From NCBI GenBank assembly GCA_000310025.1, contig FN648111.1:186001-250000 (forward strand): 64,000 nt of DNA. The letters are read 5' to 3'. Under the pieces are notes generated by a model. The model saw only the letters and a list, made by a program, of their open reading frames with translations. It searched no databases and was not told where the DNA came from. The position numbers were made by a program, and so were the translations under genes. Shown piece after piece: positions 1 through 64,000 of the stretch. Each line of letters starts with the position of its first letter. The first letter of the stretch is position 1. Source of the DNA: Ectocarpus siliculosus (Eukaryota > Sar > Phaeophyceae > Ectocarpales > Ectocarpaceae).

Positions 1-3000
1 TTGACACGTTGGAAAAACCCGTCTTGCCCAGCGTACGTTCCAATGTGAAGTGACGATAATGACGTCCTTTCCATGTTTCCGAGTGAAAGAATCACTGTGG
101 TCCTTGGCAACACTCGTTGATGAAGTACGCACGATTAATTGTGCTTTCACCACATCCAGACCCTTGGAAAAGACACAACGACACGGAACAGGGAACAGGG
201 AATTCCGAGTTATCTGTTCCCGATTTCCCTGTTCCCTGTTCCCTGTTCCCCGTTTGGTCTACAGTAGTAGAGCGTTTTCGTGCATGGGCTACACCCACAC
301 AAGGAATGTCCCAAGAAATGGTATTCCGACATGGAGACCACATTTACCACCAAGCCGTTGAGCCGTTACATACATGTAGCACTTGGACAGCAGTACAGGC
401 CCAGTACATTTGTAGACTGCGCGACTCCCTTTTTCTGATCGTTACGTCATTGCTCGCTTTGCTCGACACACAGCGGGTCCACTTGGCTTTGCTCACCATA
501 GAGCAGCGGTACGAGGATGAAAAGTAGCACCTGGCACGGAGGATATCACACTTCCAACGACCTTTCCCACCCGGCCTGCTGTTTTCAGCATCGTGAGGGC
601 AGGGTGCAGTGTCACAACTGGGTGTTGCCTGCGGTTTTCCCCTTCCCGCCCGTTTTCCGGTTGCAACCCCTCTTTCACCACTCCCTGTCGAAAGGTATAG
701 ACGGGCTCACTGATCACAGAGCGGTAGCGGCGCTGAGGGCCATTAACACATACATGACCAATCCGACAGAACTAGCGTGTCGGAGGTCCTACTGCTCGAT
801 CTACCGCTGCACGGTGCCGTCAAGCTGTGGACCAGTTTTCCGAATTTATTTCCGTATTTTCCGCTCAACGGAGACGGGAGGCACATCATTTCAACCTTGA
901 CACACGTGCGTCCTGCCAACAACGGACACGAGCCACACCCCACCTGAGCGCGCTTGGTGTGCAGGTAGACTGGAATCTCGAGACGACAACAATGCAAGTG
1001 CCTTCGCTCGTCCGATCGGTCGGCACGTGGCATGCAGGACCTCAGGTACTTGTGTGCTTGTGTGCTAGTTGCGGGCGAACGCGGGCGAACAGCACTGTCA
1101 GCAGGGTTTCGCAGGAACGCCTCGCAAACCGACGGTTTCAGCTTTTGTTTGAAATTTCTGATCACGTGACGACTGACGACAACGACTTTTCCAATTAGAA
1201 TTTTCGACCGTTTGCGCTGCTTCGCCAATCACCTGCTACCGTGACTGTATAGGGCAGCGCAGGTACCGGGAGGACTCGAGGAAGGAGACATGTTGGTGCC
1301 TGCCACCCACGACTCACTCTACTGCCCGCGACGCCGTACGCATGAAAGGATTGTAGATACTCTCAGCTTGTCAGAGAGGCGCGTCTCCGTCCCGGCACCG
1401 TATCTCCTCTCCTCTGACGACGTTCCTGGGAAGGAACAGGGTTCGGCGGGTGTAGCGTTCGTACGCCTGAGCATGCCCAAGACCATGTACGCGTTTTTCT
1501 TTGCGGATGTCGGTGGCCCTTGAACTGTAACGAAACCCCAGATACTCTTCCCTGCGAAATAAGGGAGTACTATAGTGAGGCCTTGTTCCTTTAAACTTTG
1601 TCGCAGAGGGGCCGGTGGCCTTTCCGAGGCGGGGGATGTGACAATATTCGCAGAGCATGACAACCTCCAACACCTTGCTCGACCAGGGGTTGTCGCGCTA
1701 TATTCACTTCTCCGCCTCATGAGCGTTTCCGCTTCCCGAAAGTGCAGTATGGGGCTCGAGGTCGCACGCCGAAACTGCCCTTCATCAAGGTTGACCGAGG
1801 TCGGTGGAAATTGTTCTGCTGTAGCACAGCGTTGGTCCCACTCTGACGGGTAAAATAAACACGTTTGGCAAGGCAAGCAAGCGAAGGATGGCGAGCTTCT
1901 TGTGTTTTCACAGGCCAAGACCTACCGTGTTGGCTTCGCGCAACGGTTGTTTGTAGCGTCCTCCATTGGGCTCTTCTGTAGACTGTTGATTTCCTGATGT
2001 CAATCCCGAGTTGCTATGTACAGACCGCGCCCAACGGCTGTCGGGCGACTTGTGTATCAAGTTTTTTCTGGAGTCATTCCCCAGCATAATATAGCCCTAC
2101 GTTCAGGGGAAACATTCCCCTAAACGCAGGTCTCTCATGTCGTTTTTCAAGGAACGTGCCGTATTCGCCCCATGCTTGTAGACGTGCTCACTTCCGCACC
2201 CCCCTTCGCCCGTCAATTACCACGACAATCAGCCGTATGCTTGTTTTCTCAAGTCTTCCTTTCCACCACATGATGGCTACCGGGGTCGAGTGAGTATGTA
2301 GACCCGGGACCAATGGAAATACGGTAAGACTTGTTTTTCCAAGAGAACTACTGTAGTTTCAAGCTTAGTGTTCATGCTACAGGCTCGCCTGGCAATCTTG
2401 ATCTTGGACTGGAGTCTTCCGTTGGAATGGTGCGCTCCTCGACACTCTTGGTTTGGCGGTCTACTGAACGTAGCCGTTACAGGCAATACATTCCCAGAAG
2501 TACTGTAGTGAGCAAACCGTGCCGAACACTGGAAAGTAAAGCACCAATCAGGGAGCTCTCTTCCACACAACCCGGTGCTCCTCAAGACCCAAACAAATAC
2601 CCAAGATTAAAGGAAGCGGAGCACGGCTAACCCGCTCGTGCAATCTGCCTCCCCCGCTCCGGGCCAGGTGAAAATTGGCTGGTGCAGGGGCGGAACATCC
2701 TGCACGCGTCGATACCGCGAGTCGACTGTAAACTCTCAGCATCACATTCGTTCTTGAATGTCGAAAGAAAGGAACAGGAAAAACAGATACTGTAGGATGA
2801 TCGATCCTCAACGGACGTCGTTAGGTGCCCGTTGAGCATATTTTCGATGCCGCTAAGCATCTACTGTACTTGTAGACTCCTCACCACCACGTACAGTAAT
2901 CGGTGTGTACGGGACGGGCCTGGAGATTCATTTTTTCTATAATGCGTGGTTGTTATGCATACATACGTATCCCGTTGATGGAACACTGCTACTACTGAAG

Positions 3001-5632
3001 TACACGTGAACAATACACTACTAGCGTCGAGTCGACTAAACGCCATCACCGAAAGACGCAGGCTTCCCGCCGCTGCTTCCACCGAAAAGGCGCCTTTACA
3101 GCCGAACTTTGCGGCGCAGAGGAGCAACAAAACACACTACTGTAACTCTCGACAGCACCAATCAATACACGTACCAGATACACTAACGTCTACCCACTTG
3201 TCTTCTGCAACAACTCACGCATCTTCTCGTGTCACACAGCCGCATGATTGCCCACACTCTATAATAAAGAAACCACAAGCTATTAGTACATTTCAAGTTG
3301 GTTTTGTACCGTTACCAACCGGTTAGTTGGTCGGGCTGAACCGTGAAAACAAACGAGAAACGATAATTAATCGACGACCTACCCATCGACGCCAAGACGA
3401 TAGACGAACACAAACGAACATGCCTGAAAACATCGCACCAAAAAAACAAAAACAAAACATTCCCAAAATTTCGCACTGACTGGAAAAACACCACCAATCA
3501 TTTTTATAACCGGGCTGCATCTCCTTCACCCCGAAAAATACCCAACAAGATACAAGTGCTAGCCACAGAAAACCGACCAAAAAGTAAAATGTACCAAGAA
3601 GTAGATATACAAGCGCACGAAAGAATGGCAGGTACACGACCGATGTACACGCAGCCTCTTCGCTTGTCATATTAAACAAAATAACGTCCAGGTCCGCAAC
3701 ATGCCGCATCCACGTTCGTTCGCGTTGCAGAATTAAGCAACAACAATATAGCCCAAAACCAAAGCTCACACGCAGAATTCATACAAGTACTGTAGTCTAC
3801 GCCTGACAACGTCGTCTCGGGAGCACAAATTTCGACAAAAAGAGGGCAACACCCTAGTCAGAATGAGACGCGTGTAACGCCTCTTCCTGATGCACCCTGC
3901 TCCACGCACACCTCTCCTGTGACATGAACCATTCCGACGAACCTTGTCTTCGCTCCAAACCATCACCCGATCCATCGCTCTCTCAATAATAAAACAAAAA
4001 CTTAGTAGTCTTCTCGTGTTAACAAGAGAACTGGAACTTGTTTTGAACCAGTGCAAACCCTACCATGGTATTGACTATCCATACCCCACGTGCTCGCCGT
4101 GGACCAGGCTGAATACCGGCCGACCTTGAAGCGAACACCCTAAAGTACACGCCCCCGCCCCCCCAAACGACGAAATGCCGGCACGGCTCGTGGCAGCATC
4201 ACCAACGCCGTTGTTTCTTCCCCCCTAGACTCGACTATCTTGCAACCGACGAGCCCCGGGAACCATGGACGACTTTTTGTGCCTCTACATGGACATTTCT
4301 ATCCCATTGCCTCAACAGCGCACTAGCAGCTCCGCTACTCACACCACAAGGGCTCCCACTTCCCAACCCCTCCACGCCCTAGGGCTCTAGACACCACGGG
4401 GCCCATGAGTAATGTGAACGAACCAAACACGAGACAAGCGTCCTCTACATCGTCTGAGACAATATTCACCTTCTGTGTTGTTCCTGACGGCAACAGCAAC
4501 ACAGCGGCCTGCGCCTGTTTGCGAAGAGAGAGGATACCAACCGTCCAACCGGGCCTGGCTACGTGTTAGGTCTTGTCTGTCGGGAGTGGGGCTTCTACAG
4601 CGATCATGTCCCAAGTAGTCTTTCACAGTACTAGACACAGCGATACTCCACGACAGCAGTGCAGCAGCATTCCGTTTACTGAAGGCCACACGACAGCGTG
4701 CAAGACTGCAGTGCTTCGTTCTACAACAAATGAGCCACCCCGATAGGTGTCAGCCCCTTATTCCAAAGCAAAAACCAAACATGTGGGTCTCTAGCCCTGG
4801 CACACTGCTTCACTCTAATGCAGTCATACAACACTCAACACGTGACACCCTTTTTAACCTCGCCCCTGCAATCGTTGGGACCATCCAAGTCGCCATCTCT
4901 ACACGGGCACTTACCATATTGACTGCGACCTACGTGAGCGCTGCTTGTTGTGTCGACGAGACGACAATCCAGGCAAGGCATGAGTCTCCGGCAAACGCAC
5001 ATGTCCAACGTCCATTTTTTTTTGGCATCCTTGCCGACCGACGCGACATGGCCGCTTGTGGTCGCTCGCGGGTGCAGCATACAGCACGTCACGCACTCTG
5101 AAAGCAAAAAAACGTCGGCAGGAAATGCAAAACAAGGAGACAGGGGACAGGGTCAAGGGCGTTTCGGGCTTTCTGTTGCAGCGCACGCGACGAAAAGAAC
5201 GCACACGCGAACTTGGCTTCAATCGTCGAAACCGTTTGAACCATACGACCCATGGACGCCATAGACTTCAAACGTACAGTAAAGAAGCGGCGGCAAGCGC
5301 AAAGTTTCGGGACGTGTGGAGGGGAGCTTCCGGCACACTACACGAATGAACTCACCGAACAACAAACCTACTTGAGACTGAAAGTAGAGAAGAGCGGCAG
5401 ACGGACGCGTGTCACAGGTGGAAAGATCGAACGACTGGCGTGTGGTCGGACCACTGTGACTACCGTACGAGCATCCCGGATCGCGCCTATGGAGTTCTCG
5501 AGAGAATCAACGCAAAGATGGGGATGCACTCCATACGACAAGTTGTTCATGAGCATGATTCAGCGGACGGTGTTGTCCATCTCCTTCTGCCGTAGTTGTG
5601 CAAACAAGAAATTCAATCAGTCCGAGAACGAG
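1..5632. other. No supportable gene; intergenic
   Basis: I find no exon chain or recognisable domain on either strand here. Open frames are short, lack conserved motifs and overlap one another on both strands. The only structure noted is an inverted repeat near the left edge (184-249) and scattered CTACTGTAG-type motifs (for example near 2347, 2500 and 3788). Distal parts of genes whose other exons lie outside the window cannot be excluded. Confidence 0.5.
184..249. repeat. Inverted repeat of GGGAACA units
   Basis: Two to three copies of GGAACAGGGAACA (about 184-204) face three copies of the complementary TTCCCTGTTCCCTGTTCC (about 222-249) across a spacer of about 20 nt. The arms could pair over roughly 18 bp into a hairpin. 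No adjoining gene or element end was found. Confidence 0.7.
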
Positions 5633-6941
5633 TTAATGTGTCGCAGAGCTCACAGAAACGGGAGGAAGCACGTTTCCCTCGAATTGATCCACCACGTTTC
5701 CTGGAGTGAAGAACTTGGCGACGACGTACGATACCCAGTACTTTCCGTACTGGTCGACAGCGCTCCCGAAGCCGAAGCCGACATGGGTCGTTCTTCTCCA
5801 AACGTTTTGCGTGAAGTGGCGCGTCGCAGGGGAGAATGCTGGATTTTCGTAGTCGTACAGCGTGCCTTCTTGCTGCGAGGGGTGGAAGGCGCAACAGCCG
5901 GCAGTTGGTATGGATGGGTGTGATGGTCGTTGATGCACGTGGTCGTTGATAAATGTGCGAGGAAGGGTTTAGGAGACGTCACCGAGGTGCGGGTCATTAG
6001 ACTCCAGCGGTGGAGAAAGCAAGCGCGATAGTAGCTGTACATTTTCTGGTCTACAAATCGGAGGGAACGTGCACAGCAAAAAAAGAAAGGTGTTATTTAG
6101 GTTGACCACCCAACCTTTATAAGATCTCTGAAAAAACTGCGGCCAGGCTATGTACAACGACTTGGTTGGGCAATCAGTTCACAGACCACCAAAAAGTAAA
6201 ATGCTTACGACTCAAAATAGGTTCAAGTGCGGAGGAACACAAAATCTGGGGTGGAACACACAGGGCGAGCAATGGTCTACCGGCCGTTAAAAAAAATACC
6301 GATAGCTTGGTGTGAACGGTCGCTCCATAGCCTAGACGACTTTAGTAAACGATCTTCCTCCACACGAGTAGACCGACAGGTTGCCCAAGTGGTCCGAGTC
6401 AAGACATGTGAATGGGTACCCTCCTGCTGTCACAAGGGGTCGTGCCGCTAGTTGCCCACGTTTCCCACCCTGGTGCTGTTCCTTTTTTTTTTAACTTCTC
6501 ACTCTCCTGGATTCTCCAAAGCCTGTGGCTGTACACAACCGACATGGAATTCACCTTCATAGAATATAGAATATTAATACTAGTCTAATTTTATTTTGAG
6601 GTGTGATGCCAGTGAACAACTTCCCATGGTAGACTACTCGGTACGCGTTCGATGTAATACACAAGCAAGCGCGACACAACGGCACCGGGCAAGACACGCC
6701 GCAAGCCACCGAGTACCTGCCACAAGTTGATGGCGTTGATGCATTCGGTAGTTGCGTCGTAGTTGGTGTCCGTCACTGCCAAGCTCTCCCCGAAGCGTCC
6801 GCCGTCTTGTTCGTGTATGACGTAGCCGCGGTTCGCCCAGTTCTGCGCAGCCGTGGCGCAGGTCGCATCCCACTGAAGATCTGCAGCCCCGTGCCGGCGT
6901 CGATGGGTGTTGATGGTGTCTAGTATCTTCTGGGTGTCCAT
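5633..6941 (-). CDS. CAP-superfamily (SCP/PR-1-like) protein, two exons
   Basis: Member of the CAP family (cysteine-rich secretory, antigen 5, PR-1), usually secreted proteins linked to sterol/lipid binding or defence. Exon 1 is 6941-6717 (ATG, 75 codons), the intron is 6716-5873 (GT-AG, phase 0), exon 2 is 5872-5633 ending in TAA; the product is 154 residues. Exon 1 holds INTHRRRHGAADLQWD, AAQNWANRGYVIHEQ and GESLAV. Exon 2 holds EGTLYDYENPAF, RHFTQNVW and TPGNVVDQFEGNV. All four residues of the CAP metal-binding tetrad are present: His in VIHEQ, Glu in GES, Glu in QEGT, His in RHF. No signal peptide is encoded after this ATG. The frame stays open upstream, so an extra 5' exon supplying one is possible. 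Family assignment is firm; the start is less certain. Confidence 0.87.
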
Positions 6942-8855
6942 CTTGAGAGACGATCTGGTGTGAGGCTTTCGGTGGTAGACTGCAGGTCTGTTGTGCGGAG
7001 TGGGAGCGTGGGTGGGTGCAAGCACTACTGCTGTCAGCGCGGAACAGCAGTCTGTCGGAGAAAACTCCGTGTGCGTGAGAACGGAATTTCTCAAGTTCGT
7101 GAACTGATGCAAGGGAGATAAAGCAACAAGCAAAGGGCGAACTGAAGTTGTTGGGGGTACATGCGGTTGGTTGATTTCCACACGCGGACCCTCAGAGAAG
7201 GGCGCAAAACACACGTGGGGAGTGCGAACGCCGTTGGAAAGTTCTCGGAAAGATCGGAACTTCGTTTGTATCACGATCTGGCATGAGAACGAACGCTTGC
7301 ACAATGGGCGGATGTCGCATATGATAGCAGAGCGATCTTCTTCGCTACCCGGCACCCTTGCCGTACCGCTGTGGCAGAGCAGCAAGGCAGCAACTCCTGC
7401 ATGTTACATGAAATACCAGGTATTGTTTCTCCGCAAAATTTCATCTGCCTGCGTTGCATTCTGAAGCACACAAAATAATCCGTATGCACGTACATATACC
7501 TTAGGCTTGTGGTTGAGCTGCCTGCTAGAATAACGAGGCGGTGTGCTATTCAAGACGTGTCCAGCGTGTATCTGCACGGGCACATTTACACACCTGAGCT
7601 TCTTGTGTGGGAGGCTGGACCCCCCGGCTTCCGTATGATGCTAACGAGCAATGTGAAACTTGCGTTGCCTGCCGTGGCGCAAGCAGCCCAGGTGTATGTA
7701 GCTCCAGAGCGATGATAGATAGAAAGATACAGGTCGAAATGATCCTCCCCCACGACTCACGATCACCACACCGGAGAAAAGAGGGAGGGAGGTCGTCGTG
7801 CTGTGGGTGTTGGTTGCTCTGTGGTGAGGGGAGAGGTAGAGAAAGGGGAGTGTGTGTGGAGCTTGTTGCACAATCTCTCGTCATCCCGCATTCCTACATC
7901 CGACTCTCCCAATCATGTAGTTACCCCGATACCCCGTTGCTCGATCCAGAAAAATGAAAAATATCTCGTGTCGACACAACAGATCAGACGGCACGCGCAC
8001 ATAGATAGAGTGCACCGTGCAGCGGACCACATTCAAGACAGACGCTGCTGCATAGGGTGAGACAGATAATTTCCGGCCACACTTCGCGCGCTTGAGAGTG
8101 TTCTGCGATTTGTTTAGGCAAGCGCTAGCTCACACCTCGTTCCGCAACAAGATTCGCTCGCAAGTGATGCAGGATAGCTCCGGAAAAATTCTGCTCCCAA
8201 CGAAAAAAAAAAAGTTCTTCGCGTTGGTTCGCGTGAACGAACCGGCACAAACCGCCTGCTGAAGCTACAGTATTGCATACGTACTTCCTTGCGTCCACCA
8301 TTCCCCATCATTTCAATTTCAATCCCCCGTCCGGTCGTTCTTGTTCAGTATCCCATGGCTGTGTTGGCGGAACATGCGCCGACGGTCTTCTTTACCCTCC
8401 TTCTTCTGCCTCTCCAACCCTCGCTCCTTGTCTTTTTCGGATATACAGTTGTCGTTTTCGGATACATAGTTTTCGTTCTTTGGTCGAGAGAGCCGAGAAA
8501 TCCTTCAGTCGAACCTTATGTCGAAGGAGCAACAGATATGCGTAGCAGCTGGCGAAAAAGGATGGGAATAGCTCTGGAGATTCTTTGGGTTCCGACCGTC
8601 AGTCTCATGGCGGCAGCAAGCGGAGGAACGGAGGATGGAGAGGAGAAGAAACTGCTCCTGCTATGGCGGCGTTGGCAGCAGCAGCCCCGGCCTCGTGGGC
8701 GGGTAGGCTTGGGGTGTGTAGGTGCAAACTTTGAGGTTGAGCCGCAAAACTACACCCCCCATCAACAGCTGCAATCACGATGCAGATTGCGACGTACGTT
8801 GCCTCATTGTCATTGCCCATCCGCGTAGAATAGTGCTACTCGCCGCTGCCGCTGC

Positions 8856-8901
<46 letters not shown>

Positions 8902-9791
8902 ACTTGTCACTCAAAGGGGCAGTCTTACTTAAAATTTGTTCCGAATCTGCGTCCTCACACGCAGCACGGTTGTTGTACCTGCCGTTTGTACCTCATCCGT
9001 GCACCCTCGAAGCTAACAGCAGTAGACCACCATACGGGTTGTTGTGCCACGGGTTGTTGCACAAATATCCAGTAGTGCGCAAACACGTGTTGTAGAAAGA
9101 TCCTCATTTCACTATTCTTCCTGATGGCCCACCTAGGAGAGCAGGGCCACAGCGAAAACGTATACGTACTGTAGATTGATCGACAACATGAAGAAGCGAG
9201 TGATGAAGTTCCGATTGCGCAGTACAGTGTAGCAGCGAGCCGCCGCCATAGGATCCGCATCCGCTTACGAATAGGTTCCACGTCAAGGAGGGGTTATTCC
9301 CCGTCCTGTGCCGACCCGCGATGGGTATTTCCCCATTGTTATCGATCGCTATATGCTACAGCAGTAGTCTATAGTTAGTTCTGAAGGCATGCCAACATGT
9401 CGAGGCTAGGACAGCTAGCTGAAGTATTAGAATACCAGCTGTTTTTGTGACATCTTCCATGTTCTCTACTGCTGTATCTAGACAGGGTGTTTGGCTTTAT
9501 CGACTATTTTGCCCCGGCGCTATGTCCTGTATGTAGTCGCGAAAGAGGCACAGAGCCTGGACGTCGAGCTGGTTGCTCTTCTTTGACATGGCCGTCCTGG
9601 CGAACAAGCTGTTGGCGGCAACCCAGGGCAATCAGTCATAGAGTGTTCGTCCGTCCGTCTGGTACATGTATAGGTAGGTTATACCTTATAGGGCATTTAG
9701 GTTTGCGTATAATATAGAGGGGATGATATCGGCTGTGGCGGGAAGAATCTTCCCCGACTTCGTGTCAGCCATCATTAAATTAACATTCGAC
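6942..9791. other. No supportable gene; intergenic with simple repeats
   Basis: No domain or exon chain was recognised. A plus-strand open frame (8289-8828) with a hydrophobic stretch is driven by a locally repeated TTTTCGGATAYA segment (about 8437-8480) and was not accepted as a gene. A GCT/GCC trinucleotide run is listed separately. Confidence 0.5.
8842..8901. repeat. GCC/GCT trinucleotide microsatellite
   Basis: About 20 uninterrupted triplets, GCC/GCT mixed at the left and pure GCT to the right. It reads as polyalanine or polyleucine in open frames, none of which is otherwise convincing. Confidence 0.95.
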
Positions 9792-9992
9792 TTATGATGC
9801 AGAGACGGCATGTACGTTTGTATCCTTTTTTATGATTGGTCTTCTTGTTGACGGGGGTGCGGGGGCGGGGAGGACGGTCCTCACGAAACCCGGATGCATG
9901 TCGAGGTAGTACGTGGTTGTTGCGCCGGCAGCCGCACCCACCCCAACATAGAGCCCCAGGAAGAAGGTGGAAAATATTGACTTGGTCGGCAT
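9792..9992 (-). CDS. Possible small single-pass membrane protein
   Basis: A 66-codon frame with a true ATG at 9992. Residues about 6-30 form one hydrophobic, small-residue-rich segment (FSTFFLGLYVGVGAAAGATT), followed by a Pro-rich stretch (LPAPAPPSTRRPIIKK) and a basic/polar tail. This layout resembles small organellar inner-membrane proteins, but I recognise no family. It could be chance, or the first exon of a longer gene. Confidence 0.3.
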   Translation of the reverse strand: MPTKSIFSTFFLGLYVGVGAAAGATTTYYLDMHPGFVRTVLPAPAPPSTRRPIIKKDTNVHAVSAS

Positions 9993-11286
9993 GTCGATAC
10001 TATATAGGCATTACCGTACGCACACCCAGCCCGAGAGCGATCCATCGCCCGAATGCATACCATTTTCGGTTTTGTGCTAAGCTTGCAGGAGGAGGGGAGG
10101 CTCGGCTGTATACTGGGCGCCTCTTCGCTAGACCGAATAATGTGGTATGGGCGTTACTACGGTACAGGGGGGGTGAGCGCGTGATTTTTCAAACGAGAAC
10201 CAGAGCAACTAGCTGATGTCAGGGCATACTACTAATAGATAGTTCGAACGCCGGTGACACGGACACAGGTAGATACTACGGTTGCGTGATGGTTTGATGC
10301 CAAAACATTTGAAAGCGGTCGGGGACCACGTTTTCGGAGATAGATGGATCGATGGATGGATGGATGCGGCAGAACGCCGCAGAGATTGGGTGTGGGAGAG
10401 TTGCGCGCCGTGTTGTTCTGGCCGGTTTGCTAAAAGCTATCCAGAACGAAAACGGAATATTCAAGGTTTGGTGGTGTTTGTGTCGGCTACGTTGTATGTA
10501 GTGAAGAGAAGCTGTCTGTATGTTTACATCGCGGAATTGTGTAGCCACATAAGTGTGTCAAAACACGCGCCGAGCGCTTCATCGTGGCGGTAAACTCTTG
10601 GGGAGGTAGGAAAATAACTGACTGCTTCCTTCCCCGGTTTTTTGCCATCCCGTGAACTTTCGATATTTTGGTGTTGACTGTTTGCCGCCCATTTTCGGCA
10701 GTCAGGAGCTCGTGTTGGTTCGTCAAGAACGAAAACACCAACCACAGGGCAAGAGAAAAACACGGAGGAACTCATAGTACAGTGCTGCGTGGAAACAGGA
10801 CAGAAATGGACGCGAAAGGTGGGGGGGGAACAAGATGTTTGGTCGGGAGAGCGGATTTCATCAACCCATCTGACCATCTGAGCCATTCCGTTTCATCTCT
10901 GCGCTGCTTGGTGGATGTATCGTTTGAAAAAGGCGCAATATCCATCCAGCGTTTCGGATCGCGAGAGATGACGAGGACAACCTCGGAACATGTTGAATAA
11001 AAAAAAAAGATGAAAAATCTTATATTTGGTATTTTTTCATTCTCGTCCCGGTGCACGCCAATCTTTCATTTCTCTTCCCTCATCACATAGTACGCACTAC
11101 CAAGTATCACCGAAGCCGAGCAAACGAAACAATAGCGGAAAAGTAGGGTAGGTAACTATACGCTCTTTTCCCTCGCTTCTCTCATGCATTTCCAACCTCA
11201 ACTCTTCCACACACCAAAATATGTAACACATCTACACTACAAACAACACGCACCCCCCCTATTCTCTCAAGCCAGTCGCTGCCAAT

Positions 11287-11348
11287 GTGTTATGTGTATC
11301 CAAGAAGACTATCGGCCAACGTGTTTTGTGTATCCAAGAAGACTATCG
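11287..11348. repeat. 34-nt tandem duplication
   Basis: Two copies of a 28-nt segment containing GTGTATCCAAGAAGACTATC (11287-11314 and 11321-11348) are separated by 6 nt and differ at one base. Confidence 0.9.
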
Positions 11349-13102
11349 TCAAAAGGCTATCGTAGATATTTTGCCCTGCCATGATGGGGCACATTCCGAC
11401 CTACTCTACCGTACCGAGAACTGCTGCGCCCTCGGACGCCAACCCGTCAGCTAAAACCGTCAAACGCAACACGAGAAGTCCACGGAAGGCCGCAAAAAAA
11501 ATCAGTCGCCCTACCTACTCGTTTGGTAGGTAGTTAGGTAGATAGGACAGTCCAAATCGATCAATCCATCAATTCGAAAACAACGCCATGTATCGACCTT
11601 TTCACCAAACCTTGGGGAGGTGGGGGGTAGCAGAAACAACATCCGATCGCCAACAAGTACAAAAAATGGCGTACACCCATCACACCAGACATTCTATGTC
11701 ATCACACCAGAAAGCCATACCAACACATAAGCTTTTTACCATCACACCATATGAGCGACACGCGTTCGGTTGCCTTGGTGAAATGCTCGCCCCATAGGAC
11801 GGCTCGATTTGTAACTGCCGAGAAGGGTAGAGAAGACTTATCTTATCGCTGAATAACACGTCAAGTTGCCCGATGATAAGAGAACACGGTGCACGCCAAA
11901 AAAAAAAAAGTTTTCCCCGCGACACTAGAAAAAGGTACCGCCAAGCAGCACCCAGCCATGATGGGGTGTCTCAACCTCGCCTGCGGTATACAACATATAT
12001 GCATAGAGCAAAACTGGAAAAGCTACAGCAAGACAACTACCTCGGGAAAGTATGCTCAGCAGGGGCCGGGGACCTCTATTTAAGTTAGGTCTCTTCGCGG
12101 CGGCATCGCATCCGCACCATCCACTTAAAAGTCTACGTACGTAAACACCACTCGTATTAAAAAAACGCATCGGGCATGTATGTGGAGTGACGTCCAAGGC
12201 AACAAAAATATACCTCCCATGTAACCACTTAAAACAAGACAAAGGTCAAGAATTTTCTCGCCTACCCCGGTGGCACCTATCGTACCTCGAAGCGTATGAT
12301 CTGATCAACAGAGCCTCCCATCCCCTCCACCAACCTATGCATAGCGAGCCTCAACGCCCAACAAAACAGTACCGTACTATGTACTTCCTTCGTCGCGATC
12401 TACACAGAACGAATTCGGGGGACCCTACGAAGACGGCCGGCCGCGGCGGGGGAAGACCTCCACAAGACTCCAGTCACCATCTTCCTTGAATGCATAATAT
12501 CTCCTCTTGACAACATTGTACCACACGGTCGAAACTAGGACAGCAGTCGGAACAACAACCGGTGGCGTCTGCCTCGTTTTTTTTTTTTTCGTGTATGAAT
12601 CCGTCAAACGACCCTTGAGGCCGCCACAGGACATACTTACCGCGACTAAAAAGAAAAGAAAAACTAAAACACGATCAACACGATTAATCCATCACGGAAA
12701 AGCAGCAGCGCTTCACGTAGCAAGGGCCGTCAAGTCGTAGCACTGTTTGGCGATGACGATGGTCGCTAGCGGCGCAGGCTGGCGATGGTGTTGTTGTAGG
12801 CAGGAACAGACCTGTGATGGTTAACCAGCGGAGGGCGAGGAAGGTTGGGGGGCCATAAAAACTACCATCAGTCAACAACAACGGGAAAATAGTGGTAAAT
12901 GACGGATGAACGGAGAGGCGCGGCCCAAACATGTAGCCACGCCGTTGGCCTAGGAGCGGCGAAATGTTTTTACGTAGCTAAAAATCTAAGAAACGGCAAC
13001 CGACAAACTTCGTTGACAGAAAACAGAGGAAGGCGAAGAAAAAAACGTGTGGCCTTCGTCCTCTCCGTGCCACTGTGTTAACAGTGTTAACGTATTTGTC
13101 GG

Positions 13103-13930
13103 AGAGATGACACCGGGGTGCGCCAAAACAAATGCAAGGACGGCAGGATTTTTTTATTCGATTTTCGCACCGGGGACGGTGAGATCGCATCGGGTGCCAT
13201 CTCTCCAATCTCTCCCAACACCAGAATTCAAGATTGAGCTCCTTTTCAGCTGAGGGAATGAGGCATCATATATATGTGCGTGCCTTAAACATGTGGAGAC
13301 GGACCGCGTCAGCGGAGAGCCATTCCTCTATGTACTACATCATGGTCACGGTTCACGCGGGATGTCTCGAGTATTTGTATCCTTACAGCAGTAGAGGAAG
13401 ATCAGAGGAAGATCGAAACGAAAGCGGGAGACGACCTGATACCGTATGCGCCGGTACCCCAGATGGAAACAACACCGTTTGTTGTCCTTGTCACGCCATA
13501 GCCAACCTCGCATTACAACACACGACACGCAAGATTGTTTTGCGCCATAGTTCGCCGCCTTTCAGAGGCTCAGATATGCGTGTGCCGTGCAAAGACCGTG
13601 TGTGTGCGTAGGCATGCCTACACCGCACATCGTCTGCTGTAGATTCTGTACCTGCACTGGTGGTGCCAATACTATGGTACCGATCGGAGATGAGATCGGG
13701 GTGCGTGCATACATGTGCAACAACTACCTGTGAATATATTCATCGGGGATCGCACCGGTCGGAGAGATCGCACCGGGGTGCCATGCAAAAGCTAAACGAA
13801 ATGATTTTAGTTGCATTTCCGCACCGGGGTCGGAGAGATGACACCCGTCAGAGCGATGGCACCGGGGTAAACTCCGATAAGAGAAACGGAGGAAAAAACA
13901 CCAACAACAACGATCGCACCCCGTGCCATA
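13103..13930. repeat. Degenerate GGAGAGATCGCACCGGGGTGC repeats
   Basis: About seven to eight imperfect copies of a motif of the type GAGAGATSRCACCGGGGTGC occur near 13102, 13165, 13683, 13747, 13771, 13820, 13852 and 13911, in both orientations and with irregular spacing. The core GCACCGGGGTGC is nearly self-complementary. No coding frame explains it. Confidence 0.7.
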
Positions 13931-15435
13931 ACTCCGCCTTTTACAGTGCATACCCCGGGTGATCCGGCGTCCAGAAAAATAAATAGTTAACAGTGTAGAA
14001 TAGTCCGAACGTTGAAATAATGGACGTCCACCAATGAGGGGACGACACTATCATATGGATTGAAAAAAATGTCAAGATGCACGTGTGCATCTAAGAGCCA
14101 ACAACAGCCGTCGGGTTGGGTTGCAGAATACTTGTAGATGGCAAGTCTTGTAGACATGGTTGCTAGCTGATTGACACTATTCCGCTCGTTCGGTTTTCGG
14201 AGCAGAGCGGGCGGGGGAGAAAGGAGAGAGAAAAGGGGCGAGGGCGAAGTGCTACAGAACGACATCACTAAATTATTTGTAGAACGGCAAATCACCAGGC
14301 AGGCTGGAAATTGTTTCTCGTGCAACGGCTATACAAAACATCACGCAACTGCGAAACGGGAGCAAAAATCCATCAACGGATTTCGTCGAATCCCGGAAAA
14401 GCAGCAACTCATTCGAACATACTCCGTAATGCTGTATCTGGTGCTGACATATTGATTTGAACAGCAACCAGCTTTACGTGGCATATGGGGATACAACAAA
14501 TCCTTGTGCGACCACAACATAACATGCACCATTTGTATCCTCCTTCACATAATTTGTCAAGAGGCGAGACAGGAGAAAGACGCATGGATCACACAAAAAT
14601 ATCTGAGTGCCTCGATGGGAGCCGGATGGGTGGCTGTGCAGTCTGTTACAAACCGGCATTCGACAATAATATTCGAGGGACAAGATGATAGCGGCACATC
14701 GATCGGCGTTTTACGCGCGCCCGCAAACGAGAACATTCCTTGCGCTATACATTATTTTATATTATATGCATATGCAGTACAATCGCAGAAAGTGCCCCTC
14801 GGGTGGTTGCGGTGGAAAATGCCGAAAAAAGGCCGCCATACGTTTGTTTTCGGGAACGACAGAAGAAGAGCTCTCCACCTACGTACATGTAGGCACGCAA
14901 CTAACTACACTGCTGTGGTGGCCGCATGTGTGTAGACTACGGATGTACTCTGTAGGAAGGATGGAGATTCTGCGCGCCCGGGTGTGTGTGTGTGTGTATT
15001 CGGGATGGCTGGTGGCTGGTGGCCGTAGAGATCAAAGCGGGACGAGTGAGTGCATTGCAACTTCAACTCCAGCCAACAACCAGCGAAAAAACACACTTAT
15101 GTGATACGCAGCAGTCTTTGTCCACACTGCTGGTGCAATGTTGCTGCTACACTTGCAGCGCGAGTATGCACGGAGCCACCGAGCCCATAGGCACGCGTCG
15201 TTCTCACGAGTCTGTCTCTTCCGACGCTGAGGGGAGACAGCGAAAGCGGGTGGGGGTATTTGCGTGGTTGTCCACTTGTCCACGCAGCAACCATGACGTA
15301 CGCGGTCAAGCAGTTGCAAACACACACGCCCGAAATCAACACCTTCAACAGGGACCGCCTCCGCCACGCCGCAGTGCATTGAGCTACCACTGGTATAGAA
15401 TAAAGAACGGCAGCTGTGTTCACTGGCACGTGTAC

Positions 15436-16051
15436 TGAGAAGGTCGGCCATACGGGCGATCTGCGTCACCAGCAATCGGCCCTCGCACGCAAGGCCATGG
15501 TTGTCCGTTTTGAACGATACTGATCCCGCCGCAAACCTGGCAAGTAGCTTCAACCTCAAAGCACGCTTTCCGTGCACCACACGCGTCTCGCTCTTAGCTG
15601 CCGCTGCTGCCCACTACAACCCTGCTCATCTCAAAGGTTGGCTCTGCTACTCTCAGTGGTTGTTTGCGCGACAGGAGGCAGCGTGGCCGAGAGTTGGCGA
15701 GGTTGGAGATTTCTCCCACAAGATCTGTACATGTACACAAAACGTGCATGTTGAAACGCACGCACGCGCATCTTTTTCGGCCGCGCGAGAGAAATCGTGC
15801 TCTACAATTGAATCTCGGGGCATGGCTGGCTCGGAGAGATACACGCAGGCGTGGCAGTGGTACCTAGCGGCAAAGCTAGGGGCGGGGGGGGGGGGCATGG
15901 CTACCGACTTGCTGATTGTGAGTCACCTCTCTTTGGCAGCAACGTTTGTCCACAGGGAGGGGCGGTGGGTGAAGCTGCTGAAGATCTTGCTGATGTGCGT
16001 GAATATGTTGCCCTGCTGCTGCTGCTGGCTGGCGCTCGAGGAAACCGGCAT
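15436..16051 (-). CDS. Probable gene of unknown function, first two exons
   Basis: The ATG at 16051 follows a CT-rich leader (CTCTCTACATTCACC). Exon 1 (16051-15927) encodes 41 codons plus two bases: MPVSSSAS, five glutamines, then GNIFTHISKIFSSFTHRP and SLWTNVAAKE. The GT donor matches in phase an AG acceptor at 15537, opening exon 2 (15536-15436) with FAAGSVSFKTDNHG and GRLLVTQIARMADLL; the split codon becomes Arg. Phase agreement and coherent composition support a spliced gene. Downstream exons are unresolved: the next acceptor I see (15390) would leave a 46-nt intron, unusually short here. I recognise no family. Confidence 0.4.
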
Positions 16052-19000
16052 GGTGAATGTAGAGAGGAGAGCGGGTAGAAGCAGAGGGAGGAGTTGGCTA
16101 GTCGGGAGGGTGCGGGCGGTTTGTGTGGCGGAGGGGGGGGCGAGTGCGTGTGGGTTGAAGGATCTGCTGGAACTTGTTTCGGACTTCGGACCATATGCGT
16201 AGAAAAAAAAAAGTAATTTGCGGTACGTACCGGTTCGCGCTTCCTCCGAAGGGTGCAACTGCAACGTAACCGTGTGTGCGTGTGGGCGTGCTTGGATCGG
16301 ATGTCGTGATGCGTGGTGTGCGTCATTTATACGTGAAGATTTGCAGGCCACATGGCATATAACCCTTGGCTGTTGATGAGGATTCGATCTATCAAACCTT
16401 GGCGGAGGCCTGCTTCTAGCTTTTCATCTTAAGATAGAAGGGGCCTAGCCCAGGGGAGCGCACTCCACACACACGTACGTACGTACGTACTCTGTGAGTA
16501 AAGATCTCTCTACTACACTGTACGGATATACTGCTGTAAGTAGAAAACATACCAGCAAAAAGTGTCATGTAAATCACATATTGCCGTCCGGCCACAAGTA
16601 TACGGGGCTACCTTCATGCGTACATGTAGCTCGTGGCCCGGCCAGCACGGCACTTACAGGGACGAACCTGAGAGACAAGATTCTACATGTGTACAGCAAT
16701 CGTACACGGAAAAAAAAAAACTGGCAACTCTTCCGTGCCCCCCCCGGGCGCGGCCAATGCGGTGGAACCATGATGCATTTTTTTGCTTCTGGCCCTTGCC
16801 CTGCATTGCCTGGGCGCTGGGCAAGCATCAACCAAGTAGGGCTTGCTTGGGTGAGGTGGACGGTATGGTGCTCTGGGTGCCGGTTTTCGTGGCGGCGGCA
16901 GTGTCTGTGTGTGTCGGTGTCATGTTCCCTCGAGCACCAACATGGCAGGTATGCATATGTATGTGATGCATTGTTACATTGTTACAGCGTGGGAGTCGTA
17001 CAGCAGTAGACAGAAGTGACTGCAGGTGCTGTACACCATCTTGCAGCGTACACGTGTTGCTTACGATATCTTGTACATACCTACACATTAGCCTTCGACA
17101 GCCAATGCATCTATTGTAGCAGGGACTTTGAATGACTTGTAGTCGATCAGCACTGCTGTACCCAGCACTGCTGCACTGAACGGCGATACAGGGCTACAGC
17201 AATAGGTTCCCTATAGTCGGAGATCTTGATGCTTCGCGCATTGCCACGTGGGCGTCGACAAGCATGCACACGGGACCTCTACCGCCCACCCTGACTTTCG
17301 AACCAGCTCACCGGTGACGAAACTGCCACCCATTACCAGCATGCACACCTGTGCAGTGTGTAGTCGGTCCATCACCCGGTGACCGCCGAATTGTAGGTTG
17401 CGTAAGATACCACACCCCTGGACCGATTTTCGAAGGTTGAATACTCGACAGTACATGGTGACGGGGCCGATAGTCATGGAGTTAGAAACTTGGAAGCCTG
17501 TTGCGAGCTGATCGAACACGCATAATCGACTGTGGCATCCTCTTGGTCATGAAATACTCGAGCTATGAAAATCGGTGCAGGGGGTGTGGTATGCAACCTA
17601 CGGCAGTCTGTGGGACAAATTTCAAATCGGGTGCAAGCCCTCGGTAACAAGTAGATACATGCTGAAGCTCTCCCGGATGATGCATTGCCGAGAAGCGACC
17701 AACTTCTCTCGCGTGTTGATGGTCTCGTGCTGGGTGCAGACAAACAGCTATAGTCAATGCACGGTTTGGTTACATCAGCAGAGCGAAAGAGCTCATTCGC
17801 TGCTGCTGTACTATGTACTGTATTGCTGGCGTACAAAACATAGATTGGTATGATACAACAATGCCACTACATACAATACAACACAGATAGAGCCTGCACT
17901 TACGAAGTTGGAACTTCATGCTCAGGATTATGACACACAAGTCTTGATCTGTGAGCCCGGTTAAAAACCCGGACTAATATTACTAGTATTACACACTACT
18001 ATATATACAACCTAAATACATGTAGCGAACGACCAATTGTAGCCCACAAGAGCAAACGAGAACCCCAGTTCCTCGGCCAACACTAGATAACACTAGGTAG
18101 AGGTGCTCAAGTGCGGGCGCTGTCTGTATAACAACATTGCAACAGCAGTATGGTAGGTACTCTAACAGTAGTGTTATCAGCATTTCGCGTACCCGGGCAC
18201 GCTAACGTGTCCAGCGCCAAATATTGGCGGCATTGAACCAGACACATCTTTCTGCTGCTTGCTCCGTACGGTAGTTTCTACTCGGACATCAATGAGAGCC
18301 ACGGGCAGGTGCAAGTCACAAGCTGCACCCTCACCGCTACCACCCTACAACACACACACGTGCTGTGCTGGGCGCGGTCTGCTTGCTGTTGAGGTGGCGG
18401 CTTCGGCAAGGGTGGCCTGTAATATCGCACCCCTGACATACATTCCTGCATGTTGGCTTGCCCTTTCGAGCTACGACACCTCGGTACTGTTACGTAGGCG
18501 GCCATCCGTATGTTTCTCGCACGATCCCTCAAGATTTGAGGAAGAGTTCAACACAACCACGAACGCCTTTTGTTTAGAACTCCCTCCTTTCATAGCGTGC
18601 ATGTAGCGTACATGGCTCTCTCGGCGCGTCGTGATGTGTGTCTAGTGCCGCTATTATGAACCTGCTCTTTCCTCGGGTATTGGACCGCGCTCATGATGTG
18701 CAGAAATGGGCATGAGGGCGGCGTTTGTTAGTAGTTGTATACATACATGTATTCTACCCCCTTGGACATTATCTGAACTTGTGACAAGGTGAGTCGATCA
18801 CATTCGATAGTTGCAGTCTATGTTGCGGTGTGCGCGTTGCTGCTACTGGACATGCAAATCGTCTGGTGGTTGTTGAAACCCCAACTGAATCAATTAATAG
18901 CAGTATTTTCTCAATTTCCGCGTGCTTACTTCAATGCATCACCAACACAACATTCCATTCTTTGAGCTGCTCGGTTTTCCGCCTGTACTTCTGCCTAGTT

Positions 19001-19217
19001 TCGGTGGCCTGAGGAACAGCGAAAAGGAACACCACGTACATTTCTCAACCACAGCCCGCTACTCAGCATGTTGGGTCTCTAACCGCCTCCGCGTTCCTTC
19101 AACCTGTGGCGGCCACCTTCATCGAGCACAGACATCCCGGTTCCTCCTATGTGCGTCAACATCGACTGCTTCGTTGCTTGTGTGCAATTGCCATGCGTCG
19201 GCCGTGTCGTGTCGCAG
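16052..19217. other. No resolved gene; probably contains 5' exons of the LEA2-like gene
   Basis: Nothing recognisable is coded here apart from the inverted-repeat element at 17393-17601. The exon at 19218 needs upstream coding exons, which should lie in this stretch. A GTGAGT donor at 18789 is the best splice site seen, but no open frame ends at it in the required phase. A TACG microsatellite lies at about 16473-16490. Confidence 0.4.
17393..17601. mobile_element. Short inverted-repeat element (MITE-like), copy A
   Basis: A 209-bp segment bounded by inverted repeats of about 40-45 bp. The left arm runs GTAGGTTGC...ATACCACACCCCTGGACC and on through CGATTTTC; the right arm, reversed, gives GTAGGTTGCATACCACACCC and CTGCACCGATTTTC. 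It is non-coding. The inner part of the arm is shared with the element at 63517-63739. No clear target-site duplication was identified. Confidence 0.75.
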
Positions 19218-21528
19218 ATCGTGGACATGAAGTACAGAGGCCTGTCCATGAATATTGCGAGCATTGGGGTTGACATGAAGATCGACATGGGCCTAGAAGT
19301 TTTTGTGAGTCACCCTGTTGTGGCAACAGTCGAGGGAGCCCTTCTTCATCGTCTTTTCACGCTTGTACCATTTGGCTCGCAGGAAATATGAATTAAACCG
19401 CAGGGGTACAATACGACGATCCGTGGTATGACATTCCACACAACAACCTATATTCGTTACAGGCCGTTCGTGCGTCCGGGTGTATGCCATTGGTGTCGAT
19501 TTATTTCATAGCGTCACGAAGTAGGCGCTCGGAAGTATACATGTATGAGCTGCAACAATGTTGTGTTTCTAGGTAAAGTCGCATTGCCAAAAGGTAGCAC
19601 ACCTCGACTGGCATCAGCGAACCGTGAACGTGGTACCCAACTTGCCGAACGACAACTGCTGTGCCGGCCACAACACTCCCCTGCCTTCTGTGTTCTTTGC
19701 AGAACCCCAACTACGTCCCTGCAACGCTGAAAGGCATCGTGATGACCATGTTCCACGAAGACCTTGGGGGGGAGGAGGCGCCATTCGGGGTGGTAACCTT
19801 CGCCGGCGAAAATGCGGCGAGACTACCCGCGCGGGGTTCCGCGGTAGTGCAGGCACAGGTACTATTATTACGTATTCACCGCAGCTGTGACCCTCCTGGC
19901 CTTGAACGGTACTCCCACGAGCGCGGTTTCCGACTTTTTTTTTTTTTTCATGCACGAACCCCAACCCGAGCCTTCGCCGCTACGATAATTGATTGCCTCC
20001 CCCTGTTCTGTTTCGCGTGCTGTTCTGTGTCAACTTGTCTACATACTTTTGTATCTCTGGACTGTATTAGGACGGAAGCAGAGAGCAACGAAAATGAGGA
20101 TGCTGTCGAGAAGCGTTGTCGTAAAGTGCCACTCAACACCCTGCACCGTCAAGCCTGCGCATGTGGTAGCCTTTGTCGATCTCCTTACTCCCTATCTCTC
20201 TGTCTAGTCCAGCTGCTGGTGATGTTGAGGTTGGTGTAATTCAGTAACGTCGGAGAGCACGGCCACTATTTTTGACGTATTTTCGTGCGGTTGGAGAACA
20301 CGAACTGCTCCACCACATAACAAGCCAGGGGTTCACAGATCCAGGATTAACAAATTATAGCAACGTTGACTACAAGAACAGGTGCTCAGTTCACTGTCCC
20401 TCACCGCTGTAGTATATTGCCAAGTAGCTGGTTGGGTTGCCCGGCGGAGAGGACAAGAAGCAAGCCTTTTCGCGAAAGAAGAGGTTCTTGAATGGTGGCG
20501 AGTGCTGCATGACGATCCACGTACTGGTAGCCCTTCTCGATTCCCCTCTCTCGTCCTCATCTTACGACCGAACCTCGTCTTCGTTCATATTTTCTGTCCT
20601 GTTTTGTTCTGTCTTGTAGATGGAAGTCGTGTCGCTACCGACGAGCATGGCGATGGGCATTGCGAAGGATGTTGCTGACGGAGGCGTCATTGTCAGCCGG
20701 GCGTCGGCCTTCATGGACGTCAAGGTTATGGGAGGGTGAGAGCAAACGAGAGAGGTTCAGATACAGTACTGGACCCTGCACTGTGCCGGTGGAGTAGTGC
20801 AGGTGCCCGGTATTGTGTCGGTACTTCGGCTCGCACGCTGTACTTGTACACTGATATACCAACTTGTTCTGGTACTTTGAATAGTGCCGGTATCCGGTAT
20901 AGTGCCGGCAATATCTCGGGACAGATACTGGCACTGAACAGGGACTTCTCCTGTAGTTGTACACGCCCCTTTGTGGGGTAGATTCGAGGGGTGATCATTT
21001 GTAGTTGGCGACTTCACACGTTGCTCGTGGGACCGAAGTCTTCGAGCTTTTCTTCTTGTTATCGGAGCTTGAGTTATTTTCTTCCTTTTGGTGTTAATTT
21101 TCAACGATTAGAACCAGATAAGCCTCCTTCTCCTGTACTTGGACTAGCGCCTATTCGCGCAATCTGATAGGTCGTGTTTTCATGTTATTGGTTCTCTTTG
21201 AAGGGAATTGAACCTGGCGGCAGAAACGCTCTCAATTTGACTGCTTTCAGCAACCGAGTTCCGAGAACGACTTGAGGAGAGACAATTATGGCACCTCTTT
21301 GAAAGAACGTGTGACAAACTGAATTGTGACCTTCGCCGTTCGCCATTGTTCCGCTTCTGTTTTCAATCGTTTACACTCGAATCGTTTCGACTCTGCTGTG
21401 ACAGGGATATCTTAATCGAGGCGGACTGCGTGCAACACATGCAGGCAGACGTGTTTCCCATCAAGATCAACGAGATAGACTGCAAATACTACTACAAGAA
21501 CGTTCGGGTGCCGGTGCTGCCTCCATAG
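19218..21528 (+). CDS. LEA2-like protein, four 3' exons (5' end unresolved)
   Basis: Four exons join in phase: 19218-19304, 19703-19858, 20620-20735 and 21405-21528 (TAG stop), about 160 codons. The second opens with NPNYVPATLKGIV, the asparagine/proline signature typical of LEA group 2 (WHy/LEA14-like) and related lumen/vacuole-associated proteins. It follows IASIGVDMKIDMGLEVF and continues VVTFAGENAARLPARG. Later exons give SRASAFMDVKVMGG, then DCVQHMQADVFPIK and YYYKNVRVPVLPP at the C terminus. Such proteins usually have an N-terminal membrane anchor; none was found because the first exon or exons upstream of 19218 are missing from my model. The function of this protein is unknown; family membership is inferred from the NPN motif and beta-strand pattern. 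Confidence 0.6.
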
Positions 21529-24303
<2,775 letters not shown>

Positions 24304-27300
24304 ATGGGCTGTGTTCACAGCTCCAAGGTTCAAGGCGAAGGTCCTGGGCAAGATGTGAAAAAGGTACGCAACAAAGGATGGCAGTACGGCTCACCGGGAT
24401 CTGCTTCATATTCACACAGCACAGTAGTCGACAACACGCCCGTCCTGGAAGCACAGCGGCAGTCCTATCCAAAGGGTCGTCTTTGTTTAGTGGTTCTGTT
24501 ACTCCTAGGTGGTGCGTGGATGACATGTGACAGCCCAAATATGTTCTCGCCGTGGGTGCAAGATTGTTTCCTCACGTACATGCGACCGCGGCGGCCTGTC
24601 CACCACGACTCTAACTGCTCGAGTACTGTAGCACAACCATGCGCACCACACACCAGTCTGCTGCTGTACCAGGTGTCATCGACTTGTGCTATGTAGATTG
24701 CTGTACTACTGCACACAGGACTAGACTACCTATTGAGTATGGCAGAAGAAACCGTACGATGGGGTTTGTATGGTGTTTGGACTACGGCACACCCTTTCTT
24801 TCCCTTTCCGATATGGTGCATGATCAATGTTGGTTTACATTCACGAGGGTCGTGTATTTGACACTCAGCTGAATGCGTAGATATATTGAAGTCGGCCATG
24901 CACTATCACGTGTGTTCGATGACGCAGGCTGTCCTCCGTCATTAGCGTGATATGATACATCGATTCGCACGGTACCACAGCTCCGGAATGTGTTCCTACT
25001 GTTGTGAAGCAGGACAAAGATGCACCTGGCGTGGAGAATGTAGCGGCAGCATCGAACGACACCCTGGAGGCGCAGAGCACCGAAGGCGATCTGCACAAGA
25101 GAATGGTGTCTAGCAAGGCGGTCGAGGTATGTATGGCATATCTACCTTAATTTTCTACCCCGTCACTTACAGCAGTGGGAGCAATCCTGCTATCGTGAGC
25201 CCTTGGGACACCTCCATAATTCTCGCCGCACGCCTTAGCTCCATTCACTATCGTTTGTGTGAAGGTGATGTGGCCCTTGTTCCACTATAAAGTCGACAGG
25301 GTCGTTCTGGGTATCCTCCCTGGCTTAGCTTCGTTCTGCATCCAATGGGTATTTGCTCATGCTCTAGGTGTTATTCACAAAACATAGCCCTGGGAGCCAA
25401 AGTAGGTCCAGTTTGAGCAAGGTGACTGAGTCATGCTATACCCTGTTCTTGAGAGAGCTTTACACTGTTCGTGAGAGAGTGTAGCTCTATTTGGGGAGAG
25501 CACAAATTCTGCTGTGGCACATGCAAGACGTGCTTTGGTAGAATGCTGAAAAGCGCAAGCACGTAGAAAAATGAACAGAGGGACTAATGTTCACGTAGGA
25601 TTGTTGCTGTTGCTGTCGTAGTTGCTGTCGTAGTTGTAGTTGTAGTTGTAGTTGTGTTGTTGTTGCTGCTAATGCTGCTACTGCTGCTGCTGCTGTTGTG
25701 TTGCTCAGGAGTACTCTCGTAACAACTCAACCGACACACCGAAAAATGCCTGATCAATAGCCCAGAGTATGCTGCTGCCGTCGCGGAGAAATAAACATAT
25801 ATCACAGCACTATTTTTTCAGGGTTTATTTTATGTAGCGTACGCGTAGCAGTCCTCGGACGTCGGGAACCAGAGAAGCTGACGCTAAAATGGGGACGTTT
25901 GCCCAGTAGCGAGCACTTCATACAACTGTCACGCTTAACAGATTCAAGGAGGTCAACAGCAAAAAAATCCGTTGTGTTTTTCCTCGTTCGACGTTGTCAC
26001 ATCCACTGCCTAGCCCTGAATGTATTGTGCCAAACCAGTAGCTCCGAAAGTAAGGAGTGCTTCTGGCAATGACGGTTGCCATGCCTTTGTTTCAACATGC
26101 ACGACACAACGCAAACCCTTTATGGTAGATCGCAAACAGCGAAAACACTCCCAAACAGAATATCAGAGGTCAGCGCAGTTTCTACATTCGTAGGGAAACA
26201 AGTCGCACGTATGTACATCGTATGGCATAAATTCCATGTGTGTGCAACTACAGGTGATGAAGGTCAGGACTGACAATGGTGGAAGCTTCACAGTCCGATA
26301 CGCCTTTGCATCGCAGCGAGGTTACTACCCTGACGGTAAGCAACCATCTATAGTTCAGGATGTCCCGACACAATTTTGTTGACCCTTCTAACCCTAACCC
26401 TCCTCAAGGGGTTTGATACGGTGTTGCGGCTCACGGGTTATGGCTGTGCATTGTGACGGATCGACCTGATGCGCACTGCTTCCATCACCGTCCTGACGGT
26501 ACTGCAAGTCCCTGTAACTGGTGAACCCCCTTTGTTTGTTCTTGCTCGGCTTCCCTCGGTTATCTTCTCTCCATCTGCATTTTTTGAATCTGTCGTTCTT
26601 CTCGACTATCTACACGTGTCGTCTTCTACATCTTTCTCCCGCCCTCATTCGCCCCTGTATCAGCTGCGGTGCTTCACACAGACTCACCCTAGTGGTTTGT
26701 TGATCGACGCTCGCGCCCGTCTCTCTCCCTCTCTCCGTTTGGACGTTCGTCACTGATATCTGGGGTGAAAATAGAACCGAACAAAGCGAACCAGGACAGC
26801 TTCATCGTGGTCCCCAATTTCTGCCGCGACCCTGAGTCCCTTTTCTGCGGAGTGTTTGATGGGCACGGGGGGACGGGCGATCTTTGCTCAAACTTCACTG
26901 CTCAAAAGCTTCCCAAGGTCAGAATAACCCTCAACACCATCCAATTTGCGAAAAAACAGCGGTACACACCAAAATTCAAGAAAATCGGCATGAGGGTTGA
27001 CCCGCCCTGAGGCCTGGGCTATCGTGATCGTGGTCCTAGTGTGTAGGCTTCCGGAAGAGTCGAGCGTACGGAACGCATCTATTCTCAGGTGCCACTTGGC
27101 TGTACAAGAAGTTCAAGACCCGCTGGAGAGAGCGTTCCAAATCAGTCGGCTGTGCTAAGCAGCGGAGTTTACCGGTCTTTTGGGCAAGAGACCAAGTAGC
27201 AATGTGTGCCACAGAACGAGAGCCGGGTGAGGTCTTTCAGAAACCCCTTTACATTAGGACATCCTTGAGGGAAGCTAATGCCGGAATTGCCGATGATGAG

Positions 27301-30300
27301 TGTAGCGTTAGGACCCTAAGCTGGTGGCAGTACGGTCTTAGCGGCATTTATTTCAACGAGGTCCAGGGCGCCCCTGAAGGGAGCGGGGCGACACCCACAC
27401 AGCCTTCAGCGGAGATAGATGTCTTGCGAAAGGGCGCCTGCGGGATTGGACGTGAAGTGTTTGCTCGATTGACTTCAGCACCGTAACGTCGTTCCACGTA
27501 GCTTTTGCACGGGAAAGCCCTATCGTTCCCCAAGATGGTCAAGCGCTATCTCTGCCAATGTGATGTTCCGAACGTCAAAGCTGTCGCCGACCCGAACGTG
27601 TAGAGGGTTAAATATGATTGGGTCAAACTTGTATGTGGTTGTATGCGTCCATTGTCCCTGAACGCATCGTGCAGGAGCTCGAGAGTAGCCTCAAACTCCA
27701 AGGCAACTACTCATCACTGGACGAGGACGCGATCAAGGAGGCCAGCAAGAGGGCGCACGTATCGACCAACGAACAGCTGCACGCCACTGACTTCGACGAC
27801 ACGCTGTCCGGCACCACTGCCATATCAATACTGCTCAAGGTGAGCCGCACCACGAAATGTTGTTTTGTATTTTGGTTTCCAACCGCGGGAAGCGTTTGTT
27901 TGGCTTCTGTTGCTCGATATTTTGCGCTGCTGTGCAACAGTCTGCCTGTGTTGTCAAGTTATTGCGCAGCTTCCAACGCGATACCTCTCTCGGTCAGGAT
28001 GCCGTACTATTGCGACCTCCTCGCCGCAGTTTGGTTTGTTCTGCCCCGAGATCGATCTCCATTCCCCCTCGGGTGCTGTACATCGGTATTCACTACTGTG
28101 CTCCGCGTTTTCCTCTCAATATTGTCTTAGTTTTGCGGGAACCGCTACGGATATATGCGTATGACTTCGGGTACGGTCTGCGCTATGGCGTAGCCAAGGA
28201 TGCCGATAATTGTTCTTCATTCGCTCCGTCAGAATATTTTCACATGAAGAGTTCCACCAGTTATTATCTTCAATTGACCCCGCAGACGTTTTGAAAACGG
28301 GCACCACGGTACTTGTAGAGATACTTTTGGCTTAGGACATGATTTTCTGGATCAAGCCGTGGCTATGTGGGAACACATGGGCACACTATGAATGTGTCGA
28401 CGGTAGAATTGGCCCACTTTGTTCGCTCCCATGGTTGTCGCAAGAGCGAGTCAGGGTTTCTACAGTAGTGTGAGTCATGGGCGGTGCAACTGATGTGCGT
28501 GTAAAACAGGGGGACACACTGTTCGTTGCAAACGTGGGGGACTCTCGGGCGATCATATGCTCCAAACCACCCGGAGAAGAAAGCACGGTTAGACCCCTCT
28601 CGGTGGACCAGACGCCCTTCCGCAAGGATGAGAGGACCCGCATCAAGCAGGCGGGGGGTCACGTGCTGACCATCGATCAGATCGAGGGGCTTGAGGTAAG
28701 CTCGGGATCAAGAGGAGTAGCTATTGCTGAAGACAATGATTACGATAATGATCATGTCGATGGTGAGCATGCTGGTGTTGGCGACGACTGAATATGCTGC
28801 TCCGCGACACTAGCGCCCTCTCGAGTTCTTGGGTCGCTTGGCTTGGTCGGAGAACTGCAACACTGTATTCCAATACTTTTGAAACAGGATGACGAGAAGA
28901 CCCTATTTTCGGCTTGGTCTTGCAGCGCGGTCTGTAGCTTCACGAACCTCCTGTCCCTTGCCACTATCATGCGCTTCGTCCAGCCTATCCACGAGAACTG
29001 GGATACAAATCTTGGTGACGAATTGGACGAGATCGGTGACCCTCCAAGAGTGTGGCTGACGTCCTTGGACCAGCCAGGGTGTGCGTTCACGAGGTGATGC
29101 ACGGTGGTGTCAAAGAAGGGTGAAACGAAGACCGCCTTCAGTTGTTGTGAGGCCTGCAGTTCGACGAAGAGAGTAGGAACCGGAGGTCGGGGTCGAAACG
29201 GCCGCGTCTGTCTCACTTCTAGTGCCTTTTTTGCCGTGCACAACTCTCCTGCAACGTGCGATAGCCCAATTTCGGAATCCAGACAGGCAACTTTGCAAGG
29301 TGTTGCGTACATTCCACACTCGCGATATTTCGAAGTAGACATCTCATCGAATCGTCAAAACACCCCAAATGCACCACAACCGCAATATGCTGTAGGAGTC
29401 TTGGAGACTCAATCGGAGAGACCGTGGGCGTGTACGCGGAACCGGAGCAGCTGGTGGTCAACGTCACCAAGCACGACAAATTTATCGTCATCGCGAGCGA
29501 CGGGGTGTTTGAGTTCATTACCAGCAACAAGGTGCGCGCAGCACACAGCCGCTTTGACCCTCGATTCTCAACCGGCTCTGATAAGACGTCACCGTTGGTT
29601 GCCCGACGGGTGGAAGAGAAGCACGCGTACGGAATGCCTACCTTTTTTTCCAACGTTGGCAGTATTCTGCTCAACCTATAACCGCGTTCCCCTGACCGGA
29701 CGTAGAAGGCTCTCGGTAACCTCAATTTGAATTGATTTAACTCTACTTTCCTTGCGTCATCGACACCACATTTAATCATATTCACAACCACACACACTTT
29801 TTTGCGGTGTATTTTACCAGTGCACGGAGCCCAGTGCACGGAGCACCGTCTTGTCGGACAACCCCGTTCGACAGCAGATTTTTCGATTTTCGCCTGATTG
29901 ATATCATGCTCTGGACTATCGTTTTATTGAGAGAGTGTGGTCCTGTAGTTCGAATATACCCGTTCAACCGGTACACGTTTCACGTGCGAACCCGTGTTAG
30001 TGTCAAATTCAATGCAAGAGTACGCAAGTTTAGCGCAATGCTTCTGGTCGCGACTACCACAAGCTGTGTTCCTTCGTTAGTTAGCGTGACTTGAGACGGG
30101 TGGGGTGTGTATCGTTCAATGCCGTCTTGTATGTGTATTCGTACGAACGAAGTGCGTGCTGTGGACATCTCTTTCGCTCCTCATCTTCTTCATTCGGATG
30201 GTACTCATTTCTCATCAGGTCATGGAGGCGGTGGAGAGGTTCACCGACCCGTTGTCGGCGGCGAAGCACATCGTGCAGGATGCGTTTCGGACATGGCTGA

Positions 30301-33300
30301 GGTACGAGGTGCGGACCGACGACATCACCATCATCGTCATGTTCATTGAGGACTTCCAAGAGGGCGACCTTTTGGAGGTGAGACCAACGACTTCTCGCAG
30401 AAACCGTGCTGCGTGTAGTGTACCATCGTCGAGATAAGGGGAAAGGATTTGAGATATATCGCAGTGGGGGGTTGAGGTCAGCACGGCGTCCAAGTTTACT
30501 CTGTCGCAACAGCGGTGAGAATTGGTTGGTCACGTTTCTTTGCCGTGGTTGAAGTGGGCGTTTTCAGTACCGCATTTTCATCTTATCCGGGGACGATATG
30601 AATGAGATAGTGGGTTGTGAAATTCGTCAGTCAACCCTCCGCAGTACGATTTCTCCAAAACATGTGTTATTCGATGAAAGGCACCTCACTTCATCTAGGG
30701 TGTCGGCCTTCAAAGGCCCGACAGATGGGTTTCTATTCTATTGTAATGTTTTGGGTACTTCCAAACGGCAGGAGGGTATGACGACGCCCAAGGTACGACG
30801 TCAAACAGCAACCTTCATTGGGGAGAGCGTGAGGCCGGTGCGGCGCTACTTCAGCAAGGAGGCCAAGAGCCGCTTGATCAGAGAAGGGAGGGCTCGCGAT
30901 CAAGACGAAGGTTAGGCCATCCGCGTAGTGTGGATAGTCGTGAAGGACGCCTTGAATGGCAATGTCGTTTGGGGCTACCATAGAAAACGCGATGAGGTGT
31001 GTCGTAGTTCGGACGGTCCACCAAGCCCATTGAACCAAAGGACATTCCATCCTAGTTCTCCTAGACATGTACACGCCACTCTTTTGATGACATCACATGG
31101 ATACTACATGGACATGCATAGCAACCAGCCGAAACAACCCTACCAAAACTGACTGTGGCCAAGTGCGCCGAAAATAGAGATTATCGGGTACATGTCAACA
31201 ACGTGCGGCAATATCGCGATGGCAAGTGTCGTCTTCATAATGTGGGAGATATCGCCATCAGGAACAGGAGCAGTGCCCCGTCGTGAACTGGGTGCGTTCT
31301 CTGTGACCAAACCACGAACCGAACCACCCCGTGAGGTGATTACCCTTCGATGCCGATAGATCAGAAGACTTTCCTTGAGTCGATGCGATGAGGAGATATT
31401 CTATGGTAGCGTGTGGTCGCAATGCGATGATGTTGTTGTCATCCTGTAGAATACAGAGATATTCCCCTCAGAAATATCCAACTGGTCGACAATTGTTTGC
31501 CATGCGTTGCAGAGACGTTTGACGTGGCGGCCAACGAGGTGCCCAAGACGAAGGAAGAAGTGGACACCATCCTCGCGATAGTCAAGGTAACCCAGTGCAA
31601 CGTACGTTGTATCGTAGCAACAGTCGGAGCGACCACCACAGCGACCATTCCCATGGATGTTACGACCACCACTTTCATCCGTTACAGCAGTGGGAGGAAT
31701 TTTTCGTGGTTGAGCACTCGAGCAATGCACAGCCATGGCGTTTGCCTTCAGTAGTATCGCTACGCAATCAAAGCGCCCCCGGTTGAACGCTGCGCATCAA
31801 ACAGCACCTCCATTTCACCCCCTCGCAGGATATATTCTTGTTCCAGCACTTGAGCGAGAAGCAGATCGCCGACGTGGTTCGAGTTATTTCTCGAGAGCAC
31901 GTTGAGAAGGGGGAGGCGGTCATCAAGCAGGGGGACGAGGGGGACAAGTTCTACATTGTAGACGCCGGAGAATTTGATGTGAGATGTTTCGTATGGTTAT
32001 TGTGGTTGTGGCGTTCGAAATACATTGTTACCCCCTTGAGTGGATCAGCAAGGGCACCCGTCTGTATGACTACATGTCTCCATTTTATGTAGAGCCCCAG
32101 TTCTGCTATTATCGGTTCCAGAGAAGTTTCATCGAAGCCAACCCGACCATGAGGTTCGGGTTCAGCAGGGGGTTGAGCTATATTTGTTTTTGCACGGACA
32201 CGATTGGTTTGTTCGTGCCGATCGGGATCTCTTGTGGCAATCTTTAGATCATGAATCCCTCACGTACTTGACGACCTCTCAGATGGTCTAGTAGGACATC
32301 TTCTCCTTACATACATGCTTTTCGATGGATGATGGCGTGGGTTCTTCCGATGAATCACACCGCCAGTCAGCAGCCAAGATTAACGACAATGAAACGAAGT
32401 GGAAAACAGGGGTGGCCTCGCGATGACGTGAATGGGTTGTCAGAATGAACGCGTGTGTTAGTGGCACTTCGCATGCTACTGCCAAAAATCAATATTTTGT
32501 TGATATCAGACATGCCTCCGCAATGTCATGTTTCGGCAAGGTGAGCGTCACGGACCACAACGGTGTCGATTCCGTCATCTCGCACATCAGCCTTCCCGGA
32601 GTGAGCTTCGGCGAGCTGAGCCTCATGTACGGCAAGCCCAGAACGGCCACGGTCACCTGCGTGCACGACGGCTGGCTGTGGTGCCTGGAGCGAAAAGCCT
32701 TCCGGGGCATCCTGGTGGACAGGATGACGCACGACAACACCGTAAAAATATTGAGAAAGGTACGCAGGGGTGCGGAATCGGGTTCCAGGTGTTTCATAGC
32801 ATAAGAATGAATGGGACGGAGGCAGTCCTTTCAAGCCCGCGGGTTGTACAATGTGGGGTACTCCGTTTGTCATGAGAGTGATGTTGAACGTGTATTCTTC
32901 CAGGTGAAAACGCTCAAGCCTCTGTCTACTCTGAAGCTGCAGCAGCTCATCAGTCTCATGGAGGAGGAAAGCTTTGTGGATGAGCAGTACATCGCCTCCG
33001 AGGGGGAGATGGGGGACAGGTTCTTCATCATAGTTCTAGGGAAGGTGAGAGGCCAGGTTGGAAAACAAACAAACAAGCACGGTGTCGTATTTCGCATATC
33101 ACTGGGGGTGAGTTTGAGAGTCGTTGGTGATTACGTTGTTGGATGTGAAGCACAATTTGGTAGAATCGGGGAAAGGACAAGAATGATGTCGAGCGAGCTT
33201 CGCAGGCTCGACAATTGTACGCATCGACTTCCAGTGCCGCCATGTTGGGTGATAAATATCGTATTGTAAGGGCTGCACAACACATTCACCCCATCGTTGA

Positions 33301-36300
33301 CGAAAGTTCAAGGAGGTGCGAAGGGAGACATGGATGGCGAAAGGACAAATTTGGGCTAGAGTGACAGGAATGGACGTTCTGCTCACACCACGTGCTGCGA
33401 CCTCGAGAGTGACACAGAGCCCCTTGTTATGCAGACAGATTCCGTCATCCGTCTGGAAGCTCTTACTTGTTCGCGGCTTGAGAGAGCGAAACAAAAGTGC
33501 TATCAACTTCGGTGGCAAAGTTGTGATTCTCTCGCCCTCCCGTTCGACAATATTGGTGTCGGAGCAATGTCATGCACAATAGTCGACCATTTACAACATT
33601 TGACCAATGTAGATTGGGTCGACAGTGCTAGCAATGGCTACAGGATGATATGCAACATACACTGGATCCGCAAAGAACCACGAGGACGATGACAACGACA
33701 ATAACTACGAGAACGACAGGTTATATGCTATGTGGGAGTGGGGCACGAGCGAGAAAAGGTGGCTTGCATCAACGTGGGGGGGTATTTTGGCGAAACGGCG
33801 TTGCTTCACGATCTGCCAACGAAGGTACCGAGTGCGTACGCAATACCGAGCCTCTCAAGCAAGGCTTTGAAACCGGCGATGAAATACCTTTTTTTCTGCA
33901 GTTTCGTCCTTGTTTACGTCAGAGTAAGGGCTACCATTAATGAAAACGTACCTGCATCAAGAGTACGAGCCAATGTGATCGTCGGTCAAGTTTGATGCTG
34001 TTCTGCATACAGATACCCTGAGGGTCGATGCCTTTATATAGTTCAAACGCCGCGCAGAGTTCGACACGCGAAACCGATACTACAATGGCTGCCTATGCGG
34101 CGAGGTCTACAGTAGATCTCTACAATGCACACTCGGTCTCGTTGCGTTGTCGTTCGATGGCCACACACCTCACGTCCGCGTCGAGGCACGTCGGTGATTC
34201 ATCCATCCTGTCTACATAGTTATTGGCCCAAGCAATGTATTGCACCACGTCAATGAAAGTTGCCAGCGTGTTGCAAAAGCTTCATCCCCGTGGTTGCTGC
34301 CCGCGGCCATCTGTTGGTAGCTACCCCAATCAGGCCTTCCGGACACAGGATTCCTGGGTTCTGAGTCAAGTTTTACATGCACGCCAACCATTGCTGGACT
34401 ACTGTAGCTCGGTGCCGAACACGAACATTGATGAAGAACATCACGCAGCGTCCAAGTCCGCTCACTCTACCTTGTGTGCGTTCTTCGCTCGTCCTCTCTA
34501 CCTGGTTGACAATGTACCCTTTTTAAGCAGTATGGTTAGCCAACGTCACATGTGTATACATACCTCCTGCTCTTGTGCACTCACCACTCCAGTGGTTCGG
34601 TTTATGCAATATATACTGCCTGTGTTCCTGCGCAGGGCTCGTTCGTGTCTAGAGGTCAAACCCGCGTTCTATCCTTGCGAAGATCAACGATGGAAGCTAG
34701 GTTAGGCCCGCTCCAGTCGGAGATAGACCAGGCCGGGGTTCGCATGGCCAAGGGGGAGGCCATGAAGGAGAAGAACGATACCTTGGTAGCATCGCTCCAG
34801 GTACAATGCTTTGCCGCATCCCACCGTGCTTGGAACCGCATTCCGTACACCGGTACACTTTACCAGGATAGTCTACAGTAGTAACTCGATGGGCGTGTGA
34901 TTCGTGGGGAAGCGCCGGAGCTGCGCGAACTTGAGGCATATCTTAGACGACACATTTTTGGTGTTCGCCCCTAGTCTACTACAATAGTACGTAGCTGAAA
35001 GGGTACCGGGGTGCGGAGGACAGATAAAAAGCGATTCGATAAGCCCTTGTCGGCTAGAAACGAAACGGCAGCAGATAGTGTGGACCAAGCATCATTTCAT
35101 GACGCACAGCGTACCGTACCACAGGCCTCGAAGACGGGAATCACCACATCGAACCTCACGCGATCGTATTCAACGATCGCCGAATCGCCACCCACAGGTG
35201 ATCGTGCTGCACATGTGGCTCTACAAAACGTATTGCCCGGTGGCCCAGCGCGCTCATGCTCGAAGGTACTGTCGTTCTCTTGCCTCCCGTCTGTGTATCT
35301 TTCCATCAAACCGAGCAGGGCACCACCGCGGCAGATATTCGGTTACGAGCGTGGGCGGTTCAGCTCGGAGCGGCCTCGTTTGTGGGGCAGTACGAGCACT
35401 TGAAGGCCAAAGCCACCTTCGCGGTCAAGGTGTGTATTCTACTGCTGTAAAATACCGACGGTGATCTGTTCTACCCTCTCTCGTCTCATGACGAAATGTG
35501 GGCTCACTGCCCCACCTCCGCTGGAAGACACCGTGTTGAAGCTGATGGTCATGTGTTGGCTTGCATAGGAGAAACGAGATTACTACCGCTACGGCCATAC
35601 GGTATGCAATGCAGCCGCGTTCTGCGGCCAACGTGCCGTTTCCATGGCGGCGCGCACAACATTTGAACTGAGCATTATCTTAGCTGCCATCCTGATTTTC
35701 GCTATCGGCGCTCTTGTAGGCTTACCACAATCTCTCATCAGGCGATTTTGTGGCTTGTTTCACGTGTGTTCGGTTCCACTATGGGTGCATGACGAGCTCT
35801 CAGAAAAACTATTAACAGTTTCAAGGCACCGCTTCTTTGTTGTTGCCCGTCGTGCGCAGACGTCACTAAAGAGGGGGTTGGTGGAGGAGGGCCAAGAGGC
35901 GACGGTGATTGCGGAAAGCCGCCTCCTGGCCAACTTTTCGAAACCGAATCCTTTCGTCCCCACCCAGCTCCTCACGTTGCAAGACGCGAAGGTAGGTTGT
36001 GGCTGAAATGGGCCATGCTCTACGACTGGTCTCGTCGTTCCATGAGTGAACTGAGCGGTTTCGTTGGAGGAGACGGGGCAATGAGGGACAAATCTGGCAC
36101 AGCCGTATCAGTGCATCACTGGAGAAGTAATGGCTGCGCGACAGAGGCACCCCCGGATAGAGGGAGACTAAGAGATCAAGCTTTGGTACTTCCGGGGAAA
36201 TGCTCACGATGAATGTCTCGATCGCTTGCTTCAGAAAACGTTCGGTGGTGCCGAGTCGAGTTCAACACGGGGCTTGTGCTTGGGGGGGGTTAACACACCC

Positions 36301-39300
36301 GTCTCCACCCTGCCGTCGACAACAACAACATTTGGCACAACTTTCCCCGCCCCCCGTCCCCGGTGCCCCCCTTTATTCACCTCTCTTCTATTCAGTGTGT
36401 GTATTCTGTCTACAGGCACTCGGTTATCTGCGACCTAGTGTGCCTTTTGGAGCACGGACCCTTCGCGGAGGTGAGAGAGAGAGTGAATACGCTCGAGGCT
36501 ATAGAAAACCCTTTGAAGGCCCTTTTGGAAATACATCGGGAACTACCGCGGTCGGAATGGTAAACCGGACGTTTGTTTGGGGATGGTAGCGATGTTCTCT
36601 TGAGGACATCTTGGTTGGGTGCTTTGTCCAATGGGCACCGCGACTTCTTTAGCCGGCACAAGGTGGACAAAACGCTAGATCACAAGTACGTGTCAACGAG
36701 TTTCTCTTGTTGGATTGCAACATGTACCACCTGGATCAATTGCTTCAACATTTGCTGAGAGGGTATCAGTCCTGGTGGCCTGGCGCTAGCCCAATCTCAC
36801 GACATTGAGGGTATGCTCGAAGAATGTAGCAGTCACGCAATTGTCAAGGTTGCGGTGATCAAACGGTACAATAGCCTCATTTTCATCATGCGCTGATGTG
36901 TATGTGAACGGGAGAGTGTCCACACGGCCTAAATATAGCCAGCAGTCGTGCTCCTGGGAACCAGCTTTGGTGTAGTCCAACAAGCTCTTGGCAGGCTGAA
37001 CCTTGGAAATTGCCAAATATGTTCAAATATTTATTTGATGGTTTTGGCGTTCAGAGCTCAGAGGGATACGTTGAGCGTACCAGTCAAACGTTACGAAAAA
37101 CGTTTCCACTCGACCGATTTGCCTCAATTGCCCGATGTTTCGGGGGTAGGTCCATTTTACCTTTCGGTCGTCGATCGGTCCATGAGTGACGTGAACTACG
37201 AGCGCTGGTGAAAGAGGGGCTTCTATGGCTGACTTTCCTTGTGCGTCACTGTTGTGTCTGTGTGCCTTGTTTCCCAAACGCGCGGCCCAGAGGCGTGTGG
37301 TCGGTCGTTCATCGTTCATGGTTGTGGTGCTACAGTAGTCGGCTGGAGTCCCCTTTTTCAAAGTAGATGAGTACTGCGCCATCCTACCTGGGTGTCAGCG
37401 CGATCATTTGCTGAGTAGCGCCTATTGTTTCGACGTACAATTGTAGATGCATAATCATACGACAGTAGTTCCACGTCCAGATCCATCGCCTCAATGTGAT
37501 CACTAACCCAACAACGTAGCCATGCACGTATTCCTGCGCCACATCACCACACCGCGTCCCGTCGGTTCATTGACAAACAGGTCACCGCACGATTCTACGC
37601 GGCTTGCGTAAAGTCTGCCATCGTGTTCCTGCACGACGAAGGCTTTATCCACAGAAATGTCACACCTCATTGTGTCTACATCACCGACAAGGGCTACTGC
37701 CAGCTGGCCGATCTCACCTGTGCCAAGAAGATGGACGGTAACAAGGTGAGGCCTACGATGGCCTTCAAACCAAATATTGATGACGGCATATCTTCGACTG
37801 TTGGCTTGTGTCTGCAGACACACTGTCCCCCTTCGATGATAAACCAGACCTAGTATCTGAGTGGTCATTGCATCACAACTCCAATTGTCAAACCGACTTG
37901 GTCGACTCCCAATCCAACGAGCCGGGTGAACCAAGTGGCGATTATTCCACCGCTGTTCGCTTCTAACCAATACCATATCTTCGCACTGGTGTAAATATAG
38001 AGTAGCGTCTTTCAGTGTGGCTATTTGCAACGTTTTGGGAGTTCGGGCTTTTTGGCCGCAAAGGAAGGGCGCTTTTGCGAGAAACGAGAAACGAGCTTCC
38101 ACCTGCGCCACGGCATCCACCTCGGTTCTCTAGTTACAAACACAGAGAGCATGCGCAACAGTGGGTTCTGCTTTTGTCTTTAGCACATCGTGAAAACGCT
38201 GAGTGCATATACACTACGAAACGTTTTTGTGCGCCTCTTCCTGCAAGAAATCGATGAAATTGCTTCCATTGTGGAAGCTGTCGTTATCTCGCCGCCTGCC
38301 CGTCTCTAAACCATGATATTATTCCGTCGACCCTCCACCCATTTTCTCTTTGGTTGACACCCCCAAGGCATATACAATGGTGGGAGACCCGCACTACATG
38401 GCGCCGGAGCAAATATCGGGGCAAGGGTACGGATACGGCGTAGATTACTGGTCAATAGGGATCCTCCTTTTCGCGATGCTGCACGTGGAGACGCCGTTTG
38501 CACAGCACACCTCCGAGACCCAGGTTCGACACCACCAAACGAAAAGGCTCCACAGTAGTGGGGTCGCATATACAAGGCCGGCAACCCTGTATAACGGCGG
38601 TGAAATTGCGTGACGCAGATGGAAGGGGTATTTGAATAGTACCGGGTGCCGGATAAAATGACTGGTGAAGGCCAATGGCACTATGCGGCCTCAAGCAGGA
38701 ACCGCTATTATTCTGTGGAAGGACATCGTACTCTCGTTGAAGGAGACGATGGCGGTGGCGTGTGATACGCTTTTGACTTGGAAACCGTTTTGTCTGTTGA
38801 AACTACATCAAGGATACAAACATAGGCAAGGATCAGTCCAACTCGGATGCCTGGAAGGTTTTCAGCAGGAGCTATGTTGTATGCTCCAGCGGACGGTTAC
38901 ATTACTTGTGATGAAGTTATTTCACACTTTTAAGGCTTGATGAGGATGTCCACCCCCACGCTCTCGGCACCAGGTGTACACGAGCATCGCGTCGTTCAAG
39001 CCGGAGAGTCTCCCCTTCGACGATACGGTGTCGCAGCCTGCCCAAGAGGTGGTCCGTTCTTTCCTTCAGGTATGCCAGTGTCTCTACATTGCACAAGGGC
39101 CAATGCAACCCAACATTCCTCCTGCACCCGTGCATCGATTGAGTAGTCGTTGGAATCAGATTCGTGGGAGGTCCTTCAATCACGCCCAGCAATATGCGAT
39201 TGAAAGCCAGTTGGTTTCTGATCTCGAGGTTTGTCTATGTACCGCAGAGTGATAGCTCTCAAGGCATAAACAATCTTTGACTGCTCTGTCTACAACTCCT

Positions 39301-40636
39301 ACGGTTGTTAATGTGGCCGTTGTACCCCTCTCTCTCTCTTCGGACATTTTATATACGTATCTACGTAAGAAAATAAACGTTGGGTTGGCCAAGGTGCTCC
39401 AACTGTTGGCTCACTACTCCAGTTTCAACATTTCGTCCCTCTCGGCACCGCAGCCCAAGCAAGACGAACGGCTAGGCAGTGGAGGGGGGGCCGCCTTGAC
39501 GGAGCATCCGTTCTTCAAGGGCATCGATTGGGATCAGCTAGAGCGAGGAACGCTTCCGGTGGGTTACCTATGACGAGTATGACGAGTATAGCAGGATCCG
39601 ATCAATCACGTCACGTTGGTAACCCTGTCCCGTGGGCCATCCGGCCCCCCAGTGTTTGGCAACATTGCCCACGAAGTTGAAACTACAGTAGTCGTAGAAT
39701 TGATCGTCGGGACACGCACAAGAAGCACACGCGAAGGGGGTGTTGAAACGCTCAACAATGAAATTAAGGGGTTCAGGAGCGAGCCCAACCATGAACAAAG
39801 AATGGTCCAAACGATATTGGTGGACGTCTCCCAAATTTGAATTTCCAAGCGAAACCAAAATCTGCATGGTGTGTGGAGAGATGGAGAGATGTATAGACTC
39901 GTTTGCTTTCCTCCGCCAAGAGAAATCGCACGTACACCCCTACTGTGTAGAACGAAACAACATGGACTTCCAGATCCACCTGCAAGTACTTATATCCCTA
40001 AATGCGTTTTGCCAACCCTTACGCACTTCGAAATAGTATAATAGAGTATTCCGCGGAGAATGATAGTTCCAACCAGAGAAAAAACAACCTACTGTACATG
40101 TAGCACATGACTTGAAATCGTTCAAATGGTTGGCAAAAAAAGACAAGCAACCACTGGTTCCAGCGGAAAGTGGCATCTGGAGGCCGTCAATCATGGGTTA
40201 TTCCTCTGTGCCGGGCGAAGTCTTTTCAAAACGTCTTCCCCCGCAGGTAGAAAAAAACAGCCAGGGTCAGTCCGAACAACCACGAAAAACACGAATTCAT
40301 GCCCGCACCTCCTTTGCGTTGAGGCTGAGTCCTATGAATGAGACTGGATGCATACATGGACTACAAGTAGTAATAGTTTCACCAGTCATAAGGTATGGGG
40401 TTTGAAACAGCTGTCGCGTCAGCACCAACACCGGAATTCGACTGGTACTCCGCCCCGCTCGCCTCGTTTCTTGCCATTAGCCACCATTGCTGGGTAAGGA
40501 CATTGCTGAGCAAATCGGGGACAGATCAGACCCTCAATTCGAGAGCGAGTTCCTTAACGGCAGTCAAGACAGCGAGGACCGCAAGGACACCAAGGGTGGC
40601 GATGCGGCATTCGATGCGCTGTTCAAGGCTTTCTGA
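24304..40636 (+). CDS. PP2C - cyclic-nucleotide-binding - protein kinase fusion protein, 24 exons
   Basis: Predicted signalling protein combining a Ser/Thr phosphatase, two cyclic-nucleotide sensors and a kinase-like domain. This is the architecture of plant At2g20050-type proteins (roughly 1100 residues); here 1047. Coding exons: 24304-24363, 25013-25126, 26254-26335, 26775-26917, 27675-27839, 28510-28695, 28984-29093, 29396-29531, 30219-30377, 30772-30910, 31513-31586, 31829-31978, 32541-32759, 32904-33044, 33720-33824, 34636-34800, 35319-35429, 35860-35991, 36396-36470, 37581-37745, 38368-38523, 38974-39069, 39454-39558, 40481-40636. All introns are GT-AG, nearly all phase 0, and total coding length is a multiple of three with no stop. 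The protein starts MGCVHSSK, a likely N-myristoylation/palmitoylation signal predicting membrane attachment. Exons 2 and 10-11 are linkers. Least certain boundaries: exons 2, 10, 16 and 24. Confidence 0.9.
25608..25695. repeat. TTG/TAG/CTG trinucleotide tract in intron 2
   Basis: Mixed short runs of GTTGCT, GTAGTT and CTGCTG triplets within the second intron of the PP2C/kinase gene; no coding role. Confidence 0.9.
26254..30377 (+). CDS. Exons 3-9: PP2C (PPM) phosphatase domain
   Basis: Metal-dependent Ser/Thr phosphatase domain at about residues 59-312. Motifs in order: YAFASQRGYYPD, ANQDSFIVV, CGVFDGHGG (metal-binding Asp), LSGTTAISIL, ANVGDSRAII, LSVDQTPFRKDE, DPPRVWL, GCAFTRSLGDSIGE (across the exon 7-8 junction), IVIASDGVFEF (metal-binding Asp) and RTDDITIIVMF. 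Every metal- and phosphate-binding motif of the family is present, so the domain should be active. SQRGYYPD and GDPPRVWL are features of the plant PP2C/cNBD/kinase class, which supports orthology over a generic PP2C. Confidence 0.92.
27202..27486 (+). other. Unrecognised open frame inside intron 4 of the PP2C/kinase gene
   Basis: A 95-codon frame with ATG (ATEREPGEVFQKPLYIRTSL, later LSWWQYGLSGIYFNEVQ). It has protein-like composition and the open reading extends upstream of the ATG. It cannot be an exon of the host gene because the flanking PP2C exons already join in phase. It may be a fragment of an unidentified mobile element or an unrelated intronic gene; no family was recognised. Confidence 0.25.
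31829..32759 (+). CDS. Exons 12-13: cyclic-nucleotide-binding domain A
   Basis: First cNBD. Exon 12 gives DIFLFQHLSEKQIADVV and IKQGDEGDKFYIVDAGEFD; exon 13 continues to the phosphate-binding cassette FGELSLMYGKPRTATV. The Glu of FGE and the Arg of PRTATV are the residues that bind ribose and phosphate in PKA/PKG regulatory domains. Thr directly after the Arg is the residue that favours cGMP in animal PKG, where PKA has Ala. I infer a functional, cGMP-leaning site. The exon 13 acceptor was placed so that GEFD is followed by VSVTDHNG, which keeps phase and family alignment. Confidence 0.88.
32904..34800 (+). CDS. Exons 14-16: cyclic-nucleotide-binding domain B, cassette altered
   Basis: Second cNBD: LKPLSTLKLQQLISLMEE and EGEMGDRFFIIVLGK (exon 14), CINVGGYFGETALLHDLPTK (exon 15), then GQTRVLSLRRSTMEARLGPL (exon 16). 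FGETALL is present, but the cassette Arg expected a few residues later is absent; the sequence reads LPTK followed by GSF. Either this site has lost nucleotide binding or the exon 15/16 junction is slightly misplaced. Exon 16 continues into a charged helix (EKNDTLVASLQ) linking to the kinase domain. Confidence 0.8.
35319..40636 (+). CDS. Exons 17-24: AGC-type protein kinase domain, probable pseudokinase
   Basis: C-terminal kinase fold most like PKA/PKG. The Gly-rich loop is weak (LGAASFVGQ). Present: the VAIK-type Lys in TFAVK, the helix-C Glu in VIAESRLLA, GPFAE then VTARFYAACVKSAI (helix E), MVGDPHYMAPEQI (APE), DYWSIGILLFAML, and an AGC-like RLGSGGGAALTEHPFFKGI with the tail GTLPPPLL. The catalytic loop, however, reads GFIHRNVTPHCVYI: the HRD Asp is Asn, the following Lys is Thr and the metal-binding Asn is replaced. 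DFG reads DLT. On standard kinase chemistry this predicts little or no phosphotransfer. My recollection is that plant relatives are also divergent here, though kinase activity has been reported for one. Confidence 0.85.
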
Positions 40637-41849
40637 AGGGAAATTTGGTTCATTTAGTATTTCGTATACATAGTCTCGAGTAGATACAGACGTGTGTGCG
40701 TCTTTGTTTGATTAGACCAGGCCCTGTCTACAGAGAGATATGTAGATCCAATAGAGAACACAGTGGTAACTACGAACTTGTCCAGGAGTAGCACCGGCAG
40801 TAGCATTTGCTCAGAGAATGAAGCCTTTGGAGGATGCCCATCGACATATTGGCCTCGTGGAGAACAAGCTGGTTTGATGGAGACGTAGACAACCGGCCAT
40901 GTATTGAAACCGTTCGACATCTTCGGCGTTGTTGTTGGGGTACGCGGACAAGGTGTCACGCACGGAGCATGCCCCCCCAGAGGGGAGTTGCTCCCGGCTA
41001 CTCTGTCAAAATTATGGGTTGATGTAGAGGCGCAAGGCGCGTTAGAGACCACTATAAGACTCGAAGAGCAATGCACAAGAGCTTTGGGTGGCCAGCATGA
41101 GTGAGCTTTTCCCGCCCACCTGTCTCACTCACACTTTCCTTCGTCGAAGGTGGGGGACATACTTTATATAATACGAGGACCGGTTCAGAGATAGTGAGGC
41201 GAAGAGAGTGGGGAATTCGTCAGCTAAGATTGATGTGCAACCTCTCGATGAGTTTCGTCGGCTTTGCCTGTCTGAAGCTTTCCTTGTGCACTGTTCTTGT
41301 CCGTGACTCGTACGGGTGTGTGTCCAACACTAACAGACAGAGAGGCAGTATACGGTCGAGATGCCCGCTGTGGTGCATCACAACACCAGCCTGAGGGATA
41401 CCAACCATCAAGGTGGGAAGCCCAGCTCACTCAGCAACAATATTGTGTCTGTTCAACCGCCCCGTTCGGGTGGCGACACGGACAAGGGCGACTCTTGCCG
41501 ACCAGAGGAGGCGGAAGCTCCTCAAAGGAGGGTTCATGATCTGCGATTCCCCATCGAACAATATGCTCGACACTCCGCACAATTTGCAGTGTAGCTCGAG
41601 ATCAGCGTTTCCGGCCGGGTCGGGCAAGGGGTGGGGAAGTCGAATGAAATTTTCGCGGATATTGGTCTGAGAAGCTGAAGGTAAAGCTTCAGAACGTTTA
41701 GGCTATTATAGTACGGTCATTAGTTCCTCCACCGGAGCGAGAACACTCTGTTGTTGTTAAGGAGGGAAGGAACGAAGAGAGAGAGACGGGGGGGGGAGGG
41801 AGACAATTGAGAGGTGGCGAGGCAGGCCACTAGTATCGGGTAGGCGCAG
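40637..41849. other. Intergenic to upstream exons of the gene ending at 42016
   Basis: It contains at least two coding-looking patches that I could not join: 41361-41594 (ATG start; SNNIVSVQPPRSGGDTDKG, then RVHDLRFPIEQYARH; TAG stop) and a frame ending near 41104 with a helical segment (LETTIRLEEQCTRALGGQ). Either could belong to the gene whose last exon is 41850-42016, but no splice chain in correct phase could be established. Confidence 0.35.
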
Positions 41850-42016
41850 CGGGTGCCTGCTTGAAGCTCGCTCTGCCCAAGCTGGATCTCTCATTCTTTG
41901 GCTTGGGAGAATCAACGATTCAGGAAGAAGTTGATTGTGCTTCAAGAAACAATGGCAGCCGTCATACCGAAAAAGGAGAAGAAAAGGAAGGCTTGTTCGA
42001 AGAGCAGATAGAATAA
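41850..42016 (+). CDS. Last exon of an unidentified gene
   Basis: An AG acceptor at 41849 opens a frame with two bases then 54 codons and TAA: GACLKLALPKLDLSFFGLG, ESTIQEEVDCASRNNGSR, then a Lys/Glu-rich tail ending GLFEEQIE. Composition is strongly coding-like and the stop overlaps an AATAAA signal, which fits the 3' end of a gene. The product family is not recognised. Upstream exons are probably at 40.9-41.7 kb but are unresolved. Confidence 0.45.
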
Positions 42017-42017
42017 A
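42012..42017 (+). terminator. Candidate polyadenylation signal AATAAA
   Basis: The hexamer overlaps the TAA stop of the preceding exon and is followed by a GT/T-rich stretch (GGTGTTTATTTTGT), a typical downstream element. Confidence 0.4.
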
Positions 42018-43010
42018 CTGGTGTTTATTTTGTAACAGTCGAATTAGAATTTGGCTTCATTTTCAGTCGGAAACCCAGGGTCACGGTGTTTGGATTTATT
42101 ATTGTAGTCTATAGGTGGGGATGTCATTCCGTGATCGAGTCCACGCAGGGGCTGTAGCAAAGTCGGGTAACGTGTGAGAGCTACAGAGCGCGTGAAGCAA
42201 CGGAAGGACAGCAGCAGCCGCCTAACGCAGTAGCGGTGGCAGTTTAGAAAATGGACGGGACGGGACGCGGCGCAAGCATTGGGGAAGCGACCAGCGCGCG
42301 CTCGGGACCCTCCATATAAGGTGTGTAATCGGGTCCGTGTTCAACATCCATCGTGTCTGCCGTGTTCCTTCCCGCGTCCCGCTACTCTTGTGACCTCACC
42401 GCTGCGTGCATTAGCACGGGGGGGGGAGGGTGCAGTAAGATAAGCGGCGTACCGCAGTCTCTCTCGCCACGCCGTTCAGATAGGTACCCTCCCACACATG
42501 GGATGTGGTTCATCCCAACCGAGATGTACTATCGCTGGAAAAATATTTCATCGGAGAAAACGCGCTGCTGTACGTGCCACGATAGCAGCCATCGTACTGC
42601 ACGGGGTGGGGAAACCTTGCGGCATCGGACATAACCGATCGACCCGCGGCAGTGGGGCACGTGGCGTGTGCTGTCAAGAGTATGCACATGGTTCCGGTGC
42701 CTTGTTCTTTGTTTCCCGCGGCTCACTCGGGACTACTTGCCCGTACCTGGTCTGTGCCGCGCACAGACGGGTAATGTAGCCGAATGCATCGACGATAATA
42801 TGCTCACGTAAGCTATCGTCTCCACTGATGGCATTGACAAGTCCCACGGTATACAAAGCGGCCGCATGCGTAATTGGAAAGTGCATACAACAGCATTCAC
42901 GGGAACGGATGAACAGAAGCAGAAACCGTGTTGTTGGCGAGTGGAAGTTAACCGATCTCAACGCAATAAAAAAAATAAATAAAATAAAAACGAAGGTCGT
43001 ACACGTATCA
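42018..43010. other. No supportable gene; intergenic
   Basis: No domain or exon chain recognised. The sequence before the satellite array is mixed, with a G run (42419-42428) and an A-rich stretch (42965-42990). Confidence 0.5.
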
Positions 43011-44195
43011 GCACGGGACGCGCCAACGAGTGGAAACACCTGCGGTGGTGGCGAGTAGAGTTAACCGCATTGTGTTGCATGTGCGCTGTAAGACTCAGCA
43101 CGGGACGCGCCAACGAGTGGAAGCACCCGCGCTGTTGGCGAGTAGAGTTCACCAAATTCAAGGCATTGGAAGGAAAAAGACCACAAATAATGTATCAGTA
43201 CGGGACGCGCCAATGAGTGGAAGCACCCGTGCTGCATATGTGATGTCAGCCTCAGCACGGGACGCACCAATGAGTGGAAGCACTCGTGCTGTTGGCGAGT
43301 AGAGTTAATCGATCTCACCGAAAAAAACAAAACAAAAGCCGTACACGTATCAGCACGGGACGCGCCAATGAGTGGAAGCACCCGTGCTGTTGGCGGGTAG
43401 AGTTAACCGGATTGTGTTTCATGTGTGCTGTCAGCCTTAGCACGGGACGCGCCAATGAATGGAAACAACAGTGCTACATGTGTGCTGTCAGCCTCAGCAC
43501 GGGACGCGCCAACGAGTGGAAGCACCCGCGCTGTTGGCGAGTAGAGTTAACCGGATTGTGTTTCATGTGTGCTGTCAGCCTTAGCACGGGACGCGCCAAC
43601 GGGTGGAAGCACCCGCGCTGTTGGCGAGTAGAGTTCACCGAATTCAACGCATCGGAAGGAAAAAGACCACAAATAATGTATCAGTACGGGACGCGCCAAT
43701 GAGTGGAAGCACCCGTGCTGCATATGTGATGTCAGCCTCAGCACGGGACGCGCCAATGAGTGGAAGCACTCGTGCTGTTGGCGAGTAGAGTTAATCGATC
43801 TCACCGGAAAAAATAGCCGTACACGTATCAGCACGGGACGCGCCAATGAGTGGAAGCATCCGGGCTGCATATGTGTTGTCAGTTTCAGCAACGGACGCGC
43901 CAATGAGTGGAAGCACCCGCGCTGTTGGCAAGCGGAGTTCACCGTATCCAACGCATCGATAAAAACAGCAAACACGTATCAGCACGGGACGCGCCAATGA
44001 GCGGAAGCACCCGTGTCGCTGCGAACTGGGGTTCCCCGAATCCAAGGTTAAAAAAAAAAAAAAATCCACCGTTAATGCTCTGAAGAGCAAAAAAAAAAAA
44101 AGCACGTCCAAAGTATGTCATCTGCGCACTCTCCATATTGTGAAGTCGCCTGGGCGTCAGCACGGGACGCGCCAATGAGTGAAGCACGCGTGCGG
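43011..44195. repeat. Satellite-like array of hairpin-forming 39-nt repeats
   Basis: Fourteen copies of a unit of the type CAGCACGGGACGCGCCAATG followed by AGTGGAAGCACCCGTGCTG, near 43013, 43096, 43195, 43250, 43348, 43436, 43492, 43579, 43678, 43735, 43825, 43883, 43976 and 44155. In the best copies CAGCACGGG and CCCGTGCTG form a 9-bp stem around a 21-nt loop; other copies have single changes, several leaving G-T or A-C pairs. Spacing alternates at about 55-58 and 82-99 nt and the spacers repeat too, giving a higher-order period of about 482 bp. The last copy is separated by a longer, A-rich gap. No open frame explains it. Confidence 0.9.
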
Positions 44196-44578
44196 TAGGC
44201 GTCTGGCATTACCGTATTGGATAAAGAGTAGAGGCGGATACTAACCCTTGCGTGACTGGGTTAATTTGATTTTTTTGTTTTCATTTTCCCCACAACTGGC
44301 TCTCTGCCGTCAAAGATCTTCCAAGCATGCGTGTACACCCATAAATCACGGCGGCAAGGATGGTGCAGCAGTGGGTCCATGTGTGGGGCCCATAGGGATG
44401 GGGACGCGGTATATGTAACAAGGTGACGAACAGGAGTACAGTAGTACTACTGCTGTACAGCAGTAGCAGTTTTGCGGAAATAGTTAGACTGTACAGCAGC
44501 AGTAGTTCCTGAGCAGGTGCGCATGCCTGTCTCCGACAGCAACCGTCCGCACACAGGATGTACCTGTGCAAGCAATAC

Positions 44579-44638
44579 CTGTTGGCACATCTTTTCCACC
44601 TCATCCTTGGACAGAGCATTGGGCAAGCGCATATACAT
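44579..44638 (-). CDS. Possible first exon of an unidentified gene
   Basis: ATG at 44638 followed by 20 codons (YMRLPNALSKDEVEKMCQQ) to a GTATTG donor at 44578. The sequence is helical and charged, and the upstream segment (CGCCGCTAGC) is a plausible leader. Downstream exons would lie toward the satellite array and were not found. Weak evidence. Confidence 0.25.
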
Positions 44639-45359
44639 GCTAGCGGCGCTAGATGCGAAGACGCGGACGGAAGACCGCCTCACAGAAGCGCCAGATCGAC
44701 GGAAAAAAAAAAACGGCCCGCTCACCAGAGAATCGAGAGCATCACCCGCTATCGCACAAAATGCATAAAAATCGTGATAAATTTTACTACTCTGTACTAC
44801 AAATAGAGAGCTGTGATCGTCAGGAGGTAGCAGATATTCGACCAATCAGATCTCGATTTTGATTCGATTTGTTTTTCGATTTTGATTTCGGCACTTCGTT
44901 AACACACGCCCTTAGCGGCTGGAAAATAAGTAAATCGAGAAAGGCTGGGATATCGTACGCCACCTTGGCGCCGAACGCTATAGAGGGCTCAGTTTTTATC
45001 CAGCTGGAGCAAACTTGCGCTTAAACGATCGGCATGGTCCATGACAAAAAAAAAAAAAAGGCATTCCCCGATATTGTTGGCAAGATATGAATTTTTAAGC
45101 CAGGTGGTCGTTAACACTCGGGCGGCCTTTAATACCCGCCTCTACTCAACACCTCCAAAACACGTGCCGAGGAATATTCGGGATTGTCGAGATACGGGAC
45201 TCCCATTGACCGTAGCGTAAGCAGCAACAATCACTCCACTCAATCTACAGGCGTCGAGAACAAACCAACGCAAGCTCGCGATATAACAACGCGTCGTTCT
45301 GGGCCCGACGCAGAGCCTCGTCAGATATTTCCGCCGAAGATAGGAACTTGTAGAGCACT
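44639..45359. other. No supportable gene
   Basis: AT-rich spacer with homopolymer A runs (45046-45058) between a possible minus-strand exon and the GC-rich tyrosine-recombinase element. Nothing else seen. Confidence 0.5.
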
Positions 45360-45493
45360 CTAACTGCAGATCCAGGGGCGCGATCGACCACGCTCACGAT
45401 GAAGAGGAAAACAAGTGTTCCCGCAACGCCGCCCTGACGTTCGCCCGCCGCCTGCCGCCGGTTCGCTGCTTATACGAGTCCAACCGCGACCAG

Positions 45494-46264
45494 ATGCCGA
45501 CACGGGCCTCCACGCGGAGCGGCGGGGCTGCGGCCGGGCAAGCAGGGCGAGGTCGGGCGGCGACACCCTCGACACCACGCACGAGGTCTACCACGCGATC
45601 GGTGGCGAGCTCGACGGCTCGCCCCTCGACGCGGAGCGGGTCATGTACTCCCGCGAGGCGTCGAGCGGTATCCTCGTCGCGAGGGACAGGGACAGGCACC
45701 CGCGGCGACCCCCCCGCTGACGAGACTGAGCTCGCTCCTCTCCGCGGGCTGGTGGACGGCCTGAGGGAGGAGCTGCAGCGGGAGCGCGACGAGGCTGGCG
45801 GCGATCGCCAGTAGCTTCAAGCATCGATCGACGACCTGATCGCCGCCCAAGCAGCAGGACCTGGCCTTTAGGGGGAGGTGCAACTGGTGGGCACAACCGC
45901 CCCACCACCGGCATCTCGGGCCCCCGCTGTACCCAGCGCCGAGGCTGCTAAGGCTGCGGCAAAGGATAGGGCGCGGATGCAGGGGGACATCCGCCGGTTA
46001 AAAGCGTGGCTCATCCTCGGACGGCCTCCGGCAGTTGCAAAACTGTCGGAGCCGAAGTGGCAATCCCTGCCTCGCAAAGGCGTTCTGGTGACAGAGAAAG
46101 TGGCGGCATCGCTCGACACGCCCTCAAACTTCCGGGTCGAAGACCGTGGTCGCAACGTTGGCCACGGCAACGGGGGAGGGGGTGCGGAGGAGAGGCGCGC
46201 CGCTGGCGAGGGCGGCGCGAGGCCCACAGCCGCTGATTTCTTCACCCACGGGAAAAACAAATAG
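45494..46264 (+). pseudogene. Upstream ORF of the recombinase element, broken
   Basis: One frame runs with two internal TAG codons (45812-45814 and about 45868-45870). It encodes a helical, coiled-coil-like stretch (LRGLVDGLREELQRERDEAG), a Pro/Ala-rich linker, RARMQGDIRRLKAWLILG, then KVAASLDTPSNFRVEDRG, ending FFTHGKNK. Sense-looking sequence just upstream in another frame (DTTHEVYHAIGGELDGSPL, about 45580-45715) suggests a further frame change near 45710. The family is not recognised; by position it may be a DNA-binding or Gag-like partner of the recombinase. Confidence 0.45.
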
Positions 46265-47471
46265 AAGTGCGGGCTCTCCCGCGTGGCGGGGGGGGCCTAC
46301 CTCGGTTGGCAGCGCGCATGCGGCCAAATCAAACGGCAGCACGCCGGTCTACACGAGGTTGGCCCAGGGCAATCAGCAGGTTCAGGACCTGGGACAGGCA
46401 GGACAGGACTCTGTTACCGACGTCTTGGCATCCAGCTCGTCGAGCACTCAGTTGTCTAGAAGGACTTGCACGCCAGGCTTCAACTCTTGGTGCACGTTTC
46501 GGAGGCTGACGGAGAAGCCCAAGTTTCTAGGGCAACGTGCCAGGGGCCTTCATGTGTGGGAGTTGATAGACTTCGTAGCCTGGTGTTTCGAGTCTGAGGG
46601 TAACCTAGCGAGTACAATATCCGGAAAACTCACGGCTGTGCAACATTTTCATACTTGTAGGCTGGAAGCTTCGGTCGAGCTAGACTTGTCATCTCCGATG
46701 TTGAAATGTGCGCTAAGGGGGATGGCGAGGAACCACGTGGCTATGGGGACGGTACGCCGTGTGCGCCTGCCTGTGTTATGGCGTATGCCGCTGGACGGGG
46801 AAAGCGCAAGGCAGAACTGGGGGGAAGGAGGCAGAGTGATGTGGCTGTGTCTGTGCCTGTCCTATCTCTTCATCACACGGTCTGATGAGGTGTTCGCGAA
46901 TGATGCGGGCAGGGTGCATGAGGCACACCGTCTTACGAGGGTGGACAAATCATTGTTTGCCGACGGGACGCAACAGAACTTTAGTCACTGTCGTAGAGCA
47001 GACCGTGTCGAAATAAGGTTTAGAGGGCACAAGGCCGATCAAGAGCAGAAAGGCAACATACGGGTTCGTACGCGAGACGAAGTCACCGGACCGCAGTCAG
47101 GTGTGAGAGCACGCGGCGGCGCGGTGGCTCTTGTGGTGGAGCTATTGTCGTGTCATGCGACGTTGCCTGACTCCGCTCCGTTGGCTCCGTACCGTAGTGG
47201 AAGAGCAGTGAGAGTAGTAAAGTATAGTGCTGCCCTCCGTGCAGTAAGAGAAGTGGTAGCGAAGTCGGGGCGTAACCCCCAGGAGTACGCGTTGCACTCG
47301 TTGCGAATTGGAGACGCGACGGCTCTTGCATCGGGCGGAGACATCGCAGAACGAGTGATTCAGAGAGAAGGGAAGTGGAGGTCGAATGCCTACAAGCCGT
47401 ATGCGCGAAACAATGTAGAGGATTCGCGGCGAGTGTCACGGAACTTGCAGACGGCAGCAGGATTGTATTGA
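46146..47471 (+). CDS. Tyrosine recombinase (phage-integrase fold)
   Basis: DNA-cutting and -joining enzyme that would mobilise this element. The N-terminal part up to about residue 105 is disordered. A core-binding helical region follows (GFNSWCTFRRLTEKPKF, LIDFVAWCFESEGNLAS). The catalytic domain shows box I Arg in LFITRSDEVF, a candidate Lys in RFRGHKADQ, H-x-x-R in ALHSLRIGDATALASGG, Trp in REGKWRSNAY and nucleophile Tyr in YKPYARNN, so the full R-K-HxxR-W-Y set is present. The frame is open from 46146 but lacks an early ATG and overlaps the previous ORF to 46264, so translation probably starts by frameshift, splicing or a lost start. HSLRIG...GKWRS.AYKPY resembles DIRS and Crypton recombinases. 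Confidence 0.8.
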   Translation: MVATLATATGEGVRRRGAPLARAARGPQPLISSPTGKTNRSAGSPAWRGGPTSVGSAHAAKSNGSTPVYTRLAQGNQQVQDLGQAGQDSVTDVLASSSSSTQLSRRTCTPGFNSWCTFRRLTEKPKFLGQRARGLHVWELIDFVAWCFESEGNLASTISGKLTAVQHFHTCRLEASVELDLSSPMLKCALRGMARNHVAMGTVRRVRLPVLWRMPLDGESARQNWGEGGRVMWLCLCLSYLFITRSDEVFANDAGRVHEAHRLTRVDKSLFADGTQQNFSHCRRADRVEIRFRGHKADQEQKGNIRVRTRDEVTGPQSGVRARGGAVALVVELLSCHATLPDSAPLAPYRSGRAVRVVKYSAALRAVREVVAKSGRNPQEYALHSLRIGDATALASGGDIAERVIQREGKWRSNAYKPYARNNVEDSRRVSRNLQTAAGLY

Positions 47472-48948
47472 GACAGCCGGGGGAGGGGACCGTATGGGGA
47501 ACGCATAGTTGAGTTATTCGGTAGTCGTCCAGAAACTGACCTCGATGTGGGTGTTGTAGAATGGTGTGTACCATTTGAGGACTTGGTCAGTTTTGGGACT
47601 CCTGCGGTTGCAGTCGTAGTCCCCCGGCTAGTATTTATGGGGAGAGAGATGGATTTGTAACAGTTGACGCCGGCCTTCGCAGCTAACGCGGCCGGAGAGA
47701 CGATGAGCGTTTCGTGCGTCTCTCTCCCCAACACGTAGCCTAGAAACCGAAGAAATAATGAAGCAATTCGAAAGAAAACAAAATAAAGGGTTCACTCACC
47801 AACTGCATCGAGAAGAAGGAAAGAATGGACGGTGCCAGCGAGGGGGTCTATAGATCATGGATAGCAACAAGGTACTACGCATCACAAAGCGAACACTACC
47901 ATCAACTACGCGAAGAAATGAGGGAGGGCGGGGCGCTACGGGCGGCGCGGAGAGTCACACATCACCGGCGAAATGTCCAGCACCATGCCTCCTGAACAAA
48001 TAGGGCGATCGCATACAATATTCGACAAATATTTAGGATATTCCATGAACATCGAACGGGTTACTGCCTCCTAACCCCGTGTGCATCCCCGATGGTGCAC
48101 CGCAATCACCGCATCCTCCTAATCCCTTCGTCCACAAGTTCAGAGCTCTTTTAGCCTTTCTCTGGTTCCAAGCTATGCAACCACACTCTCATCTCTTCCA
48201 ATCCTGTTGAAAATCGAAGGCGTCGGCGTTGTAGTTCAAGAGCAGTTCCCTGGTGGTTTTGCTGGTGTTAGATTGCTTGGTGTGTTCTTTTCAGAGAACG
48301 TCAGATCTGCTGAAAAGAGGTCCTGACTATAAACAAGGTCATAGGCTGATGACGCAGGTCAGAAGTCTATCTGTTCAAGTGACCTGCGCTACGGCGGTAG
48401 CAGCAGTGAGCAAGAAGGAAACAGAAGCGTGTGCCACACCTTGTTGACAGGTGTGCTGAGGTGCACTGTAGGCGTGAATCTACAACCAAATGGTACTTGG
48501 TTCAAAGAGAAAGGAGAAACCGATGTTGTACAAACTTGTTGTATTGTTGAGCTGGGCAGGAAACAGAGTGAGCTCCGGTGGGGGGCGTGCGCTCTGCCTG
48601 GTCAGCGTATTTGTCGATTACCGACGAAACCACGAAAACATTAGTACCGGTCCGGAACCGTTCCGGTAACGTTCTGGGAACCAAATAATACCGTTCTATA
48701 AGACCAAAAGCACTGCTCCGGAAACGGTCCGGGAACCTTTCTAATCTTACTTTGGATTTTTCCTGAGAACGTTCCTGAGAACCGCTCTCGGAAAATATGC
48801 CCGATCTAGGAAAAAATCTACGAACCGTTACGGAATCTACCGCATCCGTCAGTGGGATCGTTCTATAGACTATACCTTTCCCGAAATATCGTTCTTCAAG
48901 TTGAACTTACTTCCTGAATAGCTTATTATACCGCGTTTAGTGTGCGTT
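47472..48948. other. No supportable gene; spacer between two mobile elements
   Basis: No helicase, capsid or other recognisable coding segment was found, in particular no missing C-terminal half of the Helitron seen at 61.3-63.5 kb. The right part contains GGTCCGGAAC-type inverted repeats. Confidence 0.5.
48645..48850. repeat. Imperfect CCGGAACCGTTCCGG inverted-repeat cluster
   Basis: Many near-palindromic copies of the CCGGAACCGTTCCGG, GGTCCGGGAACC and GAGAACGTTCC type lie within about 200 bp immediately left of the retrotransposon LTR. It can form several alternative hairpins; no coding content. Confidence 0.6.
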
Positions 48949-49215
48949 TGTTGTGGGATTACACGCGTAGCGATCCCTGTAGACCCTGACGAAGACTCAC
49001 TTGTTTATTAATCTCTTGGAACAAGCAGTGCTTGCTGTTGCTTTGCTCTCGAAGGTAGACTGAGCACAGAGGGGGAGGACATGCTCCCTCTAAAAGGGGC
49101 CACAAAGGTCCTGTCCCCTGTTTTATCCTTCCATCGGGAGTTACATCTCCCGCACTTTCCTCTGGGAATTACTCCGCAATACCGTTGGCACTGGCTACAT
49201 TCAAATCCCATAACA
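48949..49215 (-). repeat. 3' LTR
   Basis: 267 bp, identical in length to the 5' LTR and differing from it at two positions. In transcription sense it has a TATA-like GGATAAAACAGG and an ATTAATAAACAAG polyadenylation signal. The adjoining polypurine tract is weak (AGGGTAGGCTAG). Confidence 0.95.
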
Positions 49216-49852
49216 CTAGCCTACCCTGGAGGTTCTCATACGCAGATACTTGAAACCTAGGGACTTGACAAATAATTGAAAATGAAAGGATCGAGGATGT
49301 GGAGCCCCAAAATACCAAGAATCACCCTCCCACACCTCTCACACGATGAGTCGCAAGACCATCGTTTGACCCAAGCAAAAAGAACGAAAGAGAAGGGAAA
49401 GACGGGGGCTAAGAATGAAACAGGGGGACAATAGACACGATCATAGAAAACGTCAACGCTACAAATACCATAACAGGTCGGAACCCAAAGAAAGGAAGAA
49501 AATGCTGGAAAAGCACCGTCGGAACGGCGAAAACCAACCGTATCGACAAAACGATACAAAACACGAAGCAGTCGGTGTCGCTCAACGACTAAAAGCGACG
49601 AAAATACTCACGGCTAGCCCGTATAAGCTAACTAATCACAAAGAAAACCTAATGACGCCATAGGGCGACGTACGCAAAAAGGTAAGAAACCAATCGTTTC
49701 GACAGCGAAAACCAGGGGGCCATGACCCAACATAAGGTCCGTCGAAATCAAACCGCCGCGGGGAGCCGAAAATAAAGCTCAACCACGCGAACGGCGAAAG
49801 AAGCAGAAAGGCAAAAAGGACTCGAAAGACAAGACGACGTACCAGGCGGAAA
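49216..49852 (-). other. 3' untranslated region of the retrotransposon
   Basis: Non-coding stretch between the end of the integrase frame and the 3' LTR; in transcription sense it is T/C-rich. Open frames here are compositional and match nothing I recognise. Confidence 0.5.
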
Positions 49853-52345
49853 CTAACCGACCGCCAGAATGACGGAGAAAAAGGGGTCGAAATACCAAAA
49901 CGAGGCGTCACACTGCGCTATCCAGAGGCAACAACAGCCTACACATACTTTCAAATGAGAGGACCGGACGAGATCAGGGGCGACCTCGAGTCCGCATCCC
50001 AACTGGGATAGAACACACACGTCACACAGGTAGATCCCAAAACACACACGGTTGCTAATCGGTGCGGGCCGGATCATTTGGCGGCGAATGCTCCGCCTCC
50101 ACGTTTCGTGACATGTCGACATTGCGAAGGCGCTACCGCTGTGAACTTGAAGGCACCACGAACCGCAGACGGCCGATCCGAGCGTAGAGTAACGAACAAC
50201 GGAGAGGGCGATCTTGACCGGTCCGGGGTCGCCGAGGAAACGTACAATGTAGTGGTCGGCCCGTTCAGTCGGTCCAGAAATCTTGCCCAGCCACCAGAGT
50301 CCATCTTGAGCCTTGTACCAGAAGAACGCACCCACAGGTAGAGGAGTATCGGCGAAACGACGGTCCCAAGTTGAGCGGGAGACAAAGGAGTAACCCGGAG
50401 GCAAATATCTCTCGCCCTTAGCACGCGCCAATTCGCGTGCGGCTGCGCCAATACGCATTGCACGGTAACGGCGATTCGTCTGACGGTGTTGATCGGGCGT
50501 ACCCGTCCAATACCGGAGAATTTGCGATCGAGAGTGCTGAAGGCCCATCTCACGCTCCCAAGAAGGGCGGAGAAGGCCCTTCCAATGTGTCTGATACAGA
50601 ACAGCGATAACACCACCACGACCGCGAACAGACTGGTGACCAGTAATTTGTTCTATCTCGAGGCGTTCAACCGAAGTCGAGACGTCATTTTCTGTAACAT
50701 GATACGGAGGAGATTTGGTCGTATAGTTGTTTAAAACGTACTGCGTGAGACCGGTCGGCAGAAACCGTGGCAGGTCCTCAGCGTCATGCGGATTAGCGCA
50801 TGGCTTGCAGCGTGCGACCGAAACACGACGTTTCGAGTCTTTGGCCGGCAGGTCCGACGGAAGATCCAAGTATAACAACTTGGCCGCGAGAGGACTGCCA
50901 TCCGGGGCTTTCGAACAGGGGCCTACAGCCAACACTTTAAACGGACCGGTCCAAAGCAATGACAACTTCGCTTTGAGGACGTTGTCGTCGGTGCCTGATC
51001 GAACACCGGAGCGAATGGTAGATTCGGTATTATAGATCCAAACCCAATCGCCGATGGTGTAAGTCGGAAGCTTGTGCAAAGCATCCGAGAGAGCGGGATT
51101 TCGACGCTCGATCCGAGAAATGGATAACTTGTGCTGCTCGCGTACTAGCTCGTAAGCACGACGTTGGCGATCAGCAGCGAGGTCGCAATATTGGAGATGG
51201 TCGCGATCCAAACTTTGATGACCACGAGCATGAGGATGCTCGATGACAATTATCGGAAGGCGAGGCAAACGGTTGATATGCACCTCATTAGGTGCTAAAC
51301 CGGTGGCCGCGCTAACAGAGTTATTATAGGAAAAATCTACATAAGGGAGATGGACATCCCAATCATCTTGCCGTTCGTTAACGACCATGGCAAGCATTTG
51401 TGCCATAGTATGGTTAACTCGCTCGACACCACCATTTCCATTAGGATGGTACGAACTGGTGGCCACTTTGCGAACTGCGAGACGTTTGTAAACGGCTTGT
51501 GACAGTTTCGAGCAAAATTGTGTGCCATTGTCTGATAAAAGACTCAAGGGGCAACCCCACAGAGGGATATACCGATTCACTAATATCTGCAGCCTTCAGC
51601 GGTAAACTCAGCAGCCGTAACGGCGTACATGTCAGCACGCCGACTAAACCGGTCGGTGAAGAGCAGAATGTAAGTGTTACCCCTAGGGGTGGGTCGGCAG
51701 TGGGCCGAAATAATCGACACTCACGGACACTCCAGGTCCGGATGGCAGTGGCAAGCTTAAAATGGGCCACCTGGCCGTTTGTCGGGAAGTTTTACGAGCT
51801 TGGCACTTGAGGCAATGGCGAATCCACCATTTGGTACAGACGCTCATGCCTACCCCCCAGTAGAAACGCTCTAACATAGACAGCGTACGAGCTGCACCAA
51901 GATGACAAGGCGCATTAGCGTGACAGATCTGCATGATCCATGGGCGCATCAACATGGGGACGTAAACTCTAATAGGTTCGTCGTTGAGGAGACGTGCCGC
52001 ACGCCCGCCATGGCGCGTGGAAGTGGCAGAAGCGGTTGTGGTGGGCTTCTTAACGAGAAGCACTACGTCATCGCCGTCAATGTGCAACCGGCCTTTATGT
52101 GCCAGTTCACGGATGTCCGAAAACGAAGGTCGACGGTGTGACGGAAGGTGGTCAAGAAAACCAGGCGGTAATTCGGGAGGTTGACCTAGAAGGATGTAGC
52201 GTATGGCGGCATCGCACACTGGTTCACCGCGTTGTTCTCGCCCCCAATCAGAAAAGAGAAAAACGCTCAACCGATTCGCGGAAATCGAGCTCCACGCCCG
52301 AAAGCACTGGGGTATCAACAGCCGGCGGAACGCGCACCGAACCAA
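49853..52345 (-). pseudogene. Integrase with chromodomain-like and Tudor-like C terminus (frameshifted)
   Basis: Inserts the cDNA copy into the genome. Zinc module: HANAPCHLGAARTL with HCLKCQARK (HHCC). Catalytic triad: Asp in VSVDYFGPLP, Asp in LLSDNGTQF, Glu in GGVERVNHTM. Two indels interrupt the core: an extra base after PLPT (about 51695) and a lost base near 51590; the frame is restored by the second. After the core come a chromodomain-like segment (EIEQITGHQSVRGRGG, THWKGLLRPSWEREMG) and a Tudor-like segment (GLWWLGKISGPTERADHY, VRFLGDPGPVKIALSVVRY), both likely chromatin readers guiding insertion. A further frame change near 52330 separates the zinc module from RNase H. Confidence 0.88.
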
Positions 52346-54513
52346 GCAAAGGTCCAGGCGCGGGCGTCGGCGGTGTCGGGTCTGGGCGAACGGCCATCTC
52401 CGGAATTGGACTCAGTGGCGCCGAAGCGGCGGAATCCAACGGGCCGGGGAGCCGAAGATTGATGAACGCGAGGCGCACGAGCTACAGACTGAGGAACAGT
52501 CGGCTCGAGAAGCGAGTCCTCCGGCTGGGAAAAGCGATAGTCCACAGCCGGGCGCGGAGCACCGGCGGCAGCAGCAGCTCGCCGACGGGTTCGTATCGAA
52601 ATTAGATCGGTAGGATCCAGGGCGCGCCTGGATGAAGCACCAGGGCGTGTAGCGGGCGTTTCTGTCGCATCTTGTACGGAAAAAACACCAGCAGCAGTCG
52701 AAACTGCAGAACGACCCGAGGCGACCAAGGGAGGGCGGTTGCGAGCGGTTGTAGAGCCCGAAGCACCGATAACAGTCGGGGTTAAACCTCGAACAGACCA
52801 AACGCCCGAGGGAACGTCAGAATGAGCGACAGTAGCGCGCGGTCCGTGCTCGCGAAAATCAGCAAAATCAGCTGAAGAAGGCGGTAGCCCACCCAAGACT
52901 GAACTCGGGGCGGACGGCACGAGCCCACCCAAGCCAACACCGGCTTGATGGCCAGAAGGCACAAACCCACAAGAGCGGATAAAATAAACCGTTTCATCTT
53001 CAGCCGACGGAGTCAAACGACTGCGGCCAGAACGGTCACGCTCGGTAGCTTCTATCGGTAGCCGAGAAAGGAAGTCAGCATTGCCGTTAGACGAACCCTT
53101 GCGATACTCAAGAGTGTAGGAGTATGCCGTCAGGAACTCCAACCAACGTTGAACGCGAGCGTTGTTTTCCCCCACCTTTGCAAGGTGTTCAAGGGACTTG
53201 TGATCCGTGAAAATCTTGAAGTGGGTGCCTCATAGGTAACCGCGAAGGCGCTTGATGCACCAAATGATACTGCCAGCTTCAAGATCCAGAGGAGTCCAAT
53301 GGCGCTCAGATTCCAAAGTAGCTCGGCTAACAAAAACGATAGGCCGAATAGAGCCATCAGGTTGTTCTTGTTCCAAAGTTCCACCAAACCCATCTTTACT
53401 CGCGTCACAGTAGAGGCGAAAAGGGCGCGAACCGTCGGATACAGCATCCCAATCTGGATACACCAAAACTGGAGGGTTCGCCAGTTCTTCGAGAAGTTGG
53501 CGAACGACGGATTCCATTGAACCCGTGAACTCCAACTTCACATTCTTTTTAAGAAGAGTCGTAAGAGGGCGAATACGCTTAGCATTCTGTGGAAGAAACT
53601 TCCGGTAATAACCCAAACCACCCAGCAAAGCTCGAAGCTGCTTGGTGTCTTTGGGCATCGGCATCTTGGTGAGAGCAACAACTTTTTCACCATTGGGCCG
53701 AACTCCGTCCGGAGATATAGTGTGCCCAAGAAACTCGGCTTCCGTGGCGCCAATAGTGGCTTTCGGAGGAGTCAGTTTCAAATGGTGCTCGCGCAATCTT
53801 TCGAAAAGAGAGCGAATGGTCGCTACATGAGCGGCCGGGGTCTCATCAAAGACAATGAGGTCGTCCAGATACGACGCAACACCTCGAAGATTTTCGATGA
53901 CTTCCTTGACGACCTTACAAAACCATCCGGGAGCAGCGGCACTGCCCTGAGGCATTTTCAACCACTCAAACAGCCCAGAAGACGTAACAAACGCCGTGAG
54001 GGGGATGGTATCACGATGAACCGTGATCTGATGGAACGAAGATTTCATGTCAAAGAGAGAATAAACCTTCCCCTTCAACAATTCGTCCAGAGTATCATCA
54101 ACTCTAGGAATCGGAAGCTGACTAAGAGCACATAGTTTATTCAACTTACGATAGTTTACGGTGATGCGAACACCACCGGATTTCTTGGGTATAACAACCA
54201 AAGGACTCGAGTACGGTGACGTCGAGTGTTGTACAAGACCCGCAGCAAGATATTGGTCGAGAATAGCGTCCACTTGCTTCGAAACCGGAGGACTAACTCG
54301 GTACGGACGAGATGTAACGGGCTCACTGCCGGAGGGAACGGTCAACTTGAACGGGAACAATGAACAAGAACCGAAATCCGTAGGCGAACTGGAAAACACG
54401 TCGTGATATTCACATAGCACCTTACCCAATTCGGTAATAACGTCCGGTGTCCAACCAGGACGATATAAATTAAACGTGATTTCTCGCAAGTGACGGGGAA
54501 GCTTATCCCACAC
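52315..54513 (-). pseudogene. Reverse transcriptase and RNase H (one in-frame TGA)
   Basis: Copies element RNA to DNA and degrades the RNA strand. RT motifs: PYSSPLVVIPKKSGGVR, YRKLNKLCALSQLPIPRVDD, YSLFDMKSSFHQI, FEWLKMPQGSAAAP and the catalytic ASYLDDLIVF. RNase H: FRLYCDASKDGFGG, LDLEAGSIIW and KIFTDHKSLEHL supply its acidic residues, and ADFLSRLP ends it. The TGA at 53230-53232 falls in RGYL-stop-GTHFK and looks like CGA changed to TGA. A long Ser/Pro/Arg-rich linker follows RNase H before the integrase. Confidence 0.92.
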
Positions 54514-54880
54514 ACGAGAGAACTGGCACGTTGGTCTGGTGCTAAACGCGCCAAAAGAGCCGGGGAAGGCGAAAGAGGAGTCGAATCAGAAGGATTCGAA
54601 CCAGGCGCCGGATGCGGCGGTTTGGCGGTCCGTTCATGCAGATCATACACAAACGAATGAGCCGTCGGTGACGCTGTCGAACCGGAGCCATCGTAGTTAA
54701 AAACGGGGCCAGGGTCCGTGTGGTCAGATTGCGAGGTGTCCGAAACGGGAGTGGGTGAAACGGCGGTGGCCGGAAGACCAGCTTCGTCGGTATCACACGG
54801 AAACGCACCAAGGGGAACCTTGAGGAGGGGCGCTGAAGCGGTACCCAAAACATCACCCGGTTCCAAACTCGAAACTCCCG

Positions 54881-55864
54881 CTAATGGCACACGTTGGCGG
54901 CCATGAGTAACAAAATGTTCTTCTGAAGAAAACATGGACGTTTGACAAACATATCTACCAGATAATTGCCTACAAGGGCAGGAGACCCATCACTGCGAAC
55001 TAAATCAACTGGAACCAGTTGGTGTTCAGGCAGTAATTGAATGGGATGTCGGCCAGCATATCTAAGCTGGAAACTACCCTCACGAGCAGTGACGTCATGC
55101 ACAAAAGCTTCAGCACCACCGTGCTTATGGTGGGCCAAAGTTAGTTCCCCGAAAACGCGATCATTGGAGCGTCTTGTGGGCAAGGCACGGTAGGAACGGT
55201 CGCTAAAACGCATCCAACTATCCCTGCCGAGCAACACATCATGTTGCATATCACCGTCAGGCACAACATACGCCCAAACGGCGAGAGAAGCGGTCGGGAA
55301 GTTTCGCCGAAGAAACTGCACGCTTAAACGGACCATGGTCGACGTTTGAAGGGGGGCGGACTCACCAAACCCTCCCCAACAACGAGGTTGGGTGCGTGTT
55401 TCAAACAACGACGAAGCTGCACCCGCGGCTTTCATGGACTCCCAAGTTCGAGAACTAACGAAAGTCTGGGGTGAACCGGTGTCCAGCAACGCCACGCATC
55501 CAAATTGCGTAGAAGCCCAGCCACAATGGGTGAGGATTCGTGCAGTGAAAGAGTCATCGTCAACCGTGATTACACCGCCGACTAAACTAGGACCTTGCTC
55601 AGGAAGCAAAAGCCACTGAGGACCAGGATGGTCAGTGTCCCGAGACACAGCCCAAACGCTGTTGTCATGATCGGACGGGACACTAGTGGCGTATTGCGAA
55701 AAGGACGCAAAACGCTCCGAAGACGACGGCACAGGTGCCGTCGACAGCCGTTGATGCGTGGAAGGATTAACTTCGAACACGGTACAACGATCTGGGCTGG
55801 GCGTTTTACCCAAAGCCGCTAAGCGAGAACTACGTTCTGGCTGTGGGGCGTTTGATCGTAAAAG
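54881..55864 (-). pseudogene. Retroviral-type aspartic protease region
   Basis: Processes the polyprotein. The active-site motif is CVALLDTGSPQTFVSS. A second strand signature (QHDVLLGRDSWMRF) and the segment VGGVITVDDDSFTARILT precede or follow it as expected. The frame is the same as the second half of the NADAR domain and begins directly after that domain's stop at 55865-55867. It runs out near 54881; the continuation (FVTHGRQRVPLAGVSSLEPG) is in another frame from about 54935, so an indel lies near 54930. A further frame change near 54520 precedes RT. Confidence 0.85.
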
Positions 55865-57365
55865 TTAGCGAACGTTCTGTAAAGCTACACCCAACAAATT
55901 TAGACCACGCCAACGAGACGGACGACAAGCGTCCGGATGATCTGCACGAAGACCGATTCCCCAAATGCAGTCATAAGGACTGGCTTCTGCTAAAAGTTTG
56001 TCTCCGGATCCAAGGAGGTGTAGTCTCATCTCGGATTTTGGGAAAATTTAGCGTAAGAGCCGGTCAGCACGATATTTTCGCGCTCCTTCTCCCAGAGAGT
56101 TTGGTCGAAACCCTGGACCGCACGACCATACTTCTTGTGTAGATCGGGGTCGGAAACTCTCATGATGTTCTGTAGACATTCGCGGTCGCCAAAAAGACGA
56201 GCTTCTCTGCAGCAAAAAATTGCTCTGCATACACATACGAAGTACCATCAACGACAAAAGTAGATGAGGTCAATTGACAGAAGGGAGAAGGGGATTTCCA
56301 AGATAGGACCACGTCTGAATTGGAGTACTCCTGAGTAGCATCGAAACCAGCGTCTTTCGAGGACGGGCGATGACGAGAAGTACGAGCAGGATGTGTGTCA
56401 ACTGGTAAATGACCTGAAGTGGGAGACGCCTGGGCAGCATTATGATCAACATCTTCTGCAGATGGGCCGGTGCCAGGTGTGCGGGCAAAGGAATTTTCAT
56501 CCATTGCTAAATTGCCTAAATCAGGGGGTGGGTCCATCGGAGAATTCGAATCCACTGCCGAATTCGCCGAGATAAACGGGGGCGCCACGCTTCGAATAGG
56601 GCTGTCCGTTTCTAGATCTTCTACCGTACCCGCATCCGATCCGGACCAGGGGGCATATAGATCGCTTTCGCGAGGAGCGGACACCAGTGCTTTGTCTGTC
56701 AATACAAGTTTGGACGGTGCAAGGTGCTCCTGGCCGGTCCTCCGTGACAAGGATCGCGAGCATACCGTATTTACGGCGGGCGTATCTGAAGCGTCCTCTG
56801 GAGACGGTGCTGTCAACACTCTCATCGTCGATCGCGGGATGTTCCCGGTTTGCACCTCTGCACGATCGTTCTCGTTGGCAATTGGTGGGGTCTGCTTAGC
56901 CCCACCGGGCGAGAATCGTCGGTCGGAACCTGACGAAACCGCTACCGGTGCTGCGGCGGCTGGCGGACCAACGGCGGCAGCGAGCACAGACGAATCACAC
57001 GTATCAGAAGACGCATCAGAATTGACCACTTCTGACGAATCCTCCTCAATCATATAAAGCGCGTTGCTCTGGCCGGTCTTACCTGCAGACGCCGGGGGGA
57101 GCTGCCGAACTACACTCGGTGGCCCCGCGCGTCTGGTCGCTCTGTTCCCGCACCTCAAGACGGCACTCCCCTCGGGGGAGTCATTTCCCGAAAAAGTACC
57201 CATCAAAAGAGGCGAAGTAGCAGAGGTTGCAAGCGAAATGTCGGAGGGTAAAAGGGGAACGGCATCGTCTTGTGCATTCCCAACCCTCTTGTCCGAATAT
57301 GGAGAAGAAACAGCGGGTGCAAGGGCACCAGCGTTTCGCAGGGCAGGAGCACCTCGCTCCACCAT
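55865..57365 (-). pseudogene. NADAR (YbiA-like) domain ORF within the retrotransposon
   Basis: The ATG at 57365 opens about 340 residues of Ser/Ala/Pro-rich, probably disordered sequence, then a NADAR domain. In the first frame: SPSPFCQLTSSTFVVDGTSY and VYAEQFFAAEK, ending by 56160. One base earlier in frame the domain continues: LFGDRECLQNIMRVSDPDL, KYGRAVQGFDQTLWEKE, YAKFSQNPRMRLHLLGSGD, AEASPYDCIWGIGLRADHP and WRGLNLLGVALQNVR, stop at 55865-55867. The frame change lies in about 56181-56205 and fits one missing base after the AEK codons. NADAR proteins handle NAD/ADP-ribose-related substrates: YbiA acts in riboflavin-intermediate removal, and others remove ADP-ribose from nucleic-acid guanine. 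It sits between Gag and protease, where no enzyme is expected. Confidence 0.9.
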
Positions 57366-57579
57366 CCCTGATACACGTACATCTTGTGAAGAACGTGCAA
57401 TATGTCCCGATGGTGCCGAAGGCGGGTCGGGGGAGGTACACGAACCGCCACCGACGAGTCAGTTGGACCCACGAGCATTGTGGCCATTCTGACCGCCAGA
57501 TTGGAAATTTCCCGGCTGTCTAGCATTCATTGTAGTTAGACGAAACAGAAGCGCCGGGAGGAGAGCCTGTGTGGACCGA

Positions 57580-59504
57580 TTATTGCGGTCGGTATGTAGA
57601 CAGAGCACCAGTGTGATGGGTGTTGTCTGTGGACGGCTGTCGCGAGTTATGAGCAAAATTTCCATTATTGCGACCATCATTCTGGGAGTTACCGTTGTTA
57701 CGGTAGTCGCCTGCGTGATTTCTACGAGAAGACGAAGAGTGGCGCTTGTTACGCCCGCCACCAGCACCTGAACCGGTGTGTGGCTTGCGACGGTAAGACC
57801 TCATACGGCCTTGCCAACGTCGGAAAGCGTCAGAGTTGTCGTTCAGCTCACCTAGTTCTGGGTTCAACAGACCGCTAGAATTTGTGAAAGGAGCTGGGCA
57901 GTGTTTCATGGAATGGCCATCACCAGAGCAGTTCAAACAACGGTTACGGTTCTCTCGAAACGCTTGCGAGCGAGCGTCCTGAGTCAAGACAGGAGTCCAC
58001 AAAAAAGGATCACCGGTGATACGGAAAGAGGAACTGACTTGGTACACATTCGACCAATCGCCCTGTGTGGCGGGCCATGCACTATAATCACGGGAAAACG
58101 GATCATCACCGCCGCCCTGAGACTGAACTGCCAAAACGACAGGATTTTGTGTAGAGCCTTGTGCCCACCGGCCCGAAGGCGCAGGTGCAGGTGCACGGTT
58201 CTGGGAACGCCGGGGCTGCGAAGAACCAGGCGTGGAAGACAAAGAAAAATACTCTGAACCTCCTATAGCGGGGGTTTTGTTGGTGGCCAAAGGCGCGAAC
58301 GCCTGCCACATGCCACATGCATCAATCGAGTCAAACGGTGTCACGGCCGTAGCCAGATCACCAGGGTACAGCATCGGAGCCAAAGACGGAAACTGTTTAC
58401 TTACAGAATTCCTGACTATCTCAAGCACCATAGACCCGCTAGGAGCCAAAACACGCTCAGATCCGGTGACAGAAGAAACCAAAAGGCGGAACGCCCTAAG
58501 GTAATCCGCAAACAAGGTTCCATTCGAAGCACCAAATTGCTGAAGTCGCAAAAACGACTCCTATCGATCTCCGACATCGAATTGCTCCGACAGCAGCCGC
58601 AGAAGGAGCGTGAAGGCCTCTGGACCCGTGGCTCCTTCATCCAGCCTCCGCTTCACTTGCTGAAAATAATCAGAAATGGAGAGGACAAGGTCGGATGTAG
58701 TAGGTTTGTCAGGTGAGATCGCACTCAAAAATCTCTTTCGAAGAGGGCGCTCCCAACCTCGGACAAAATCGGAGTCCATCAAACCGACGCTACGATCATC
58801 ACACAACATCAAAATATCCGTGAGCGCAGATCGAACGGTGCGAATGAGCTGCTGATATGCATCAGCTGGCAGCAAAGACGCAGGGAAAGGCATAGCGGAT
58901 ACACGTTCAACTTTTTTTCGGTTAAGGGTGATGTACTCACGTTGGACACGAGCAACATGTGCGGCATCAACTGCCGAAGCAGCAGCAGCAACCGTTGCAT
59001 GGCGAGCGTGAGCAGTGGTGGAAGAAAGCGGTAAAGCACTATCATCGGTGGGCACACTTGCTATGGCAAGAGGCTCTGTTTTTACAGACGGTGGGGCAGC
59101 TTCAACAGCAACACCACTGGGTTCGGTCTTAATAGACGGTTTTGTGTCTGCAACATCAACACCACGGAAGTCTGTCAACTTGACAGACTTGTAACTACGC
59201 AACACAGTGTTCGAAAACACAAGATGAGCATCACGCAGAAGAGCGTTAAGACGATCATCAGAAGCAACATGCACGAGAGACGGTACTACTTGCCTGGAAG
59301 ACCGGCCCGAAGAAGCCTTCCGAGGAAGACTACGCTCCGAGGCGGAGTCCGAGGATGCTCCTCCAGCGGTGTCCGAAGACGGGTGGGAGGTGCGGCTATT
59401 CTTGTTCGCTCCTTTCTTGTCCGCGCGCTCCGAAGAGCTGGACGCCGAAGAAGATGGAAGGCGCGACCACGATAGCTGCTATCGCTGTCGCCAGAGCTGC
59501 CGAA
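57580..59504 (-). pseudogene. Gag, main part with zinc knuckle (one in-frame TAG)
   Basis: Structural/RNA-packaging protein. The frame is open from after a TAA near 59504 to 57580 except for TAG at 58561-58563 (FDVGDR-stop-ESFLRLQQFG). The first part is Ser-rich, then helical: DDRLNALLRDAHLVFSNTVL, LTDILMLCDDRSVGLMDSDF, KRRLDEGATGPEAFTLLLRL. The second part continues the capsid-like fold (FADYLRAFRLLVSSVTG), then the nucleocapsid knuckle CLNCSGDGHSMKHC (CX2CX4HX4C), then an Arg/Asn/Ser/Gly-rich RNA-binding tail (RRNHAGDYRNNGNSQ). NADAR follows in a different frame. Confidence 0.85.
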
Positions 59505-59970
59505 CGGTTAATCTCCTGTCCTCCATGATATGACGAACAACGAACCGTTCGAAAATAGCTGCTTCACAGCAGCATCTATCGCATGAAAGTACAAGCATAT
59601 GGGCAGGATGGGTAGTGTTCACAAGAGCTATCACGCCCAGAATTCTTACAAGCGTCGCTTGCTCCCAAGCTCTCCTGGGTGTTGCTACTCGTAGAGTTCA
59701 AGGGCAGCAGCAGTAGCTGCACGTTCATGAGCGGAAGAAAGCATGGGGGGCGGAGCAGGCACATGGTTAGCAGAAGCTACAGCGCGTGCATTGCGAGCCT
59801 GGTGACGATTATCACGAGCAAGCGCCTGCTATCTGTTCTCTTAGAGTTCTCTTAGAGGAATTTAGGATTCTGAGAAGCGGACACTCGGGCGGCGGTCACA
59901 CTACATGTAGCATCAGTATGCACCGACCGAGCGCCCGCGCTGCTTCCCCGAACAGGAATCAGCGATTTTG

Positions 59971-60735
59971 CTACATGGTTAATAGCAGGCGTATCGCAAC
60001 GCACACTTCAAGAGGTGTTGATGGTCCTTGGTGCGACTGAGCGCACGTCCGAACGAACACTAGAGCTGCTAGGTGCAACTGCGAGTGCGGAGGGGTGTTG
60101 TCCAGCGTCAGAAAAATGACAGTCCCGTCAGCAAAAGACGGGACAAGAGACACATCACGCGAAGCGAGTGTCGGTCCTATTGCGACTGAACGCACATCGG
60201 AAGTTCCTAGTGCGACTGAACGCACATCGGAGGGTTGAAGAAGAGCTCCTATTGCGACTGAACGCACATCAGAGGGGTGGGTGGCTACTACAGCGGAACC
60301 AGTGGCCACCACCACATCATCACCAGAAACAATAGTCTCAAAAGGAGACGGAGATGTTTTGGAGGGGGTATGAACGGCATCAACAGCAGAACCAGTGGAC
60401 ACAAAAGGAGCAGCCGGTTTACGCGCACGCACACTACTCGGGGCTATAGCCCCACGAGCACGCTCATCCTCTTGGAAAAAGCGAACACGCCTGGCCTCAG
60501 CGCGAAGCTCAGACAGACGTTCGGCCTCTTCTTGAGGATCAGCGGCGCGAGCACCAACACCATCATGCGGTGCATACAGAGCGTGGTCGAAAAAGACCGA
60601 GGCGACTGCAGGATCAACATGTGATACAGCAGGCAGCGCCTCTGGCGAACCAGGCGGTGGGGGAGGAACCGACTGCAGAGAACTGGCAGGGCTGGCGGAC
60701 TCTGAGTCCTCGTTGCCGTCCCTACAATGAGACAT
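59971..60735 (-). pseudogene. N-terminal Gag-related ORF with internal repeats
   Basis: The first ATG after the 5' LTR is at 60735 (SHCRDGNEDSESASPASS). The protein is Pro/Ala/Ser-rich with a helical, charged segment (EEAERLSELRAEARRVRFF) and three to four copies of PSDVRSVA(I/L)G encoded by DNA repeats at about 60174-60270. The frame stops at 59971; sense-like remnants continue in another frame to about 59690 (PPPMLSSAHERAATAAALEL). It probably formed one ORF with the downstream Gag before decay. Confidence 0.6.
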
Positions 60736-60851
60736 ACCAAGAAAGGAAAGCAGGCGCAAGACCGCGCGGTAGAGATGTAGCCAGTGGAGCAAAAACGAGC
60801 TCTCACGCTAACAACAGAGAAACCAAAGAGCCGAGGGAAAGGCTAAAATCC

Positions 60852-60869
60852 TTTACTGCAGACACGCCA
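60852..60869 (-). other. Primer-binding site candidate
   Basis: Directly after the CA end of the 5' LTR in transcription sense the sequence is TGGCGTGTCTGCAGTAAA. The leading TGG pairs with the CCA end of a tRNA; I cannot name the tRNA. Confidence 0.6.
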
Positions 60870-61136
60870 TGTTGTGGGATTACACGCGTAGCGATCCCTG
60901 TAGACCCTGATGAAGACTCACTTGTTTATTAATCTCTTGGAACAAGCAGTGCTTGCTGTTGCTTTGCTCTCGAAGGTAGACTGAGCACAGAGGGGGAGGA
61001 CATGCTCCCTCTAAAAGGGGCCACAAAGGTCCTGTCCCCTGTTTTATCCTTCCATCGGGAGTTACATCTCCCGCACTTTCCTCTGGGAATTACTCCGCAA
61101 TACCGTTGGCACTGGCTACTTTCAAATCCCATAACA
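60870..61136 (-). repeat. 5' LTR
   Basis: 267 bp; matches the 3' LTR except C/T at the GA(C/T)GAAGACTC position and A/T in GGCTAC(A/T)TTCAAATC. It abuts Helitron-derived sequence at its outer (right) edge with no duplicated target. Confidence 0.95.
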
Positions 61137-61256
61137 ACAAGTTATCACGTATACTGAAACTGGTCAAGTATTGTGCTACTGAAATCGCTCATGATGTATG
61201 TGACATCGTATACTGGGTTGTTCTCAAGATAATACGAATAACAGCAGCCGTCTTCA

Positions 61257-62365
61257 TTAGTTGATACTGATACAAGGCTTTCGGCGGCTTACGCCGCCAC
61301 GCTGAGAGAAGCGTACCGCAAGACGCATGTTTCTTGGCGTCTGGTAAACGATGGTATGCGGTGGCTGTGAGATTCCCAGCAATTTGTTCCCGCAGTATGC
61401 AGATGTGAGAAATGATGTACCATTTTTGTTGACAATGTACTTCTCGTTGTAGTCCAGGTACGTGAGGGAATCGAAGTCGGACTCGGTAGGTCTTCCAAAG
61501 TACAGCATGAGGTCGGATTTGGTCTGTTCGGCTTCCGACTTCTGTTCGGCACGTGTAAGAGTTTGATCGACAATGACGTGTTGTTCATCGGGAAGGTGCA
61601 AGCGAAGGGACGTGACGGAAGGGTGGCGCTCCATGATGTGGAAACCAAGTAATCGCCACGCAGCCTCTGCCGCTGACACGTATCTTGCCGATCGGTAAGC
61701 TTCAATTTCGTCACCACCACAAACAATCTTGGCCTTGATAAAGTCGGCGCCTTTCGTGATGTACTTGTAAATATACTTGACTATGGCGTTGGCGGTGCAG
61801 ACGTCAAAACACATGTGACAGTTGTATTTGGAAAGGAGCCAAATGTTGTACGGTGCTATCCATTGATTGGTGGCGAATGATTCGATAAATTTGCCGTTCA
61901 CTCTGTGTGTGTAGGGAAATCTCTCTCCGGTATCTCTACGACGGTACTCGGCTCTACCGGTCTTGCCCACAGCGGCTACGTCACGCCATGGTTGGGGATA
62001 GTTTTTGCCGCACACCTTAACTCCAGGCCGTTTTCGATCTTCCTTCATGCACGGTGATGTGGGGTTGTGACTGCCACACTGTTTATGTACCATGAGGTTC
62101 AGCACTTGATCTCTTGATCTACCATTGTTGAGCTCTGGCGGCGGCACTTCCGCCCAACACCATTCGTCCATTTCTCCCATCTGATCGGGCAAAGGTCCCT
62201 CAAAGCGCACTACTAAATGCATATGGGGCATGCCCCTCTTCTGGAACTCTACGCAGCTCATCTCAAAGTCAATCGGTCCAAAAATCTTGCCACTGCTGAG
62301 GTCTTTCATGAGTTCAGCCATTTTAATTTTGAAGACACGGTCGCATAAGTCTGGCCTGTCTGGTA
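61257..62365 (-). pseudogene. Helitron Rep domain (HUH endonuclease), truncated
   Basis: Rolling-circle replication initiator of a Helitron transposon. The reading starts at RPDLCDRVFKIKMAEL, then KIFGPIDFEMSCVEFQKRGM and the HUH motif PHMHLVVRF. CGKNYPQPW and GKFIESFATNQWIAPYN follow, then the two-tyrosine motif KYIYKYITKG. It ends at a stop at 61257, before any helicase motifs, about 120 bp from the LTR of the retrotransposon. Intact Helitron proteins carry a Pif1-like helicase next; it is absent here and to the left of the retrotransposon. Frame differs from the N-terminal ORF by one base near 62365. Confidence 0.9.
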
Positions 62366-63480
62366 AGTATTAACCCACGAGTTGTGTTGACTGAGAAGGT
62401 TTCGGACGGAGTCGACGATATTAGGATCGATGCCGAGGCTTTCGCCGTACGCTCTGTGCTCGTCGTCGTAGACATAAAATCTCGCGTTATTTGATGGTTG
62501 ACGTTGTTCTCCTGTGTATAGGTTTTCGGCATCAAATATTCGGCGATATGCCTTGCCACACATCGTGAGCATTGACGGCGGAGACGGCGTTCCTTCCCAA
62601 CACCCTTTCGGACTTGCCCCTAGAGCCGTAAAAGAAAACAGACTATTTAATCGCCGTTGGTGTTGGATTACGTTGGGGTGATTGAACAACTCTCTGGCAG
62701 CGTCTGGTAACGGAGGCAAGTTGGCGACGGAGAATTTACCGTTGCTGCAACAGTTGATAACTTCTTCTTTCCATAGCTTGGCTCCACAATGTTGACAGAC
62801 GATGTTGTTGGGATCAGAGAGGAGCGGATACTGAAATTTGTGCTCTTCGGGGAGCGAAATACTGTTGTCACCAAAGGCGATGACGCCAACCCGTGGATTG
62901 TTTTGCCTACGACGTTGAACGATGAAACGACGTAGCGCTGTTCTTCTCGTTCTTGCTCTGGGTTGCAGTAGACGATGACGACGCATTGCACTTGATTGTT
63001 GTTGAGTGATGGTCCCTGCGGACGCGGCCAGCCGAATTGCGGCTACTATAGAAGTAGATAAGTGTCCTGAGAAATTAGTGCTATTAATCTCAGCCTCTAG
63101 TTGTTCGTCTACATTCCCGTTGTGAACTTGAAGGGACTGAGATTCAGGTGTCGTTATCTTTGCTTCTGCAGGCGCATGGTTGTTTCTACGACGAGTAGTT
63201 CGTGTGCTACTATCGGGCTCACTTATCTTATCTTCACGTATACTATTGGATCGTGCACGGATTTGGGCAGTAGAATTGCACTTCTCTTCGGCAGGCGACA
63301 TAGCGGGACGACGACAATGCGTGCGTGTTCGGGGAGGTCTTCCACTCGTCGTGTCCGCTGAACTTTCTTGTGCAGGTGCAGGTGCATGAGTACTACGCGT
63401 GCGCGATCGTGTCCGCGGCCGGCTATGAACAGATTTTGATTGCGTAGAGGTCGAACTTGTTTCTAGTGAAGATATTTTTT
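62306..63480 (-). pseudogene. Helitron protein N-terminal part with zinc finger
   Basis: Upstream half of the same Helitron protein. The N-terminal third is Ser/Thr/Arg-rich and disordered. Then come VIAFGDNSISLPEEHKFQYP, the zinc-finger-like CQHCGAKLWKEEVINCCSNG, LPPLPDAARELF, RRLNSLFSFTALGASP and YDDEHRAYGESLGIDP. The frame runs past the Rep domain start and stops at 62306, so a one-base shift near 62365 disconnects it from Rep. The frame is open into the inverted-repeat element at the right, so the true start is unclear. Confidence 0.82.
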
Positions 63481-63516
63481 GACGGCGGCAAATAGCTTTG
63501 GGTGTTCGTGTGTGAT

Positions 63517-63739
63517 ATACCGTATATGACACAAGATAACACACCCCCTGGACCGATTTTCAAAGCTCGATTACTCCACGACGAAGAGGATGCATAAACG
63601 AAACAATACGTTTTCGAACAGCTCTCGACGAGACGGTTCCAACGCCGCCGTTTTCAGCGCTGTGACTCTTCCTGCTGTTGAGAAATTGAGCTTTGAAAAT
63701 CGGCCAAGGGGGTATGTTATCTTGTGTCATATACGGTAT
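63517..63739. mobile_element. Short inverted-repeat element (MITE-like), copy B
   Basis: A 223-bp non-coding segment with inverted repeats of about 55-60 bp. The left arm is ATACCGTATATGACACAAGA then TAACACACCCCCTGGACCGA and TTTTCAAAGCTC; the right arm is its complement with a few changes. The inner arm (CACACCCCCTGGACCGATTTTC) is shared with the element at 17393-17601; the outer parts differ. It lies just 5' of the Helitron frame. Confidence 0.82.
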
Positions 63740-64000
63740 GCGCTCGAAAAAAACGATATTTGAACGGAGACTATATTTGTGTTCCGAGACGAAGAGGCAG
63801 ACATAATGCTGGGCGTGCAGAAATGAGGTGCTGCAGACAGACGGAGAGCGCAGAGAACGAACCGAGAGCAGACAGAGTGCTCCACACGTGATCGAGAAAA
63901 GGCGGAGCGGCGGCGGAGCGGAAACATGCCCAGAAGCGGAAAGACAGAATGAACTCTAAATCCAAGTGAAAAATGGTGGGAGAAATGCTGGTCTGTCAGG
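63740..64000. other. Window edge, nothing recognised
   Basis: Purine-rich sequence without a supported gene. Whether the Helitron extends into it is unknown. Confidence 0.5.

What the first reader, a model, noticed from the sequence alone, without database searches (positions are those of the whole stretch)
55865..57365. NADAR domain carried by a Ty3/Gypsy retrotransposon
Seen: a full-length NADAR signature (FVVDGTSY, AEQFFAAEK, KFSQNPRM, EASPYDCIWGIGL, WRGLNLLG) lies between Gag and protease on the same strand, inside matching LTRs. Known: NADAR enzymes act on ADP-ribose/NAD-linked or riboflavin-pathway substrates, and some reverse guanine ADP-ribosylation. Inference: the element may use it to counter a host ADP-ribosylation defence on its nucleic acid, or to alter NAD-derived signalling during replication. 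I know of no established role for this domain in LTR retrotransposons, but could not search.
Basis: partly seen in the sequence, partly recalled or inferred. Interest (0 to 1): 0.87.

Follow-up and report, generated by a model that had tools for sequence, protein, structure and literature searches.

The report
NADAR enzyme inside algal Gypsy retrotransposons
A family of jumping genes in a brown alga carries a conserved enzyme domain that in other organisms strips ADP-ribose off DNA bases; this was already reported in Ectocarpus in 2025, and here it proves to be old, conserved and inherited together with the reverse transcriptase, though the copy in this window is broken.

Summary
Confirmed, with corrections. 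On the minus strand lies a 12.2-kb Ty3/Gypsy element (267-bp LTRs, 2 differences). This copy's domain is dead: two frame breaks and a stop. It is not a one-off: the genome gave 150 NADAR matches (capped list), and 127 of 150 related RTs have one upstream, median 2,054 bp. In four fetched copies a UGA-C stop in frame separates Gag from a Pol that contains NADAR. Five active-site positions of a solved NADAR are invariant in 9 of 9 aligned domains. NADAR is about as conserved between families as RT, with compatible trees.

The host is very likely Ectocarpus or near kin (86 of 87 residues of one exon). A 2025 paper (PMC12477816) already reports NADAR at the N-terminus of Pol in one Ectocarpus Gypsy lineage, so the core is known. 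Not seen in the parts of it that I read: co-descent with RT, the UGA-C junction, active-site residues, an intron-split host NADAR gene. Function remains inference.

The parts
60870..61136 (-). 5' LTR of the element (TGTTATGGGAT...ATCCCACAACA)
   Evidence: (99.25% to the other LTR); 41 LTR matches in the genome, the window's two included (176 candidates, 40 scored); five further pairs enclose listed NADARs
60850..60869 (-). primer-binding-site-like sequence right after the 5' LTR (starts TGG)
   Evidence: by eye; the tRNA was not identified
57462..59478 (-). Gag pieces (a stop and a frame break), zinc knuckle CX2CX4HX4C near the C-terminus; the N-terminal end was not delimited
   Evidence: ORFs 57580-58560, 58561-59478 and 57459-57800; junction matches L031 by eye; no Pfam Gag match
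57459..57461 (-). UGA (followed by CUC) at the Gag/Pol junction, in frame with the Pol start
   Evidence: corresponding junctions in siblings
56302..57458 (-). N-terminal Pol linker, poorly conserved between families
   Evidence: in siblings of families A, B and E this segment gives only hits of 13-36 aa
55856..56301 (-). NADAR domain (PF08719 in open siblings), broken here by two frame breaks and a stop near its end
54881..55864 (-). aspartic protease region (DTG motif by eye)
   Evidence: Asp_protease_2 E 0.013, below cut-off
53716..54192 (-). reverse transcriptase core (RVT_1)
   Evidence: E 3.5e-26; (G000:C43:239716-240192, 90% identity to L031 RT)
53122..53430 (-). RNase H, interrupted by an in-frame stop at 53230-53232
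   Evidence: proteins 1 and 2
51785..51961 (-). integrase zinc-binding domain (Integrase_H2C2)
   Evidence: protein 3, E 2.4e-10
49853..51595 (-). ORF placed as integrase core and C-terminal part by position; chromodomain-like motif read by eye; not scanned against Pfam
   Evidence: in siblings Chromo is below cut-off, E 0.012 and 0.14
48949..49215 (-). 3' LTR

Best explanation
SHOWN: the window holds a decayed copy of a Ty3/Gypsy element whose lineage, in a genome that is very likely Ectocarpus or near kin, carries a YbiA-type NADAR domain in Pol at a constant place; the domain is conserved between families about as strongly as RT and has the same family history. STRONGLY INFERRED: it was acquired once, before these families split, and kept by purifying selection. 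INFERRED: Gag and Pol are in one frame separated by UGA-C, so NADAR is made only on stop-codon readthrough, at low dose relative to Gag, as part of Gag-Pol, and would be packed with protease, RT and RNase H into the particle. INFERRED, less sure: there it acts as an ADP-ribosyl (N-glycosyl) hydrolase that clears ADP-ribose or a related adduct from guanine in the element's RNA template or new cDNA, keeping it readable and integrable.
For: 150 NADAR matches in the genome (150 of 230 candidates scored); 127 of 150 RTs (150 of 432 candidates scored) have one upstream on the same strand within 6 kb, 120 of them at 1,900-2,250 bp. Four copies fetched because of their long frames have Pol frames of 2,175-2,580 aa preceded by an in-frame UGA-C; Pfam order with NADAR first was read in two of the four. 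E28, K35, K58, R62 and E108 are invariant in 9 of 9 aligned domains from seven families and align with E43, K50, K75, R79 and E125 of P. nicotianae NADAR (8BAU), which hydrolyses guanine-ADP-ribose in vitro (PMC11543638, passages; mapping mine, through the alignment). NADAR and RT trees of 21 elements are compatible in family topology (families B and C stay unresolved in the NADAR tree); identity matrices correlate at r 0.94, 0 of 9999 permutations as high. One copy each of families A, B, E: NADAR 57-66% identity, RT 59-68%, protease region 46-50%, Gag 28-34%, Pol linker only hits of 13-36 aa. Pooled pN/pS of 7 family representatives: NADAR 0.349, RT 0.322, with synonymous changes saturated for most pairs.
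Against: Nothing here tests activity, packaging or readthrough. Element monophyly in NADAR trees is not firm: 89/68 with 76 rows, 64/0 with 34 rows. No DarT or KptA match; PARP gave 4 exon-sized matches at or just over the cut-off, two of them with a stop inside, so the enzyme that would make the adduct is unnamed. YbiA-type NADARs can act on riboflavin intermediates (PMC11543638, PMC9503650, passages), so the substrate may be small. The residue equivalent to D86 of 8BAU varies and that to Y84 is Phe; mutation of the E43 equivalent to Ala had only a minor effect in E. coli C7 NADAR (PMC11543638, passage). Within-family dN/dS (0.07-0.59) is biased, because copies were picked by NADAR score. 16 of 20 inspected RTs without a listed NADAR really lack it at the expected place; five looked 5'-truncated, eleven were not followed.
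Confidence: 0.5

Rival explanations
1. The NADAR acts on a soluble NAD-derived or riboflavin-pathway metabolite (signal or toxic intermediate) in the host cytoplasm rather than on the element's nucleic acid.
For: E. coli YbiA cleaves riboflavin intermediates (PMC11543638, passages); phage NADARs have been argued to act on soluble ADP-ribose derivatives (PMC9503650, passages); the best bacterial match is a stand-alone 174-aa ORF.
Against: Expression as part of Gag-Pol behind a stop codon, co-inheritance with RT and position next to the protease suit a particle-borne enzyme better than a dose-dependent cytoplasmic one; all inference.
Confidence: 0.3
2. The domain is no longer an enzyme but a nucleic-acid- or ADP-ribose-binding module of Gag-Pol (for packaging or targeting).
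For: Non-catalytic use would also be conserved; a C-terminal chromodomain-like region suggests that these elements carry reader modules (below cut-off; PMC12477816).
Against: The Glu, Lys and Arg active-site positions are invariant across 9 of 9 aligned domains, as expected for an active site.
Confidence: 0.15
3. A separate host gene that happens to lie inside this one insertion.
For: An intron-split host-type NADAR gene does exist elsewhere in the genome (L119).
Against: Five other LTR pairs of the same family enclose a listed NADAR (C227, C24 twice, C23, C18); 127 of 150 RTs have one; in the two copies scanned the domain is intronless and in the Pol frame.
Confidence: 0.01
4. Origin: the element took its NADAR from a host gene (an L119-like ancestor) instead of directly from a bacterium; or L119 is a domesticated element domain.
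For: L119 falls with the element NADARs and three bacterial ones in one branch (98/88).
Against: Direction unresolved: host inside the element clade is not rejected (p-AU 0.381 and 0.365), element plus the three bacterial rows neither (0.481), and in the 34-row tree the branch itself has only 59/32. L119 is a long branch.
Confidence: 0.4

Closest known systems
NADAR-bearing Gypsy lineage of Ectocarpus sp. 7 (example Gypsy-12_Ec32), PMC12477816, Genome Biol 2025
   Same: [quoted passage not shown] bacterial-like NADAR.
   Different: No difference shown. Which published family the window copy belongs to could not be tested (supplements closed, no library on hand). The paper suggests a role in processing RNA intermediates; the words readthrough, read-through, stop codon and in-frame do not occur in its main text.
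Tx1 LINE ORF1 NADAR of Crassostrea gigas (PMC12477816)
   Same: A retrotransposon with a YbiA-type NADAR.
   Different: Non-LTR element, ORF1 rather than Pol; described there as divergent hits; not examined here.
P. nicotianae NADAR (PDB 8BAU, PMC11543638)
   Same: Fold family and active-site residues; hydrolyses guanine-ADP-ribose in vitro.
   Different: About 37-41% identity over a 117-residue stretch to the best-scoring element domains; far from them in the tree (stretch only); no element association shown.
DarT1-NADAR toxin-antitoxin systems (PMC11543638, PMC11125620)
   Same: The NADAR enzyme family reverses guanine ADP-ribosylation of DNA.
   Different: The last-strand catalytic residue is Asp there (BC4488 type), Glu here (YbiA type); no DarT match in this genome.
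NADAR in polyproteins of positive-strand RNA viruses (PMC9503650)
   Same: A NADAR inside a polyprotein with the polymerase of an RNA-replicating element.
   Different: Different replication; no sequence comparison made here.

Membership tests
Ty3/Gypsy LTR retrotransposon | Two near-identical LTRs with TG...CA ends | tested here: met
   267 bp, 2 substitutions
Ty3/Gypsy LTR retrotransposon | Pol order protease - RT - RNase H - integrase | tested here: met
   in the window (protease below cut-off, DTG by eye; integrase by its zinc-binding domain); in two open siblings (RT, RNase H, Integrase_H2C2, rve; no protease family reported there)
Ty3/Gypsy LTR retrotransposon | Gag with zinc knuckle upstream of Pol | tested here: met
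   CX2CX4HX4C by eye in ORF 57580-58560; no Pfam Gag match
NADAR superfamily (PF08719) | Profile match over the whole domain | tested here: met
   in siblings, best E 8.6e-48, Pol residues 444-594 and 384-533; the window copy is split and gives no match on its own
NADAR, YbiA subfamily | Glutamate as catalytic residue in the last strand (Asp in BC4488 type, His in phage gp30.3 type) | tested here: met
   E108 invariant in 9 of 9, aligned with E125 of 8BAU; rule from PMC11125620, passages
NADAR superfamily (PF08719) | Removal of ADP-ribose from guanine | not testable with these tools
   needs an assay
[quoted passage not shown]
Ectocarpus NADAR-Gypsy lineage (PMC12477816) | C-terminal chromodomain | tested here: inconclusive
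   Chromo E 0.012 (L031) and 0.14 (L034), both below the curated cut-off; none in a 110-aa piece of L033
Ectocarpus NADAR-Gypsy lineage (PMC12477816) | RT clusters with the published family sequences | not tested
Ectocarpus (host) | Host gene near-identical to an Ectocarpus protein | tested here: met
   86 of 87 residues of one PKS III exon identical to 4B0N; 4B0N is Ectocarpus siliculosus (PMC6274091 passages). A second PKS III locus is a less similar paralogue (127 bits over 88 aa). One gene only, so a near relative is not excluded

The most novel reading that the evidence does not exclude
These Gypsy elements pack their own guanine-ADP-ribose hydrolase into the particle, through UGA readthrough, as a counter-defence: brown algae would then have an undescribed enzyme that ADP-ribosylates foreign RNA or cDNA, and the NADAR lineage would be the first retrotransposon anti-ADP-ribosylation system, exchanged with an intron-bearing host NADAR gene.
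Probability: 0.2. Interest if true: 0.85.

Novelty: already known. Interest (0 to 1): 0.5.

Why it matters
It gives a concrete, multicopy eukaryotic system in which an enzyme family known to reverse ADP-ribosylation of nucleic-acid bases is tied to a reverse transcriptase by descent. If the activity on guanine-ADP-ribose holds, it points to ADP-ribosylation of nucleic acid as a living process in brown algae, whose writer is not named (PARP-like exons are present). The finding that NADAR and RT share one history turns the 2025 report of the domain into a statement about selection.

Tried and rejected
8BAU as a relative of the same element: about 37-41% identity for the best-scoring places, not supported. 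A NADAR-less branch of the lineage: of 23 RTs without a listed NADAR, 20 were looked at at the expected place: 4 have NADAR, 16 do not. Five of the 16 were read over about 5 kb and look 5'-truncated: similarity starts inside the protease region and no NADAR, linker or Gag similarity lies upstream. Eleven were not followed; two RTs (C396 and C14:2378, near contig ends) were not looked at; the last of the 23 is the window itself. Within-family dN/dS as proof of selection: set aside as biased (copies ranked by NADAR score); the between-family comparison is used instead. Polarity of host gene versus element: AU tests gave no answer. A domain model by structure prediction was not run: loci from the genome search are not among its stated inputs and the window's domain is broken. 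Rfam: no match in the window at gathering scores. A paper search for retrotransposon with ADP-ribosylation, macrodomain and Gag listed nothing on point (listing only).

Full report
What is there. The window is G000:C43:186001-250000 of a 189-Mb genome in 492 contigs. On its minus strand is a 12.2-kb LTR retrotransposon, 48949-61136, with 267-bp LTRs differing at 2 positions. The order is Gag, UGA, Pol linker, NADAR, protease, RT, RNase H, integrase. NADAR is 55856-56301. Three frames hold its motifs and a stop stands near its end; DNA identity to seven of the eight fetched sibling domains is 97.1-98.2% with two gap openings. So this copy's domain is dead although its LTRs are nearly identical. 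Gag and RNase H are also interrupted. No target-site duplication is visible (by eye), which a recombined or rearranged copy could explain.

It is a property of a lineage. Pfam NADAR has 150 matches in the genome, each marked over the curated cut-off (150 of 230 candidates scored, so a lower bound). The RT of sibling L031 gave 150 matches (150 of 432 candidates scored). 127 of 150 have a NADAR upstream on the same strand within 6 kb, 120 at 1,900-2,250 bp, median 2,054 (NADAR list = plus five places). The window's own RT is among the 23 unmatched, because its broken NADAR was not listed. Of the other 22, 20 were checked at the expected place: 4 do have NADAR, 16 do not. Five of those 16 were read further and look 5'-truncated; eleven were not followed. 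Conversely, 28 of 155 NADAR places have no RT in the list; one of these, C24:331134, is the host gene below, the others were not followed. The window's LTR has 41 matches, its own two included (176 candidates, 40 scored). Five further LTR pairs enclose listed NADARs: C227, C24 twice, C23, and C18, the last with a shortened 5' part. The four pairs that were fetched (not C18) are 96.2-99.6% identical within the pair.

Anatomy of open copies. Four 10-kb stretches (L031-L034) were chosen for their long frames. Their Pol frames are 2,580, at least 2,533 (L032 runs to the end of the stretch), 2,175 and 2,376 aa. Each is preceded by one in-frame UGA followed by C, with the same frame open above it; in L032 that upper frame is interrupted again 340 codons further up. 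The upper frames are called Gag by position; Pfam found no family in those of L031 and L033. In L031 and L033 Pfam gives NADAR at 444-594 and 384-533, RVT_1 at 1147-1305 and 1076-1234, then RNase H, Integrase_H2C2 and rve. In 30 loci with 1.5 kb upstream, UGA-C with an open frame running up to the locus end is seen in 13: A 2 of 2, B 5 of 11, C 2 of 4, D 1 of 9, E 3 of 4. L024 (D) has the same UGA-C with a stop 77 codons above; L001 (C) has a UAA elsewhere with an open frame above; the other 15 meet a different stop first. The window's family has UGA-CUC. That UGA-C favours readthrough is recalled, not tested here.

Selection and history. The 82 fetched domains (chosen mostly from the top of the list, not the whole 150; one, L074, is an exon of the host gene) fall into seven families and three singletons at 85% identity. 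Positions E28, K35, K58, R62 and E108 are invariant in nine aligned domains from the seven families; by my mapping they correspond to E43, K50, K75, R79 and E125 of 8BAU. For one copy each of families A, B and E, identities are NADAR 57-66%, RT 59-68%, protease region 46-50%, Gag 28-34%; the linker gives only hits of 13-36 aa. Synonymous sites are saturated between most pairs of seven family representatives, while pooled pN stays at 0.275 (NADAR) and 0.252 (RT). The NADAR and RT trees of 21 elements are compatible in family topology, (A,W), (B,C) and (D,(E,F)); but B with C is unresolved in the NADAR-only tree and not starred in any tree. Identity matrices correlate at r 0.944, 0 of 9999 permutations as high; part of that comes from near-identical copies within families. 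Within families dN/dS is 0.07-0.59, biased low by the choice of high-scoring copies.

Origin. Bacterial scan: 39 loci, best 59% (a Planctomycetota MAG, stand-alone 174-aa ORF), then Polyangia 58%. Viral scan: best 52%, 80 kept of 185. Tree of 76 rows (36 of 39 bacterial and 25 of 80 viral loci, thinned beforehand): the 12 element rows form one branch at 89/68; with 34 rows only 64/0. So monophyly of the element domains is likely from co-descent with RT, but not firm from the NADAR tree. The scan patterns were taken from the element domains, so the bacterial sample is biased towards look-alikes.

A host gene. At C24:331134 the NADAR is split by two introns with GT...AG borders (L119: coding stretches 413-472, 1544-1792 and 2850-2990; the outer limits are those of the domain, not of exons). 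By eye it keeps the E43, K50, K75 and E125 equivalents, but the residue equivalent to R79 is Lys. It falls near the element NADARs but its place is unresolved. No transcript evidence was available.

Host. One PKS III exon is identical at 86 of 87 residues to PDB 4B0N, which is Ectocarpus siliculosus (PMC6274091, passages); a second locus is a less similar paralogue. I take the genome as Ectocarpus or near kin; this rests on one gene.

What is known. PMC12477816 (section 5 part 1 of 2 read; [quoted passage not shown] It also reports NADAR-like ORF1 of oyster Tx1 LINEs. Listings in which I saw no other report: 20 of 104 papers listed; 15 of 15; 20 of 181; 1 of 1; 2 of 2; 2 of 2; 2 of 2; open-licence papers only, and 'nadar' also matches surnames. 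In one search the second paper, PMC7922944, was seen only as a listing, so its two mentions of the word are unread. Activity of the enzyme family is from PMC11543638 and PMC11125620 (passages).

Mechanism. Shown: architecture, conservation, co-descent. Inferred: readthrough expression, particle location, hydrolysis of guanine-ADP-ribose on template or cDNA. The writer is unknown: DarT 0, KptA 0, PARP 4 exon-sized matches at or just over the cut-off, Macro 1. These searches see genes exon by exon, so zeros are weak evidence; their prokaryotic controls rang in 1, 3, 0 and 8 of 14 genomes for DarT, KptA, PARP and Macro.

Noticed in passing
L119 (G000:C24:329600-333000), 413-472, 1544-1792, 2850-2990: Intron-split, host-type NADAR gene with GT-AG borders, in the same branch of the 76-row tree as the element domains; the residue equivalent to R79 of 8BAU is Lys.
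   Followed up: partly
window 61257-63559, minus strand: Helitron-like replicase fragment (Helitron_like_N, E 1.2e-14, in ORF 61257-62369) directly upstream of the element.
   Followed up: no
window 48949-61136: The LTRs are 99.25% identical yet Gag, NADAR and RNase H are all interrupted and no target-site duplication is seen: decay faster than the LTRs suggest, recombination, or assembly indels.
   Followed up: no
G000:C3:3913787 and G000:C489:435177: NADAR matches reported in open frames of 10,887 and 6,365 aa; only the 456-bp domain of the first was fetched; not explained (assembly gaps read as open are possible).
   Followed up: no
L031 9568-9767, L032 7177-7402, L033 3049-3274: Tandem direct repeats of about 85-112 bp: in L032 and L033 near the start of Pol, in L031 within the Gag frame.
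   Followed up: no
G000:C43:251674-254314 (just beyond the window): Two further LTR-like matches on the opposite strand, 91-92% identical to the window's LTR.
   Followed up: no
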